Shown here piece by piece: positions 1-64,000 of a stretch of 64,000 nucleotides of DNA (its first letter is position 1; each line of letters starts with the position of its first letter). The translations under genes and the position numbers were made by a program. A model generated the notes under the pieces. The model ran no database searches, was not told the DNA's origin, and saw nothing but the letters and a program-made list of their open reading frames with translations. Location of the stretch: contig CP072535.1 in assembly GCA_021730165.1 (NCBI GenBank), positions 575,798 through 639,797 on the forward strand, written 5' to 3'. The DNA comes from Candidatus Vesicomyidisocius sp. Pext_18_S21 (lineage in GTDB: Bacteria > Pseudomonadota > Gammaproteobacteria > PS1 > Pseudothioglobaceae).

Positions 1-1
1 T

Positions 2-37
2 GATATGGCAGAATTCCCTGCGTTATTATTTCAATAA
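2..37 (+). CDS. possible 3' end of an upstream gene
   Basis: The first bases read as an open frame ending DMAEFPALLFQ followed by TAA at 35-37. This could be the C-terminus of a gene that begins left of the window. Only eleven residues are visible, so no family can be named. The stretch from 38 to 254 holds no gene, RNA or clear terminator that I can see; it lies beyond the 3' end of ccmH. Confidence 0.25.
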   Translation, partial: DMAEFPALLFQ

Positions 38-254
38 ACAGAGTTTACATCTGTCACTATTTCTTACAAAGAAATTTTCAATCTCTCATATATTTAAATT
101 TTCACTTCCAATAATCATAGGTAATTCTAATATATTAGCAACAAACACATGATATAATTAAACTAATTGACTTTATTCAAAAATAATATAATTAATTTTT
201 TGTGTAATCTTAATAACACCACCTTAGTAGATTGAATTAATAATTACTATTGAT

Positions 255-689
255 TTATTTTAATAAATCTTTAGCCTTAGTTGTATCTATATTACTTTTA
301 ACACTAGATTCTTTAGTCGATAAAGAACGTACTAAAAAAAACAACCCTAAAATTAAAAATATAAAAGGAGCAAACCATAATAAATAAGTATTTTTATTAA
401 CTGGTGGTTTAAATACGACAAAATCGCCATATCTATCAGTCATAAATTGACGGATATTGTTATCGGTATTTTCTTCCAATATTAACTCTCTGACTTTTTC
501 ACGCAAATCTCTAGCTAAACCTGCATTTGAACCACCAATACTTTGGCCTTGGCAAACTGGGCAGCGGATTTCGTTAATTAACGCTTGATAACGTTGCTGT
601 TGATTATTGACATAACTTTTGGTTTCAATACTCTCGACATCAGTATAACTAACAAATCCTAATAGGAATAAAATCGAATAAAATAACAC
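255..689 (-). CDS. ccmH: cytochrome c-type biogenesis protein CcmH
   Basis: CcmH is the periplasmic thioredoxin-like thiol protein of system I cytochrome c maturation; it reduces the CXXCH of apocytochrome c before haem is attached. The 144-residue protein has a hydrophobic N-terminus, the family motif RCPVCQGQS with cysteines at 43 and 46, and one membrane segment near residues 103-121. Length matches short CcmH proteins without the CcmI TPR part. It stands alone here, about 53 kb from the ccmC-D-E-G cluster in this window, although it normally ends the ccm operon. It is divergent from the broken uup gene. Family identity is secure; where ccmA, ccmB and ccmF lie cannot be seen. Confidence 0.93.
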   Translation of the reverse strand: MLFYSILFLLGFVSYTDVESIETKSYVNNQQQRYQALINEIRCPVCQGQSIGGSNAGLARDLREKVRELILEENTDNNIRQFMTDRYGDFVVFKPPVNKNTYLLWFAPFIFLILGLFFLVRSLSTKESSVKSNIDTTKAKDLLK

Positions 690-726
690 TAAAATATAAT
701 TTTATATAAAAAAACAATTTTAACCT

Positions 727-2346
727 ATGCCATTGATTACACTTGACAATATTTCTCTTAGTTTTTCTGACAAACAAATCCTAAATAAAGTAAATTCAAC
801 CATATACAAAGGCGACAAAATTGCACTTATTGGTAGAAATGGTGAAGGAAAATCTACTTTTATGCGTATTCTTGCTGGTTTGATTGAGTCAGATGACGGC
901 AAACTAAATATTAAAAATGGTAGCAAAATTAGTTATTTAAAACAAACACTACCACAAAATAATGATAAAAATCTATTTGATATTGTGGCAGAAGGTCTAG
1001 GAGAGATTGGCATTATTCTCACACAATACCAACATTTAATTAATGATGGAAAATTAGAACAGGCTAACAAAATACAAGAAAAAATTGATCAGTCAAATAG
1101 CTGGCAATATTTGTATAAAATACAAACGATTCTCAATCGTTTTACACTCAATGCTAATACAATTTTCTCCACGCTTTCTAGCGGTTGGAAAAGACGTGTA
1201 ATGCTAGCTAGAGCATTAATTCAAAATCCAGATATATTATTGCTTGATGAACCAACTAACCACATGGATATTATCACTATCCTTAATCTTGAGCGTATGC
1301 TAAAAAATTATAATGGCACTTTGGTACTAATTAGTCATGATCGTTCATTTATTAAAGGCATTGTTAATCGCGTATTTGATCTTGATCGTGGTAGTCTAGT
1401 AGTATTTAATTGTAGCTATGTTAATTATGTCAAACGCAAAAATATACAACTTCATACTGAAAAAATAGCCAACGCACGATTTGATAAAAAACTTGCCCAA
1501 GAAGAAAATTGGATTAGATAAGGTATTAAAGCTAGACGAACTCGCAATCAAGGACGTATTCGCACTTTACAAACTATGCGTAAATCATTTATAAATCGTC
1601 GTGTGAAAGAAGGAAATACTAACATCCATATCCTGGATGATGAAAACCATATTTCCAAATTGATTTTCGAAATTAAGAAAATTAATTATCAATTTGCTGG
1701 TATTAAGCTAATTGATAATTTTTCTATGCTAATTTTGAAAGGTGAAAAAATCGGCATTACCGGTGGTAATGGCACAGGAAAATCTACTTTCATTAAACTC
1801 TTACTTGATAAATTACAACCTGATAGTGGTTCCATTCTTAAGTCAAAAACCATTAAACTAGCCTACTTTGACCAAATGCAGTATCTTGACCCTAATATGA
1901 AAGCCATGGATTTCGCTTCTGAAGGACGTGAACATATTAATATTAATGGAAAAAGTAAGCATATTATTGGTTACCTACGTCAATTTTTATTTACTGAAAA
2001 ACAAGCTATAGCACCGATTAGAATGCTTTCTGGAGGCGAAAAAAATCGTCTTATGTTAGCTAAAATTTTATCTCAACCTACCAATTTACTAGTGCTTGAT
2101 GAACCAACTAATGACCTTGATATTGAAACACTTGAATTATTAGAGGAAATGTTAGTAAATTATAATGGCACTTTACTTTTAATTTCACACGATAGAACTT
2201 TTTTAAATAATGTTGTTAGTTCTACAATTGTTATGAATGGTGATGGTATTATTAACCAATATGCTGGTGGTTATGATGATAATCTGGTTAAAAAACAAAA
2301 TAAATTAGACAATCCAAAAGTTAAAACAACTAAAAAATTTAAATAA
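727..2346 (+). pseudogene. uup: ABC-F ATPase Uup, interrupted by one in-frame stop
   Basis: ABC-F proteins are soluble twin-ATPase proteins acting on ribosomes or on DNA branch structures; Uup affects transposon excision and ribosome function in E. coli. Two ATP-binding halves are present, at 727-1521 (Walker A GRNGEGKST, signature region LSSGWKRR, Walker B ILLLDEP) and 1576-2346 (GGNGTGKST, LSGGEKN, LLVLDEP). Both are in the same frame, and only a TAA at 1519-1521 separates them. Reading through gives EENWIR*GIKARRTRNQGR, and the family has Q at the stop, so a CAA to TAA change fits. The rest of the frame is clean, suggesting a very recent loss, suppression, or use as two half-proteins. The C-terminal DNA-binding coiled coil of full Uup is short or absent. 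Confidence 0.85.
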
Positions 2347-2467
2347 AAATTTATTAAATTCAAATACATATTATCAGTTTTTACAACAGGAAAAATCTTA
2401 AGATATCTTAATTAAACTTCTAAAATTAAAAACAAATAAAATATTATTTATAATGTATAACATTTAA

Positions 2468-3088
2468 ATGATACCATTAATTGTAGACTTGGACCATACA
2501 TTAATTAATACAGATTTATTGTATGAGTCTTCAATTGGTACATTAAAAAAAAATCCACTACTTATTTTTATTTATCCTTTTTGGTTTTTTCGTGGAAAAG
2601 GCTATTTAAAAGAACAATTGGCTAAGCGATTTTCTATTGATATTAAAGTTTTAACTTACAATCAAGACGTAATTAATTATATCAAAAAACGCAAAAAACA
2701 AGGAGACAAAATCATCCTTGCTACTGCCTCGCATAAATTATATGCTTCTGCTGTTAATAATCATCTTAAAACTGAAAAAACTCAGATAAAAAACAAACAG
2801 AAAGATTTTGATTTTTTTATCCATAATAATCAACAAACAACTGTTAATAAAATTAATTTATTTGATGATGTCATGGCAAGTAACAAAAACTTTAATCTAT
2901 CTTCACACAATAAAGCAAAACGATTAATTGAGAGATTTGGCAATAAAGGATTTGACTATATAGGAGATCATATGCGTGATTTACCCGTTTGGGAAGCTTC
3001 TAATCTATCAATTTTAGTTAATGTACCAAATAAAATTATTAATAAAACCAAACATCTTAATACATTAGTATTATCAAAAAAGAATTAA
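2468..3088 (+). CDS. HAD-family phosphatase domain, truncated HAD-UbiA protein
   Basis: The 206-residue protein begins with a HAD motif I, DLDHT, and later shows GDHMRDLPVWEAS, matching the HAD domain found at the N-terminus of large UbiA-type prenyltransferases of about 480 residues. The membrane prenyltransferase half is missing: translation stops after the HAD domain and the next 140 bp hold nothing similar. A lysine- and asparagine-rich insertion of about 30 residues (near 100-130) interrupts the domain before FDDVMASNKNFNL. The catalytic aspartates DxD are present. It may be a surviving free phosphatase or a decaying fragment. Substrate unknown. Confidence 0.6.
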   Translation: MIPLIVDLDHTLINTDLLYESSIGTLKKNPLLIFIYPFWFFRGKGYLKEQLAKRFSIDIKVLTYNQDVINYIKKRKKQGDKIILATASHKLYASAVNNHLKTEKTQIKNKQKDFDFFIHNNQQTTVNKINLFDDVMASNKNFNLSSHNKAKRLIERFGNKGFDYIGDHMRDLPVWEASNLSILVNVPNKIINKTKHLNTLVLSKKN

Positions 3089-3232
3089 GAGACAGAGCAT
3101 AGAAAATATCTTTGTTATAATAGCCAAAAAAAGATAAATCATAATATTAACTAATAGAACCAAATTACATAGTTAGCTTTGGTATTCTTTATTTTTAATA
3201 AAAGATCAAATTATTGAATAATTATTATATCG

Positions 3233-3409
3233 TCAAACCCCTTCAATTAAATATGATAAAATACCAAAGAGTAAATATATAATGCTAATTACGCTAAGTG
3301 TATTAATAATAACTCTAGCTATTTGTAAATTTTTACCTAAAATCTGATTGTTAATCCACCATATAAAATAGCTAATAACAAAAGCAATCACAAGTATCCT
3401 AATAAACAT
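3233..3409 (-). CDS. small two-helix membrane protein, hypothetical
   Basis: A 58-residue frame with two hydrophobic segments joined by a short polar loop (NNQILGKNLQIAR). I chose the ATG at 3409, because it sits just after the stop codon (3411-3413) of the decayed uvrC frame on the same strand. A TTG start seven codons upstream would run into uvrC. I do not recognise the family. In related bacteria pgsA follows uvrC, but this does not look like PgsA. It could be real or a remnant. Confidence 0.4.
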   Translation of the reverse strand: MFIRILVIAFVISYFIWWINNQILGKNLQIARVIINTLSVISIIYLLFGILSYLIEGV

Positions 3410-3410
3410 A

Positions 3411-4255
3411 TTAATCTTTAAGTTTTTCAACTATTTTAGTCGCTAATATTAAATTAATACAACTAACTTTTTGAATTCCATGAATCGATCTTTCTTTACT
3501 TAATGTATTTTTTCTTTATTTAGTCCGTCAATAATATGCGTATTTAAAGCTGAGGAAATTATATGTTTATCATTCAAATTATAATAAATTAATATTTATT
3601 TAGGGATTTTTTATCTAGTACAGTATAAAGTCAAAAAGCAGATAAGATTTGTTTAATATCTAGATTATTCGAGTTTTTTAGTAAAATAAATACCTATCCA
3701 ATTTACTTACCATAACGTCCTTAATACCACTTACTTCTCATTATTGATCAATACTAACCACACCTAAATTACTACTAAACTTGAGATACGTTGCTTTTGA
3801 ATGACGTATAAATCAATTAATTAGTCCTGTAATCACGCCGCTAATTCAAACTCTAAATTTTGAGAAGTAAGTTACATTTTTTTTGATACCTTTTATAGAG
3901 TTTTCTTGTCTTTGCTAGATAAAAGTAAAGACATCATTGGTACATCTGATTGATAATGTTTCGCATGGCTAACTTTTCCCACACAAGATGCACTACATAG
4001 CCATATTTGATATTCTAAATAAGATCTAAACAAGATTTCAATAAGTTATATTACAACACTCTCTAACTTTAAAAATTTTAATATTTGCCACTAGAACGCT
4101 CTAGATTTGTTCTGTTTATGTGTTCTAACAAAATAGTTTGACACTTTTCTTTTTAATTTTTTAGCTTTACCTATATAGGTTATCTGACCCTGTTTATCAA
4201 ACACTTTATAAACGTCAGAGTTGGTAGTTAGATTCTTTAATTTTTTCTTTAATTG
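3411..4255 (-). pseudogene. uvrC: decayed uvrC (excinuclease ABC subunit C)
   Basis: UvrC makes both incisions in nucleotide excision repair. Read on the minus strand, three blocks of UvrC are recognisable. The N-terminal GIY-YIG block lies near 4210-4060 (VYKVFDKQGQITYIGKAKKL, then KVSNYF). The UVR region is near 4020-3700 (LEYQIWLCSASCVGKVS, then NLEFELAA, with several TAA/TGA stops). The C-terminal helix-hairpin-helix end is near 3560-3411 (SIHGIQKVSCINLILATKIV, ending EKLKD and TAA). The relic is about 840 bp against about 1800 bp for a live gene, so it carries large internal deletions as well as stops. It is divergent from the mlaC-like gene. The identification rests on motif recall across three blocks in collinear order. 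Confidence 0.85.
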
Positions 4256-4318
4256 CTATCTATACAAAAAACATTTACAAAGGTAAAATTCAAATTAGGT
4301 TATTTTTTTTTAAAATTT

Positions 4319-4969
4319 GTGATTAAAACATTACTCATTGTATTGTCTATTTTTCCTATAAATACTACTTTAGCGATAGACAAAGTTCTAAATACAACTC
4401 ATCAAGCAATCGTAGATATGATTGACCCACCTAATTCAGCTGCGCTTAATATTATGGTTAGCGCTCTAACTTCTTTAAAAGAATTAAAAAAACAAAAAAG
4501 AGCCACTAAAAAAAATATTGAAGCTTTAACTCGATTAAAAATTTTACCTAATATTGCTATAAACGTATCTACTAAAATTGCATTAAACAAATATTGGGAT
4601 AACTTAAATATCCAACAAAAACAGTTTTTTAAATACTATATTTCAGAATCTTTAATTCAAGATTATGTAGGTATCTTATCCAATTATGACAAGCTTGATA
4701 GCGTCCACATTTCAGTAGATCCTGACGTTAAACGTAAAAATGATAAGGCTATTGTAAGATTAATTATTAATATTAATAATGATCCAATACCTAGTATCAT
4801 TTCTCTAAAAATGATACGATTTAATACTTGGCGTGTATATGATATCGTATTTTCTGGTATAAGTATTGTTAAAAATTATCGCGCTCAATTTAATTCATAT
4901 ATTAGACGTAATGGTATTGATGGTCTAATTAGAAAATCTAAACAGAAGCTTAAAAAAATAGCTGAATAA
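4319..4969 (+). CDS. mlaC: MlaC/Ttg2D-like phospholipid-binding protein
   Basis: MlaC-family proteins are periplasmic carriers that move phospholipids between an outer-membrane complex and an inner-membrane ABC transporter. The frame shows a signal peptide (IKTLLIVLSIFPINTTLA), then a domain with the family's features: a long helical N-terminal half, and a middle WRVYDIVFSGISIVKNYRAQF, where family members carry a very similar (W)-(x)-(V)-(Y)-D element. I chose the GTG at 4319 because it puts a signal peptide at the very N-terminus; a TTG at 4253 in the same frame would add 22 residues. Its TAA overlaps the murA ATG. Genes mlaF, mlaE, mlaD and mlaB, its usual neighbours, are absent here. A second homologue lies at 20431-21012. 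Confidence 0.8.
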   Translation: MIKTLLIVLSIFPINTTLAIDKVLNTTHQAIVDMIDPPNSAALNIMVSALTSLKELKKQKRATKKNIEALTRLKILPNIAINVSTKIALNKYWDNLNIQQKQFFKYYISESLIQDYVGILSNYDKLDSVHISVDPDVKRKNDKAIVRLIININNDPIPSIISLKMIRFNTWRVYDIVFSGISIVKNYRAQFNSYIRRNGIDGLIRKSKQKLKKIAE

Positions 4970-6228
4970 TGTATAAACTTATTATTCATGGCGGTATCTC
5001 ATTAAATGGTAGTGTTATAACTTCAGGATCAAAAAATTCATCTCTACCAATCTTATTTGCCTCAATATTAGCTAATGGTCCTATCACTTTAACCAATACA
5101 CCTCATTTAAGTGATGTTTCAACCACGCTTAGATTGTTAATGGATATGGGTGCAGAATTTATACTAGAATCAGATAATTCTTTATTTGTAGATGGTTCTA
5201 AATTAACAAACTTAGTCGCTCAATACAATTTAGTTAAGACTATGCGTGCTTCAATTTTAGCACTAGGGCCAATGCTTGCTAAATACGGTAAGGCAAAAAT
5301 ATCTCTGCCTGGTGGCTGTGCAATTGGCTCACGTCCTGTTAATTTACACTTAGAAGCATTAGAAAATTTAGGAGCAACAATTAAAGTCAAAAATGGCTAT
5401 ATTTATGCCACAGCTAAAGAACTTATTGGTACTAAGATTTATTTTAAACAAATTTCAGTAACTGCTACTGAAAATATTATTATGGCAGCAACTTTAGCAA
5501 CAGGTATAACTACAATTCATAATGCTGCACAAGAACCTGAAATTATAGATTTAGTTAATTGTTTAATCAAAATGGGGGCTATTATTTCCGGTGCTGGTAC
5601 TTCAATTATTATTATCCAAGGAGTTGATGAATTATCAGGCGTAACTTATTCGGTTTGTCCTGATAGAATTGAAGCAGGTACTTATCTTGTTGCTACAGCC
5701 ATCACAGGTGGTAAAATTACGATTAAAAATGTGCATTATCATTCAATGCATGCCATTCTCGAAAAACTACTTGAAACCGGCGCAGACATTAAAACTAATG
5801 AAAATTCAATCATCCTTGATATGAAAGGGAAGCGTCCCAGAGCTGTTAATATCAAAACTAGTACTTATCCAAATTTTCCTACAGATATGCAGGCGCAATT
5901 TACAGCACTTAACGCTATTGCTGATGGGTATAGTACTATTACTGAAACCATCTTTGAAAATAGATTTATGCACATTCCTGAATTATCACGTATGGGTGCA
6001 AACCTTATCTTAAAAGGTAACACTGTTGTTTGCAAAGGGGTAAAATATTTAATTGGAATGCCCTTAATAGCAACTGATTTAAGGGCTTCAGCATCTTTAG
6101 TGTTAGCGGGATTAGTAGCAACAGGTACCACGACGATTGAACGTGTTTATCATTTAGATCGTGGTTATGAAACAATCGAGGAAAAATTAAAACTATTAGG
6201 TGCTCAAATTGAACGTGTACAGGATTAA
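4969..6228 (+). CDS. murA: UDP-N-acetylglucosamine 1-carboxyvinyltransferase
   Basis: MurA transfers enolpyruvate from PEP to UDP-GlcNAc, the first committed step of peptidoglycan synthesis in the cytoplasm. The 419-residue protein has the usual length and the signature SLPGGCAIGSRP with the catalytic cysteine (fosfomycin target) at about residue 117. The C-terminal half retains DLRASASLVLAGL and the conserved RGYE element. It begins at an ATG overlapping the mlaC-like stop (TAATG), and is followed after 6 bp by hisG. The order mlaC-murA-hisG-hisD is common in gammaproteobacteria. No defect is visible. Confidence 0.97.
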   Translation: MYKLIIHGGISLNGSVITSGSKNSSLPILFASILANGPITLTNTPHLSDVSTTLRLLMDMGAEFILESDNSLFVDGSKLTNLVAQYNLVKTMRASILALGPMLAKYGKAKISLPGGCAIGSRPVNLHLEALENLGATIKVKNGYIYATAKELIGTKIYFKQISVTATENIIMAATLATGITTIHNAAQEPEIIDLVNCLIKMGAIISGAGTSIIIIQGVDELSGVTYSVCPDRIEAGTYLVATAITGGKITIKNVHYHSMHAILEKLLETGADIKTNENSIILDMKGKRPRAVNIKTSTYPNFPTDMQAQFTALNAIADGYSTITETIFENRFMHIPELSRMGANLILKGNTVVCKGVKYLIGMPLIATDLRASASLVLAGLVATGTTTIERVYHLDRGYETIEEKLKLLGAQIERVQD

Positions 6229-6234
6229 AAATTT

Positions 6235-6852
6235 ATGCTAACTATAACATTATCCAAAGGTAGAATTTTAAAACAAACATTACCTTTACTTGAACAAGCA
6301 GGTTTAATTATTGCTAAAAAAGAGTTAAACTCACGTAAATTAATTCTTGATACCAATCTCACTGACGTTAAAGTTATTATTGTTCGTTCAACTGATGTAC
6401 CTATATTTGTACAGCATGGTGCTACTGATATGGGCATTACTGGTAAAGATGTTTTACTTGAGCATGGTGCTAATAATCTATTCGAAGTGCTAGATCTAGG
6501 CATTGCCAAATGTAAACTAATGGTAGCTGCTGAGTCAAAAAATAGGCTTAAACAAAATACACTTAAAGTAGCAACTAAATATGTCAATTCAACCAAACGT
6601 TATTTCCAAAACAAAGGTCAATCTTGTGAAATCATAAAACTTTACGGTGCAATGGAATTAGCACCAAAAGTCGGTCTAGCTCATTGTATTGTTGATTTAG
6701 TTGATACTGGAAATACCTTAAAAGCCAATGGTCTCATACCATTTGAGTATATTGAAAAGATTAGCTCTCGTTTAGTGGTAAATATCGCCTCATTTAGAAC
6801 TAAAAATGCACAAATTAAGTCTTGGATTCAAAATATTGAGAATAGTTTATGA
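6235..6852 (+). CDS. hisG: ATP phosphoribosyltransferase, short form
   Basis: HisG condenses ATP with PRPP, the first step of histidine synthesis. At 205 residues this is the short form, which lacks the C-terminal regulatory domain and in known cases works with the HisZ subunit; no hisZ is in this window. Signatures include the N-terminal [21 protein letters not shown] and the PRPP-binding [14 protein letters not shown]. It overlaps hisD by four bases, so the two are co-translated. A decayed hisC copy at 27.1-27.4 kb implies that the aminotransferase step is met elsewhere or lost. Confidence 0.95.
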
Positions 6853-8144
6853 TCACTAAATTGGTATCTACACAATTTGACTTTCAAAAAAAGCTCTCCT
6901 CATTACTTGAATGGGAGAATATTTCTAACCTTAGTGTTACTAAAACAGTTAGCGATATTATTACTAATATTCGTAGTAATGGTGATAGTGCTTTAATTGA
7001 TTACACGAATAAATTTGATAATGTTAACGCCTCTAGCATGAAAGATTTAACTATTGAATTACCTAGACTCAAACAAGCATTTGACACGCTCAATGAAAAA
7101 CAAAAATTTGCACTAAACACAGCGGCAAACCGTATACGTCTTTACCACGAAAAACAAAAACAAAGTACTTGGTCCTATACAGAAGATAACGGTACAGTAC
7201 TAGGACAAAAAATTACACCACTAGATTGTGTTGGTTTGTACGTCCCTGGTGGAAAGGCACTCTACCCTTCCTCTGTGTTAATGAACGCTATACCAGCTAA
7301 AGTTGCTGGCGTAAAAGAGTTAATTATGGTTGTCCCAACACCTAATGCAATAAGTGATTCATTGATATTAGCAGCAGCACATATTTCAGGTATTACTCAG
7401 GTATTTACAATAGGAGGTGCGCAAGCAATTGCAGCGCTTGCTTATGGGACACAAACCATACCCAAGGTAGATAAAATTGTAGGACCTGGTAATATTTATG
7501 TCGCAACAGCTAAACGTGCAGTATTTGGTCAAGTCGGTATTGATATGATTGCTGGCCCTAGTGAGATCCTCATTATTTGTGATGGGAGAACCAATCCAGA
7601 CTGGATTGCAATGGATTTATTTTCTCAAGCAGAGCATGATGAAAACGCACAATCACTTTTATTATCTCCTGACTCTAACTTTATTAGTCAAGTTGAGTCA
7701 AGTATTAAAAAACTATTACCTACTATGAGTAGAAAAAACATTATTAAAACTGCACTTAAAAACCGTGGCGCACTCATTCACACTAAAGATATGAATGAGG
7801 CAATCTCTTTATCTAACCAAATTGCACCTGAACATTTAGAATTATCTGTTGAATACCCTCAAGCTATATTAGATAATATTAAACACGCAGGCGCAATTTT
7901 TATGGGCCGCCACACTTGTGAATCCTTAGGAGATTATTGCGCAGGACCAAATCATGTATTACCCACTTCAGGTACAGCACGTTTTTCATCTCCTTTAGGG
8001 GTATATGATTTTCAAAAAAAATCAAGTTTGATTATGGTTTCTAACCAAGGTGCAAATACATTGGGAGAAATAACTATCACCCTAGCTAATGGCGAGGGGC
8101 TACAAGCTCATGCTCAATCAGCACGCTATCGTTTAACACAATAG
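6849..8144 (+). CDS. hisD: histidinol dehydrogenase
   Basis: HisD oxidises histidinol to histidine in two NAD-dependent steps using zinc. The 431-residue product is full length, with the family motifs [32 protein letters not shown] and QAEHDENAQ, including the Gln-His pair that binds zinc. PEHLEL and [19 protein letters not shown] are also intact near residues 325-380. Its ATG lies inside the 3' end of hisG. In free-living relatives hisC or hisB often follows; here only 75 bp of AT-rich spacer separate it from the convergent ffh gene. Confidence 0.96.
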
Positions 8145-8219
8145 TTAAAGAATATAAATGTATTACTAAATCAAAAAAACTATTCCTTTAAATGCATTGT
8201 TGTTACACTATTTTGATAA

Positions 8220-9620
8220 TTAAAAAGGAAACTTATTACTACTAATATTAGGTTTTTTTATTTTAGAAAAATCAAGCATGCCATTACTGTCTACCATTTT
8301 AGCCATCATTTTTTGCATCTTTCCACCTCTCATCTTTTTCATTTGTTTTTGCGTTTTTTCAAACTGTTTAATTAACTTGTTGACTGCTTGAATATTCGTA
8401 CCAGAACCATTAGAAATACGTGTCTTACGTGAAGCTTTAATTAAACTAACATAACTACGCTCTTTAGGTGTCATAGAATTAATGATAGCAACCATTTTCT
8501 TGATTTCAGCCCCACTCACTATTTGGTTTTTAACATTTTGTGGAATTTTACCTAAACCTGGCAGTTTGTCCATCATAGCTTCTATACCACCCATTTTTTC
8601 CGTTTGCAAAAGTTGATAACGCATATCAGATAAATCAAATTGACCTTTAGTCATTTTCTGAAAAGACTTTTGCACCTTTTTATGATTAACTTTACGTGAA
8701 ATCTCTTCTACTAACGACAACACATCTCCCATACCAAGTAAACGAGAAACAACGCGCTCTGGATGGAACAGTTCTAGTGCATCAATTTTCTCACCAACAC
8801 CTAAAAATTTAATTGGTTTACCAATGATATGGCGTACAGATAATGCCACCCCTCCCCTAGCATCGCCATCAGTTTTAGTAAGAATCACACCTGTCAATGG
8901 TAATGCATTAGAAAACACTTTAGCAGTATGCACCGCGTCCTGGCCAGTCATAGAATCGATTACAAATAAAGTTTCAATTGGATCCACCTTTCTCTGTAAA
9001 ATTTTAATTTCATTCATCATTTGCTCATCTATATGCAAACGACCTGCAGTATCAATTAATAAAACATCAAAAAACTGTTTTTGTGCATATTTTTTAGCGT
9101 TAGTCACAATATCTGAAGGTTTATCATTAGTTGTTGATGGGAAAAAATCTACCTCAATTTGTTTAGATAATACTTCTAACTGCTCAATAGCAGCAGGACG
9201 ATAAACATCAGCACTAACTACTAATACTTTTTTATTTTCACGCTGTTTTAAATAAAATGCAATCTTGGCAACTGAAGTAGTTTTACCCGAACCTTGTAAG
9301 CCTACTACCATAATAATAGCTGGCGGCTGAGTTTTTAAATCAAGCGATTCTACTTTACCTCCAATAATATTAGTTAATTCAGTTTCAACCAACTTAATAA
9401 ATGTTTGTGATGGTGTTAGTCCTTTTCCAACCTTAAGCCCTAATGCCTTGATTTGAACTTTGTCTAAAAATACTTTAATTACTTCAAGCGCAACATCTGC
9501 CTCAAGCAGTGCACGACGTACTTTACGAATCGCCTCTTTAACATTGGATTCAGATAGTTTATTCTTCCCTTGTAAAACTTTAAAACTGTTTTGTAGTAGC
9601 TCGGTTAAATTATCAAACAT
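8220..9620 (-). CDS. ffh: signal recognition particle protein Ffh
   Basis: Ffh is the GTPase of the bacterial SRP; with 4.5S RNA it delivers nascent membrane proteins to FtsY and SecYEG. The 466-residue protein has the N domain (1-90), the G domain with VVGLQGSGKTTS, DTAGRLHID and TKTDGDARGG, and a methionine-rich M domain (about 300-450) ending with MRGGKMQKMMAKM, which holds the signal sequence and RNA sites. It is divergent from the CcsA-like gene at 9683, a neighbour often seen in proteobacteria. The SRP RNA gene is not visible in this window. Confidence 0.97.
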   Translation of the reverse strand: MFDNLTELLQNSFKVLQGKNKLSESNVKEAIRKVRRALLEADVALEVIKVFLDKVQIKALGLKVGKGLTPSQTFIKLVETELTNIIGGKVESLDLKTQPPAIIMVVGLQGSGKTTSVAKIAFYLKQRENKKVLVVSADVYRPAAIEQLEVLSKQIEVDFFPSTTNDKPSDIVTNAKKYAQKQFFDVLLIDTAGRLHIDEQMMNEIKILQRKVDPIETLFVIDSMTGQDAVHTAKVFSNALPLTGVILTKTDGDARGGVALSVRHIIGKPIKFLGVGEKIDALELFHPERVVSRLLGMGDVLSLVEEISRKVNHKKVQKSFQKMTKGQFDLSDMRYQLLQTEKMGGIEAMMDKLPGLGKIPQNVKNQIVSGAEIKKMVAIINSMTPKERSYVSLIKASRKTRISNGSGTNIQAVNKLIKQFEKTQKQMKKMRGGKMQKMMAKMVDSNGMLDFSKIKKPNISSNKFPF

Positions 9621-9682
9621 TTTTAAATAAATATAACTAAAGTATCGTATTATAGTACTTTATATTAATTCAAAAGTTAATT

Positions 9683-10462
9683 ATGCTTTTATCTTACTTG
9701 GCAATAGTTTTGTATTTCGCTGCAACCTTTTTATTAATACGCTATTTTGTAATAAATGAAATCCAACACCAACAAACTATTTTCTTGTTGGTTAGTTTTG
9801 CCATAATTGTACAAGCGTTCACCTTTAGTCATTTTTGGAGTGATAAAGGAGTTATTTTTGGATTAGCAAATAGCGCTTCATTTGTTACTTGGTTAATTTC
9901 TGTTTTATTATTTTTGTCTTCCTTGTCTAAGCCTGTACACGTATTAGGAATATTGATTTATCCATTAGCAGCATTTACGTTAGCTTTTAGTATCGCCTTT
10001 CCAGATACAATAAACAAAGTTATCCCGATAAATATTGCTTTACATGTATTATTATCAATAACTGCTTATGCCTTATTAGCTCTAGCAGTATGCCAATCCG
10101 TATTGTTAAATATCCAAGAAAAGCATTTACACGCAAGAAAAATTAATAGTTTTATTAATAAACTTCCAGCACTACAAACTATTGAAGCGCTACTATTTCA
10201 AATCCTTAGAATTGGCTTTTATTTATTAACCTTGTCACTCCTTTCTGGTTTTATTTTTGTACAAGATATATTTTCTCAACACTTAATACATAAAACTACT
10301 CTTTCAATTATTGCATGGATTATTTTTGCCATACTCGTTTTTGGCAGAAAAGTTTTTGGTTGGCGTGGGAAACAAGTAATTACTAGCACGCAATTTGGTT
10401 TTGGTATTTTAGTTATTGCTTATTTTGGTTCTAAATTTGTTTTAGAAAGACTTTTAACTTAG
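9683..10462 (+). CDS. CcsA/HemX-like inner-membrane protein (YpjD type)
   Basis: A 259-residue polytopic membrane protein with about seven or eight hydrophobic helices, placed head-to-head with ffh. This is the usual position of the gammaproteobacterial ypjD gene, a member of the cytochrome c assembly (CcsA/ResC) superfamily. The C-terminal part carries WIIFAILVFGRKVFGWRGKQ, where family members keep a conserved H/W-x-x-x-x-GWRG element. The exact function of YpjD proteins is not established. It is distinct from the true haem-handling gene ccmC at 54 kb. The family call is by position and topology plus the GWRG element. Confidence 0.8.
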   Translation: MLLSYLAIVLYFAATFLLIRYFVINEIQHQQTIFLLVSFAIIVQAFTFSHFWSDKGVIFGLANSASFVTWLISVLLFLSSLSKPVHVLGILIYPLAAFTLAFSIAFPDTINKVIPINIALHVLLSITAYALLALAVCQSVLLNIQEKHLHARKINSFINKLPALQTIEALLFQILRIGFYLLTLSLLSGFIFVQDIFSQHLIHKTTLSIIAWIIFAILVFGRKVFGWRGKQVITSTQFGFGILVIAYFGSKFVLERLLT

Positions 10463-10884
10463 AATAATTTACTGTAACCAACAAGTCTAAGTTCAGTAGA
10501 AATAAACAATAAATTAACTTGATGTAACATTCAAAAAAGATCGATATAATGATCACTTGAGATAGTAGTATTTTATTACTTTTTAAAAATTATATTTAAA
10601 TAAGCCAATATAAAACATTATATTTTAGCAACCAGTTCATTGCATAATGACTTAACTCCACCAACCTTTAATACCATTACCATTTTATAATTTTTGTATA
10701 GCCTCCATAATTTCTATGTTATGTTTAAATTATTTAGCGGATAATTTAAATGGAATTAAACTAGAATGAAAAATTAATATGACAATTAGTTTAATGGATT
10801 GAGGAGAATTAATCCTAATTTATTATATCATTGTCAATTATTACAAAATGAGTAAAGTCATCATATATAATTATAAAGATATTA
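10463..10884. other. gap with no recognisable gene
   Basis: About 420 bp of AT-rich DNA between the convergent ends of the CcsA-like gene and lepA. Short open stretches exist on both strands: on the minus strand a 21-codon frame starting MVMVLKVGGVKSL near 10690, and on the plus strand a stretch with SIISMLCLNYLADNLNGIKLE. Neither can be matched to a family by eye. The usual lepA partner lepB is not here but at 23 kb. It is probably eroded coding DNA. Confidence 0.4.
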
Positions 10885-12672
10885 TCAATTAATATGCAAA
10901 ATAGCTAAGAATGCCTCCTTAGGAATGTACACCCTACCCACACTACGCATACGTTTTTTACCTTTATTTTGCTTATCAAGTAACTTTTTCTTGCGTGAAA
11001 CATCACCACCATAACATTTAGCAGTTACATTCTTTCTGAGTGCTTTCACATTTGAACGTGAAATAATTTTAGAGCCGATACAAGCTTGAATAGTAACATC
11101 AAACATTTGTCTTGGAATAATCTCTTTCATTCTTTCAACCAACTCGTTCCCTTTACGCACAGAATCATCTCGATGCATAATAAGTGCTAACGCATCTACT
11201 GGTTCTTGATTTATCATAACATCCAAACAAATTAAATCAGATTCTTGATAACGTTCAAAATGATAATCCATAGAAGCAAAACCTCTTGATACGGATTTTA
11301 ATCTGTCAAAAAAATCAAGCACCACTTCATTTAATGGTAATTCGTAGATAAGAGATACTTGCCTACTCATATAGATGATATCTTTTTGTATACCACGCTT
11401 TTCAATACACAAATTCATTACCGCCCCCACATATTTACTAATCACTAGAATTTTTGCTGTAATAATCGGCTCTCTAAATTTATAAATACTTTGATTAGTT
11501 GGCATTTTTGATAGGCTATCTATTCTATGAATAATACCATTAGTATCAAGAATTTCATAAATAACAGTAGGTGCAGTGATAATTAAATCAAGATCGTACT
11601 CACGTTCTAGACGCTCTTGAACAATCTCCATATGTAATAAGCCTAAAAATCCAATACGAAAGCCAAAACCTAGTACGTTTGAATTTTCAGGTTCGTATTG
11701 TAAAGCAGCATCATTTAGACGAAGCTTTGCCAAAGCATCACGAAATTTCTCATAATCTTTACCAGAAATTGGAAAAATACCTGCAAATACACAAGGTTTA
11801 ACTGGTTTAAACCCCTCTAAAGACTCTGATACAGGATTTTTAGCACTGGTAATCGTATCCCCTACTGGAGCGCCATCAATATTTTTAATATTAGCAATTA
11901 AAAATCCAACTTCTCCTGCTTTTAAACTATTTATTTTTTTACGTTTTGGAGTAAACACTCCCACTTCATCAACAATGTATTCCTCTCCATTTGATAAAAT
12001 TTTTATTTTAGTTTTAGTTCTAATTTCACCATCAATCATACGGATTAAAGATACTACGCCTAAATAACTATCAAACCAAGAGTCAATAATCAAAGCCTTA
12101 ATCGGTGCGTTAATATTGCCTTTTGGAGTGGGAATTTTTTCTACAATTTGTTCTAAAATATCTTCAATACCAATACCTAATTTAGCACTAGCATGAACCA
12201 TATCATGCGCTTCAACACCGATAATATCTTCAATTTCATCCATTACACGTTTAGGATCTGCTGCTGGAAGGTCAATCTTATTAAGCACAGATACAACTTG
12301 TAAACCTTGTTCTAATGCAGTATAGCAATTTGCAACTGTTTGTGCTTCCACTCCTTGTGATGCATCAACAATCAATAAAGCTCCTTCACAAGCAGAAAGT
12401 GAACGCGATACTTCATAAGAAAAATCCACATGACCAGGCGTGTCAATAAAATTTAATTGATAAGTTTCGCCATTTTTAGCATGGTAATCAAGCGTAACAC
12501 TTTGCGATTTAATAGTAATACCTCGTTCTTTTTCAATATCCATAGAATCTAACACTTGAGATGACATTTCCCGATCAGTTAAACCGCCACAAAACTGAAT
12601 AAAGCGGTCAGCAATGGTTGATTTTCCATGGTCAATATGGGCAATAATTGAAAAATTACGAATGTTTTTCAT
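10885..12672 (-). CDS. lepA: elongation factor 4 (LepA)
   Basis: LepA is a translational GTPase related to EF-G that acts on stalled or initiating ribosomes. The 595-residue protein is full length: G1 AHIDHGKST near residue 10, G2/G3 [11 protein letters not shown] and DTPGHVDF, G4 NKIDLP, followed by the EF-G-like domains and the LepA-specific C-terminal domain with [18 protein letters not shown] and KKRMRSVG. A 40-bp gap separates it from the divergent bcp gene. In many relatives lepA is followed by lepB; here lepB lies 12 kb away. Confidence 0.97.
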
Positions 12673-12712
12673 ATGATAAAATAGATCTTTTTAAGCACAT
12701 TATTATACAGTC

Positions 12713-13162
12713 ATGAATAAAGTTCAAGCAATTACCTGTACTGCTACAAGCAATTTAAAAATAAGTATTCCTGATGCTAAAGGGCGTAATATTGTATTAT
12801 ATTTTTATCCTAAAGACTCCACTCCAGGATGTACTACTGAAGGACAAAATTTTAGAGATAAACATCAAGCATTTTTAGATACTAATACAGTAATTTATGG
12901 TGTATCAAAAGATGATTTAACTAAACATGAAAAATTTAAAGCTAAGCAAAATTTTCCTTTTGAATTAATTGTTGATATTAAAGGCACTTTATGCGAATTA
13001 TTTAACGTTTGGCAACTTAAAAAGTTTATAGGTCGTGAATATATGGGTATTGTTCGCTCTACTTTTTTAATTGATGCTAATGGTAATATCCTTAAACATT
13101 GGGATAAAGTTAAAGTTAAAGGTCATGTTGAAGAAGTTTTAATTTTTACCCAGGCATTATGA
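12713..13162 (+). CDS. bcp: thiol peroxidase, Bcp/PrxQ family
   Basis: PrxQ-type peroxiredoxins reduce hydroperoxides in the cytoplasm. The 149-residue protein shows YPKDSTPGCTTEGQNFRD with the peroxidatic cysteine at about residue 40. The resolving cysteine that sits five residues later in E. coli Bcp is absent (GQ there). A cysteine at about 94 (GTLCELFNVW) could act instead, as in other PrxQ subgroups, or the enzyme may be a one-cysteine type. Its last codons overlap the start of ubiG by four bases, so the two are translationally coupled. Confidence 0.9.
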   Translation: MNKVQAITCTATSNLKISIPDAKGRNIVLYFYPKDSTPGCTTEGQNFRDKHQAFLDTNTVIYGVSKDDLTKHEKFKAKQNFPFELIVDIKGTLCELFNVWQLKKFIGREYMGIVRSTFLIDANGNILKHWDKVKVKGHVEEVLIFTQAL

Positions 13163-13872
13163 ACAACATAGATTTTAACGAAGTTAATAAATTCGCTACT
13201 ATGGCATCATATTGGTGGGATAAAAACTCTAAATTTAAACCCCTACATGATATTAATCCACTCAGACTAAATTACATCAAACAGCAGTATAATAACCCTC
13301 TCAAGGATAAACATATCCTTGATATTGGTTGTGGAGGTGGTATATTAACAGAATCTTTTGCTTTAGAGGGTGCAGTTGTAACAGGCATTGATATGGCAGA
13401 AGAGAGCTTAGCAGTTGCTAAGTTACACTTACTTGAATCAGGCTTAAAAGTAGATTATCAAAAAATTTATGTAGAAAAATTTGCTAGACAACACACTAAG
13501 AAATTTGATATTATTACCTGTTTAGAAATGCTAGAACATGTACCATATCCAGGCTCAATTATTAAAGCTTGTGGTGAATTAATTAAACCTGGCGGACAAG
13601 TATTCTTTTCGACTATCAACCGCAATGCTAAATCCTATTTATTTGCCATTATCGGTGCAGAATACATCCTAAAGCTCTTACCTAAAGGCACACATAACTG
13701 GGATAAATTTATTCAACCTAGCGAGATAGACAAATGGGCAAGAGCATCGTCCCTATCTCTTAAAGGAATGACTGGGATAGTCTACAACCCCATTACAAAA
13801 ACATACAAACTTAAAGAAGATGTGAGTGTAAATTATTTATCTTTTTATCAAAAATCAAGAAATAAACTATAA
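13159..13872 (+). CDS. ubiG: ubiquinone biosynthesis O-methyltransferase UbiG
   Basis: UbiG carries out the two O-methylations of ubiquinone synthesis using S-adenosylmethionine. The 237-residue protein has the N-terminal WWD element (ASYWWDKNSKFKPLHDINP), SAM motif I DIGCGGGILTE near 53-63, and the UbiG-typical CLEMLEHVPYPGSII and STINRNAKSYL. It matches the family length. It begins inside the bcp gene and is followed by a small secreted protein gene. Ubiquinone synthesis fits an aerobic respiratory symbiont. Confidence 0.95.
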   Translation: MNNIDFNEVNKFATMASYWWDKNSKFKPLHDINPLRLNYIKQQYNNPLKDKHILDIGCGGGILTESFALEGAVVTGIDMAEESLAVAKLHLLESGLKVDYQKIYVEKFARQHTKKFDIITCLEMLEHVPYPGSIIKACGELIKPGGQVFFSTINRNAKSYLFAIIGAEYILKLLPKGTHNWDKFIQPSEIDKWARASSLSLKGMTGIVYNPITKTYKLKEDVSVNYLSFYQKSRNKL

Positions 13873-13892
13873 AAACTACAGGTAACTAAAAA

Positions 13893-14198
13893 ATGAAAAT
13901 AATACTCACTCTTCTATTTCTTACGAGTAATTTTAGTGCGTTATCCCTCTCACCCAATGAAATGCTGGTAATTGTTGGCGCAGTTAAATACTACAATGAA
14001 AACTGTTCAGGATTGAATTCATCAGGATTTCAACGAATGAACAAAGGATTAAAACGCTTTAAAATGAATAAAATCCCTATTTCTATACTGGAACAACAAT
14101 TACTAGCGATATCTAGCTATCAAACAGCAGAAAAATTTGGTTGCATTGGGACTAAGAATGAAGCTTATAAAGCAGGGTTTGGTCAATATATAAATTAA
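13893..14198 (+). CDS. small predicted periplasmic protein, unknown
   Basis: A 101-residue frame with a convincing signal peptide (KIILTLLFLTSNFSALS) followed by a short polar domain with two cysteines (NENCSGLNS and KFGCIGTK) that could form one disulfide. It lies 20 bp after ubiG on the same strand, and its stop overlaps the stop of the convergent acpS gene by four bases. I do not recognise the family. Its survival in a shrinking genome, with clean codons and tight packing, suggests a real gene. Confidence 0.6.
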   Translation: MKIILTLLFLTSNFSALSLSPNEMLVIVGAVKYYNENCSGLNSSGFQRMNKGLKRFKMNKIPISILEQQLLAISSYQTAEKFGCIGTKNEAYKAGFGQYIN

Positions 14199-14578
14199 TT
14201 TTCTGTTTCTAAAATTACAAATGCCATAGCATTAAACTTTTCATCTGACAAACTAAGATGTGCCTTTTTAATATTTTTATCCACTAAATACACACACAAT
14301 TTTGCACTAAAAATAAAATAAGGACTACCCTGTTTATTATTACGAATAGTTAAATCTTGAAAACTGATAATTTTGCCAATACCTATACCCAAAGCTTTTG
14401 AAAAAGCTTCTTTAGCGGAAAAACGCTTAGCACAATAAGTGCTACTATCGCCTTTTTTATCAAACAAAACTTGTTCATATTCAGATAGTATACGTTTAAC
14501 AAAACCTTCTTTATTTTTGCTTAATATACGTTCAATACGTTCAATATTGACAATATCAACCCCCACACCATAAATCAT
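14195..14578 (-). CDS. acpS: holo-[acyl-carrier-protein] synthase
   Basis: AcpS transfers 4'-phosphopantetheine from CoA to apo-acyl carrier protein. The 127-residue protein has the N-terminal [13 protein letters not shown] with the metal-binding aspartate, and the central [13 protein letters not shown] with the conserved KEA. It overlaps the upstream pdxJ by four bases (ATGA), the usual pdxJ-acpS pairing of gammaproteobacteria, and ends convergently against a small secreted protein gene. Confidence 0.95.
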
Positions 14579-15300
14579 TGTCTTGCATTAATCATTAAAT
14601 TTTTCATCTCTTGGATTGCAGTTCTAAGCCCCACAAATACTGCTCTGGAAATAATTGAGTGACCAATATTAAGCTCAACAATTTCAGCTAATTTAGCAAT
14701 ATTAGTCGTATTTCCTAAGGTTAATCCATGTCCTGCATTGACTTGTAAACCAATTGAACTTGCATAGGTTGCCATAATTTTAATTTTTTCAAGTTCTGTT
14801 AATTGTGTCTCATTAGTTGCATTAGCATAATGACCAGTATGGAGTTCAACTACATCTGCACCACACTGTTTAGCTGCATCAATTTGATCTTTTTGTGCAT
14901 CAATAAATAAAGAAACAATAATATTTGACATTTTAAGTTGAATGCAAATATCACGCATTTTAGAAATTTGAGATGTTACGTTTAGTCCACCTTCAGTAGT
15001 CAATTCCTCGCGTTTTTCTGGTACCAGACAACAATATTGAGGTTTAATTTTACTAGCAATGGTGATCATTTCATCCGTTGCTGCCATTTCCAAGTTCATT
15101 TTTGTAGTTAACTTATCACGCAAAATTTCAACATCAGCATCTTGAATATGGCGCCTATCCTCTCGTAAATGTAGAGTAATACTATCTGCACCTGATTTTT
15201 CACATAATAAAGCAGCCTCTACCAATGAAGGATAATTAGTACCTCTAACTTGCCTAATAGTAGCAATATGATCAATGTTAATACCTAAATAAATACCCAT
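14575..15300 (-). CDS. pdxJ: pyridoxine 5'-phosphate synthase
   Basis: PdxJ condenses 3-amino-2-oxopropyl phosphate with deoxyxylulose 5-phosphate to make vitamin B6 phosphate. The 241-residue protein shows [27 protein letters not shown], the [16 protein letters not shown] motif and VNAGHGL, all typical. It sits between a recO relic and acpS, keeping the ancestral order rnc-era-recO-pdxJ-acpS. SerC in this window (29.8-30.8 kb) supplies the aminotransferase step of the same B6 route. Confidence 0.96.
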
Positions 15301-15313
15301 TGTTTGTTATGGT

Positions 15314-15704
15314 TTAATAAAAATAAAGACCTACTTTTAAGGATTTATCGCCTAAAAGTGAATGTAATAGTTGTTTATTGAAATCATGATAAATTTTTAT
15401 TAATAAGTGCTAAATCACTTTCTTAATATTTTACCAAAAGATTTAGGTATAAATTCTACTTTAGGTTGATATTAATCATAATTATTTAAGTTAATTCTAT
15501 TACTAGTTAATATCAATTAACCAATGTATTATCACTTTTAATACACTATTTTCTTACAAATAGAATACTTAAATATTAAAACATTTGAATATGGGGTTGT
15601 TAATCCTTTCAACCTCTCTGTCAACTAAGCGAAAAATTTACCAAAATTACAGGAAAAATCAAGTAGTAATGATAGATCAGAAAAACAGTAGTGCTAATTC
15701 AACT
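15314..15704 (-). pseudogene. recO: decayed recO (DNA repair protein RecO)
   Basis: RecO loads RecA with RecF and RecR in gap repair. Between era and pdxJ, exactly where recO normally lies, the minus strand still reads fragments of the protein. Near 15690-15590: SDLSLLLDFSCNFGKFFA, then stop, TERLKGLTTPYSNVL, matching the N-terminal OB-fold. At the 3' end, 15314-15370: LLHSLLGDKSLKVGLYFY then TAA, matching the RecO C-terminus (LG-K-LKSR). About 390 bp remain of a usual 700, with stops and frame changes. Both matching ends plus the position make the call strong. Confidence 0.82.
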
Positions 15705-16619
15705 TTAGTCATACCCTAATGAAGCCAGTGCACGCTTATCATCAGACCATCCTTGTTTAACTTTAACCATAAGTTTGAGGAATACCTTTCTATTTAAAAA
15801 TCCCTCAATGCTTTTTCGTGCCTCAGTACCAATCAATTTTAGCATTGCACCTTTATTGCCAATAACAATATTTTTTTGTGAAGGTTTATCAACAAAAATA
15901 TGGGAGGCAATTCGTTGTAAATTCATATCTTGTTCAAACTGTTCAATTTCAACGGTTAAATCATAAGGCAATTCGTCTTTTAAATGGCGCATAAGTTTTT
16001 CTCGAATAAATTCAGCAACAATAAATTTTTCACTTCTGTCGGTTATATAATCAGCATCAAAAATAAGAGTTTGTTTTGGTAAATATTGCAAAACTAATTC
16101 ACGCAATACACAAATATCATTTTTTTTAAATGCTGACAAGGGAAATAAATCTGTTGGTTGATATTTTTGAAAAATTTTATTCAAAAATGGTAATACCTCT
16201 TGCGTGGACTTAAGTTTGTCAATTTTATTAATACATAAAATAACTGGAACATCTATCTGAGTAATATGTTCTAAAACTCTCAAGTCTTCTTTGGTCCATT
16301 TACCTACTTCTATTAACCATAAAATAATATCAACATCCATTATAGCTAAACTGCTCACTCTATTCATATAAGAATTAATGGCTTTATAGTTGCCCATATG
16401 AATTCCTGGTGTATCCACAAATACCATTTGATAATCATCAGTTGTATCAATAGCATGAATTCGATGTCGTGTGGTTTGTGGACGGTGTGAAGTAATAGAT
16501 AATTTACGCCCAATTAATTCATTAATAAGTGTAGATTTACCAACATTAGGTCTCCCAACAACCCCAATAAAACCTGACTTAAAGTTTGATTTAACAATTT
16601 TTTTGTTTATTTTAATCAT
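15705..16619 (-). CDS. era: GTPase Era
   Basis: Era is an essential GTPase that binds 16S rRNA and assists 30S subunit assembly. I chose the ATG at 16619, which overlaps the rnc stop (ATGA) and gives 304 residues, close to E. coli Era (301). GTP motifs are GRPNVGKSTL, DTPGIH and NKIDKL; the C-terminal KH domain carries VIGNKGAMLKLIG near 255-270. An upstream in-frame start inside rnc would add 12 residues but is unlikely. The rnc-era pair is conserved; recO, which should follow, is a relic. Confidence 0.96.
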   Translation of the reverse strand: MIKINKKIVKSNFKSGFIGVVGRPNVGKSTLINELIGRKLSITSHRPQTTRHRIHAIDTTDDYQMVFVDTPGIHMGNYKAINSYMNRVSSLAIMDVDIILWLIEVGKWTKEDLRVLEHITQIDVPVILCINKIDKLKSTQEVLPFLNKIFQKYQPTDLFPLSAFKKNDICVLRELVLQYLPKQTLIFDADYITDRSEKFIVAEFIREKLMRHLKDELPYDLTVEIEQFEQDMNLQRIASHIFVDKPSQKNIVIGNKGAMLKLIGTEARKSIEGFLNRKVFLKLMVKVKQGWSDDKRALASLGYD

Positions 16620-17281
16620 GATTTTTTTAATTTCTTTAATAAGATTTGTGCACAAAATTGTTCTGCTTTTTTAATACTTTTAGCAGATTGCTTAACTTGT
16701 AGTTTTTGGTCTTCTAAAAAACAATTTACAATAAATATTGCATTATGATCTTTTCCTGTTGTATCAGTTAGTTCGTATTTTGGTAAAATATTACCACGTT
16801 TCTGTAGATATTCTTGTAATTGTGTCTTTGAATCTTTTAACGAATCATCTGGACTGATATTATTTAGTAAAACTTTAAAAAGACCTAAGATAACCGTATT
16901 AGTGGTTTCAAAATTTGAATCCAATAACACTGCACCAAATATTGCTTCTACAGTATCTGCTTGAATAGATTCACGCCTATAACCACCACTCTTTAACTCG
17001 CCAGAACCTAAAATCAAATTGTTTGATAGTTCTAATACAGTACCTAACTGTACCAAGGTTTGACCTCTAATTAAGTGTGACCTTAATCGAGAAAGTTTTC
17101 CTTCGTCAACACAAGGAAAACGCTGATAAAGTTCTTTTGAGATTGATATACCTAAAATACTATCACCTAAAAATTCTAAACGTTCATTATTGTTTCTTCC
17201 CATAGAACGGTGTGTTAATGCAAGTTTTAATAGAGACAAGTCTTTAAATTGATAATTAATTTTTTTTTGTAATTTTTTCAT
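16616..17281 (-). CDS. rnc: ribonuclease III
   Basis: RNase III cleaves double-stranded RNA and matures rRNA precursors. The 221-residue protein has the signature NERLEFLGDSILG with catalytic acidic residues, a second site ADTVEAIFGAV, and a C-terminal double-stranded RNA-binding domain (about 150-221, with KTQLQEYLQKRG). It overlaps era by four bases. It is head-to-head with the Cas6-like gene at 17352 across a gap of about 70 bp, so two RNA endonuclease genes are divergently arranged. Confidence 0.96.
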   Translation of the reverse strand: MKKLQKKINYQFKDLSLLKLALTHRSMGRNNNERLEFLGDSILGISISKELYQRFPCVDEGKLSRLRSHLIRGQTLVQLGTVLELSNNLILGSGELKSGGYRRESIQADTVEAIFGAVLLDSNFETTNTVILGLFKVLLNNISPDDSLKDSKTQLQEYLQKRGNILPKYELTDTTGKDHNAIFIVNCFLEDQKLQVKQSAKSIKKAEQFCAQILLKKLKKS

Positions 17282-17351
17282 TACTTTGTATTAGGTTTTA
17301 TAAACGAGTAATGTGTTTATAATATATTCTGATTATAACTTAAGATTTTTT

Positions 17352-18014
17352 ATGTTTTGGCAAGAAGAAGCTAAAAAAGAACATTTTACGCTGCCTGAAA
17401 CCATACAAGATGTAGTGTTTAATATCTTCTCTAATATTTTACCTATTGATCATAGTTTTTTACTAGAACAAGCGCTACTTAAACACTTACCATGGCTTAA
17501 TGAGGTAGATGCTGGTATCTTTAATATCAGTGTGGCTGATGGTAATGGTTGGGTGCAGAATCATAAAAACGGATTCTATTACCCTTCTAAACGCTCAAAA
17601 CTAATTATTAGATTGCCAAAAAATAAACTTAATGAAACAAAACAGCTACTTGGTAAAACGCTATATTTAGATAAATATAAAATAAAAATTATCAAATTTT
17701 TAAAACCTAAATTACTTAGTGATATACCTATACTATTTGCAAAAAAAATTGTCTGTAATGAAACAATGAGTGAAAATGATTTCTTACAAACTGCTTTTGA
17801 ACAATTAAAAACACTTGATATTTCTGTTAAGAAAATGATATCTGGTCTTAAAAATCACATTAAAACTGATACTCAGATTATTCATACCCGTTCTCTAATG
17901 GTGGCTGATCTAAAAAAATATGAATCAATAACACTACAAGAAAAAGGCCTTGGTAATTATCGATTATTAGGCTGTGGCTTATTTATTCCCCATAAAGATA
18001 TCACAAGCATATAA
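17352..18014 (+). CDS. orphan Cas6/Cmx6-like CRISPR RNA endonuclease family protein
   Basis: The 220-residue product resembles the Cas6/Cmx6 family named for the Myxococcus type I CRISPR system. Shared features as I recall them are the N-terminal MFWQEE, an early LPIDHSFLLEQAL block, GNGWVQ, the SKRSKLIIRLPK strand, TRSLMVADL and a C-terminal glycine-rich end GLGNYRLLGCGLFIPHK, the G-rich loop typical of RAMP-fold Cas6 proteins. I chose the ATG at 17352; an upstream in-frame start adds 13 residues that are less conserved in character. No other cas gene and no CRISPR array is visible, so it is an orphan. It faces rnc. Possible roles are processing of another RNA, or crRNA processing for an array elsewhere. 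The frame is clean, so it is probably under selection. Confidence 0.72.
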   Translation: MFWQEEAKKEHFTLPETIQDVVFNIFSNILPIDHSFLLEQALLKHLPWLNEVDAGIFNISVADGNGWVQNHKNGFYYPSKRSKLIIRLPKNKLNETKQLLGKTLYLDKYKIKIIKFLKPKLLSDIPILFAKKIVCNETMSENDFLQTAFEQLKTLDISVKKMISGLKNHIKTDTQIIHTRSLMVADLKKYESITLQEKGLGNYRLLGCGLFIPHKDITSI

Positions 18015-18113
18015 CTTTCAATAAAAGCATTGTTAGTAATAATAGTTAAACTTTTAAACCCAAGATAATTTTCTAGGTTTCAAGATGATTGATAAAGTTT
18101 ATATTTACTTTAA

Positions 18114-18257
18114 AGTTTATTTTATAAATTCTTTGAAGATTTAAAAAAGGAGATAGAGAATAATAATTATGTAATAATTTACTTTCATAAAGATGGTTAT
18201 TATTATTGTAATAAATTAATTAAAAATAACTTTTACAACATATTTTTATATTACTAA
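18114..18257 (+). pseudogene. relic of a thioredoxin-fold protein
   Basis: An open stretch of 47 codons reads FEDLKKEIENNNYVIIYFHK, then DGYYYCNKLIKNNF, ending at TAA 18255-18257. This resembles SoxW-like or other small periplasmic thioredoxins, whose active site here would be DGCxYCNKL. The first active-site cysteine appears changed to tyrosine (TGT to TAT), and no start codon, signal peptide or C-terminal half remains. The rest of the gap 18015-18427 between the Cas6-like gene and thyA shows no other feature. Confidence 0.6.
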
Positions 18258-18427
18258 ATTATAAAAAATTTAACGTTATTAGAAAAAAATATGCTAAATA
18301 AAATAGACTTAACTGATTAGTAATACAAAAAAATAATTCTCGACTCTAATAAAAGTATAATTCATCATCCCTTCTTATATTTATAAATTTAGTATACAAA
18401 ATATTACAATATATATTTATGAATGAT

Positions 18428-19222
18428 TTAGATTGCAACTGGTGCTTTAATAGGTGCATCAAATATATAATTTATAAACTCAAAGTCCTCAAAACTATAA
18501 TCAAAAATACTCTCAGGCTTACACTTAATTTTAAGTTTTGCTAGTGCTTTTGGAGTACGAGATAATTGTATTTCTACTTGTTTATAATGATTGGAATAAA
18601 TATGGCAATCACCACCACTCCAGATAAAATCACCTACTTCTAGATCACACTGCTGCGCCATCATATGAGTTAGTAATGAATATGAAGCAATATTGAATGG
18701 CACACCAAGAAAAATATCTGCACTTCTTTGGTACAACTGACAAGATAGCTTTCCATCAGCTACATAAAACTGAAAAAATACGTGGCAAGGTGGTAATGCC
18801 ATATTTTCTAACTCGCCAACATTCCAAGCTGAAACAATAATTCTACGAGAATTTGGTGTATTTTTAATTTGCTCTACCGCTTTTGAAATCTGGTCAATAC
18901 TTTTGTCTTTAGTATTTTTCCAATAACGCCATTGTGTACCATAAATTGGGCCTAAATCTCCATTTTCATCTGCCCATTCATTCCAAATTCTAACTCCATT
19001 ATCTTGTAAATATTTAATATTAGTATCACCATTAAGAAACCACAATAACTCGTATACAACTGAAGGCAAATGTACGTGCTTAGTTGTAACAAGTGGAAAA
19101 CCCTTGGATAAATCAAAACGCATTTGATATCCGAACATACTAGTTGTTCCTGTATTCGTTCTATCAGTCTTATATACTCCAATATTTTTAACTATCTTTA
19201 GAAAATCTAAGTACTGTTTCAC
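18428..19222 (-). CDS. thyA: thymidylate synthase
   Basis: ThyA methylates dUMP to dTMP using methylene-tetrahydrofolate. The 264-residue protein has exactly the E. coli length. Catalytic Cys146 is in [12 protein letters not shown], followed by the conserved [17 protein letters not shown] and [11 protein letters not shown]. It overlaps the upstream lgt stop by four bases, the common gammaproteobacterial lgt-thyA pair. The very AT-rich gap downstream contains only a thioredoxin relic. Confidence 0.97.
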
Positions 19223-20004
19223 ATTTTTTCCTTTTTAATATATGCTTTTCGTAATAGAGAAGTACCGACTACTATCATAGGTAAGCTTAATAATTGTCCC
19301 ATAGTAACCCAACCAAAAGCCAAGTAACCTAACTGCTCATCTGGCAATCGAATAAACTCAATTATAAATCTAAATAAACCATAAAAAATTAAAAATAATG
19401 CTGAAATTGACATGGATGGACGCAATTTATTGCTAAATATCCAAAGAATAACAAATAAAATTAAACCTTCTAAAAACGCTTCAACCAATTGTGATGGATA
19501 TCGACTTACATTTTGTTGTTCAATATACATACCAAATGGACTGGTAGTTATTTGACCCCAAAGTTCACTATTAATAAAATTACCTATTCTACCAAGACCT
19601 AGTCCTAAAGGCACAAGTGGGGCTACAAAATCCATTGTAGTAAAAAAAGTTTTATTATATTTTCGATTAAATAAAACCATTGCTAACAACACACCCAAAA
19701 AACCACCGTGAAACGACATGCCACCATCTTGAATGGCGAAAATTAACAAAGGATCCGATAAAAAATTCAAAAAATTATAAAACAACATATATCCCAAACG
19801 ACCACCGCTAACCACACCAATTGCACCATAAAAAATTAAATCTTCAATTTGTTGAGTATCCCAGTTGTTAAGCTGCTTTTGCTTAGCACGATAATTAGCC
19901 AATAAATAAGCCACGAAAAAAGCCATTAAATACATCACTCCATACCAATAGATTTGTACAAAACCTAAATCTAGTGCAATTGGATTAATAATTGGATAGG
20001 TCAT
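19219..20004 (-). CDS. lgt: prolipoprotein diacylglyceryl transferase
   Basis: Lgt attaches diacylglycerol to the lipobox cysteine of prolipoproteins in the inner membrane; LspA (47.7 kb) then cuts the signal peptide. I start it at the ATG at 20004 ([14 protein letters not shown]), which matches the usual N-terminus; the longer frame would run into the tRNA-Arg gene. An ATG at 20013 is also possible. The signature [13 protein letters not shown] lies near residues 135-150, and seven membrane helices can be drawn. It is coupled to thyA. Confidence 0.95.
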
Positions 20005-20019
20005 ATTTATCATTCCTGA

Positions 20020-20096
20020 TGGTACGCTCGAGGTGATTCGAACACCCGACATTTAGCTTCGGAGGCTAATACTCTATCCAACTGAGCTACGAGCGT
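20020..20096 (-). tRNA. tRNA-Arg (anticodon CCG)
   Basis: The minus strand folds as a full cloverleaf. The acceptor stem is ACGCTCG with CGAGCGT, the D arm is GCTC...GAGT, the anticodon stem is TTAGC/GCTAA with loop CTCCGAA (anticodon CCG, reading CGG), and the T loop is TTCGAAT. Discriminator A and the CCA end are encoded at 20020-20023. It lies 15 bp upstream of lgt and downstream of the arsR gene end, on the same strand. Confidence 0.95.
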
Positions 20097-20112
20097 ATAG
20101 ATAATCGTTAAA

Positions 20113-20424
20113 TTAAACCCCTTCAGAACAAAATACTGCTTGTATATTGGACACTAATTTCAGAACCTTTGTATCTTTAATTTTGCATAAAATTTTATTA
20201 CCATCACGCCGAGATTCGACAATATTTTTAGTTCTAAGAATATCAATATGTTGTGAGATGTTAGATTGTGAAGAACCAACTTTATTTACAATCTCTAATA
20301 CAGGTAATTCATCATTCTTCAATGCACATAGAATCTTTAAACGCAATGGATGTGCCATTGCTTTTAAAGCTCTTGTTGCTTTTTCAATATCTTCTTCTTT
20401 TTCTAATAATGCTATTTCACCCAT
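20113..20424 (-). CDS. ArsR/SmtB-family transcription regulator, persulfide-sensor-like
   Basis: The 103-residue protein has the ArsR winged-helix fold: HPLRLKILCAL near residue 25, then recognition helix SSQSNISQHIDILR (51-64), then the wing RRDGNKILCKI. No ELCVCDL metal site is present. Cysteines lie at 33, 80 and 99. The 33-to-99 spacing of 66 equals that of the two sensing cysteines of SqrR (41/107) and BigR (42/108), which respond to sulfane sulfur. This suggests, but does not prove, a sulfide or persulfide regulator in a sulfur oxidiser. It follows the second mlaC-like gene by 6 bp on the same strand. Target promoters are not evident. Confidence 0.88.
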   Translation of the reverse strand: MGEIALLEKEEDIEKATRALKAMAHPLRLKILCALKNDELPVLEIVNKVGSSQSNISQHIDILRTKNIVESRRDGNKILCKIKDTKVLKLVSNIQAVFCSEGV

Positions 20425-20430
20425 AATTAA

Positions 20431-21012
20431 TTAAAGTCTGCCCAACATGCCATAAATACCATATCGTCTAACTTTTATTAGTATCATTTTTTGATAAAAA
20501 TTGATTAAGCTATCATTATTAAATACAATATCAAAAATTTGCCATTGCTTATCCTTATTTTGATGAAATAGCAAATCAAGATAAATACCACCATACGAAG
20601 TATATCTTTTAACTTTAAGTTGTACTGCGATTGCATCACTCATCACTGGTCTAGCAGATATAAATTGAAACGAAGTAGAGTTTACTTGGGATAATCTAGA
20701 TAATAAAGTTCTCATCATATTATCCTTCAATCTATTAACAAAAAACTTAGTCTCTTCTTCGTCCAAGCGATTATTAGTAACCAGAAAAGCTTCATTAGCA
20801 ATGTGGTTAAAATCAAACAGTGGTGCAATCTCTTTTTCGACAAAAAAATTAAGCATTTTTGGCGAATATGCCATTGATATTAACTGATTAAGCTTTACAA
20901 TTGCCGTTTGTATCGCCTGAACTGGTCCACTATCTTGTACTACTTTTTCTGCAGAGGCTCCTAATGAAATAAATATCATCAAAGCTAACAAAATTATATT
21001 TAATCTTCTCAT
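20431..21012 (-). CDS. second MlaC/Ttg2D-like periplasmic protein
   Basis: A homologue of phospholipid carrier MlaC, as at 4.3 kb. I chose the ATG at 21012, which gives a clean signal peptide (RRLNIILLALMIFISLGASA) and 193 residues. The body has the family pattern: EIAPLFDFNHIANEAF (where others have FDF-x-MA/T), a conserved NRLKDNMMRTLLSRL helix, and QWQIFDIVFNNDSLINFYQ, matching the WxVYDV-x(4)-SL motif. It is divergent from ctpA and upstream of the arsR gene. No MlaFEDB components lie nearby. With only one or no transporter visible, which copy serves which complex is unknown. Confidence 0.82.
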   Translation of the reverse strand: MRRLNIILLALMIFISLGASAEKVVQDSGPVQAIQTAIVKLNQLISMAYSPKMLNFFVEKEIAPLFDFNHIANEAFLVTNNRLDEEETKFFVNRLKDNMMRTLLSRLSQVNSTSFQFISARPVMSDAIAVQLKVKRYTSYGGIYLDLLFHQNKDKQWQIFDIVFNNDSLINFYQKMILIKVRRYGIYGMLGRL

Positions 21013-21112
21013 TTTTTCTCCATTTTTTAAAAACAAAACCAAGTAAAATTAAAAAAATAGTATTGGTTTCACAGTATTATATTTAAACTTTTTATAAGTA
21101 AACGATTATATT

Positions 21113-22444
21113 ATGACTTTCTTAAACTTTCTTAAAAATTCACTATTTTTAACACTTTTTTATACAACTTTAGGTATTTATACACCAGCATTAGCTAAAA
21201 ATGATACTGAAGAACAAAAAATAGAAGATTTTTTCAAAGACTTAGAAATATTCACAACTGTTTTTAGTAATATTAAGAAACTATATGTTGATGATGTTGA
21301 TAATAAAAAACTATTTAACTATGCTATTAAAGGCATGGTGAGCGGATTAGACCCACATTCAGCCTACCTTGAACTCAAAGAGCAGAAGAGCTTGCTTGAA
21401 AGTGCTTTAGGTAAATTTGGAGGCCTTGGTATTATTATTAGTATGAAAGATGAAGTTATTCAAGTTATCTCTCCTATTGATGATACACCTGCCTATAAAG
21501 CTGGTATTCAAGCGGGTGATTTAATTGTAAAAATTAACAATAAAGTAGTACGGGGTATGACTTTAGAAGATAGTGTTGAATTGATGCGCGGCAAAGCAGG
21601 TACCAATATTCAAATTACCATTGTGCGTAAAAATAAAAAACCATTTGTTGTTGATATTATTAGAGAAATAATTACTATTATTTCGGTTAAAGGATATTTA
21701 TTGGAAAAAAATATTGGATACATACGCATCTCTAGCTTCCAAAACCCAACAGCACAACTACTCAAACAAATTTTTAATGACTTAGTTAAGGAAAATAATA
21801 CCCAACTCAGTTCATTAATTATTGATTTAAGAAACAACCCTGGCGGTGTTCTTAATAGTGCAGTCGATGTGTCAAATTTGTTTCTTGATAAAAAAGGTTT
21901 AGTAGTTTATACCAAAGGTAGAATTCCAATTTCAAACCTTAAATTTAAAATTAAATCAGGTGATATTATGCAAGGATTACCTATTGTTGTACTAATTAAT
22001 GAAGGTTCTGCCTCTGCATCGGAAATTGTTGCAGGTGCATTACAAGACCATAAAAGAGCTATTATTATGGGTACTACTTCGTTTGGAAAAGGCTCAGTTC
22101 AAACAATTCTTGAATCTCAAAACGGTCACGGACTTAAACTTACAACTGCCAGATATTACACCCCAAATGGGCGTTCTATTCAAGCCAAAGGTATTGTTCC
22201 TGATATTAAACTAAAAAATATTAATCTTCAAAATGAAATAGAAAAATCAATAATCGAGACTAAAGAAAAAAACCTTGATGGTCATTTAGAAGTTGAAAAT
22301 TCTTCTAAAGAAATATTAAGCATCCAAAAACAAAACAAAACAAAACAAAACAAAACAATCATTAAAAAATTAGAAAAAGATTATTTTATACATGAAGCTA
22401 AGAATTTATTAAAAGCTTTAACAATTATAAATAATCAGAAATAA
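21113..22444 (+). CDS. ctpA: C-terminal processing protease, S41 family
   Basis: CtpA/Prc-type proteases cut C-terminal tails of periplasmic proteins. The 443-residue product has a signal peptide (to about residue 27, TPALA), a PDZ domain near 95-180 (GGLGIIISMKDEVIQVI), and the peptidase core with DLRNNPGGVL. The catalytic serine is in NEGSASASEIVAGAL (about 300), with the lysine in SFGKGSVQT (about 325). The C-terminus beyond residue 370 is a low-complexity Lys/Gln/Asn tail containing a short KQNKTKQNKT repeat. It is divergent from the mlaC-like/arsR pair. Confidence 0.94.
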   Translation: MTFLNFLKNSLFLTLFYTTLGIYTPALAKNDTEEQKIEDFFKDLEIFTTVFSNIKKLYVDDVDNKKLFNYAIKGMVSGLDPHSAYLELKEQKSLLESALGKFGGLGIIISMKDEVIQVISPIDDTPAYKAGIQAGDLIVKINNKVVRGMTLEDSVELMRGKAGTNIQITIVRKNKKPFVVDIIREIITIISVKGYLLEKNIGYIRISSFQNPTAQLLKQIFNDLVKENNTQLSSLIIDLRNNPGGVLNSAVDVSNLFLDKKGLVVYTKGRIPISNLKFKIKSGDIMQGLPIVVLINEGSASASEIVAGALQDHKRAIIMGTTSFGKGSVQTILESQNGHGLKLTTARYYTPNGRSIQAKGIVPDIKLKNINLQNEIEKSIIETKEKNLDGHLEVENSSKEILSIQKQNKTKQNKTIIKKLEKDYFIHEAKNLLKALTIINNQK

Positions 22445-22755
22445 AAATTACATTTCCTATTGTAAACCAAAAAAAATTAATGTGAGTAAAATCATGATAG
22501 CTATTAAATTCAATATAGCACCAATTACTTATTGTTATCGTCATAACCATTAGTGCAACGATAGATTACGCTGTATATCAATATAAACCTAATTATTCTA
22601 ATATGAATACCATGTATTATTTCAATATTTTTCACACAAGGTATGATCTTTAAACAATTATTTTTATAAATATAAAACTAAATAGAGTGGAAAAGTTTTA
22701 AATAAGATGTAATTTACTATGAAAAATTAGTTATTTCTTATATCTACTTAAACTA

Positions 22756-22938
22756 GTGAAGGCTAAAAAAACGTTAATTAATATAGCTAAAAGTTAAAAA
22801 CTAGCTCGTGAATTGAATAAATTAGTTAGAAAAGATCCTTCTATAAAACAGTCTGGACTCTGAAAAAAACATTATAACAACAGTATCAAACAAAATAAAC
22901 CACGTATTTTAAAACTAATACAAGCTTTCTTTAAATAA
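22756..22938 (+). pseudogene. relic of an unidentified basic protein
   Basis: Sixty in-frame codons from GTG 22756 to TAA 22938 read as a coherent basic, helical sequence (KAKKTLINIAK, then LARELNKLVRKDPSIKQSG, then NKPRILKLIQAFFK), broken by a TAA after codon 13 and a TGA near codon 35. Codon composition looks coding. I cannot name the family. The remainder of the gap 22445-23014 between ctpA and lepB shows nothing I can identify. Confidence 0.4.
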
Positions 22939-23014
22939 AAAAATCTCAAAAAATGAAATCAAATAGAAATCAGCAATCAATGGATAAATTAAATAATATT
23001 CTCAATTAGATTAA

Positions 23015-23899
23015 TTAATCAAAACTACCGATTCTATCAAGTTTTAAAGATTTATCCCAGTGCATCCAAATACCAAATGCTTTGCCAATAATATACGATT
23101 CTGGCACAAAACCCCAAAAACGAGAATCACTGCTACGAGCACGATTATCGCCCATCACAAAATAATGTTCTTCTGGTACAATTAGTTTTATACCTTTAGA
23201 AGAGTATTTTGGATCTAGTAAAATATTATGAGGGTTATTATTTAATAATTCACGCTTATTCTTAAATCCTGTCATAGCTGAACCAGACTCAATACCTTGA
23301 TATATACCAATATTTTCACTAATAATCTTTACACCATTGACATACAAATTATCCGCATGATAAACTATCTTATCTCCCGGGATGCCAATAACGCGCTTAA
23401 TAAAATCAGCACCCTGATATCTTAAATTATTTTCATAATTAGGATATCTAAATACAATAACATCACCCCTTTCAGGCTTTGAAAATTCAATAATTTTTTT
23501 ATTTAATATTGGAATACTCACACCATAATTAAACTTCGAAACCAAAATAAAATCACCTGTTAATAAGGTTGGCATCATTGAGTTAGAAGGAATTCTAAAA
23601 GGTTCAATAACAAAACCTCGAAGTACAAATACCAATAATAATACTGGGAAAAACTCAGCTGACCATTGAACTATTTTAGGACGATTTAAATATTTTTCAG
23701 ATTTCTTAAAACGTAAAAATAAGAAAAAATAAATAAATCTCCCTAAAGTTGGTCTCTTCTTTTTACTTGTAATTGATGTTGTTGTATGATTAAAAAATAA
23801 TTGATCAATAGTCACGATAATAAAAGCTAATACCAAAAACAAAACCAAAAATGAAGAAACATCCCATGCAAAAAAAGAAGAAGCGTTTTCAATTGTCAT
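23015..23899 (-). CDS. lepB: signal peptidase I
   Basis: LepB removes signal peptides of exported proteins at the inner membrane. The 294-residue protein has two N-terminal membrane segments (about 15-36 and 82-97). The catalytic serine is S107 in PSNSMMPTL, the general-base lysine K168 in DFIKRVIGIPGD, and the GDNRARSSDSRFWGFVP box is near 250. It is separated from lepA, its usual neighbour, and is divergent from the dsrC-like gene. Confidence 0.96.
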   Translation of the reverse strand: MTIENASSFFAWDVSSFLVLFLVLAFIIVTIDQLFFNHTTTSITSKKKRPTLGRFIYFFLFLRFKKSEKYLNRPKIVQWSAEFFPVLLLVFVLRGFVIEPFRIPSNSMMPTLLTGDFILVSKFNYGVSIPILNKKIIEFSKPERGDVIVFRYPNYENNLRYQGADFIKRVIGIPGDKIVYHADNLYVNGVKIISENIGIYQGIESGSAMTGFKNKRELLNNNPHNILLDPKYSSKGIKLIVPEEHYFVMGDNRARSSDSRFWGFVPESYIIGKAFGIWMHWDKSLKLDRIGSFD

Positions 23900-23969
23900 A
23901 ATAAAAATAAGAAAATTAACAAAAGGTATTATTATATAATGATTACATTTTTAATTGTATGGAGAAGAA

Positions 23970-24296
23970 ATGATATTAGCTGATTTAGAAAGAGATAATA
24001 ATGGTTACCTAATAGATCTTAACGAATGGAATGAGAGCATTGCAGTAGAATTTTCAAAAGAAGAAGGAATTACCTTAACAGATGATAGCTTCAAATTAAT
24101 TAATTTTTTACGCAATGAATATATCAATAACAATGCTAACCAACCTAATGAACGTAATATGGTTAAAGGTTTAAAAGATGATTGGAAGGGTAAGTTAAGC
24201 ACTAAAGAATTATATGTATTATTTCCAAAAGGTCCTGCTAAGCAAGCAGGAAAAATTGCTGGACTACCTGAAACTAAACGAAAAGGTGGTTATTAA
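23970..24296 (+). CDS. DsrC/TusE-family protein lacking both redox cysteines
   Basis: DsrC carries sulfur as a trisulfide between its two C-terminal cysteines during dissimilatory sulfur metabolism; TusE is the tRNA-thiolation homologue. This 108-residue protein has the family fold: ending LFPKGPAKQAGKIAGLPET followed by KRKGGY. In DsrC the G in KQAG is a cysteine and the last-but-one residue is the second cysteine; both are absent here, so sulfur relay by the known mechanism is not possible. Similar cysteine-free paralogues occur in sulfur oxidisers and may be regulatory. I chose ATG 23970 because GGAGAAG precedes it; a TTG at 23955 is possible. Confidence 0.9.
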   Translation: MILADLERDNNGYLIDLNEWNESIAVEFSKEEGITLTDDSFKLINFLRNEYINNNANQPNERNMVKGLKDDWKGKLSTKELYVLFPKGPAKQAGKIAGLPETKRKGGY

Positions 24297-24943
24297 TTCC
24301 TCTTCTATCAAAAATAAAAAATCTGATATTGATTAAGGATTTTTTTCATTTGATTGTTAATTAGTAACAGTATCAAAAATTTGATCTACATAAAGCCTAT
24401 TAATGATATTTTTGGTAAAAATTAAGTTAATTTACTATGATTTTAAAATTTATACTTGATTAATATTTTGTTAAATATCTTATCAAACTTTTTAAAAAGT
24501 TGAAAGACTAGATTTAAATCAAGTATAAATATAAACCCACCTTGTAAATTAAAAACAACTGTATCTACAATCAATATCTCTAATATTTTTTACTTATTTT
24601 TAAAATGATAACTATTTCAGTTAAAAGTCAATATTCATTAATTGTAGTATATAAATTATATTAATAATTGATAAAATTAAGATCAAAAATAGATATAAAC
24701 TATTTATACTAAAATTCTTAATATTGAAACTTAGATATACATATATCACTTATTAATAGTGGCTTCAGATAGTTATGTTCTAACTAATAATTAGCAAACT
24801 TATGAAAAAAAATAAGATGATATAACTTAAAATCAATCATATATTTTTTGAAAAATAAAAAGAAGAAGGTTTCTAAATTATTTCCGAAGTTGTTGTGGCA
24901 AAATTAAAACAATTAATTTTAATACGTATTGATATATAACATT
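24297..24943. other. long gap with no recognisable gene
   Basis: About 650 bp of very AT-rich DNA between the dsrC-like gene and the convergent aroA. I read all frames for motifs and found none that I could assign. There is no clear terminator hairpin, tRNA or repeat. It is probably an advanced stage of gene erosion. Confidence 0.4.
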
Positions 24944-26251
24944 TTATGCACTAACTAAGTTAATATTCATTCCCGTTTGGTTTGCAAGTTCAACAAAATT
25001 TGGGAATGAGGTTTGAACATTATCTACATCTTCAATTTCAATAGCATAATGACATCTTAAAGAAGCAACGGCAAATGACATAGAGATGCGGTGATCGTGA
25101 TGAGATTTAATCGTAGAACTAGGTTTTGAAAAAACACCACCTTGGATCTTAATACCATCTTCAAATACTTCATTTTCAATACCAAGAATATTTAAACCAT
25201 CTGCCATCACTTGTATACGATCAGATTCCTTAACTCTTAATTCTTTAGCGTTAGTTAATATAGTTTCACCCTTAGCGCAGCTAGCTGCAATAAAAATAGC
25301 AGGAAACTCATCAATAGCTAATGGTACTAAATCCTTAGGGATACGAATACCTTTTAATTGTGCTGATTGAATACGAATGTTGGCTAATAATTCTCCACCA
25401 ATTACACATTCATTTGATAAACTTAAATTAGCTCCCATTAACTTTAAAATATCAATAATACCTGTTCGTGTTGGGTTAACATTAACACCAAGCAGAGTTA
25501 TATCTGCTTGCGGTGCGATTGATGCTGCTACTATAAAAAATGCAGCTGAAGATATATCGCTTGGTACTTGTATTTTAGTCGCATTTAAATGAGCACCGCC
25601 AGTCAAGCATATTTTATTTTTATTAGTATCTATTCTATAACCTAATCCTTTTAACATGCGTTCAGTGTGGTCTCGTGTAAGGATAGACTCTTTAATACAA
25701 GTTTCGCCTTGTGCATACAAACCTGCTAATAATATACAAGATTTAACTTGTGCTGAAGCTACTGGTAAATCATAATGAATGCCTTTTAATATTTGTCCGC
25801 CTTTAATTTTAATTGGTAATTTTCCATTATTACTTTCAATTAAAGCACCCATTTGAATTAAAGGATTAATAATCCTATCCATTGGCCGCTTTGAAAGCGA
25901 CTCATCGCCATATAATTCACTATCAAATGTTTGTGCCGCTAATATACCAGATATTAAACGAATAGATGTACCAGAGTTTCCAAAATTAAGTGGTACTAAA
26001 GATTTTTTAAGTCCATTAAGACCAACACCATAAATAGTAACATTATCGCCATTACGTTTAATCTTAACCCCCATATTTTGGAAACCTTGTAACGTTGATA
26101 ATACATCTTTTCCCTCTAAAAAACCACTAATTTTAGTAACACCATTGGCTAATGATCCAAGCATAATACTTCTATGGGAAATAGACTTATCACCAGGAAC
26201 TTTTAAATTACCATAGATAGAGTTAGATGGCTTTGCAATAAATTTACTCAT
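24944..26251 (-). CDS. aroA: 3-phosphoshikimate 1-carboxyvinyltransferase (EPSP synthase)
   Basis: AroA joins PEP to shikimate 3-phosphate, the sixth step to chorismate. The 435-residue protein has GDKSISHRSIMLGSLANG at the N-terminus, the PEP site NFGNSGTSIRL, SKRPMDRIINPL and the C-terminal LRVKESDRIQ with HHDHRISMSFAVA. The sequence around NSGTSIRL is of the class II-like EPSP type seen in many gammaproteobacteria. It follows tyrA by 5 bp, in the order tyrA-aroA. Confidence 0.96.
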   Translation of the reverse strand: MSKFIAKPSNSIYGNLKVPGDKSISHRSIMLGSLANGVTKISGFLEGKDVLSTLQGFQNMGVKIKRNGDNVTIYGVGLNGLKKSLVPLNFGNSGTSIRLISGILAAQTFDSELYGDESLSKRPMDRIINPLIQMGALIESNNGKLPIKIKGGQILKGIHYDLPVASAQVKSCILLAGLYAQGETCIKESILTRDHTERMLKGLGYRIDTNKNKICLTGGAHLNATKIQVPSDISSAAFFIVAASIAPQADITLLGVNVNPTRTGIIDILKLMGANLSLSNECVIGGELLANIRIQSAQLKGIRIPKDLVPLAIDEFPAIFIAASCAKGETILTNAKELRVKESDRIQVMADGLNILGIENEVFEDGIKIQGGVFSKPSSTIKSHHDHRISMSFAVASLRCHYAIEIEDVDNVQTSFPNFVELANQTGMNINLVSA

Positions 26252-26256
26252 ATTTT

Positions 26257-27111
26257 TTAACTACTAAACCAATTATCTCGTGCAAACTTAGCTTCTTGAA
26301 ACAGTTTTTCAAGCGCTTCTGCCTTATTATTTTTAATAAGGCTTGATATCTTCTCTAATGTTTTCTGATAACCTTCGATATGCTTAACAATTTCTTTAGA
26401 GTTATTAATACAAATATCACGCCACATTAATGCGTCTGATGAAGCAATACGTGAAAAATCCTTAAAACCCCCTGCTACATAACGACAAGCATATGGATTA
26501 TTACTGATTAAATAATCCATCAATCCATATGCTAACATATGTGGCAAATGAGAGGTCATAGCTAATAAATCATCATGTTTTTTATCAGTCATAATTTCTA
26601 CTTTAGCACCAAGTTCTTTCCACAAATCACTCAATATAGCTATTGTTTGAATATCTGCACTTTCTGTTGGCGTTAAAACAACGCGTTTATGATTAAATAA
26701 TTGAGCATCAACTGCTTCAATACCACTTTTTTCCTTACCAGCAATTGGATGAGCTGGAATAAATTTTGCTGGCATTTGACCAAATACTAATTTTGCGATT
26801 TGTATCACACTACACTTAGTACTGCCAACATCAGAAATAATAACCGATTCATCAATATGAGGTTTAATCATCTCTAAAATACCTTGAAGACTATTTACTG
26901 GCGTTGCAATAATAACCATTTGTACCTGTTTTAGAACTTCTGAGATATCTAAACTATACTCATCAATAATACCCATTTCTTTTGCTTTTATAAGATGTGA
27001 CTCTTGTCTAGAAAAACCAATAACAGTTTTAACCTGATTAGTCTGTTTTAGTCCAGCAACAAAAGATCCACCAATCAACCCAACACCAATAATACAAATT
27101 CTATCTATCAT
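26257..27111 (-). CDS. tyrA: prephenate (arogenate) dehydrogenase
   Basis: TyrA decarboxylates and oxidises prephenate on the way to tyrosine. The 284-residue monofunctional protein begins with the NAD-binding ICIIGVGLIGGSF, and keeps DVGSTKCSVI, FIPAHPIAGKEKSG with the catalytic histidine, and LPHMLAYGLM. It belongs to the pheA-hisC-tyrA-aroA run, where the hisC-type aminotransferase has decayed. That aminotransferase often serves phenylalanine and tyrosine, so another one must act. Confidence 0.95.
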   Translation of the reverse strand: MIDRICIIGVGLIGGSFVAGLKQTNQVKTVIGFSRQESHLIKAKEMGIIDEYSLDISEVLKQVQMVIIATPVNSLQGILEMIKPHIDESVIISDVGSTKCSVIQIAKLVFGQMPAKFIPAHPIAGKEKSGIEAVDAQLFNHKRVVLTPTESADIQTIAILSDLWKELGAKVEIMTDKKHDDLLAMTSHLPHMLAYGLMDYLISNNPYACRYVAGGFKDFSRIASSDALMWRDICINNSKEIVKHIEGYQKTLEKISSLIKNNKAEALEKLFQEAKFARDNWFSS

Positions 27112-27147
27112 AAGACTGATTTTAACGCTTTTAAAAAATCATTTGAA

Positions 27148-27450
27148 CTATTCCAATGTAATACAACTAGTATTCAAGTTCAAATGCTTTATAAGTGATT
27201 TATTTAATTTAAAGCCATTACCATGAAAATAACTGTGAATCTCAAATATAACTTTCTGTATTCTAAGTATAATATCTAAAGAATTTTCTTTAGTAACAAG
27301 CCTAGCGATATATTGTAGTCTTAATTCACTACATAATATAGCAATAAATTTAGCACTTTGGTAAGTTTTTAAAAACTTACCTGTTGAATAAATATTCATA
27401 GTGAAAATCTTTCCAATAAGAAAGAGTTATGTAAATACGAAAAAGAAAAA
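27148..27450 (-). pseudogene. hisC: truncated hisC-type aminotransferase
   Basis: The 83-codon frame (27148-27399) reads like the N-terminus of histidinol-phosphate or aromatic aminotransferase HisC. It contains YSTGKFLKTYQ (for YxPGKPxxxLQ), LQYIARLVTKENSLD (for IxxLASNENPLG) and IHSYFHGNGFKLNKSLIKHL (for YPDGNGFxLKxALAxHL), ending NLNTSCITLE. About 280 residues carrying the PLP lysine are gone. A GGAAAG box lies upstream of its ATG. It sits between pheA and tyrA, the ancestral place. The frame itself is intact, so a short peptide may still be made, but no enzyme. Confidence 0.75.
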
Positions 27451-27501
27451 ATAACCTTATTAAAAATTGATATTTTCATAACCATTAATATAAGAATTAC
27501 C

Positions 27502-28602
27502 TTATAAAACAGCAACAGGATAAGAACCAAGTACATCAACTTTAAGCACCCTACTAGCTACTTCTGCTAATGCTAGTTTTACTTTTTTATTATCTTTGTG
27601 CCCTTCAATATCAATTAAAAACAGATACTCCCACTTAACGCCAGGAATTGGATGCTTTTCTAATTGTATCATATTGATACCTTGCTGTTTAAATGGTTCT
27701 AATAAATCACAAAGTGTACCAGACTCATGCTTAATAACAACTAAAAGTGAAGTTTTACCTTCAAAAGAAGTAGAAATATTTTCAAAAGAAGTAGAAATAT
27801 TTTCTTTACCAAGAATTAAAAAACGAGTAACATTACCAGACTTATCTTCAATATTTTTAGCAATTCTTTCTAAACCGTATAAATCTAATGCCACCTCTGA
27901 AGCAATTGCAGCAGCACCCACTTCATCCTTAACAATACAAGCAGCCAATGCGTTTGATGCAACTGATTTTAACTCAGTATTTGGATAATTATTATTTAGC
28001 CAACGTTGACATTGATTCAATGCTTGAGAATGGGCATAAATAACTTTAATTCCTTGCGACTGATTTGCACTCATTAATTGATGCTGAATTGCAATTTCTA
28101 CCTCGCCACAAATTTTCAAATTCTGAGAATATAACATATCAACCGTTGCACCAATCATACCATTAGACGAATTCTCAATAGGTACAACACCATAATGCGC
28201 ATTACCCTTCTCAACTTGATGAAAAATCTCATCAATACTAACACAATCAAGTGTAGATACACTATGCCCGAAATGCTTAAGTGCTGCCTCTTGTGTAAAA
28301 GTACCCTCAGGACCTAAATAAGCAATATTTAAAGGTTGTTCTAATGCAAGACAGGCAGACATAATTTGGCGAAAAATATATGCCATGTCTTTATCTTTTA
28401 ATAGGCTGTTATTTCTTTTAATAATTGAACGTAACACTTGTGCCTCACGTTCAGGTCGGTAAAAAACACTACTATCATCTGATGCTTTTTTAACTTGTGC
28501 AACTTTAGCGACTAATTGTGCACGATTACCAATTAGTAATTGGATTTTTTTATCTAATACATCAATCTCATCACGTAGCTCTGACAATGTTCTTTTACCC
28601 AT
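27502..28602 (-). CDS. pheA: bifunctional chorismate mutase / prephenate dehydratase
   Basis: The P-protein converts chorismate to prephenate and then to phenylpyruvate. The 366 residues contain an N-terminal chorismate mutase (LSELRDEIDVLDKKIQLL), a prephenate dehydratase with AYLGPEGTFTQEAAL and NSSNGMIGATVDML, the GNVTRFLILG motif, and a C-terminal ACT domain. A 21-bp direct duplication (ENISTSF twice) lies in the linker before the ACT domain and keeps the frame. Confidence 0.95.
   Translation of the reverse strand: MGKRTLSELRDEIDVLDKKIQLLIGNRAQLVAKVAQVKKASDDSSVFYRPEREAQVLRSIIKRNNSLLKDKDMAYIFRQIMSACLALEQPLNIAYLGPEGTFTQEAALKHFGHSVSTLDCVSIDEIFHQVEKGNAHYGVVPIENSSNGMIGATVDMLYSQNLKICGEVEIAIQHQLMSANQSQGIKVIYAHSQALNQCQRWLNNNYPNTELKSVASNALAACIVKDEVGAAAIASEVALDLYGLERIAKNIEDKSGNVTRFLILGKENISTSFENISTSFEGKTSLLVVIKHESGTLCDLLEPFKQQGINMIQLEKHPIPGVKWEYLFLIDIEGHKDNKKVKLALAEVASRVLKVDVLGSYPVAVL
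27761..27802. repeat. 21-bp in-frame tandem duplication inside pheA
   Basis: Two exact adjacent copies of a 21-base unit (tcaaaagaagtagaaatattt without break, 27761-27781 and 27782-27802). On the coding strand it adds seven residues, doubling ENISTSF in the dehydratase-ACT linker. Exact identity implies a recent event. Confidence 0.95.
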
Positions 28603-28612
28603 ATTGTATCTC

Positions 28613-29770
28613 TTAAAGACCTCTAACAGTCAATATGCCTTTTACTTGTTTTAAATTATCAACAATTGAAATAGGAGTTTTATGTTCTAAATCAACCAAA
28701 GTATAAGCAATATTATCTTTTGATTTGTTAAGCATATCAATAATATTAGTGCTAGTATCTGCAATGGTTGTTGAAATTTGACCAACCATATTGGGAATAT
28801 TTTTATGGGTAATAGCTAATCGATTTTTACCTACTCTTGGCATTAATACTTCGGGAAAATTTACCGAATTAGTAATATTACCATTTTCTAAATAATCTCT
28901 TATTTGATTTACCACCATAACCGCACAGTTATCTTCAGCCTCTATCGTTGATGCACCTAAATGTGGAAGAGCAATTACTCTATCATGATCTTTTTTATCA
29001 TCAATTGGAAAATCAGTCACGTAATACTTAACTTTACCATTATCAAGCGCAATCATTAAAGCCTCTTCATTAACAATACCGTCTCTGGCAAAATTAAGAA
29101 TAGTTGCATCTTCTGGTAATAAGGCGATACCTTCTTTATTTAATAAATTTTTAGTATTTTCAACTAATGGCACATGAAATGAAACAAAATTACTACGTGA
29201 AAATAGCTCATCAATGCTTAATACCTGTTCTACACCTGATGATAATTTCCATGCACTTTTAATAGTTATCAAAGGGTCAAAACCAATAACATTCATTCCC
29301 AAAGCATGTGCTGCATTAGCAATTTTCACCCCAATTGCACCCAAACCAACAATTCCTAATGTTTTACTTGGTAATTCAGAACCAGCATATTTTTTTTTAC
29401 CTTCTTCAATGGCAGTTTTTAAATTATCAAGTGATAAACAATTAACATAATGCCAAGCTTGACAAATATTGCGACTTGCAAGTAACATTGAACTAATAAC
29501 CAATTCTTTCACTGCATTTGCATTTGCACCTGGTGCATTAAACACAACTACACCCTTATTACTCATTTTATCCAAAGGAATATTATTAACACCTGCACCA
29601 GCACGACCAACAACTTTTAGATTATCATTAATTTCCATATCATACATTTTTGCACTACGTACTAAAATTACATCAGGATTACTCATTTCCGAAGAAATAT
29701 TATAATTATCTCTTGGTAATTTATTTAACCCAATCGAAGAAATATTATTAAGCGTGAGAACTTTAATCAT
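28613..29770 (-). CDS. serA: D-3-phosphoglycerate dehydrogenase
   Basis: SerA starts serine synthesis by oxidising 3-phosphoglycerate. The 385-residue protein has VVGRAGAGVNNIPLD near 52, the NAD site LGIVGLGAIGVKIANAA near 140, LNFARDGIVNEEAL and a catalytic LPHLGASTIEAE histidine; a C-terminal ACT domain (about 310-385) probably binds serine. Its start overlaps the serC stop by one base, so serC-serA-pheA form one unit. Confidence 0.95.
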   Translation of the reverse strand: MIKVLTLNNISSIGLNKLPRDNYNISSEMSNPDVILVRSAKMYDMEINDNLKVVGRAGAGVNNIPLDKMSNKGVVVFNAPGANANAVKELVISSMLLASRNICQAWHYVNCLSLDNLKTAIEEGKKKYAGSELPSKTLGIVGLGAIGVKIANAAHALGMNVIGFDPLITIKSAWKLSSGVEQVLSIDELFSRSNFVSFHVPLVENTKNLLNKEGIALLPEDATILNFARDGIVNEEALMIALDNGKVKYYVTDFPIDDKKDHDRVIALPHLGASTIEAEDNCAVMVVNQIRDYLENGNITNSVNFPEVLMPRVGKNRLAITHKNIPNMVGQISTTIADTSTNIIDMLNKSKDNIAYTLVDLEHKTPISIVDNLKQVKGILTVRGL

Positions 29771-30849
29771 TATGAGTTTTCCTTCTCAAATACTTTCATG
29801 AAATTTATTAATTCATTAATTCCCTTTTGTGGCATAGCGTTATAAATACTAGCACGCATGCCACCCACACTACGATGACCTTTTAAGGTAATTAAATTAT
29901 TAATAGCTGCTTTTTCCAAAAATAAACCATTGAGATTTTCATCAGCCAATAAAAATGGCACGTTCATCCAAGAACGATATTTTAAGGCTACTGGATTTGA
30001 ATAGAAATTAGAACCATCAATAACGTCATAAAGTGTTTTTGCTTTGGCTTTGTTAATCTTAGCCATGGCACTCAGTCCACCTTGTTGTTTAAGCCATTCA
30101 AACACACGAGATGCCACGTACCAAGAATATGTTGATGGCGTGTTATACATTGAATCGTTTTTTGCTTGTGTTGTATAATCAAATAAAATAGGTTGGTTAG
30201 CAACCACATTACCCATTAAATCTTCTCTTACAATCACAACTGTCAGTCCTGCAATACCAATATTTTTTTGTGCTCCTGCATAAATTACACCATATTTTGA
30301 CACATCAACTTCTCGTGATAAAATACTTGATGACATATCAGCAACTAACGGCATATCTACTTCTGGCACATAATCAAATTCTAGACCAGCAATGGTTTCA
30401 TTAGGAGTATAATGCAAGTAGGCACCATCAGAATCAATATTCCAATTTTCAAACACATCAATATCAGTATATTTATTATCTGAACTATTCGTACAAATAT
30501 TTACATCACAATAACGACTACCTTCAGCAATTGCTTTTTTAGACCAATGACCTGTATATGCATAATTAGCCTTAGTTTTTCCATGAAGTAAGTTAATCGG
30601 TACCATTGAAAATTGAGCCGAAGCCCCGCCCTGTAAAAATAAAACTTTATAGTGATTAGGAATATTCATTAAATCTCTTAAATCTTGTTCTGATTTTTGA
30701 GCCATTGCTATAAAATCTGTACTACGATGTGAAATTTCCATAATCGATGCTTTAATATCTTTATATTCTAGTAATTCGTCTTGCATTTGTCTTAATACTT
30801 GTATTGGTAACATAGCAGGACCAGCACTAAAGTTATAAATTTGACTCAT
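29770..30849 (-). CDS. serC: phosphoserine aminotransferase
   Basis: SerC transaminates 3-phosphohydroxypyruvate, and in B6 synthesis 3-hydroxy-4-phosphohydroxythreonine. The 359-residue product has the N-terminal NFSAGPAMLP, MEISHRS, FLQGGASAQF and the PLP lysine in YAGAQKNIGIAG, as well as the C-terminal GHRSVGGMRASIYNAMP. It heads the serC-serA-pheA run and is divergent from the B12 locus. Full length and undamaged. Confidence 0.96.
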   Translation of the reverse strand: MSQIYNFSAGPAMLPIQVLRQMQDELLEYKDIKASIMEISHRSTDFIAMAQKSEQDLRDLMNIPNHYKVLFLQGGASAQFSMVPINLLHGKTKANYAYTGHWSKKAIAEGSRYCDVNICTNSSDNKYTDIDVFENWNIDSDGAYLHYTPNETIAGLEFDYVPEVDMPLVADMSSSILSREVDVSKYGVIYAGAQKNIGIAGLTVVIVREDLMGNVVANQPILFDYTTQAKNDSMYNTPSTYSWYVASRVFEWLKQQGGLSAMAKINKAKAKTLYDVIDGSNFYSNPVALKYRSWMNVPFLLADENLNGLFLEKAAINNLITLKGHRSVGGMRASIYNAMPQKGINELINFMKVFEKENS

Positions 30850-30939
30850 TTCTTTACAAACTCCTTGTTAATAAAATTTAAAGTCAGACGATTTTATCAG
30901 AACCCAGATATTTAGGCTTATCTAATGTTTACCCTATAT

Positions 30940-31042
30940 TATAATTCGCACTTAGTTATTGATTATAGAAAGTAGGTGAAAATCTTACACTGTCTGCGCA
31001 ACGATATTTTTTACATAAGAAATTAGCCTGATACATAGTTTA
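30940..31042 (+). promoter_or_regulatory. cobalamin riboswitch (possibly degenerating)
   Basis: The plus strand contains the core of the B12 riboswitch: AGAAAGTAGGTGAAAATC at 30967-30984, then TTACACTGTCTGCGCAAC (consensus CACTGTCCCGCAAC), and AGCCTGATACATAG at 31024-31037 (consensus GCCAGAxACCTGCC). Order and spacing fit. Some stem bases around GTGAAAAT do not pair perfectly. It leads a btuB-like relic, the BtuM-like gene and cobO, a setting typical of this riboswitch. A TATAAT-like box (around 30937) lies just upstream. Confidence 0.75.
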
Positions 31043-31077
31043 AAATTCTTAATTCCATGAAGGATGATATCATTCAA

Positions 31078-31140
31078 AAAATCTTATTCATATTAAGACT
31101 TGTAATAGGTCTTAATATGAATAAGATTTTAAGACCTATT
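31078..31140 (+). promoter_or_regulatory. two mutually exclusive hairpins after the riboswitch
   Basis: A perfect 22-bp inverted repeat spans 31078-31099 and 31109-31130 with a 9-base loop. A second 12-bp perfect inverted repeat pairs 31104-31115 with 31129-31140. The two share bases, so only one can form at a time, as in a terminator/antiterminator switch. The stems are AT-rich and no long U run follows, so termination is uncertain. The position about 40 bp after the riboswitch suggests its expression platform. Confidence 0.55.
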
Positions 31141-31159
31141 TCCATTTATCTTAACACCT

Positions 31160-31850
31160 AGTATCATACCAATAATCCAATTATTGACTCTATTGGCTCA
31201 ACATTGAGCTTTAATAAAAAAGATATCAATAAAAGAGTTGCTAAAAATTCTAAAAAATTTTTAGCAACTCTACCTAGTATTAATCTATTGAGATTAGCAG
31301 ATAGTGTTAGTATTAATGACGTATCCAATACTGATAGTGTGCCTGGATATGACTTATCCACAATATCAATCAATAACATTAAAAAGATTGAAATTATAAA
31401 GACTCTAATTCTATTATCTGTGGTATATAATGTAAATGGTGATATAAGTGCTACTCCTTTTAAAAAGCAGCAAATGGTACAAATATAACTTTAAATCTCT
31501 CAAGTAGAGGGAACAATTTAACAAGGTATAACTTTTATATCAGCAATGGAAACAAGGATAACTTTGTCATACTTAATGGAAGTAATATATGCCAGATGGT
31601 ATGGTATATCAGCTAAAAGTGATAATACTTTTAATGCACCCTCTCCTCTATTTATCAACTAACAGACATACCCCACCTCTAAATCCAAAAATTTCAAAAA
31701 ATATTGAAATTAGCATAGAAAAGAGATATAACCTAGATTCATCGTTTATTAAAATTTATAAAATCTTTAATTTTATTTTTATAAACTATCACTATAGTAA
31801 CAGTAATCCTTATCATTACTCTAATTGAGGGCAAATTAAATATAAAAGGC
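31160..31850 (+). pseudogene. btuB: decayed TonB-dependent receptor, btuB-like
   Basis: Frame fragments match the plug domain of a TonB-dependent outer-membrane receptor of the BtuB type: INKRVAKNSKKFLATLPSIN (for the xxAKNLSELLATLPGIN block), LADSVSINDVSNTDS (for LVDGVRINDxSxxxS) and YDLSTISINNIKKIEIIK (for DLSxIPxxxIERIEIIRGP). After residue-level decay the glycine-rich GxxAxYGSDAIGGVINI block is lost, and later pieces (SSRGNNLTRYNFYISNG, DGMVYQLK) lie in shifting frames. Only about 700 bp of a usual 1800 remain. A perfect 16-bp inverted repeat occurs at 31234-31249/31256-31271. The stretch 31850-32170 holds nothing recognisable. Confidence 0.75.
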
Positions 31851-32170
31851 TAAACTATCAATTTCTGCAAATATCCAAAACTATCAGATCAATTTTAATC
31901 ATAATTACGTCAAAAATATATTAAAAGATAACAATACACAATAAAAAATTCTCTAATACTATAATTAATACTGATATTAGAGTCAAAATTACTTGTATTT
32001 ATACTAAACAAAAGCTAATTTCTATAGAAAAAATGACGAGCTCCATACTTTTGTAAATGAGACAAAAAAATTTGACAAACTAATTAACCTTAAAAGGGGT
32101 AATCATAGAACACAATGATTTTATCTTTACCAATTTGCTATAATAAAGAACATTTACAGGATATAAAAAT

Positions 32171-32740
32171 ATGATAAATAAAATCCACAAAATAAAGACT
32201 ATCTTTGCTATTTTTATAATGGTTATTTTAATAATTATAACTCGTGGTAACACTACCTGGCAATCATCAATTATTCACCTACCAGATTTTACTATTCCTG
32301 CTTTATTTATTGCAGGTGTTTATTTACGTACATTCTGTACAGCAATAGTGATTATTATAAGCGCCGTTACTATTGATAATTATGCAATTATTTACAAAGG
32401 CATTAGTGCAAATTGCATTACTCCTGCTTATAGTATTTTACTACTTACTTATTATGGTATTTTTTGGGTAGGAAAGTACCTAACAACACTTAAAATTGAC
32501 CATAATATTATTAATAACGCATTAATCATTTTTATTGCTTGTATTACCCAATGGTTTGTTGCTACCGCTAGTTACTTTGCATTTACCACATCATTTTGGG
32601 GGAAGTTTGGCTTATACATTACTCATTGGTCAATTATTGAGATTCCATTAATATTATATTGGATGATTGCTATTTGTAGCATTTTTACACTCAATCATCA
32701 CTACTTAATAATACCTTCTTTCTCAACACGAAAAGATTAA
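32171..32740 (+). CDS. btuM: BtuM-like cobalamin permease
   Basis: A 189-residue membrane protein with about six helices. BtuM of Thiobacillus denitrificans is a solitary ECF-type vitamin B12 transporter with a cobalt-binding cysteine near residue 80. Here a cysteine lies at residue 82 in SANCITPAY, a similar setting. The gene lies between the btuB relic and cobO, 6 bp before the latter, and downstream of the riboswitch, which all support a B12 role. AGGA precedes its ATG. The frame is undamaged. Confidence 0.75.
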   Translation: MINKIHKIKTIFAIFIMVILIIITRGNTTWQSSIIHLPDFTIPALFIAGVYLRTFCTAIVIIISAVTIDNYAIIYKGISANCITPAYSILLLTYYGIFWVGKYLTTLKIDHNIINNALIIFIACITQWFVATASYFAFTTSFWGKFGLYITHWSIIEIPLILYWMIAICSIFTLNHHYLIIPSFSTRKD

Positions 32741-32746
32741 AGGTTC

Positions 32747-33340
32747 GTGGTAGAAAATCAATATAAAGCTCGTATGCAACGTAAAAAATTTTATATTAAT
32801 ACTCGCATAAAACAAGCCAATATTGACAAAGGTATTATTGTTCTTTTAACAGGTAATGGAAAAGGTAAATCATCATCCGCACTAGGAATGGTTTGCCGTG
32901 CATTAGGTTATAACATGAAAATTGCCATTGCTAAATTTTTAAAAGGAGCACAAACCACAGGTGAAGACATATTCTTAGCCAAACAACCTAACGTACAAAC
33001 CACATATATGAAAACAGGTTTTACTTGGGACACACAAGACAAAGCCTTTGATACAGTTATGGCACAAGAAACTTGGAGCAAAGCCGAACAATATTTAAAT
33101 GATGATTCAATTAATTTGGTTGTACTTGACGAACTTACTTATATGATTAGTTACCAATATCTTTATGAAGCACAAATTATCAACACTTTAAACAATCGCC
33201 CTAAAAAACAACACGTAATAATTACTGGCAGAGTTGCCTCTCAAAAATTAATTGAACTTTCCGATACAGTAAGTGAAATTAAAGACATTAAACACGCTTT
33301 TAGAGCAAATATTAAAGCTCAAAAAGGCATAGAACTTTAA
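32747..33340 (+). CDS. cobO: cob(I)alamin adenosyltransferase, CobO/BtuR type
   Basis: CobO/BtuR transfers the adenosyl group of ATP to cobalt, making adenosylcobalamin from scavenged corrinoid. The 197-residue protein has a P-loop LLTGNGKGKSSSALGM near 34-49, KFLKGAQTTGE, and VVLDELTYM with the Walker B acid. It starts at GTG 32747 behind AGG. It closes the riboswitch-BtuM-CobO set, which implies import of corrinoid rather than synthesis, as no cob biosynthesis genes are seen. Confidence 0.92.
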   Translation: MVENQYKARMQRKKFYINTRIKQANIDKGIIVLLTGNGKGKSSSALGMVCRALGYNMKIAIAKFLKGAQTTGEDIFLAKQPNVQTTYMKTGFTWDTQDKAFDTVMAQETWSKAEQYLNDDSINLVVLDELTYMISYQYLYEAQIINTLNNRPKKQHVIITGRVASQKLIELSDTVSEIKDIKHAFRANIKAQKGIEL

Positions 33341-33361
33341 TCAAAAGATATCAAATTAAAA

Positions 33362-34621
33362 TCAACCATCTAAATAAACTGGATATTTAGCACAAAGACT
33401 AACGACTTTTCCTCTAACCTTGTAAATCACTTCTTGATTCCCTAAATCATCACAAATATCGCACATCCAAGATGCTAAATCAGAACAATCAAATTCATTA
33501 AATCCACGTGTTGTCACCGATGGCGTACCTACACGAATACCACTAGTTACAAAAGGAGGGTTCGGGTCGTTTGGCACTGCATTCATATTAACCGTAATAT
33601 ACGCACTATCTAAAGCAGTATCTACTGCTTTACCTGTTAATCCTTGATCAATAAAACTTACTAAGAATAAATGATTATCAGTACCCCCTGAAACTACATC
33701 GAATCCACGTTTAATAAATATATTAGCCATAACTTGTGCATTAATCTTTACTTGCTTCTGATAAGTCTTATATTCATCACTCATAGCTTCTTTAAAACTC
33801 ACTGCTTTAGCAGCAATAACATGCATAAGTGGGCCGCCCTGGATACCAGGGAAAATAGCAGCATTAAGTTTCTTTTCCATTGTTTTGTTAGACTTAGCTA
33901 AAATTAAACCACCCCGAGGACCCCGAAGTGTTTTATGCGTAGTTGTAGTGGTTACATCAGCAATAGCAACTGGTGATGGATATTCACCAGTTGCTATCAA
34001 ACCAGCAACATGCGCCATATCAGCCATTAAATAAGCACCAACACTATCTGCAATTTGTCTAAAACGTTGCCAATCAACCATACGTGAATACGCTGAAAAC
34101 CCAGCAATAATCATTTTAGGCTTATACCTTTTTGCTAAAACTTCAATTTGCTCATAATCAATCTCACCCGTTTTTTGATTCAAACCATATTGAATAGAAT
34201 TAAAATTTTTACCCGAAAACGAAGGGGTAGAACCATGCGTTAAATGTCCACCATGTGCTAAACTCATACCTAAAATTGTATCCCCTGGTACTAACAACGC
34301 TTGAAAAACTGCAGCATTCGCTTGAGAACCTGAATGCGGCTGAACATTCGCATAATCCGCACCAAATAATATTTTGGCACGATTAATCGCTAATTTCTCA
34401 ACCATGTCAACATATTCACACCCACCATAATAACGCTTACAAGGATATCCTTCAGCATATTTATTAGTTAGTTGTGAACCTTGCGCCTCCATCACTGCAG
34501 GTGAAGTATAATTTTCACTGGCAATCAGTTCAATATGTGTCTCTTGTCGAGCCTCTTCCAGAACAATCGCTTTATAGATTTCAGTATCTACTTTAGCTAA
34601 CGTTTGAGATTTATCGAACAT
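33362..34621 (-). CDS. glyA: serine hydroxymethyltransferase
   Basis: GlyA interconverts serine and glycine while loading tetrahydrofolate with one carbon. The 419-residue enzyme shows [20 protein letters not shown], the tyrosine-rich [23 protein letters not shown], and PLP lysine K230 in [15 protein letters not shown]. It is convergent with cobO. One-carbon units made here serve thyA and hisG-linked purine use. No defect seen. Confidence 0.97.
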
Positions 34622-35246
34622 AACTTCCTTTTCCTTATAATATAATATTTAAAATTAGAACAGTTTATTTTAATACATAAATACAAATAAAGAATAAATG
34701 ATTATCCTTAAATTCAGATTCTAAATGCAATTCTTTATTAGTTAATATTATCTAAAACATATGATTTTAGTGTCAAATAAAATACTAAACATAATGTACT
34801 AATAACTAATTATTTATTAGATATTTAACCAACATGGTAAACGCTTTTTATCATTAATAATAAAATCAAAAAAGTAATATAGTATGATATACAATAAATA
34901 TTGAGCTAATCAATAACATTTGGATACTTCTAAAGACTAAAACAGTTGTATACTCAAAATGAGTAACGAATCTAATATGCAATATATTAATAAAATTCCA
35001 AGGAAAATATTAATTATTACCAATAAGGCATTATGTCTACCAATATTTTTTTTACAAACTTCATGCTAATAGAAAATAGAACAAAATTAATATACAAAAT
35101 AGAATCCTGAAAACTGAAATAATTAATCATTTAACATAAGTATCATCACTATATTAAACTATAGAAAATTAATCGCTAATCCAGGTATTTACATCTAAAA
35201 TAAAATTCACTGAATCTATATTTATTCACCTCACCTTTTGAATTTG
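34622..35246. other. long gap with no assignable gene
   Basis: About 620 bp between glyA and tRNA-Pro. On the plus strand, around 34956-35070, a 36-codon frame begins MSNESNMQYINKIPRKILII, then TNKALCLPIFFLQTSC. It weakly recalls the start of a glycosyltransferase-9 protein (KILIIxxxALGD), but this is too short to call. Nothing else is visible. Confidence 0.35.
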
Positions 35247-35320
35247 TCGGGACGACAGGATTTAAACCTGTGACCACCACACCCCCAGTGTGGTACGCTA
35301 CCATACTGCGCTACACCCCG
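35247..35320 (-). tRNA. tRNA-Pro (anticodon GGG), atypical T loop
   Basis: The minus strand folds with acceptor CGGGGTG/CGTCCCG (C1-G72, typical for bacterial tRNA-Pro), anticodon stem CCACA/TGTGG with loop CTGGGGG (anticodon GGG) and T stem ACAGG/CCTGT. The T loop is TTTAAAT, so position 56 is U instead of the near-universal C that pairs with G19. No CCA end is encoded (ACAA follows), unlike the other three tRNAs here. Its 5' end overlaps the moeB 3' end by 10 bp. Confidence 0.9.
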
Positions 35321-36057
35321 TGAGAACAAATTTTACAAGATTCGTCTTTATTTATTTTAACTTTTTTAAAAGAAAGATTTAAGGTATCGATTAACATTAA
35401 CTTTCCCACTAATTGTTCACCTAAATTTAACAAAACTTTAATAGCTTGCAAGGCTTGTAATGAGCCAATTATTCCTGTAACAGGTGATAGTATACCATTT
35501 CTGATACAATTCTCATCAGAATTTCCTTCAATTGAATATAAACACTGATAGCAAGGTTTTGTTTGATTATAGCCTTGAAATACAGATAACTGTCCCTCAA
35601 AACGAATGACTGCTGCTGATACAAGTGGTGTTCTTTGTATTACGCAAGCTTTGTTAATTTTAAATCGAATGTCAAAATTATCTGTACCATCTAAAACTAA
35701 ATCAACTTTAGCTACCCAATCATTTAAATTATCTTGACCTATTTTTCCAATCGTAGTAACTTTTATATTAGGATTAATAGCAAGTATCTTGTCTTTAGCA
35801 GAATTGACTTTTGTTCTACCAATATCATCTGTAAAATGGATAATTTGTCGTTGTAAGTTTGACAATTCAACTTTATCAGAATCAGCAATAATTAAATGTC
35901 CAATACCAGCAGAGGCTAAATATAAGGCACTGGGCGAGCCTAAACCACCCATTCCAATTAGTAATAACGTGGAATCTTTTAGGACTTCTTGACCTTTAAT
36001 GCTGATTTGAGGTAATAATATTTGGCGAGAATATCTAAGTAATTCTTGATCGTTCAT
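35311..36057 (-). CDS. moeB: MoeB/ThiF/HesA-type adenylyltransferase
   Basis: E1-like enzymes of this family adenylate the C-terminus of a ubiquitin-like sulfur carrier (MoaD or ThiS). The 248-residue protein has the ATP site GMGGLGSPSALYLASAGIG (34-52), the RQI segment and DGTDNFDIR near 126. Zinc-binding CYQC and CKIC pairs are both present, the latter five codons before the end. There is no rhodanese domain. The last three codons and the stop lie inside tRNA-Pro. MoeB and ThiF cannot be told apart by eye. Confidence 0.88.
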   Translation of the reverse strand: MNDQELLRYSRQILLPQISIKGQEVLKDSTLLLIGMGGLGSPSALYLASAGIGHLIIADSDKVELSNLQRQIIHFTDDIGRTKVNSAKDKILAINPNIKVTTIGKIGQDNLNDWVAKVDLVLDGTDNFDIRFKINKACVIQRTPLVSAAVIRFEGQLSVFQGYNQTKPCYQCLYSIEGNSDENCIRNGILSPVTGIIGSLQALQAIKVLLNLGEQLVGKLMLIDTLNLSFKKVKINKDESCKICSHGV

Positions 36058-36545
36058 TAGCTAAAGTATTTATCTAGTTTAGGTTTGATTACCATTCGAC
36101 AATAGGATTCTGATAAGTTGTTATTAAAATAATTTTGATGATAATCTTCAGCTGGATAAAAGTAATCTAGCTTTGTAACTTGAGTTACAATATTATTACT
36201 CATAAGATTAATCATATTAATTGCTTGGATTTGTTGTTTATTATTGATATAAAAAATAGCAGAGCGATATTGAGTACCACGATCATTTCCTTGTTGGTTT
36301 AATGTGGTTGGATCATGAGTTTCAAAAAAAACATCTAATAATGCTTTAAAAGATATTTTAAACTCATTAAACTCTATTTTAACTACCTCAGCATGTCCAG
36401 TTACACCTAAACAAATATCTTTATAAGTAGGATTACTAGTATTCCCATTACAATAACCAGAAGTGAGTTTAATAACCCCCTCAATGCGTTGAAAAATTGC
36501 TTCAACACACCAAAAACATCCACCAGAAAAATAGGCAGTTTGCAT
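36057..36545 (-). CDS. msrA: peptide methionine sulfoxide reductase A
   Basis: MsrA repairs methionine-S-sulfoxide in proteins. The N-terminal GCFWCVEAIFQRIEGV has the catalytic cysteine, followed by SGYCNGNTSNPTY, HAEVVKIEF and DRGTQYRSAIFY. I chose the ATG at 36545 (MQTAYFSGG), which gives about 162 residues; a longer reading adds 11 residues without conserved character. Its stop and the moeB start overlap by a base. The tail YHQNYF is typical. The 200-bp gap upstream has only a hydrophobic low-complexity frame. Confidence 0.93.
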   Translation of the reverse strand: MQTAYFSGGCFWCVEAIFQRIEGVIKLTSGYCNGNTSNPTYKDICLGVTGHAEVVKIEFNEFKISFKALLDVFFETHDPTTLNQQGNDRGTQYRSAIFYINNKQQIQAINMINLMSNNIVTQVTKLDYFYPAEDYHQNYFNNNLSESYCRMVIKPKLDKYFS

Positions 36546-36777
36546 GTATAATTTATGAGTAGTAATAATATACCCCACAATTAAAATAGTTTGTAATTAA
36601 GCAAAAACAAAAAATAAAGTCTTTTCTTAAATATTATTAATACAAATATAATTACAATGCCTAATAATATATTAATAATTTTATTACTAAGCAATATATG
36701 AGTAATATTATAACTAAATACTATGTGTAGTATAAAAGATACGAAATAATAATAAATTATAATCAAAAATTAAAGCT

Positions 36778-37245
36778 ATGCTTAAAAGACTTGTTGAATT
36801 TTTAAAAAACAATCATCCAGATGCTAATATTGAAGAATATTTAGATGCAAAATACATTCAACTTAATAACCTTCAGCTTAAACAAATTGCCAATGCACTA
36901 AATAATGGCAAATTAAGTACAAAGCCTGCATCAAATTGTAATGCAAATCATTTTATTTTTCATTTTGGATCGACCTTTATTTTACTACAAAAAGATACAA
37001 CAAATATAAGTAAGGCTTATCAGGTAGAACTTTCTTGGGAAACTGACTTTTTATCGATTAGATCTAGAGATAAAACCAAAGGTTTTTATTTTATAAATTT
37101 TGAATTTGATAATAATTACAATACAACCCTGCAAAAAACAAAAAATACTATTAAGGGTCATATTAACAATACTGTTAAAAATCAAGAAATTATTGACAAA
37201 ATAATGCCAATATTAAAAGGATTTATGTCGGCTATTACAGACTAG
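36778..37245 (+). CDS. hypothetical protein, 155 residues
   Basis: A clean plus-strand frame starting MLKRLVEFLKNNHPDANIEEYLDA. It is hydrophilic with no signal peptide or membrane segment; the middle (AYQVELSWETDFLSIRSRDK) looks like a beta-rich domain and the C-terminus like a helix pair. I do not recognise the family. The codon use is coherent and the frame long for this AT content, so it is likely a real gene. It is convergent with the ihfA relic. Confidence 0.6.
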   Translation: MLKRLVEFLKNNHPDANIEEYLDAKYIQLNNLQLKQIANALNNGKLSTKPASNCNANHFIFHFGSTFILLQKDTTNISKAYQVELSWETDFLSIRSRDKTKGFYFINFEFDNNYNTTLQKTKNTIKGHINNTVKNQEIIDKIMPILKGFMSAITD

Positions 37246-37308
37246 TAAGTAATTCTAAATAGTCTTTAATAAAATTAATGAATTCCTTATACCGTCAACT
37301 ATTACAAA

Positions 37309-37634
37309 TTAAAAATAAAGTAGACTATAGTTTGAAGAGTATCCATCTTTTTTAGTAGTTAATTTAAGCTTTAATCCTGATTAAAACACTACTACTCTCC
37401 TGGATGAAATCTTAGTTATTTTACCAGTATTAGGATAGGGGTGGGGTTCTACCTACTCTAGAAGATTCTTTTCTTATGATAAAATTACCAAAATTAGATA
37501 GTTTTACTGATTCTCCAAAAGCTAATGTTTATTTATTTTGATCATAAGAAATCATGCATAATTGATAATGCTTAAACATGGGTTATGTCCATGCTTTTTA
37601 CTAATACGTTAGCAATATCTTTTAGTAACTAACA

Positions 37635-37635
<1 letters not shown>
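37309..37635 (-). pseudogene. ihfA: decayed ihfA (integration host factor alpha)
   Basis: IHF bends DNA and acts in gene control and recombination. The relic starts right at the pheT stop (TAATG), the ancestral pheT-ihfA position. Read on the minus strand, the start gives TK..DIANVLVKSMDITHV after a one-base shift, and the middle gives SNFGNF-like NYLILVILS. The C-terminal part gives VEPHPYPNTGKITKISSRRV, then VVF*SGLKLKLTTKK. This matches the family VGRNPxTGExIxIxxRRVVxFxxGxKLK. Stops TAG and TAA and shifts interrupt it. HU (hupB, 52.7 kb) remains intact. Confidence 0.85.
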
Positions 37636-41035
<3,400 letters not shown>

Positions 41036-41144
41036 TCAAGCGCACTATTTATCTACCAAATGAATTTTCTTCATCTAATAAAATAACAATAGATATTTTA
41101 TCTTTCTCATCACTCTGCACTTACCACAACAATAATACCTAAAG

Positions 41145-41335
41145 TTATACCAATAGCAATATAGTCCCTATAGATTGATAATCTGATAATTTAATAGCCT
41201 TACTAGAAATAATACACCCTGCTGCTAGCATACTAGATAATTGATCAGTTACAACATAAGAATACTCATTTTTACCTTTTTTATCTTGAGTTAATTGATA
41301 ACTGACAAGACAATAAAACAAAATAAATAATACTA
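41145..41335 (-). pseudogene. relic of an unidentified membrane protein
   Basis: In the 355-bp gap between pheS and rplT the minus strand reads a coherent stretch, SYQLTQDKKGKNEYSYVVTD, then QLSSMLAAGCIISSKAIKL, followed by a stop at 41145-41147. A frame change then continues GITLGIIVVVSAE, a transmembrane segment. It looks like a former two-helix or larger membrane protein. I cannot name it. Confidence 0.35.
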
Positions 41336-41378
41336 TTCATAATATATTCTACATCTAGCTCTTATTGTTATATATATA

Positions 41379-41738
41379 TTATACAGATAAAGCTTGTTTT
41401 ACTTGGTCTACAATTTTTACAAATGCTAATTTATCAAAGATAGCAATATCTGATAAAACTTTACGATCAATTTTAATTCCTGCTTTACTCATACCATCAA
41501 TCATTCTTGAATAACTTAAACCATTATTACGCGCTTCAGCATTAATACGCACAATCCAAAGCCTACGAAATTGACGACGTCTTTGACGACGATCACGATA
41601 TGCATATTGTCCTGCTTTAATCACAGCCTGTTTAGCAATACGATACACCTTTGAACGAGCGCCATAATAACCCTTAGCTTTCTTTAAAATTTTTTTATGT
41701 TTAGCGTGCGCTTGCACACCTCTTGATACTCTTGCCAT
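41379..41738 (-). CDS. rplT: 50S ribosomal protein L20
   Basis: L20 binds 23S rRNA early in 50S assembly and, in enterics, represses its own operon. The 119-residue protein is highly basic, with the family start [20 protein letters not shown], then [14 protein letters not shown] and [13 protein letters not shown]. Full length. It follows rpmI by 12 bp in the order thrS-infC-rpmI-rplT. Confidence 0.98.
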
Positions 41739-41750
41739 TTTTTATACTCT

Positions 41751-41948
41751 TTAACTATACGGTAACATTTTACGAACCATTGGAATATCTACTTTCTCAA
41801 TAGAGTCTGGTGCGCGCAAACTACGTTTTCTAGAAGTACTCTTTTTAGTCAAAATATGACGTAAATGAGAGTGTTTACATTTATAACCACCACTGGCAGT
41901 TTTTTTGAAGCGCTTTGCAGCGCCTTTATTAGTTTTTAACTTTGGCAT
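41751..41948 (-). CDS. rpmI: 50S ribosomal protein L35
   Basis: L35 is a small basic 50S protein. The 65 residues show [20 protein letters not shown], then [18 protein letters not shown], and end PYS, as in other bacteria. A GGAG-type site (AAAAGGAG) precedes the ATG. It lies between infC and rplT in the conserved operon. Confidence 0.97.
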
Positions 41949-42002
41949 TATTTACTCCTTTTTTAGCCCTATCAAGCTTTTGTATTTTCAGACTTTTTAG
42001 TC

Positions 42003-42503
42003 TTACTTTTTCTTTGATTTAGGTGCCAGCATCATGCCAAGCTGACGACCTTCCATTTTTGCCTTTTGTTCAACATTAGCAAAATCTTCTGTATCTTTCT
42101 CTATTCTATCTAGCATTTTCATGCCTAATTCCTTATGTTGCATTTCACGACCACGAAACCAAATACCAACTTTAACTTTATCCCCATTATCTAGAAACTT
42201 AACTACATTTCTAAATTTAATTTGATAATCACTTTCTTCAGTACCTGGACGATATTTAATAGTTTTAACTGTATTTCTCTTTTGTTTCTTTTTAGCTTCT
42301 TTCTTTTGTTGCTTTAATTCATAAAGAAACTTACCAAAATCCATAATTTTACAAACAGGCGGTTGAGCATTAGGAGAAACTTCTACTAAATCTAGCTCAG
42401 ACTGAATTGCTTCTTGCTTCGCAATATCAGTACTAACGATACCAATCTGCATACCTTTAGCGTCAATTAATCGAACTTTTGTTACCTTAATGGCGTTATT
42501 AAT
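42003..42503 (-). CDS. infC: translation initiation factor IF-3, AUU start
   Basis: IF3 splits ribosomal subunits and proofreads start codons. In-frame upstream coding beyond the first ATG (42452) reads INNAIKVTKVRLIDAKG, the usual IF3 N-terminus, so the start is the ATT at 42501-42503. This gives 166 residues. E. coli infC also starts at AUU, which lets IF3 limit its own synthesis by discriminating against that codon. The body has QPPVCKIMDFGKFLYE and KVGIWFRGREMQHKELG. It lies 8 bp after thrS. Confidence 0.95.
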   Translation of the reverse strand: MNNAIKVTKVRLIDAKGMQIGIVSTDIAKQEAIQSELDLVEVSPNAQPPVCKIMDFGKFLYELKQQKKEAKKKQKRNTVKTIKYRPGTEESDYQIKFRNVVKFLDNGDKVKVGIWFRGREMQHKELGMKMLDRIEKDTEDFANVEQKAKMEGRQLGMMLAPKSKKK

Positions 42504-42511
42504 TCGAGTTT

Positions 42512-44422
42512 TTATTTTATTTGGTTTTTTAATAATGTCTCCTGGTTTACTTTTTTTATAAACGTTCCAATACTCATTGCACCTAAATCCTTTCCACCAC
42601 GTTGTCGTACTGAAACTTGACCTTTTTCCATTTCACGATCACCCACCACTAAAATATAAGGATAACGTTGTAGTGAATGCTCGCGTATTTTAAAGCTTAC
42701 CTTCTCATTTCGCAAGTCTGAAATAACTCTAAGTCCTTGTTTTTTTAACTTTTTAACAATATCTACAATAAAATTTGCTTGTTTTTCAGAAATATTGATA
42801 ATAACCGCCTGAATAGGTGATAACCAACAAGGGTACGCGCCCTCATAATGTTCAATTAAAATACCTAAAAATCGTTCTAATGAACCCATAATAGCACGAT
42901 GCAATATGACTGGAGTTTGCTTTACATTATTTTCATCAACAAATTGTGCACCTAAACGTTTTGGCATAGAAAAATCAACCTGCAAGGTACCACATTGCCA
43001 CTGCCTATCTAAACAATCTTTTAATATAAATTCAATTTTAGGGCCGTAAAATGCACCTTCGCCTTCTTGTAACTCCCATACAATATTTTTAGAATTCAAC
43101 GCTTCTGCCAATGCTATCTCAGATTTATCCCATACTTCATCAGAACCAACTCGCTTTTCAGGTCGAGTAGATAACTTGATATTAATCTTTTCAAACCCAA
43201 AGTATTTATAGACATTAAATGTTAAATCAATAAAAGTTAAGACCTCATTTTGAATTTGTTCAGGTGTACAAAAAATATGTCCATCATCTTGTACAAAATT
43301 ACGCACACGCATAATACCATGTAATGTACCTGATGGCTCATTACGATGGCATGAACCAAACTCTGCTAGACGTAACGGTAAATCACGATAAGACTTTAAG
43401 CCTTGGTTATAAATTTGAATGTGTGCAGGACAATTCATAGGTTTCACTGCATAATCACGATCACCACTACTAGTGGTAAACATAGCATCACCAAATTTAT
43501 CCCAATGGCCTGATTTTTCCCAAAGACTTTTATCAATTAATTGGGGTGTATGTACCTCTTGATAACCATTATCTCTGAAAATACCACGCATATATTGTTC
43601 AACCAATTGGTATAAGATCCATCCCTTAGCATGCCAAAAAACCATACCAGGAGTTCCTTCTTCTATGTGGAATAAATCTTGAGTTTTTCCAATTTTACGA
43701 TGATCTCGTCTCGCAACTTCTTCTAACTTATGTAAATATACTTTTAAATCTTGTTCACTTCCCCAAGCCGTACCATACACACGCTGTAACATTTCATTAC
43801 TAGAATCACCACGCCAATAAGCACCAGCTAATTTCATCAATTTAAAGTTCTTAAGTTTAGCAGTTGAAGATACATGCGGTCCACGACAAAGATCAATAAA
43901 ATCGCCTTGCTTATACAAAGATAGTATTTGATCAACAGGAATTGACTCAATAATTTTAACCTTGTAATACTCTCCCTTATCTTTAAAAAACTGTAATATC
44001 TCATCACGATTCATTTCAAATCTTTCAATCTTAAGATTTTGCTTAACCAAATTGTGCATATTTTTTTCAATCTTAATTAAATCACCTTCTAAAAAACCAT
44101 TTTTATAAGCAAAATCATAATAAAAACCATTGTCAATTACAGGACCAATCGTCACCTGTGCATCTGGATACAACATCTGAGTAGCTTGTGCCAATAAATG
44201 TGCTGTAGAATGGCGAATAATCTCAAGCCCTTGATTATCATTTGCCGTAATAATCGTAAGATTAGTATCCGTTTTAATTAAAAACGAAATACTAACCAAT
44301 TCACCATCAACCTCACCAGCTAATGCAGTTTTAACCAAACCTATAGACTTTGCCACTTGTTCAACGCTAACTACTTGTTCAAATATTTTTTGGGTTCCAT
44401 CTGGCAGAGTAATAATTGGCAT
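42512..44422 (-). CDS. thrS: threonyl-tRNA synthetase
   Basis: ThrRS charges tRNA-Thr and edits misacylated serine. The 636 residues show an N-terminal TGS domain (1-60), editing domain with [19 protein letters not shown], class II core with [38 protein letters not shown] and [20 protein letters not shown], and an anticodon-binding C-terminus. It leads the thrS-infC-rpmI-rplT run. No damage seen. Confidence 0.98.
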
Positions 44423-44476
44423 TACAAGAATATAAATCTAAAAAATAAAAAACTAAATTTTACCTTGATAATGCTC

Positions 44477-46195
44477 TTATTTTAAGGCCTTTATTTCTAC
44501 AATTATTAGTTGTAATAAAGTACTACCTCTCCAACTATTAATGGACAATTTATAAACCGCTGAAACTTGCACAAACTCAAGTAGCGATTGAAAGAATACA
44601 ATACCATCAAATACTTGGGTACTACCCTTTAATTTTAAGCGACATTTTATATGTTTTTTACCAACTACTTTTTGTTCAATAATCTCAAATTCACCATAAA
44701 AAATTGGCTCGTCAAATCCTTGACCCCAAGGCCCAACATCAACTAATAGTTGTGCATTATTTAAAGATAATTCAAATACCTCTAATTCACCATCAGTTAA
44801 CAAATTAACTTTAGATATTTGGTTATCTAGATGGATTTGAATAGCGTCTGAAAAAGCTTGTGTAAATTTGGAAAAATTTTCAGATTTAATGCTTAATCCT
44901 GCTGCCATAGCATGCCCACCAAATTTTACAATTAAATCAGGGTTTTGTCTATCTACTAAATCTAATAAATCTTTGACATGTACACTGGGAATAGAACGAA
45001 TAGAACCTTTTAAATAATTACCTGACTGAGCAAATATCGCAACTGGACAATGATAGTTTTCTTTAAGTTTACCAGCCACAATACCCACAATACCCTCATG
45101 CCAAGATGGTTCAAATAAACTAATGGCAAATCTATCACGCCCCATATCTTTTTGTGTAATAGATAATTCTTGCATATCAACAATAGCCTGTGCTTGGTCC
45201 TGCATACGGGCTTGTTCTTGTTTGCGCTGTTGATTAAACTTTTCTAACTCTTGAGCGTAACGTCTAGCATCATTTATATCATCAGTTAATAAGCAACGTA
45301 TACCACATGAAATATCACTTAAACGTCCTGCTGCATTTAAACGTGGAGCTATAGAGAAAGATAAATCACTTGCACACAAGGTTGAACTTGCTCGATTTGA
45401 GATTTCTAATAACGCTAAAATACCTGGAGAACATTTTTTTTGTTGAATGCGTTTAATACCCTGATCAACTAAAATTCTATTATTTTGATCAAGTTTTACC
45501 ACATCAGCCACTGTACCAAGCGCAACTAAATCTAATACATTTCGTAAATCTGGAGGAACAATTTTTTGATGGATAAAATAATTACTTTCACTCAAATGAG
45601 TTTTTAAAGCAGAAAATAGATAAAAACAAACTCCAACACCTGCTAAATTTTTGCTTAAAAATTTACAATCTTTAAGATTGGGATTAATAATTGCATCTGC
45701 ATTAGGAAGATTCTCATTAGGTAAATGATGATCAGTTACAATGACCATAATACCTGATAATTTTGCTAATTTTATCCCATCAAAACTTGAAATACCATTA
45801 TCAACTGTAATAATCAAATCAGGCTGTTTTTCTTGAATAGCTAAGTTAACAATTTCTTTACTTAAACCATAACCATGTTCAAAACGATTAGGAACTAAAA
45901 AATCCACATATTTTGCCCCCATCATACGCAATGACTTAACTGCCACAACAGATGCAGTTGCACCATCACAATCAAAATCACCAACAATCAAAATACGTTT
46001 TTGATTAAGTAATGCTTTCTCAAGTAATACAAGTGCGATATCCAGTTGAAGAAAATTAGGTTTTAATAGGTGACTAAGATTCAAAGATAAGTGTGACTCA
46101 TTAATCCCACGAGCAGCATAAATTTTCTTTAAAAAAATAGGAATATCATCTGAATATGAATCAAATAAATTTTGATCTATTGTTCTAATAAACAT
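44477..46195 (-). CDS. recJ: single-stranded-DNA exonuclease RecJ
   Basis: RecJ is a 5'-3' exonuclease for recombination and mismatch or base-excision repair. I chose ATG 46195 (MFIRTIDQ), which gives 572 residues like other RecJ; the longer reading overlaps the gene upstream. DHH-family motifs are VGDFDCDGATA, TVDNGISS, VTDHHLP and APRLNAAGRLSD, and the DHHA1 part has GGHAMAAGLSI. It overlaps the 3' end of the DUF1566 relic by 11 bp. It remains intact although uvrC and recO have decayed. Confidence 0.95.
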   Translation of the reverse strand: MFIRTIDQNLFDSYSDDIPIFLKKIYAARGINESHLSLNLSHLLKPNFLQLDIALVLLEKALLNQKRILIVGDFDCDGATASVVAVKSLRMMGAKYVDFLVPNRFEHGYGLSKEIVNLAIQEKQPDLIITVDNGISSFDGIKLAKLSGIMVIVTDHHLPNENLPNADAIINPNLKDCKFLSKNLAGVGVCFYLFSALKTHLSESNYFIHQKIVPPDLRNVLDLVALGTVADVVKLDQNNRILVDQGIKRIQQKKCSPGILALLEISNRASSTLCASDLSFSIAPRLNAAGRLSDISCGIRCLLTDDINDARRYAQELEKFNQQRKQEQARMQDQAQAIVDMQELSITQKDMGRDRFAISLFEPSWHEGIVGIVAGKLKENYHCPVAIFAQSGNYLKGSIRSIPSVHVKDLLDLVDRQNPDLIVKFGGHAMAAGLSIKSENFSKFTQAFSDAIQIHLDNQISKVNLLTDGELEVFELSLNNAQLLVDVGPWGQGFDEPIFYGEFEIIEQKVVGKKHIKCRLKLKGSTQVFDGIVFFQSLLEFVQVSAVYKLSINSWRGSTLLQLIIVEIKALK

Positions 46196-46737
46196 TGCTA
46201 ACTGCTCTAATATAGGCATCAAATGATTTATCAGAGCTTTTACTACCACCATATAAAAATAGCATATCAATTGCGATATTTGTATCTTGTTCGTCCGAAC
46301 TCCAGTAGGATTTACGTTTTGTATTCGGAAAGAAGGATAGATTAATAATCAAATTATTATCGCCATAAAGTAATAAGGTTCTTAATTCTGACTCACTAGA
46401 TAACCGCCAAGTATTTTGTTTACATAACTTAACTATATCTAATGCATTAATAAATACATGAGTATTGCAATTTTTACCCCAGTGACAATGGTGACTATAG
46501 TCACCATTGTCACCTCTCTGATTGAGCATAAAACCAAGTGTAACTACTATTTACATCTTGCAATCCTTTATCTCTTAATTTAACTTCCCATACTAACTTG
46601 GAACGTTGATCTAGTACAAATTGATGATATTTAGCCTCACTTTTAAGAATACTCTCTCGTCCTGAGACCTTAATTAACTGTGCATTAACAATCAATGCAT
46701 AAATAAATAATACTAAAAAAACAAATATTTTATACAT
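46185..46737 (-). pseudogene. DUF1566 (Lcl-like) secreted protein, frameshifted
   Basis: Two adjoining frames make one protein. The first (46510-46737) has a signal peptide, FVLDQRSKLVWEVKLRDKGL and YTWFYAQ. The second (46185-46529) continues GDNGDYSHHCHWGKNCNTHV, then DIVKLCKQNTWRLSSESELR and SYWSSD. Together these are the DUF1566 pattern: LxWExK...W...C...WRLPxxxEL...YWSS. The frame changes near 46510-46530, next to a perfect 32-bp palindrome. Function of the family is unknown; in other bacteria it is exported. It lies between the thiO-like gene and recJ. It could be expressed through slippage, but a simple frameshift mutation is more likely. Confidence 0.75.
46482..46513. repeat. perfect 32-bp palindrome inside the DUF1566 gene
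   Basis: Bases 46482-46513 read identically on both strands: gtgacaatggtgacta followed at once by its reverse complement, with no spacer. It encodes the GDNGDYSHHCH segment and lies directly at the frameshift. A cruciform or hairpin here could provoke replication slippage. Confidence 0.95.
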
Positions 46738-47725
46738 TGATAATCAACTGTTTAATTCTATCTGAACTAGCAGGTGCCATATTCAAACCATTACAAAAAT
46801 GTCCAGTATTTATGAATAAATGTTCAAATTGTTCATGTCTACCTAATATGACCTTACCAGAAAGGCTTGCTGGTCTAAAACCAGACCAATGATATTCAAT
46901 TTTCGCATTAAATAAATATGAAAATCTTTGATAAGCAAATTTATGGAGTGATTTTTGAATACCGATATCGATATGATTATCAAAACCAACATTTTCCATG
47001 GTAGACCCTACTAATACTCTCCCATCCGCTCTTGGAATAATATATCTGCCTTGGTCTAATACAATGTTTTTTACCATATTTTTTGTAGATTTAAGAATAA
47101 TCATTTGTCCTTTCATTGGAAAAACTTCATCAACAAGTTTTAACCATTTTGAACTCCATGCGCCAGAGCAAACAATAACATCTTGTGTAAAATAATTTTT
47201 ATCTTTAGTTCTTACGCCAATTACTTTATTATTTTTTATCAATAAATTATTCACCTTAACATGCTCTATAATATTTACCCCTTTATATAAAATATCAACC
47301 TTTAATGCTTGTAACAACCTCGGATTACGAACTTGAGCAATGTTGGAAAACAGTGCACCATCAACATGAGATTGATAATCAACATGATATTTATTCATCC
47401 ATTGTATTGCTAATGGTAAGTCATATTCATCCATCATTAACAAGCCAGATTGAATATATTGAGGATCAATACCCGTATCTTCAAAAATTTGTAAACATAG
47501 ATCTTCATAAATTATTTGTGAAGCAAAACTTAACTCATTGGTTAAGTCATCATAATTCCAAGGATACAATGGGCTGATAATACCACCACCCGCCCAAGAT
47601 GACTCTTTACCGCATTCACGTTGATCTAACAAAGTTACACTAACACCTGCCATTATCAATGTCCTTGCAGTCATCATGCCAATAATACCGCCGCCAACTA
47701 CCAAACAATCAGTCATTTTCCCCAA
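46730..47725 (-). CDS. thiO: FAD-dependent amine oxidase, glycine oxidase ThiO-like
   Basis: DAO-family flavoenzymes oxidise glycine or other amino acids; ThiO supplies the imine for thiazole synthesis. The 331-residue protein has the FAD site DCLVVGGGIIGMMTARTL at the start, KESSWAGGGIISPLYPW near 45, VCSGAWSSKWL, and a C-terminal NTGHFCNGLNMAPAS box (ThiO: GHFRNGIxLAP). It overlaps lspA by 13 bp and the DUF1566 gene by 8. Whether it works in thiamine synthesis here depends on thiG/thiS, which are not in the window. Confidence 0.85.
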   Translation of the reverse strand: MGKMTDCLVVGGGIIGMMTARTLIMAGVSVTLLDQRECGKESSWAGGGIISPLYPWNYDDLTNELSFASQIIYEDLCLQIFEDTGIDPQYIQSGLLMMDEYDLPLAIQWMNKYHVDYQSHVDGALFSNIAQVRNPRLLQALKVDILYKGVNIIEHVKVNNLLIKNNKVIGVRTKDKNYFTQDVIVCSGAWSSKWLKLVDEVFPMKGQMIILKSTKNMVKNIVLDQGRYIIPRADGRVLVGSTMENVGFDNHIDIGIQKSLHKFAYQRFSYLFNAKIEYHWSGFRPASLSGKVILGRHEQFEHLFINTGHFCNGLNMAPASSDRIKQLIINV

Positions 47726-48171
47726 TCCACTATTATCAAAACTACTACACCAACACTAATAAAAATATCAGCAAAATTAAAAATTGGATAATTAAATCCA
47801 CTGTAGTGAAAATCAATAAAATCAACAACAAACCCATTAGTAATTCGATCAATCATATTACCGATTGCACCTGATAAAATCAATGCTAGACTAATAAGTT
47901 TAAACTTATATCTCAAAGGCGTTCTTAGAATCCAAATACTAATAATAACACTAGAAATTGCAGAAATACCTGATAAAAAATAACGTTGCCAACCACCATT
48001 ATCAGCTAAAAAACTAAATGCTGCACCATAATTATGGGAAAAAGTCAACGATAAAAATTCATTAATGATAATTGAGTTATTAATGCCTAAATATTCATAA
48101 GCTAACAATTTTGTTAACTGGTCACAAACAACTAATAACACAACTAGTAAAAAATAATGTCTTACTTTCAT
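47713..48171 (-). CDS. lspA: lipoprotein signal peptidase (signal peptidase II)
   Basis: LspA cleaves signal peptides of diacylglyceryl-prolipoproteins in the inner membrane, the step after Lgt. The 152-residue protein has four membrane helices and the catalytic aspartates in NMIDRITNGFVVDFIDFH and FNFADIFISVGV. The N-terminal VCDQLTK and the FSHNYGAAFSFLA block are also conserved. Its end overlaps the thiO-like start. Confidence 0.96.
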   Translation of the reverse strand: MKVRHYFLLVVLLVVCDQLTKLLAYEYLGINNSIIINEFLSLTFSHNYGAAFSFLADNGGWQRYFLSGISAISSVIISIWILRTPLRYKFKLISLALILSGAIGNMIDRITNGFVVDFIDFHYSGFNYPIFNFADIFISVGVVVLIIVDWGK

Positions 48172-48211
48172 CTTTAATTTAGATTAAATTTTAATATAAT
48201 AATAATGAGTA

Positions 48212-49050
48212 TTACAAACCCCAAACCAATAACAATCCAGAACAAATTACCAAATTATGTAAATTAATTATAACGCCGTCTATAATAATTTCTTTAATGA
48301 CAATAATAATTTTGTTTAAATATTTGGTGAATAAGTTGACAGTAGCAAGTGTAATACTACTAACAATAGCAGCTAATTTAACAAAAAAAGATTCATCAAA
48401 ACTAAAAATATCAATCTGCCGAAAACTAAGGCTACCCTCCCCTAATAACATATCTCGATAAATAAAAATAACAATTATTACTATTTTAATGTGTCTAATT
48501 AGTAGTAACATCCAAATCATAAATCAATCCTTGAAGTAAATAAATAACCACACTAAGAGAAATAATAAAAACAATTTATTGTATATAAAATATATTGTTG
48601 TATCCCATTATCACAATAAAAACAGTAAATATCAACCCAGCAAATAATATTTGATTATTCTTAGGTGAATTAGCAACTATATTCAACTTAAACAAAATCA
48701 CACCTAAGGTTGACAACAAAGGCACAAACAAGGAAATCATGAATACTACTTCACAATTTTTACTAAAAATCTGTTAATTCACCGCCTATAAAACTCGTTA
48801 CAAATATAAACCAGCCCAATAAAAAACCTTGATAAAACCTTAATAATTATAAGCTCAGTTAACTCAAATGCTAACATGTCCAAAGTATCTTTCACCTAAA
48901 AATTTTCAGCAATGGAAATAAAAATACTGCGACCATAAAAAATAAATGAGAAATAAAGGAATATAGCTAATACTAAGCGTTTGAATAGATGTTAAGAAAA
49001 TATCTAACATATAATATACATTATTCAATAATAAAAAATAGTTAGTCATT
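48212..49050 (-). pseudogene. decayed polytopic membrane protein(s)
   Basis: Fragments of hydrophobic, membrane-protein-like sequence occur on the minus strand in several frames: [19 protein letters not shown] near 49048; MISLFVPLLSTLGVILFKLN near 48745-48680; and a 102-codon frame (48212-48520) with SLSFRQIDIFSFDESFFVKL, ITLATVNLFTKYLN and an end like the C-terminus of NuoL/MrpA-type antiporter subunits. The parts are collinear, so one or two former genes are likely. The family guess is weak. No RNA or repeat is seen. Confidence 0.4.
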
Positions 49051-49106
49051 ATAAGTGTTGTATAGGTTATAATTTTGTTTTTAATAAAAATAAAATTTAT
49101 AGATCT

Positions 49107-49889
49107 ATGGGTTTCTTGACTGGTAAAAAAGCACTTATTGTTGGTGTTGCCTCAAATCGCTCTATTGCTTGGGGAATTGCACAAGCTATGGCTAAACAAG
49201 ACTGTAAGATCGCGCTCACTTATCAAAATGATAAACTTAAAAAACGGGTTAATAAATGTGCAGTAATTTGTCATTCAAATATTGTTATTAAGTGTAATGT
49301 TGCTAGTGATAAAGACATTGAAAAAACCTTTAAAGAATTAAAAAAATATTGGGATAATTTTGATATCATTATCCATTCAATTGCTTTTGCACCACGCGAA
49401 GCACTAAATGGTAACTATATTCAAGCAACTACTCGTGAAAATTTTGCTACAACACATGATATTAGTTCATATAGCTTTACTGCCCTCGCTAAATATGCAT
49501 CCTCCATGCTTAATGATAATGGAGCATTATTAACAGTTAGTTATTTAGGCAGTATTAGATCTATACCAAATTATAATGTGATGGGAGTGGCTAAGGCCTC
49601 TCTTGAAGCTAATGTTCGTTATATGGCAACAGCTTTAGGAGTTAAAAGAGGAATTCGCGTTAATGCAGTCTCATCAGGCCCAATTAAAACTTTAGCAGCA
49701 TCTGGTATCAAAAACTTTGGCAAACTGCTTGATTATGCTGCAGATAGTTCTGCACTTAAACGTAACGTAACCATTGAAGAAGTAGGCAATACTGCTGCAT
49801 TTTTATGTTCTGATTTAGCCTCAGGCATCACCGGTGAAATTACTTATGTTGATTCTGGTTATAATTTCTATGACAAGGGTCCGGATTAA
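49107..49889 (+). CDS. fabI: enoyl-[acyl-carrier-protein] reductase, NADH (FabI)
   Basis: FabI reduces enoyl-ACP, the last step of each fatty acid elongation round. The 260-residue short-chain dehydrogenase begins [22 protein letters not shown], with [33 protein letters not shown] (active-site Tyr and Lys, spaced YxxxxxxK as in FabI) and a C-terminal [10 protein letters not shown]. It is convergent with ppiD, a pairing seen in related bacteria. Confidence 0.96.
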
Positions 49890-50464
49890 CAATACTTAGT
49901 AAATAAGCTAGTTTCTTATAATGTAGTGTATCTTTATAAATATATAAAAGTCTCGCATTAATACACTTAATCAATAGTTTGTTATGTCATGTAAATAATA
50001 AAATAGTTATAGTACTATGTAATAATAAAATTCTAATTACCACTAAAAATATCATCTCAATATCTTTATTTATTAAGTATTTAAACCATTTCATCTTATC
50101 TATCTTTTTACAAAAGTAAATCTTAGTCCAATATCTCACCCATATCCTATTAAATTAACCTATGGAATTTAATGTTGTCTAACTCTCGTTTTTCTATTAA
50201 AAAGGATTGCTATATCATATATTACCTCTTTTTTATTTCAAAATAATTAATCTAATTAGATTAATTAACTAAATATAAGACAAATTAAATTTAGAGATAC
50301 ATATCTATCAAAATTATTGGGCAATGGGTTAGTAATATAATAGTAAACCCATAGAACCTAATAAGGTCAGCATAAGGTAAATAATATAAAAATTATATTT
50401 ATTTTTATAACTTATAAATTAAAAAGTTAAAAAGAAACAAAGTAGTAATAAAAATACTTTTAAA
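49890..50464. other. long AT-rich gap, one palindrome
   Basis: About 575 bp between the convergent ends of fabI and ppiD. No frame gives a recognisable protein. A 24-bp perfect palindrome, taattaatctaattagatta continuing atta, lies near 50247-50270. It is too AT-rich for a confident terminator. Confidence 0.4.
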
Positions 50465-52312
50465 TTATAAATTTCTGCTAAAAATTTTAATTTCTGCTTG
50501 AGATTTAAGCATTTCAAGAATATTTACAAATACCTCATTTGATTCAAATCTTAACAAAGATTTTTCAAGTACATCATTGACTATTTCAATATCTGTCGTT
50601 TTAACACCTAATAGATCGATCACAATCGCATTACCACCTTCTAAATTTTGAGCACTGTAGCTAGATTTACTATTAATTGGTTTAGCCAATGCAAACACTT
50701 TATTGACAATAGAAGTTTCAACTTTATTAGAATCTCGTTTTACCCAACCAACACGATGCCATTTTAGTTTATTTTTAATCATTATTTTTTCAAGTGTATC
50801 TTTATCATTATGAAGCAATAAATCAACAATATTATTAGCGAGGTTATCAACAAAAGTTTTAGCTAATAGTGTAATTAAATGTGTATTAATTTCACTTTCA
50901 ACTTCCGAAAAAGATTTTTGTCTTTTTGCTAATTTTTCTCGTGAGCGAATAACCATTAATTTATCTTTTGATAATTCTAAAACCTCTGAATTTTCACCCT
51001 TATTAAGAACCATATCACTAAATGCAGTAGTTACAATTTTTTGGTTTAATTGAGTATTACGTTTATCAAAAAAATCACTCACTTGAAGCTTTAAATCCAT
51101 TTGATCAACAATTTCCTCTAAACTTGTCTCATAAGCTAGGTTGGCTAACTGTTCAGTTAAGTTATAAAATACTTTTTGTGCTTGTTTTTGAATATATAAA
51201 GCAAGTATTTCCTGTTTAACTGTATCAAACGATTTAAGAGTCTTAACTTTAATATTATTTAATTTAATAATATGATAACCAAATTTAGATTTAACTAAAT
51301 CACTCACCTCACCAGGCTTCATAGCAAATACTTTTTTCTCAAATTCTGACACCATAATGCCGCGAGTAAAAAAACCTAAATTTCCTGCATCGTCTTTAGA
51401 GCCTGAATCTTGAGAATATTCCTTAGCTAGCTTGACAAAATCACCACCATTATCTAATAAAGTAACAACTTTTTGTGCAGTTAATTCGTCTGTAAGTAAA
51501 ATATGCTGTGCTTGCCTTTCTTCTTCTGTAGTAAAATTTTCTTGCTCATTTTCATAAAAATTAAATAATTCATCATCACTTACTTTAATTCTTTTTGCAA
51601 TTTCATTCAATGACAATTCAATAAATTCTATTTTTACTTGTTCTGGTTTAAAAAATAATGCCTTTTTATTATCATAAAAATCTTTAACACTTTGCGCGTC
51701 AACTTTAACTTCTTTAATATAATTATCAGTCTGAATAATAATATAACTAAATTTTCGTTTTTGATTGTTTAATTTTTGTAATCTTACAAGTTGTGATGGG
51801 GTAATAAAAGCAGAATCTAATAGATTAGATTTAATTTGAATCCGCCTTAATTCTTGTAACTTTATTGTTTCATATTTTTCCGTTGTATAGCCATTAAGAC
51901 TTAATAATTTCTTATATTTTTCTAATGAAAATCGTCCTTCTTCTTTAAACAAATCATTAGCTCGAATAATAATGTTAAGCTCACTGGTAGTTGTTTCATA
52001 AGATAATTTTCTAGATAACCGCTCAAGCAAGTGTTTATCAAGTATTTGATTAAGAATAATTTTCTTTAGTAAAAAATCAAACTTTTTATCATATTTTTCA
52101 CCTAATTCGTGTTGTAACCATCTTTTTTGTGGGTTAAATTCTAAAAGAAATTCTTCTTTTGAAATGTCAACACCGTCAAAAGAAGCAACTTTAATTTTTG
52201 AAGCAGCGGTAAAATATTCACTTATGCCAAATAAAGCAAAAGGAATAATAATTAAACCAATAATTAAGTAGGATATCCAGCCTTTGATTTTGTTTTTAAT
52301 TGAAACTAGCAT
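50465..52312 (-). CDS. ppiD: periplasmic folding chaperone PpiD
   Basis: PpiD is a membrane-anchored periplasmic chaperone near the Sec translocon. The 615-residue protein has a short cytoplasmic start, one membrane segment (about 13-32, YLIIGLIIIPFALFGISEYF), a SurA-like N-domain, and a parvulin domain near 265-355 (RQAQHILLTDELTAQKV, DSGSKDDAGNLGFFTRGIMV, FGYHIIKL). Length is as in E. coli (623). It lies downstream of hupB and two tRNAs, the usual order hupB-ppiD. Confidence 0.94.
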   Translation of the reverse strand: MLVSIKNKIKGWISYLIIGLIIIPFALFGISEYFTAASKIKVASFDGVDISKEEFLLEFNPQKRWLQHELGEKYDKKFDFLLKKIILNQILDKHLLERLSRKLSYETTTSELNIIIRANDLFKEEGRFSLEKYKKLLSLNGYTTEKYETIKLQELRRIQIKSNLLDSAFITPSQLVRLQKLNNQKRKFSYIIIQTDNYIKEVKVDAQSVKDFYDNKKALFFKPEQVKIEFIELSLNEIAKRIKVSDDELFNFYENEQENFTTEEERQAQHILLTDELTAQKVVTLLDNGGDFVKLAKEYSQDSGSKDDAGNLGFFTRGIMVSEFEKKVFAMKPGEVSDLVKSKFGYHIIKLNNIKVKTLKSFDTVKQEILALYIQKQAQKVFYNLTEQLANLAYETSLEEIVDQMDLKLQVSDFFDKRNTQLNQKIVTTAFSDMVLNKGENSEVLELSKDKLMVIRSREKLAKRQKSFSEVESEINTHLITLLAKTFVDNLANNIVDLLLHNDKDTLEKIMIKNKLKWHRVGWVKRDSNKVETSIVNKVFALAKPINSKSSYSAQNLEGGNAIVIDLLGVKTTDIEIVNDVLEKSLLRFESNEVFVNILEMLKSQAEIKIFSRNL

Positions 52313-52449
52313 AATAGTATGTATTAACGGCTCATAATTAATAACCTAAGAAACGTTTTTTTTATATAAAAGAATTATAAACGAAAACCTTTGTATTCAT
52401 ACGTAGGTTTTATTATGCTTTAAAAACCATCATAATAAAGAAAAGATTA

Positions 52450-52526
<77 letters not shown>

Positions 52527-52537
52527 GAATTTATTTT

Positions 52538-52613
52538 TGGTGGGCGCTACAAGACTTGAACTTGTGACCCTCGCCTTGTAAGGGCGATGCTCTACCAACT
52601 GAGCTAAGCGCCC
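52538..52613 (-). tRNA. tRNA-Val (anticodon TAC)
   Basis: Cloverleaf on the minus strand: acceptor GGGCGCT/AGCGCCC, anticodon stem TCGCC/GGCGA with loop CTTACAA (anticodon TAC), T arm ACAAG-TTCAAGT-CTTGT, discriminator A and encoded CCA (52538-52540). It is probably transcribed together with tRNA-Asp. Confidence 0.96.
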
Positions 52614-52668
52614 AAAAAAAATACCCAGTATTATATAGCAAAAAATTAGGTATATTATACTTTAAAAA

Positions 52669-52944
52669 TTAAGAATTCACCGATTCTTTAAGTAATTTAC
52701 CTGCTTTAAATGCAGGCACTTTAGAAGCCTTAATTTGGATTGCTTCACCTGTTTGAGGGTTGCGGCCTGTACGTGCTGCACGGTCACGAACAACAAAACT
52801 ACCAAAACCTGTAATAGCCACATTATCACCACTTGTTAATGCTGAGGTAATTGCGCCTGTCATAGCGTCTAATGCACGAGTTGAATCTGCTTTTGTTAAG
52901 TTGGAAATTTGTGAAATTACTGCAACTAAATCTGATTTATTCAT
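52669..52944 (-). CDS. hupB: DNA-binding protein HU (beta type)
   Basis: HU is a small dimeric nucleoid protein that bends and compacts DNA. The 91 residues show the family pattern NKSDLVAVISQISNLTKADS, GDNVAITGFGSFVVRDRAARTG, RNPQTGEAIQI and VPAFKAGKLLKE. The beta-arm proline (NPQTG) is present. Lon protease, the usual upstream neighbour, is absent here. As ihfA is a relic, HU may be the main architectural protein left. Confidence 0.96.
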   Translation of the reverse strand: MNKSDLVAVISQISNLTKADSTRALDAMTGAITSALTSGDNVAITGFGSFVVRDRAARTGRNPQTGEAIQIKASKVPAFKAGKLLKESVNS

Positions 52945-53072
52945 TGACTTTATTCTCCTATATATAAACCTTTTTTCGATTAAAAAATATCAAACTTGAA
53001 ATTAAACTTTGGTTGAATTATCCATTAAATATCAATACTGTCAATGGACTTTGATAAAAAATATACTAAATT

Positions 53073-53603
53073 TTATCTCATACTATTTCTTAACTCGTCA
53101 ATAAGAGGATAAATTTTACTTTCCCAAATTCGTCGAGTTAATTCACCAATACGCTTAAAACGAATAATGCCTTGCTGGTCAGTGATAAAGGTTTCAGGTG
53201 TTGCATATACACCTAACTCAAGGCCAAGTTTGCCTAATTGATCAAATACAATCGAATCATATGGATTACCAAGCCTAGTTAAAAATATATTTCCATCCTT
53301 TCTGGTGTCTTTATAATTGATGCCTAACATTTGTAATGAGTTGGTTTTAGCTATTTTCATTAATATTTCATGCTCAACTCTACAGGTAGCACACCAAGAA
53401 GCCCAAACATTAACCAAAGATATTTTTCCCTGTAGTTTATCTTGAATAGAGTAAATTTTAGCACTATTAAAATCTTCCACTTGTAAATTTGGAAACGTTC
53501 TACCAAGTAATGGTGAAGGTAGTTTTGTAGGGTCAAGTCCAAGACCTATATATAAAAAACTTACTAGTACAAAAAATAAAACTAAAGGTAAAAATTTTTT
53601 CAT
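53073..53603 (-). CDS. ccmG: thiol:disulfide interchange protein CcmG/DsbE
   Basis: CcmG is a membrane-tethered periplasmic thioredoxin that keeps apocytochrome c (or CcmH) reduced. The 176-residue protein has an N-terminal anchor (4-22), and WASWCATCRVEH with cysteines at 71 and 74. The conserved GINYKDTRKDG and the cis-proline loop GVYATPETFI are present. It overlaps the ccmE stop by four bases. CcmF, which normally stands between ccmE and ccmG, is missing at this site. Confidence 0.95.
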   Translation of the reverse strand: MKKFLPLVLFFVLVSFLYIGLGLDPTKLPSPLLGRTFPNLQVEDFNSAKIYSIQDKLQGKISLVNVWASWCATCRVEHEILMKIAKTNSLQMLGINYKDTRKDGNIFLTRLGNPYDSIVFDQLGKLGLELGVYATPETFITDQQGIIRFKRIGELTRRIWESKIYPLIDELRNSMR

Positions 53604-54022
53604 TGTTTATTTTTAGCTTTTTCCAACGCGTCAGCCACTTCTGGTGGCATGTAATTTTCATCATGTTTAGCAAGTACCTCAGTTGCCATAAAAACGCCAT
53701 CAACTAAAGAACCAGTTGTAATAACGCCCTGACCTTCTTTAAATAAATCAGGTAAAATTCCTGAATAGTTAACACGAAAGGTGTTAGCATAATCAGTTAC
53801 ATAAAATACAACTTTAATACCATCATGTTTAACACTATCCTTAACAATCATACCTCCTAAACGAAAATCTTTATCTTTTGGAGCTCTACCCTTGGTTATA
53901 TCAGTAGGAGATAAAAAATACAATAAATTTTTATTAAATGCTTTTAAACCTAAATAACCAGCTAAACTCACACCTATTACCAATAAAGCAACTAGTACCA
54001 TTCTATTTTGTCGTTTTGTCAT
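53600..54022 (-). CDS. ccmE: cytochrome c maturation haem chaperone CcmE
   Basis: CcmE binds haem covalently in the periplasm and passes it to CcmF/CcmH. The 140-residue protein has one N-terminal membrane segment (10-26), the OB-fold with FRLGGMIVKDSV and FYVTDYANTFRVNYSGILPD, and the haem-binding histidine at 120 in VLAKHDENYMPPE. It starts one base after the ccmD stop and overlaps ccmG. Confidence 0.96.
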   Translation of the reverse strand: MTKRQNRMVLVALLVIGVSLAGYLGLKAFNKNLLYFLSPTDITKGRAPKDKDFRLGGMIVKDSVKHDGIKVVFYVTDYANTFRVNYSGILPDLFKEGQGVITTGSLVDGVFMATEVLAKHDENYMPPEVADALEKAKNKQ

Positions 54023-54023
54023 G

Positions 54024-54194
54024 TTATTTTTCTCTTAAATACTTAATACGCAATTGTTCGATTACATTTTTGTGAATAGAATATGTGCGTATAAATAAAA
54101 TTGCAATCACAATCAAGGTCATTAAATAAGAAAACCAAATATAAAAAGCGTACTTTCCATACGGAAGAAAAGAAAAATATTCTGCTAACGTCAC
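54024..54194 (-). CDS. ccmD: haem exporter protein CcmD
   Basis: CcmD is a tiny single-helix membrane protein that helps release haem-CcmE from the CcmABC complex. A 56-codon frame starts at GTG (54192-54194), overlapping the ccmC TAG by one base, and ends at TAA 54024-54026. It reads TLAEYFSFLPYGKYAFYIWF, then a membrane segment, then RTYSIHKNVIEQLRIKYL and a basic tail. The motif GKYAFYIWxSY and the position between ccmC and ccmE identify it. Confidence 0.92.
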   Translation of the reverse strand: MTLAEYFSFLPYGKYAFYIWFSYLMTLIVIAILFIRTYSIHKNVIEQLRIKYLREK

Positions 54195-54934
54195 TATCTA
54201 TGCTCCATAATTACTTTTTTAACCCAACTAGAATTTTGTTCTATGACCAACACTTCATCCCTAGCCCTCATTAACATAAGCGCACCATATAAAAATTTAA
54301 ACGCCATACCCATTAATAATAATGCAATCAACATATCAACATCTTGGATAGCTACTTTATTAACACTGACTGACGCACTCTGATGTAATGTATTCCACCA
54401 TTTAACCGAATAATGAATAATAGGTAAATTAACCAACCCCATAATAGCTAATACTGAAGAAGCCCTGGATGCAGTTTTAGGGTTATTAAATGCATTATTA
54501 AGTGACATATAAGCTAAGTATAAAAACAATAAAATTAACTCTGATGTTAAACGTGCATCCCACACCCACCAAGTACCCCACATTGGTTTACCCCAAACCG
54601 CACCAGTAGTTAAGGCTAAAAAGGTAAATGCTGCCCCAATAGGAGCTGACACCTTAGCAATTACATATGCTAATTTAATTTTCCAAATTAGGCCAATACC
54701 CCCTGAAATTGCCAATACTAAGTAAACAAACATACTCATCCATGCAGCAGGTACATGGATAAACATAATGCGATAACTCTCACCTTGTTGATAGTCAATA
54801 GGTGCCACAATTAGTCCCCAGTATAAACCGACCAATATTAGAACAATAAAAGGGATTAAAAGCCAAAAAATCATTTTTTGACTAATTTGATAGAAATTTT
54901 TAGGCGAGGCAAAAGTTTGAATCCATTTCCACAT
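54194..54934 (-). CDS. ccmC: haem exporter protein CcmC
   Basis: CcmC loads haem onto CcmE with the CcmAB ATPase. The 246-residue protein has six membrane helices, periplasmic histidines (FIHVPAAWMSM and IHYSVKWWNTLHQ) and the tryptophan-rich haem-handling loop GKPMWGTWWVWDARLTSELIL. It leads the ccmC-D-E-G run on the minus strand; the ABC subunits ccmA and ccmB that normally precede it are not here (tsaB lies upstream). Confidence 0.96.
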   Translation of the reverse strand: MWKWIQTFASPKNFYQISQKMIFWLLIPFIVLILVGLYWGLIVAPIDYQQGESYRIMFIHVPAAWMSMFVYLVLAISGGIGLIWKIKLAYVIAKVSAPIGAAFTFLALTTGAVWGKPMWGTWWVWDARLTSELILLFLYLAYMSLNNAFNNPKTASRASSVLAIMGLVNLPIIHYSVKWWNTLHQSASVSVNKVAIQDVDMLIALLLMGMAFKFLYGALMLMRARDEVLVIEQNSSWVKKVIMEHR

Positions 54935-54971
54935 AAACCAACCCTGCTAGTTATTTAACTTATGAAATATA

Positions 54972-55631
54972 TTATTTTAGCGACTTATGTGCAACATTAT
55001 TACGTAAATAAGTTGGTAGTGGCAACTTATTGCTAAATTTGATATGTTGGTTAACACAGGTTAAGTAAAGTACTATAAGATTCTCAGCTTTTGGATAAAA
55101 ATTAGCAATGTAGGTATTAATACCTGTTTGCTGAATAAGCTCATTGTCATATACACCCCATCCATTTCCCACGCCAATAAAATGTTTTCCAAGAATATCC
55201 ACTTCATCAGGCTTTTGTAAACTTTCCTTACACAGGATTTGATTTTGATAAATACCCCAATACACCTCACTCATACGCGCATCAAGTGCAATAGCAATTT
55301 TGCTAGTATTGTATTTTTTAAATGCTCCAAACCCAAGCAACTCAAGTGTCGAAAAACCTAATGTAGGAATATTATACGCCAACGATATACCTTGAACTAC
55401 ACTAACACACATTCTAACGCCTGTAAAAGATCCAGGGCCTTTAGTATAAATAATACCATCCAAGGCAGAAGGTAACAATTTACCAGCTTTAAAAATTTCA
55501 TCACAAAGTGATAATATTAAACCTGAACTTTTTTTCACGTCTTGAACAAAACGAGAAAAGGTTTCACCTTTGGTGTAAATACTTACAGAGCACGTATTAG
55601 TACACGTATCAATTGCTAATAAATTTAGCAT
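54972..55631 (-). CDS. tsaB: tRNA threonylcarbamoyladenosine protein TsaB
   Basis: TsaB partners TsaD and TsaE in making the t6A37 modification of ANN-decoding tRNAs. The 219-residue protein begins LLAIDTCTNTCSVSIY, and has the IIYTKGPGSFTGVRMCVSVV motif, ALDARMSEVYWG and a C-terminus of the usual length. It lies 37 bp upstream of ccmC on the same strand. Confidence 0.93.
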   Translation of the reverse strand: MLNLLAIDTCTNTCSVSIYTKGETFSRFVQDVKKSSGLILSLCDEIFKAGKLLPSALDGIIYTKGPGSFTGVRMCVSVVQGISLAYNIPTLGFSTLELLGFGAFKKYNTSKIAIALDARMSEVYWGIYQNQILCKESLQKPDEVDILGKHFIGVGNGWGVYDNELIQQTGINTYIANFYPKAENLIVLYLTCVNQHIKFSNKLPLPTYLRNNVAHKSLK

Positions 55632-56126
55632 TTTCTTAAACTTATGATATATAAAACAAAATATTTGTATTTAAATCAGTTTTAATAAATACCTAGCTGA
55701 GTGATAATAATTAGAGTCCTTAACTAAAGCTATAATCTTAGCCATTCCTGCTATAATCTTAGCCATTCCTTTTAAGTTACAATCATACCATATCTTTTAT
55801 TAAAGTAAAACCAAGTAAGATTAATGAAACCATTAATACTTGTATTACTTATTTAACTCAAATACAAAATATTTATACAACTAATTAAGCATGTATTCTT
55901 TAATTGAACAAATATACCAATTAACAACCTCATCAATACTTCTTTGACTTCTTATTTCAAAAACTTCTCTTTTACTATTTAATAAGGTATTTTCAATTAA
56001 ATACATCTTATGATATTAGTCTTAAGAAATGACTTATTGTAAAATATGTAATCATAATAAATTATCTAAATTTTAACAAAATTTATCCACAAAATATTTT
56101 TTTATACAATATATGGAATTAAGTGA
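55632..56126. other. gap with a tandem duplication and eroded coding traces
   Basis: The minus strand carries coding-like fragments (EVFEIRSQRSIDEVVNWYI near 55975-55905; MAKIIALVKDSNYYHSAR near 55760-55690) broken by stops; I cannot name the gene. One perfect DnaA box, TTATCCACA, occurs at 56083-56091, but it is single and unaccompanied by dnaA/dnaN or clusters, so I do not call an origin. Confidence 0.4.
55729..55770. repeat. 21-bp tandem duplication in the tsaB-rpsF gap
   Basis: Two exact adjacent copies of gctataatcttagccattc plus t (55729-55749 and 55750-55770). On the minus strand it doubles a seven-codon unit in the frame GMAKIIA, as if duplicated while still coding or shortly after decay. 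The unit length equals that of the pheA duplication. Confidence 0.95.
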
Positions 56127-56153
56127 TTGTTAAAAACAAATAATTAGTATAAA
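56127..56153 (+). promoter_or_regulatory. probable sigma-70 promoter of the rpsF operon
   Basis: TTGTTA at 56127-56132 and TATAAA at 56148-56153 with a 15-bp spacer lie about 70 bp before rpsF. The leader after it contains a small stem (GCTTG/CAAGC) and then AAGGAG ahead of the ATG. An S6:S18-type autoregulatory leader is possible but not shown. Confidence 0.45.
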
Positions 56154-56221
56154 ATTCTTTCTTCCTTGCTTGAGAGCGCTATTTTCCAAGCTATTAAAAC
56201 ATAACCATAAGGAGAAAACTC

Positions 56222-56569
56222 ATGAGACATTATGAAATTACACTTATTGTCCATCCTGACCAATCAGCTCAGGTAGGTACAATGATGGAGAAATACAAAG
56301 AAATCATTACTACTGATGGTGGTAAGATTCATAGAGAAGAAGATTGGGGGCGTAAGCATTTAGCCTATCCAATTAAGAAAATTTATAAAGCACATTACTT
56401 GATGATGAATATTGAGTGTGACCAAGAGATGCTTGATAAACTCAATTATAATTTTCGCTTTAATGATGCTATTCTTAGAAATTTAATCATTTCTAAGAAT
56501 AAGGCAATTACCACCCCATCAATTATGATAGTTAATAAAGATAAAGATAAAGAAAAAGGGAAATCATAA
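56222..56569 (+). CDS. rpsF: 30S ribosomal protein S6
   Basis: S6 binds with S18 to the platform of the 30S subunit. The 115-residue protein begins [20 protein letters not shown], with the conserved [16 protein letters not shown] and YLMMNIEC, and a lysine-rich tail with [16 protein letters not shown] precedes the ATG by seven bases. It overlaps rpsR by one base and leads rpsF-rpsR-rplI. Confidence 0.97.
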
Positions 56570-56823
56570 TGGCCAAGCAAATAAAAAGAAAACGTAGACC
56601 TCAAATTAAAATTAACACTTTTTGCCGTTTTACGGCAGCAGGAGTTACAAAAATTGATTATAAGGATATTGACATATTGCTTAAAAATATTGATGAAAGT
56701 GGAAAAATTACACCATCAAGAATGACTGGTACCAGTGCTAAATTTCAGCGTAAACTAACAACTGCCATTAAAAGAGCTAGGTTCTTAGCCCTTATTCCTT
56801 ATACTGACAAGCACAAGAAATAG
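56569..56823 (+). CDS. rpsR: 30S ribosomal protein S18
   Basis: S18 pairs with S6 on the 30S platform. The 84-residue basic protein has [20 protein letters not shown] and the signature [20 protein letters not shown], then [12 protein letters not shown]. It starts one base into the rpsF stop. Length is slightly above the usual 75 because of a basic N-terminus. Confidence 0.97.
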
Positions 56824-56832
56824 GAGTCTATT

Positions 56833-57285
56833 ATGCAAGTAATTTTATTAGAAAATATTCAAAAATTAGGAAACTTAGGTGATGTAATTAACGTTAAAGC
56901 TGGCTATACTCGTAACTTTTTAATCCCCAAAGGAAAAGCTAAACTTGCAACTAAAACAAACTTAATTGAATTTGAGTTGATTAAAGCTAAGCTACAAGCT
57001 GCCGAAGCTAAAACACTTAAAAATGCAAAAGTAATTGAAGCTAAAATAACTGATACTATTTGTATTATCCAAGCTAATGCAAGTGAAGAAGGTAAATTAT
57101 TTGGTTCCATCAACACCACTGATATTCAAACAAGTCTTATAAAAAGTGGTTTTAAAATTGAAAAACGTAATATTGATATACCTGAGACAATTCGTCATAC
57201 AGGTGAATATGAAATTAACATTAATTTACATACAAATATTACAGTAAGTGTTAAAATTGTTATTGAAGCTCTCCAAAAAGCATAA
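56833..57285 (+). CDS. rplI: 50S ribosomal protein L9
   Basis: L9 is an elongated 50S protein with two globular domains linked by a long helix. The 150 residues start MQVILLENIQKLGNLGDVIN, VKAGYTRNFLIPKGKA (the family signature), then a helical linker rich in Lys/Ala (50-75) and a C-terminal domain with EEGKLFGSI. It is preceded by TAGGAG and followed by a terminator. Confidence 0.97.
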   Translation: MQVILLENIQKLGNLGDVINVKAGYTRNFLIPKGKAKLATKTNLIEFELIKAKLQAAEAKTLKNAKVIEAKITDTICIIQANASEEGKLFGSINTTDIQTSLIKSGFKIEKRNIDIPETIRHTGEYEININLHTNITVSVKIVIEALQKA

Positions 57286-57310
57286 AAAACTAATTCATTG
57301 TACGTTAAAA

Positions 57311-57345
57311 TTAAAAACCCTATAATTAGGGTTTTTAATTTTTTA
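57311..57345 (+). terminator. Rho-independent terminator of the rpsF operon
   Basis: An 11-bp perfect stem, ttaaaaaccct (57311-57321) with agggtttttaa (57328-57338), loop ataatt, followed by a T run (ttttttaa). It lies 25 bp after rplI and before dnaB. It is one of the few clear terminators in this window. Confidence 0.85.
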
Positions 57346-57370
57346 AAAGGTTCTTTAAAAAGAAAAGCCA

Positions 57371-58816
57371 ATGAATATCAAAAACACCAAAATACCACCC
57401 AATTCAATTGAATCAGAACAATCTGTTTTAGGTGGTTTATTATTACATAATGAAGCGTGGGATCGTGTTGCAGATATTTTAACTGAGATAGACTTTTACA
57501 ATGCCTCACATAAAATTATTTTTAATGCTATTAGCACTCTATTAGAGCATGACCAACCTGCTGATATTCTCACTGTAAAAGAACAAGTCAAAAAAACAAA
57601 TTCTGAAGAAATTATTGGTGGCTTTTTCTATTTAGCCCAAATTGCTGAAAATACCCCTAGTATTTCTAACATTGAAGCTTATGCTAAACATGTGCGAGAA
57701 TTATCAGTTTATCGTCAACTAATTATTGTTAGTCACCAAATTGCCGATGCTGCATACCATCCAAAAGAAATTGAAGTTCAAGAGTTAATTGATCTTTCTG
57801 AGAAAAAAATATTTGAAATTGCCGAACAAATGACTCGTGGTAAACAAGACGTTACTAATATAAAGGATATTATTAAAGATGTTGTTAATCGCGTACAAGA
57901 AATGCAAGAATATAGTGGTATAAATGGCTTAGAGACTGGCTTTATTGAATTAGATAAGTTAACTTCCGGCTTACAAAATGGCGATCTAATTATTATTGCC
58001 GGGCGCCCATCTATGGGTAAAACCGCTTTTTCAATGAATATTATTGAACATATTGCTATTACTGCTAAAGAACCTAAACCAGTTGTAATATTTAGTTTAG
58101 AAATGCCAACTGAACAATTAGTAATGCGTATGATTTCATCATTTGGTCATATTGAAGGATCAAAATTACGCAACACCATGACTGAAACTGAATGGAATAG
58201 CTTTAATCATGCTGTATTAGCTCTGGAAAAATCTACCGTTCTTATTGACGAAACCCCTTCTATTACACCAATAGAAATTCGCGCAAAATGTCGACGATTA
58301 AAACGCCAATACCCTGACTTAGCACTAATTATGGTAGATTACTTGCAACTCATGACTGTACACGGAAAGAATGAAAATAGGGTGCAAGAAATATCTGAAA
58401 TTTCCCGTTCACTAAAAGCACTAGCTAAAGAAATTAACGTACCAGTTCTTGCCTTATCACAACTTAATCGTGGAGTTGAATCACGTCTTAAAGCTAACAA
58501 AGGTCGTATGCCACAAATGGTTGATTTACGAGAATCTGGCTCAATTGAACAAGATGCTGATATTATTGGCTTTATCTACCGAGATCAACAATATCATGAT
58601 GACACTTATTCAAACCCAGAAGAAATTGGTAAGGCAGATTTAAAGATTGTCAAACATAGAAATGGCCCCACTGGAATAATCAAACTTGCCTTTATCGGTG
58701 AATATGCACGATTTGAAGACTTGACTAACGAGGACCAATTTCACGATATAAACGATGAACAAATAGATACAACTTATACACATAATATAGCTAATTTTGA
58801 CCAGGAACCTTTTTAA
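57371..58816 (+). CDS. dnaB: replicative DNA helicase
   Basis: DnaB is the hexameric 5'-3' helicase of the replication fork. The 481-residue protein has the N-terminal helical domain (PPNSIESEQSVLGGLL), a linker, then the RecA-like core with GRPSMGKTAFSMNI, FSLEMPTEQLVMRM, LIMVDYLQLM and ALSQLNRGVESR, then DLRESGSIEQDADII. No intein is present. It follows the rpsF-rplI operon, its common place, and precedes alr (14 bp). Confidence 0.98.
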   Translation: MNIKNTKIPPNSIESEQSVLGGLLLHNEAWDRVADILTEIDFYNASHKIIFNAISTLLEHDQPADILTVKEQVKKTNSEEIIGGFFYLAQIAENTPSISNIEAYAKHVRELSVYRQLIIVSHQIADAAYHPKEIEVQELIDLSEKKIFEIAEQMTRGKQDVTNIKDIIKDVVNRVQEMQEYSGINGLETGFIELDKLTSGLQNGDLIIIAGRPSMGKTAFSMNIIEHIAITAKEPKPVVIFSLEMPTEQLVMRMISSFGHIEGSKLRNTMTETEWNSFNHAVLALEKSTVLIDETPSITPIEIRAKCRRLKRQYPDLALIMVDYLQLMTVHGKNENRVQEISEISRSLKALAKEINVPVLALSQLNRGVESRLKANKGRMPQMVDLRESGSIEQDADIIGFIYRDQQYHDDTYSNPEEIGKADLKIVKHRNGPTGIIKLAFIGEYARFEDLTNEDQFHDINDEQIDTTYTHNIANFDQEPF

Positions 58817-58830
58817 TAAAAATCTTATCT

Positions 58831-59880
58831 ATGTGTACCATTATTTCAATTTCACAATCAGCATTAAAGCACAATCTCTTAGTTGTAAAAAAAAATGCGC
58901 CTAATTCCAAAATAGTTTCTATGGTAAAGGCAAATGCTTATGGTCACCAGATTAATTTAATCAATCCAATTATTAACCATTCTGATTTATTAGCTGTCAG
59001 CGAAATCTCGGAAGCAAAAAAGTTACGTAAAATAACAAAAAAACCAATTTTACTTCTATCAGGTGTTATTGAAGATCAAGAACTACAACAAGCCATTAAA
59101 TTAAATTGCCAAATTGTTGTACATGATAAAACCCAAATTACCACTATTAACAACACCAAACAACCAATCAATATTTGGATAAAAATTAACACAGGCATGC
59201 ACCGACTAGGATTATCTACCCATGAATACTTTGATTGTATAAAATTACTAGCAAACAACCCGTTAATTAATACTCAATGTGTTATGAGCCATTTTGCTTG
59301 CGCTGATGAAATTAACCACCCAATGAACCAGTCTCAACTATTTGAATTTAAAAAATCAACATATCACACAACTAAACGCTCAATGGCAAATTCTGCTGCA
59401 ATTTTGTCAAACCCAGCTTCACACTTTGATTATGTTCGTCCTGGTATTATGTTATATGGGGTTTCTCCTTTTGAAATTATTAATAATAATCTTAAGCCTG
59501 TTATGCAACTATCAGCACCAATTATGTCAATTAAAACAATCCAAACTGGTGATTCAGTTGGCTATGGTGCCACTTGGATAGCTAAAGAATCAACAACCAT
59601 AGCAACTATCGGTATCGGTTATGGTGATGGCTATCCACGTCATGCTAAAAATGGCACTCCTGTGCTAATTAATAACAATTTATGTCCACTTATTGGTCGT
59701 GTATCGATGGATTTAATTTGCGTTGATATAAGTAATGTTAAAGCCTCTGTTGGGGATAATGTCATTCTTTGGGGGACTCAGAAATTACGTATTGAAACTA
59801 TTGCAAAACACAGCGATACTATTGCTTATGAACTACTCACAGGTATTAGTTCTCGGGTTGCTTTTATTAGTACTATATGA
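58831..59880 (+). CDS. alr: alanine racemase
   Basis: Alr makes D-alanine for peptidoglycan. The 349-residue PLP enzyme has SMVKANAYGHQ with PLP lysine K33, WIKINTGMHRLGLS, SNPASHFDYVRPGIMLYG and, in the C-terminal barrel, VGYGATW with the second catalytic tyrosine and IGRVSMDLICVD. It overlaps the phosphodiesterase gene by four bases. Confidence 0.96.
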   Translation: MCTIISISQSALKHNLLVVKKNAPNSKIVSMVKANAYGHQINLINPIINHSDLLAVSEISEAKKLRKITKKPILLLSGVIEDQELQQAIKLNCQIVVHDKTQITTINNTKQPINIWIKINTGMHRLGLSTHEYFDCIKLLANNPLINTQCVMSHFACADEINHPMNQSQLFEFKKSTYHTTKRSMANSAAILSNPASHFDYVRPGIMLYGVSPFEIINNNLKPVMQLSAPIMSIKTIQTGDSVGYGATWIAKESTTIATIGIGYGDGYPRHAKNGTPVLINNNLCPLIGRVSMDLICVDISNVKASVGDNVILWGTQKLRIETIAKHSDTIAYELLTGISSRVAFISTI

Positions 59881-60578
59881 ATCATAGTCTTATTCAGATT
59901 AGTGATTGTCACATTGGTGATAATGAGTACTCTATAGGTGTTAATACCCATATCAATCTAAAAAAAATTATTAGTAGAATTAGCCATATTAATATTGATA
60001 TACTATTAATTACTGGTGATCTTACTCACAATGGCTCAATCACTTCTTACAAAACTTTACAACAGATACTATACCCCATTCAAACAAAACTGTTGATCAT
60101 ACCTGGTAATCATGATAACAAAAACAATCTGAGCACTACTTTTTCTAAAAATTTATTTAGCCAATTCACACTTGGAAAGTGGGGAATTATTAATATAAAT
60201 TCAGTTCAAGTATCAAAAACCAGTGGGTTCTTAACAAAAGATGAACTAATAAAACTAGAGCTTAATTTAGCACAATCAAATGTTCAATATATACTCATTG
60301 CATTACACCACCCTACCGTACCAATGAACAGTACTTGGGATGATTCATTATCTTTAAAAAACCCAGAAGCATTATTTAACGTACTTGATAAATACCATAA
60401 AATACAAGCTATACTATTTGGTCATGCGCATCAAGCGGCTGAATTTAGAAGATTAGGAGTAAAAATTATTTCATGTCCATCAACTGCCTTACAATTTAAC
60501 AATGAAACTAGAATTGGCTTTAACTATTACACACTATATGATAATGGGCAACTAACAATTAACACACAATGGATATAG
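59877..60578 (+). CDS. cpdA: metallophosphoesterase, CpdA-like
   Basis: CpdA-type enzymes hydrolyse cyclic AMP using two metal ions; related proteins act on other phosphoesters. The 233-residue protein has the metallophosphoesterase motifs in order: ISDCHIG (D-x-H), LLITGDLTHNGS (GDx), IPGNHDNK (GNHD), ALHHPTVPM (H) and FGHAHQ (GHxH). A full metal set is seen. It overlaps alr. Whether cAMP is the substrate cannot be judged without a cyclase or Crp in view. Confidence 0.88.
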   Translation: MNHSLIQISDCHIGDNEYSIGVNTHINLKKIISRISHINIDILLITGDLTHNGSITSYKTLQQILYPIQTKLLIIPGNHDNKNNLSTTFSKNLFSQFTLGKWGIININSVQVSKTSGFLTKDELIKLELNLAQSNVQYILIALHHPTVPMNSTWDDSLSLKNPEALFNVLDKYHKIQAILFGHAHQAAEFRRLGVKIISCPSTALQFNNETRIGFNYYTLYDNGQLTINTQWI

Positions 60579-60699
60579 GGTAATACTTATTAACATTTTT
60601 ATATAATCAGAAAAAGTCAAAAACTTACATTAAAGTTTCTAAAAAAAATAAAATTTGTTCCACTGTTAAAACAAATTACTCACTATTACACTAATAAGC

Positions 60700-61442
60700 A
60701 TAATAGTTAAATTAAATACCTTTATCAAAAAAAACTCCATTGGTGTTATTTTACTTTCAAGCAATAGCGCCGATACAAGCTTGCGTATTTTTAATTCTAT
60801 TGAAAGTTATGGCTTAAATATTTCAAAAGCAGCGGTTTACCCGTGGCGAAAGTACACATAATCTTGTAGGCGTATTTGGAACATATTTATTCTTGTCAGG
60901 TAATTATCTAGATGTACAAAAACCTTATAATCAGGTTTTGCAGCAGTATCAATTGTCGGTTCTGGCTTACAAAAACAACACAAAACCCAATTAAAAATTG
61001 CTTTTAGTAGTGATGGGCAGTTATTTTCTCAGATGAATCAGAACGAATTTTTCAAGAAAAAGACTTGAAAGCCTTTATAGAAAAACGAAAAAAATCAGCC
61101 AACATTACATTAAAAGCTGGGCCATTTAAATGCTTTGTAATGTCGTTACAAAAAATACAATCTTCTTTCCCAACGACAAATAACCCAATCAGAACCGCCC
61201 TAATAACAGCACGTTCTACACCATCACATAAACAAGTTATTCACACCATGCGTAAATATGGTATTCGTATTAATGAATCTTTCTTCCTAAGCGGGTTAGA
61301 AAAAGGTATATTTTTAAAAGAATTTAGTACTGATATCTTTTTTGAATATCAATACCAACACTGCCAATCAACCTCTAAATACGTACCTACAGGGGATGTT
61401 CCTAATAGCATTAGTAGTCAAAAAATCATGCTTGATAAATAA
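60700..61442 (+). pseudogene. decayed cytosolic 5'-nucleotidase
   Basis: Fragments in three frames join to a 5'-nucleotidase of the bacterial NT5C1-like family (about 320 residues). NSIGVILLSSNSADTSLRIF near 60736; FTRGESTHNLVGVFGTYLFL near 60835; KIAFSSDGQLFSDESERIFQ near 60990; then an open frame with AGPFKCFVMSLQKIQ, PIRTALITARSTPSHKQVIH and the end FFEYQYQHCQSTSKYVPTGD. The catalytic N-terminal part is gone and at least three frameshifts are present (near 60832, 60935 and 61026). The last 125 codons remain open. The gap 60579-60700 is empty. Confidence 0.78.
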
Positions 61443-61632
61443 TTATAACTTAACCTAATTTACAAAGAAAATAGTTACCAAAAATATCCATCTAAATTAA
61501 AAACGTCAGTAATTAAAAAATTTAGTATTAGTTTCTTTTTTAATTCTCCTCTGCTTTAATTTATCTTTCAGAAGTAAGCTCATGAGCTTACAAAGTGTTA
61601 GAATGATACTTTTATAAATACTTAAAATCCAA

Positions 61633-62520
61633 GTGAAAATATATATCTTAATAATTTCTATTATAATTTTAAACGTCTTGAATCCTGTACAAGCTGTATA
61701 TACATATAATAAAAATCTGGATTTAACAGAAATGCCTATTAAAAAAGCATTATACAAACCTTTTATAGAACGATATATTTTAGATGAACTTAAAATGTTG
61801 CGCCAAGAACAACAACAATTAAAGGTTGATTTTGCCGAAAAAGTAGCAAATGCAAGATTAGACGTTTCTGATAGAGCAATCAGATATACAGCAGATACTA
61901 CCACTAATATTTTCTACATCATTACCATTGCTGCTACCTTACTTGTATTATTAGGATGGCGTTCATTACAAGATGTTAGAGATAACATTAAAACTATTAC
62001 TTCAAAACAAGTATCAGAGTTAACACAAAAATATGAGAAAAGACTAAGTATAATAGAAGATAAAGCTAGAATACGCTCTGAACAAATTATCAGTACACAA
62101 CAAGATATTGCCAATACCAACTTAATTCATTCATTATGGGTACGCTCAGGCATTGCCAAAAGTGAACAAGAAAAAATTAATATTTTTGATGAAATTTTAG
62201 ATCTAGCTCCAGACGATATTGAAGCACTAACCTATAAAGCCGATACTTTATTAGATATTGGTGAAGACACTTGGTCACTATCTTTATCCAATCGTGCTAT
62301 AGAAATAGACGATAAATATGCACTAGCTTACTGGCAAAGAGCTTGTGCAAAAGCTAAATTAAAACAACATGATGATGCAGTAGCAGACATAAAACTAGCC
62401 ACTGATTTAACAGACTCACTAAAAACAGAGGTTATGAATGAAGTTTATTTTGAGAACTTAAAGGATAACAAGAAATACCAAGTTTTAATTGGTAAATTTG
62501 GCAATGTTGAAAATAATTAA
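61633..62520 (+). CDS. membrane-anchored TPR protein, hypothetical
   Basis: The 295-residue protein starts at GTG with a signal peptide-like segment (KIYILIISIIILNVLNPVQA), a coiled-coil stretch (LDELKMLRQEQQQLKVDF), one membrane helix near 95-112 (FYIITIAATLLVLLGW), a second long coiled coil, and about two TPR units in the C-terminal third (DDIEALTYKADTLLDIGEDT, YALAYWQRACAKAKLKQHDD). TPRs normally bind partner proteins. Neighbours give no functional hint. The frame is intact. Exact family unknown. Confidence 0.75.
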   Translation: MKIYILIISIIILNVLNPVQAVYTYNKNLDLTEMPIKKALYKPFIERYILDELKMLRQEQQQLKVDFAEKVANARLDVSDRAIRYTADTTTNIFYIITIAATLLVLLGWRSLQDVRDNIKTITSKQVSELTQKYEKRLSIIEDKARIRSEQIISTQQDIANTNLIHSLWVRSGIAKSEQEKINIFDEILDLAPDDIEALTYKADTLLDIGEDTWSLSLSNRAIEIDDKYALAYWQRACAKAKLKQHDDAVADIKLATDLTDSLKTEVMNEVYFENLKDNKKYQVLIGKFGNVENN

Positions 62521-62783
62521 GATATAATTAACCTTCAATAATTATTATCTTAATGAATCTCAATATAATTAACAATTAATCTACAAAACTAATGTTATAA
62601 ATTTAAAACAATTACTACTTGTAAATAATCAATTTGATACATGATATATATCTTACAATATCATAATTATCCAAAAACAAGTTATACCTTTCTATAAATT
62701 TTAATATACCAACTAGTTCCATAAATTTTCTTCCTAATGAATCAAGAACCAATGCTTAACTAAAATTTAACCTTTAGTGTAAT

Positions 62784-62847
62784 ACTTCTTTACTTCTTTA
62801 CTTCTTTACTTCTTTACTTCTTTACTTCTTTACTTCTTTACTTCTTT
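62784..62847. repeat. 8-bp tandem repeat, eight exact copies
   Basis: The unit acttcttt repeats eight times without error across 62784-62847, in the 506-bp gap between the TPR gene and the DUF971 gene. Because the unit is not a multiple of three, copy changes would shift a frame, but no gene is seen to contain it. The rest of the gap (62521-63026) shows nothing assignable. Confidence 0.97.
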
Positions 62848-63026
62848 GTAGAAGCCGTTTAAATTCAACTATAATGAAAGAGTTACTTATATATGACCTA
62901 CTTTTGTAAAAAAAGTGCTTATTATAAAAACTATAACTACTATAAAGTTGAAGATAAAATAACCACTTAATATGCTTGTTGATACTCTTACTCTATCGTT
63001 AGTAAAACTAACATCATCTAATATTT

Positions 63027-63419
63027 TTATATATTTAACTGTGAATGAGTATGTCCAATATCTTTGAGTTTTTGTAAATATTCACGCCAAAGTTTATCAT
63101 GATTCGAAGCAAGTTTATACAAGTGTGACCAAGAATAAATACCGCTATCATGTTTATCACTAAAAAATAAAATTACAGCGTAATTTCCCGTTGGCTGAAT
63201 ACGCAAAATAGTAATATTTTCTTTATTAAGTTGCAATATTTCTTGTCCTGAAGTATGACCAACCACTTCAGCAGAAGGTGAATAAATTCTTAAATATTCA
63301 GCACTAAGCGGATAATTAATCTCATCAAAAGTAATAGTTAATAAAGTTTTTTCTTTATTTAGGATGATATTAGTTGGTGTTTGCATTAACTTATCTTGAT
63401 AATGATTATCCGACAACAT
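63027..63419 (-). CDS. DUF971 (gamma-butyrobetaine hydroxylase N-domain-like) protein
   Basis: The 130-residue protein matches the DUF971 family, a small zinc-ribbon-like fold related to the N-terminus of gamma-butyrobetaine hydroxylase and often found beside Mrp/ApbC iron-sulfur carriers. Features are ITFDEINYPLSAEYLRIYSP, SAEVVGH, ILRIQPTGNYAVILFFSD and HDSGIYSWSHLYKLA. The inner ATG at 63386 (MQTPTNI) is an equally good start. Function is not established in the family. Confidence 0.85.
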   Translation of the reverse strand: MLSDNHYQDKLMQTPTNIILNKEKTLLTITFDEINYPLSAEYLRIYSPSAEVVGHTSGQEILQLNKENITILRIQPTGNYAVILFFSDKHDSGIYSWSHLYKLASNHDKLWREYLQKLKDIGHTHSQLNI

Positions 63420-63939
63420 TTTATCATAAATTAATTAATTAATTAATTAAACATTGATAATTATAAGTGAACAATTGAAGTTAACAATATAATAGGTATA
63501 TAATTTTCATTATATTGTTTATAATATTTAATAGTTAAAAAGAAGAATCATAAAATAATAACGTACATTGTTTTATTAGTGATAATAACTAACTAATAAG
63601 TATCTAAATAACAATAACACAGTGTGTATTAATATAGAAGAACCAAGCTTTAGTCAGAACACGATACTCCATTATAGTACTACAATAAAATACACATTAT
63701 CAGATTAAATGAAAATATACAACAAGAAAACTAATGAAGCTAACAATATTATCTCGATAATAATAGCAAAATAGTAATATTAAAGGATAGATAACGAACA
63801 AATATAAATATTTCTGAAAATATTAGATAAACTACAGTGATTTTATCATATAAATAAATACTGTATTTTATTTCTTATTCTTCTAACTCTTAAGAGAGAA
63901 ATTGGTAAAATCTTAAAAACTTCTAACATTTATCAAAAA
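63420..63939. other. long AT-rich gap before hisS
   Basis: About 520 bp with a short TTAA-type repeat (attaattaattaattaa near 63432-63450) and no frame I can assign. ispG, which often precedes hisS, is not recognisable. The promoter for hisS should lie here, but no clear box pair stands out. Confidence 0.4.
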
Positions 63940-64000
63940 ATGAGTAAAAAAATCCAAGCCATTCGTGGTATGAACGACTTATTGCCGAAAAACTCTGCAC
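63940..64000 (+). CDS. hisS: histidyl-tRNA synthetase, 5' end only
   Basis: The last 61 bases read MSKKIQAIRGMNDLLPKNSA, the typical HisRS N-terminus (xIQAIRGMNDxLP), running off the window. The ATG is at 63940. Only the start is visible, so the state of the rest is unknown. Confidence 0.92.
   Translation, partial: MSKKIQAIRGMNDLLPKNSA

Follow-up and report, generated by a model that had tools for sequence, protein, structure and literature searches.

Cas6 proteins are the processors of CRISPR RNA. Among described proteins, those closest to the one reported here are the type I-MYXAN Cas6/Cmx6 (TIGR02807) and the Cas6 of type I-B CAST (8fcj), which have their fold in common with the symbiont protein over nearly the whole chain, together with a DH motif and a glycine-rich loop. 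Unlike these, the symbiont protein is encoded without cas genes or an array, is linked to dsr genes, has no histidine at the LHE position, carries MFWxE near its N-terminus and an inserted GNGW, and falls in a separate group in phylogenetic analysis. The Cas6 of Sulfolobus solfataricus (Sso1437) likewise has the Cas6 fold without the usual catalytic histidine, but it serves CRISPR arrays and is distant in sequence. For the sulfur genes, the known reference is the reverse-Dsr operon dsrABEFHCMKLJOPNRS, which is adjoined in most Gammaproteobacteria examined by a module that contains none of the named dsr genes. One protein of this module belongs to the DsrC/TusE family (PF04358), as shown by its matches to PF04358 and TIGR03342. 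In the Solemya velum symbiont, dsrC homologues lying outside the dsr operon and lacking the two C-terminal cysteines have been noted (PMC4287430), in a text in which neither Cas6 nor CRISPR nor a Cas6-type neighbour appears.

The window analysed here is a stretch of 64,000 nucleotides (contig CP072535.1, positions 575,798 to 639,797 of the forward strand) from Candidatus Vesicomyidisocius sp. Pext_18_S21, a symbiont of the Vesicomyosocius lineage whose genome is complete (1,023,779 bases, no N) and whose closest named relative is Ca. Vesicomyosocius sp. Agig_15_S12 (96% identity). The Cas6-fold gene is an ORF of 220 codons on the forward strand, starting with the ATG at 17352. It diverges from rnc, which starts at 17281 on the opposite strand, with 70 bp between the two. 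The features referred to below are these, first in window coordinates and then by position in the symbiont genome:

17352..18014, + strand: Cas6-fold protein of the dsr-linked type, 220 aa (TIGR02807, PF09559, PADLOC Cas6; model Z 24.4 to 8fcj_B; dN/dS 0.11-0.26)
17451..17453, + strand: H34 (PxDH motif), which dsr-linked proteins (72/72 and 63/64) and most CRISPR-linked relatives conserve
17499..17501, + strand: N50, at the LHE/LHD position, which is His in 6/8 CRISPR-linked relatives and in 8fcj, and in 0/67 dsr-linked proteins
17541..17552, + strand: GNGW insertion, residues 64-67, of which NGW does not vary within the main dsr-linked clade; low model confidence
17946..17999, + strand: C-terminal glycine-rich loop GLGNYRLLGCGLFIPHKD, nearly invariant in relatives
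23970..24296, + strand: DsrC-family protein that has no cysteine at all and ends in KIAGLPETKRKGGY (PF04358 2e-28, TIGR03342 9e-25), about 6 kb from cas6
593 kb of the genome: cas6
823-829 kb of the genome: dsr genes
981 kb of the genome: genes for the 60-aa and ~240-aa proteins, adjoining
988 kb of the genome: dioxygenase gene

The first-pass annotation, made from the window alone, had likened this ORF to the Cas6/Cmx6 family by its glycine-rich end and an RSLMVADL block, and had placed it opposite rnc across about 70 bp. The arrangement is as it described, and both sequence elements are present and nearly invariant among relatives, the loop following the pattern GxGxxRxxGCGxF. Profile searches agree with the family: the ORF narrowly passes the cut-off of the NCBIfam model TIGR02807 (102.9 bits against 98.85), passes that of PF09559 by a wide margin (151.6 bits against 26.7) and matches the PADLOC Cas6 model at 3e-62. 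Searched against solved structures as a single sequence, the protein finds one match, the type I-B CAST Cas6 8fcj_B (4e-5), and a profile built from 64 relatives finds the same structure again (9e-24), with similarity over the full length. The AlphaFold model (pLDDT 88.5, pTM 0.84) has the tandem fold that the annotation had proposed to look for, namely two ferredoxin-like RAMP domains, and superposes on 8fcj_B with an rmsd of 2.2 over 197 aligned residues; Cas6-type entries from P. furiosus follow at Z 14-16. There is good support for counting the ORF product as a true member of the Cas6 fold family.

No CRISPR system accompanies the gene. The full 1,023,779-base genome contains no CRISPR array (at least 3 repeat copies at CRISPR spacing), no Cas1 and no PF10040 Cas6, which confirms the earlier view of a lone gene; likewise, zero CRISPR proteins and zero CRISPR sites are recorded for Ca. 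V. okutanii and Ca. R. magnifica (PMC5361782). The gene could still be a CRISPR remnant, or a Cas6 serving arrays in trans, as the NCBI model name of the protein (type I-MYXAN Cas6/Cmx6) would suggest and as the presence of Cas1 somewhere in the genome of about half of the carriers checked (41/80) would allow. The other half of these carriers have no Cas1, however, and where Cas1 and the Cas6-like gene share a contig the closest pair is ~250 kb apart. In the symbiont's own genus, one intact copy of the Cas6-like gene is found in each of the 12 genomes searched, against any Cas1 match in only two, one of them broken. The dsr-linked proteins also group apart from CRISPR-linked Cas6 in the tree, and the only CRISPR-like copy found in Gammaproteobacteria belongs to a genome without dsrA. 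With neither array nor Cas1 in the symbiont, and no proximity to Cas1 in other genomes, we reject this explanation as very improbable. Since the dsr-linked protein passes the TIGR02807 cut-off, it would be automatically annotated as "type I-MYXAN CRISPR-associated protein Cas6/Cmx6" where there is no CRISPR at all, a naming that would distort CRISPR surveys of sulfur oxidizers.

What the gene does accompany is dsrA. Among 370 gammaproteobacterial genomes that are 90% complete or better, PF09559 is present in 128, nearly always in single copy, and dsrA (called as a strong match, E below 1e-50) in 125; 122 genomes have both genes, six cas6 only, three dsrA only and 239 neither (Fisher p 5e-86, a value that ignores phylogeny, although the carriers span many families). 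The same pattern holds within the symbiont's own order (46 with both, three with cas6 only, four with dsrA only, 30 with neither), where one genus (g5) without dsrA is also without cas6. Eight of the nine exceptions in the larger sample look like assembly gaps. Two of the three dsrA-only contigs stop 114 and 640 bases upstream of dsrA, and the third, which carries the dioxygenase gene and part of the ~240-aa gene, breaks off just where cas6 would come; in five of the six genomes with cas6 only, the gene has neighbours of the dsr type and the contig is short or terminal. The ninth exception looks like a CRISPR-like locus. This genome (G433, L250:3133-9274), without dsrA, has an apparent type I-MYXAN CRISPR locus, in which a regulator-like gene and Cas6 are followed by genes of 788 aa and 563 aa in the cas3/cmx8 position, as judged by size and order.

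Beyond this class, a phylum-wide sample of 299 genomes has PF09559 in only four, all of them Gammaproteobacteria with dsrA, and in none of 32 dsrA genomes of other classes. Three of these four carriers, which belong to other families, have cas6 divergent from dsrA with 435-615 bp between the profile matches. The cas6-like gene is therefore nothing peculiar to the symbiont: it occurs across the class and is bound up with the dsr locus for sulfur oxidation. The earlier description of an orphan in a reduced symbiont is too narrow, the same lone gene being found in 128/370 of the gammaproteobacterial genomes sampled. In the symbiont itself, dsrA lies at 828031-829293 of the genome, ~234 kb from cas6, so that the two are not physically linked; because the gene lies away from dsr throughout the symbiont's family, the dsr link could not be seen from the window. 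Linkage to dsrA, being the rule outside the family and broken in the symbiont, is thus a usual but not a required feature of the dsr-linked Cas6.

The usual layout outside the symbiont's own family has dsrABEFHCMK on one strand and a divergent module ~500 bp away, consisting in order of a TauD-type dioxygenase gene (PF02668), a gene for a 60-aa protein, an optional gene for a ~240-aa protein, cas6 and, after ~90 bp, a gene for a DsrC-family protein. Among 87 loci outside the family, a set in which some genomes are represented twice and some loci are cut by contig ends, dsrA or dsrB is on the same stretch as cas6 in 69, and in 74 the next recognised gene on the same strand after cas6 is dsrC-like. 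This cysteine-less DsrC, directly following cas6 in most other genomes of the class, is the one found about 6 kb away in the window. The module paralogue is a DsrC without the two catalytic cysteines, its C-terminus having forms like KIAGLPESxRKGGY in place of CKIAGLPKPTGCV; a cysteine in the last 25 residues is absent from 33/34 module paralogues and present in 25/25 operon DsrC proteins.

The 60-aa protein (980967-981146, - strand, in the symbiont genome) is conserved between the dioxygenase and cas6 in 77 loci and has no Pfam match. A conserved leader RNA had been considered for this gap of ~225 bp, and was rejected, as the gap encodes the 60-aa protein. The ~240-aa protein (980248-980997, - strand) is also conserved, its gene adjoining that of the 60-aa protein, and has no significant match in Pfam or NCBIfam. 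Across the symbiont's own order, both genes have the same distribution as dsrA. In one genome from another class of the phylum (G597, L262:7243-7501), a TauD-type dioxygenase gene is divergent from dsrA and there is no cas6 in the genome; it may be that the dioxygenase joined dsr before cas6 did.

The symbiont genome keeps all five parts of the module, partly scattered. This bears on the simplest account of the association, that the gene is passively carried along and kept solely through its linkage to dsr. Such hitch-hiking would fit the 69/87 linked loci, but in the symbiont's own family the linkage is broken and the gene and its partners are nevertheless kept in every searched genome of the genus. 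The retention of module parts after their dispersal argues against mere linkage, as does selection: in comparisons with ten relatives, the Cas6-like gene has a Nei-Gojobori dN/dS of 0.11-0.26, much as rnc and era do. The gene is not decaying and is under purifying selection, and we give passive carriage next to no credence.

None of the three outcomes that the first-pass annotation had named as contrary to its reading (no Cas6 or RAMP match, an array and cas operon in the genome, dN/dS near one) was encountered, and the role outside CRISPR that it had suggested is strongly indicated. In this symbiont the Cas6-fold protein functions independently of any CRISPR system, and it constantly accompanies the gammaproteobacterial reverse-Dsr (reverse-dissimilatory sulfite reductase) genes. 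We are nearly certain that the dsr-linked proteins constitute a Cas6-fold family distinct from CRISPR, and the protein appears to have settled into the gene set for sulfur oxidation as a permanent member that has gone undescribed so far. No description of a link between Cas6 and dsr was found in the open-access literature searched, and an earlier report in subscription papers is possible.

Intact cas6 has eroded genes on either side. A RecO-like gene, intact in 39 related loci, is reduced to fragments with an in-frame stop at 15317-15510 (- strand) of the window, between pdxJ and era and so beyond era and rnc as seen from cas6. Immediately next to cas6, a fragment with an in-frame stop at 18120-18317 (+ strand) is what is left of a ~343-aa gene that directly follows cas6 in 28 related loci. 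A functional tie between cas6 and rnc was also considered, and rejected, the proximity of the two being seen only in the symbiont's own family.

In the phylogenetic tree, 67 dsr-linked and eight CRISPR-type sequences are split by one branch with support of 98/91. The natural reading of this sequence comparison would be that the dsr-linked Cas6 was derived from CRISPR; because the CRISPR-type rows are only eight (including one, L258, without an adjacent cas3) and some branches are long, both the root and the direction of transfer are uncertain. A search with the single protein as query found no viral relatives, and its only plasmid match is CRISPR-linked.

By our reading of the alignment, N50 corresponds to the catalytic His46 of P. 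furiosus Cas6, and a histidine at this position is found in none of the 67 dsr-linked members, the three most basal ones included (two rows have a His one residue later). The RNA endonuclease named in the first-pass annotation is not supported, the canonical catalytic position never being a histidine in this group. This loss is no proof of inactivity, given that S. solfataricus Cas6 cleaves RNA without an active-site His (PMC3652601). The residues that are retained include H34 as well as R81, R87, K161, R180 and K215, the latter five being invariant or nearly so. In the AlphaFold model H34 stands where helix 1 begins, and in Cas6e and Cas6f this helix carries the catalytic His (PMC3652601). 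The derived dsr-linked clade has an invariant W in the N-terminal MFWxE as well as the GNGW insertion, two places at which the model has low confidence; the insertion is absent from CRISPR-linked and basal dsr-linked members.

We put at roughly 0.55 the probability of what we consider the best explanation, down to the level of RNA binding: that a co-opted Cas6 takes part in reverse-Dsr sulfur oxidation by binding or processing RNA, this RNA role being one that we infer. The protein would still bind RNA through its Cas6 surface, made up of the two ferredoxin-like domains, the glycine-rich loop and the five basic residues, and the invariance of the loop and these residues fits continued RNA binding. 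It probably acts in this way; that its target is a dsr or module transcript is plausible, at somewhat less than even odds. The transcript on which the protein would then act belongs to the sulfur-oxidation system, and the protein would either process it slowly, in a non-canonical way, or regulate it by binding without cleavage, both being proposed because the usual catalytic His position is lost, which speaks against ordinary Cas6 cleavage. The cysteine-less DsrC would be its likely partner or sulfur-state input, a partnership that we infer. A factor acting at the RNA level could explain why, in Allochromatium vinosum, dsrEFH and dsrC transcripts exceed those of dsrA (PMC3397948, citing Grimm 2010). 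Against this explanation, no RNA target was found, the dsr operons of other classes lack the gene, and cas6 lies away from dsr in the symbiont's own family.

Alternatively, RNA binding could have been lost and the Cas6 fold could now be a protein scaffold or maturation factor for Dsr or sulfur-carrier proteins. The lost catalytic position would fit, all partners are sulfur-metabolism-like or metabolic proteins, and the invariant MFWxE and GNGW insertion gained by the derived clade, disordered in the model, are what would be expected of a docking site; the RNA-gripping glycine-rich loop and the basic residues nevertheless stay invariant, and we hold the scaffold to be unlikely.

In its fullest form, the RNA-binding explanation would amount to a dedicated RNA-level control in gammaproteobacterial sulfur oxidizers, with a CRISPR-derived Cas6 binding or processing dsr transcripts under the control of a cysteine-less DsrC sensing the status of the sulfur-carrier system, and with the TauD-type dioxygenase and the 60-aa protein as further parts. 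We offer this tentatively. If true, a domesticated CRISPR RNA-binding protein would be fixed in core energy metabolism; a Cas6 lineage fixed with reverse-Dsr and kept even in 1-Mb symbionts would show clearly that a CRISPR-type protein can serve energy metabolism. The module also points to uncharacterized conserved parts of a major sulfur-oxidation pathway, namely the Cas6-like, cysteine-less DsrC, 60-aa, dioxygenase and ~240-aa proteins.

A more specific possibility is an active endoribonuclease that cuts the polycistronic dsr transcript at intergenic stem-loops and so sets the DsrAB:DsrEFH:DsrC ratio, with H34 or basic residues replacing the usual histidine. Many dsr loci (for example L219, L225 and L123) do have strong G+C-rich hairpins between dsrC and dsrM and between dsrA and dsrB, with a median folding z of -2.9 for the dsrC-dsrM gap relative to mononucleotide shuffles, a weaker control than dinucleotide shuffles. 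The unequal dsrA and dsrC/dsrEFH transcripts of A. vinosum would be accounted for, and both the His-independent cleavage by S. solfataricus Cas6 and the location of H34 on the catalytic-His helix of Cas6e and Cas6f speak for the idea. Similar hairpins are, however, present in some operons without cas6, no clear common motif was found among the intergenic hairpins, and the symbiont's own dsrC-dsrM hairpin is weak (z -0.8); such an enzyme seems unlikely. As specific substrates the dsrA-dsrB and dsrC-dsrM hairpins are doubtful, being strong yet without a common motif and not limited to cas6 carriers; they are possibly mRNA processing or stability signals.

A palindrome, TATCCC-N4-GGGATA, was observed upstream of dsrA, the symbiont copy being at 829439 of the genome. 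Searched with up to 2 changes allowed in the dsrA upstream regions of 73 loci, it is found in 41/53 distinct regions outside the symbiont's family (0.8 expected), at a median of 231 nt upstream of dsrA, in 20/20 regions of the family (0.6 expected) and in 0/17 cas6-less dsr operons of other classes, so that its presence follows class as much as cas6. RNAalifold found no structure in the dsrA upstream regions. The palindrome was rejected as an RNA hairpin: it is absent near cas6 in the symbiont's own family, and most of its changes fall on one side only, breaking pairs (pair 3 is paired in 36/46 distinct motifs). One-sided changes make a DNA operator likelier than an RNA stem, and the palindrome is probably a DNA operator of the dsr operon.
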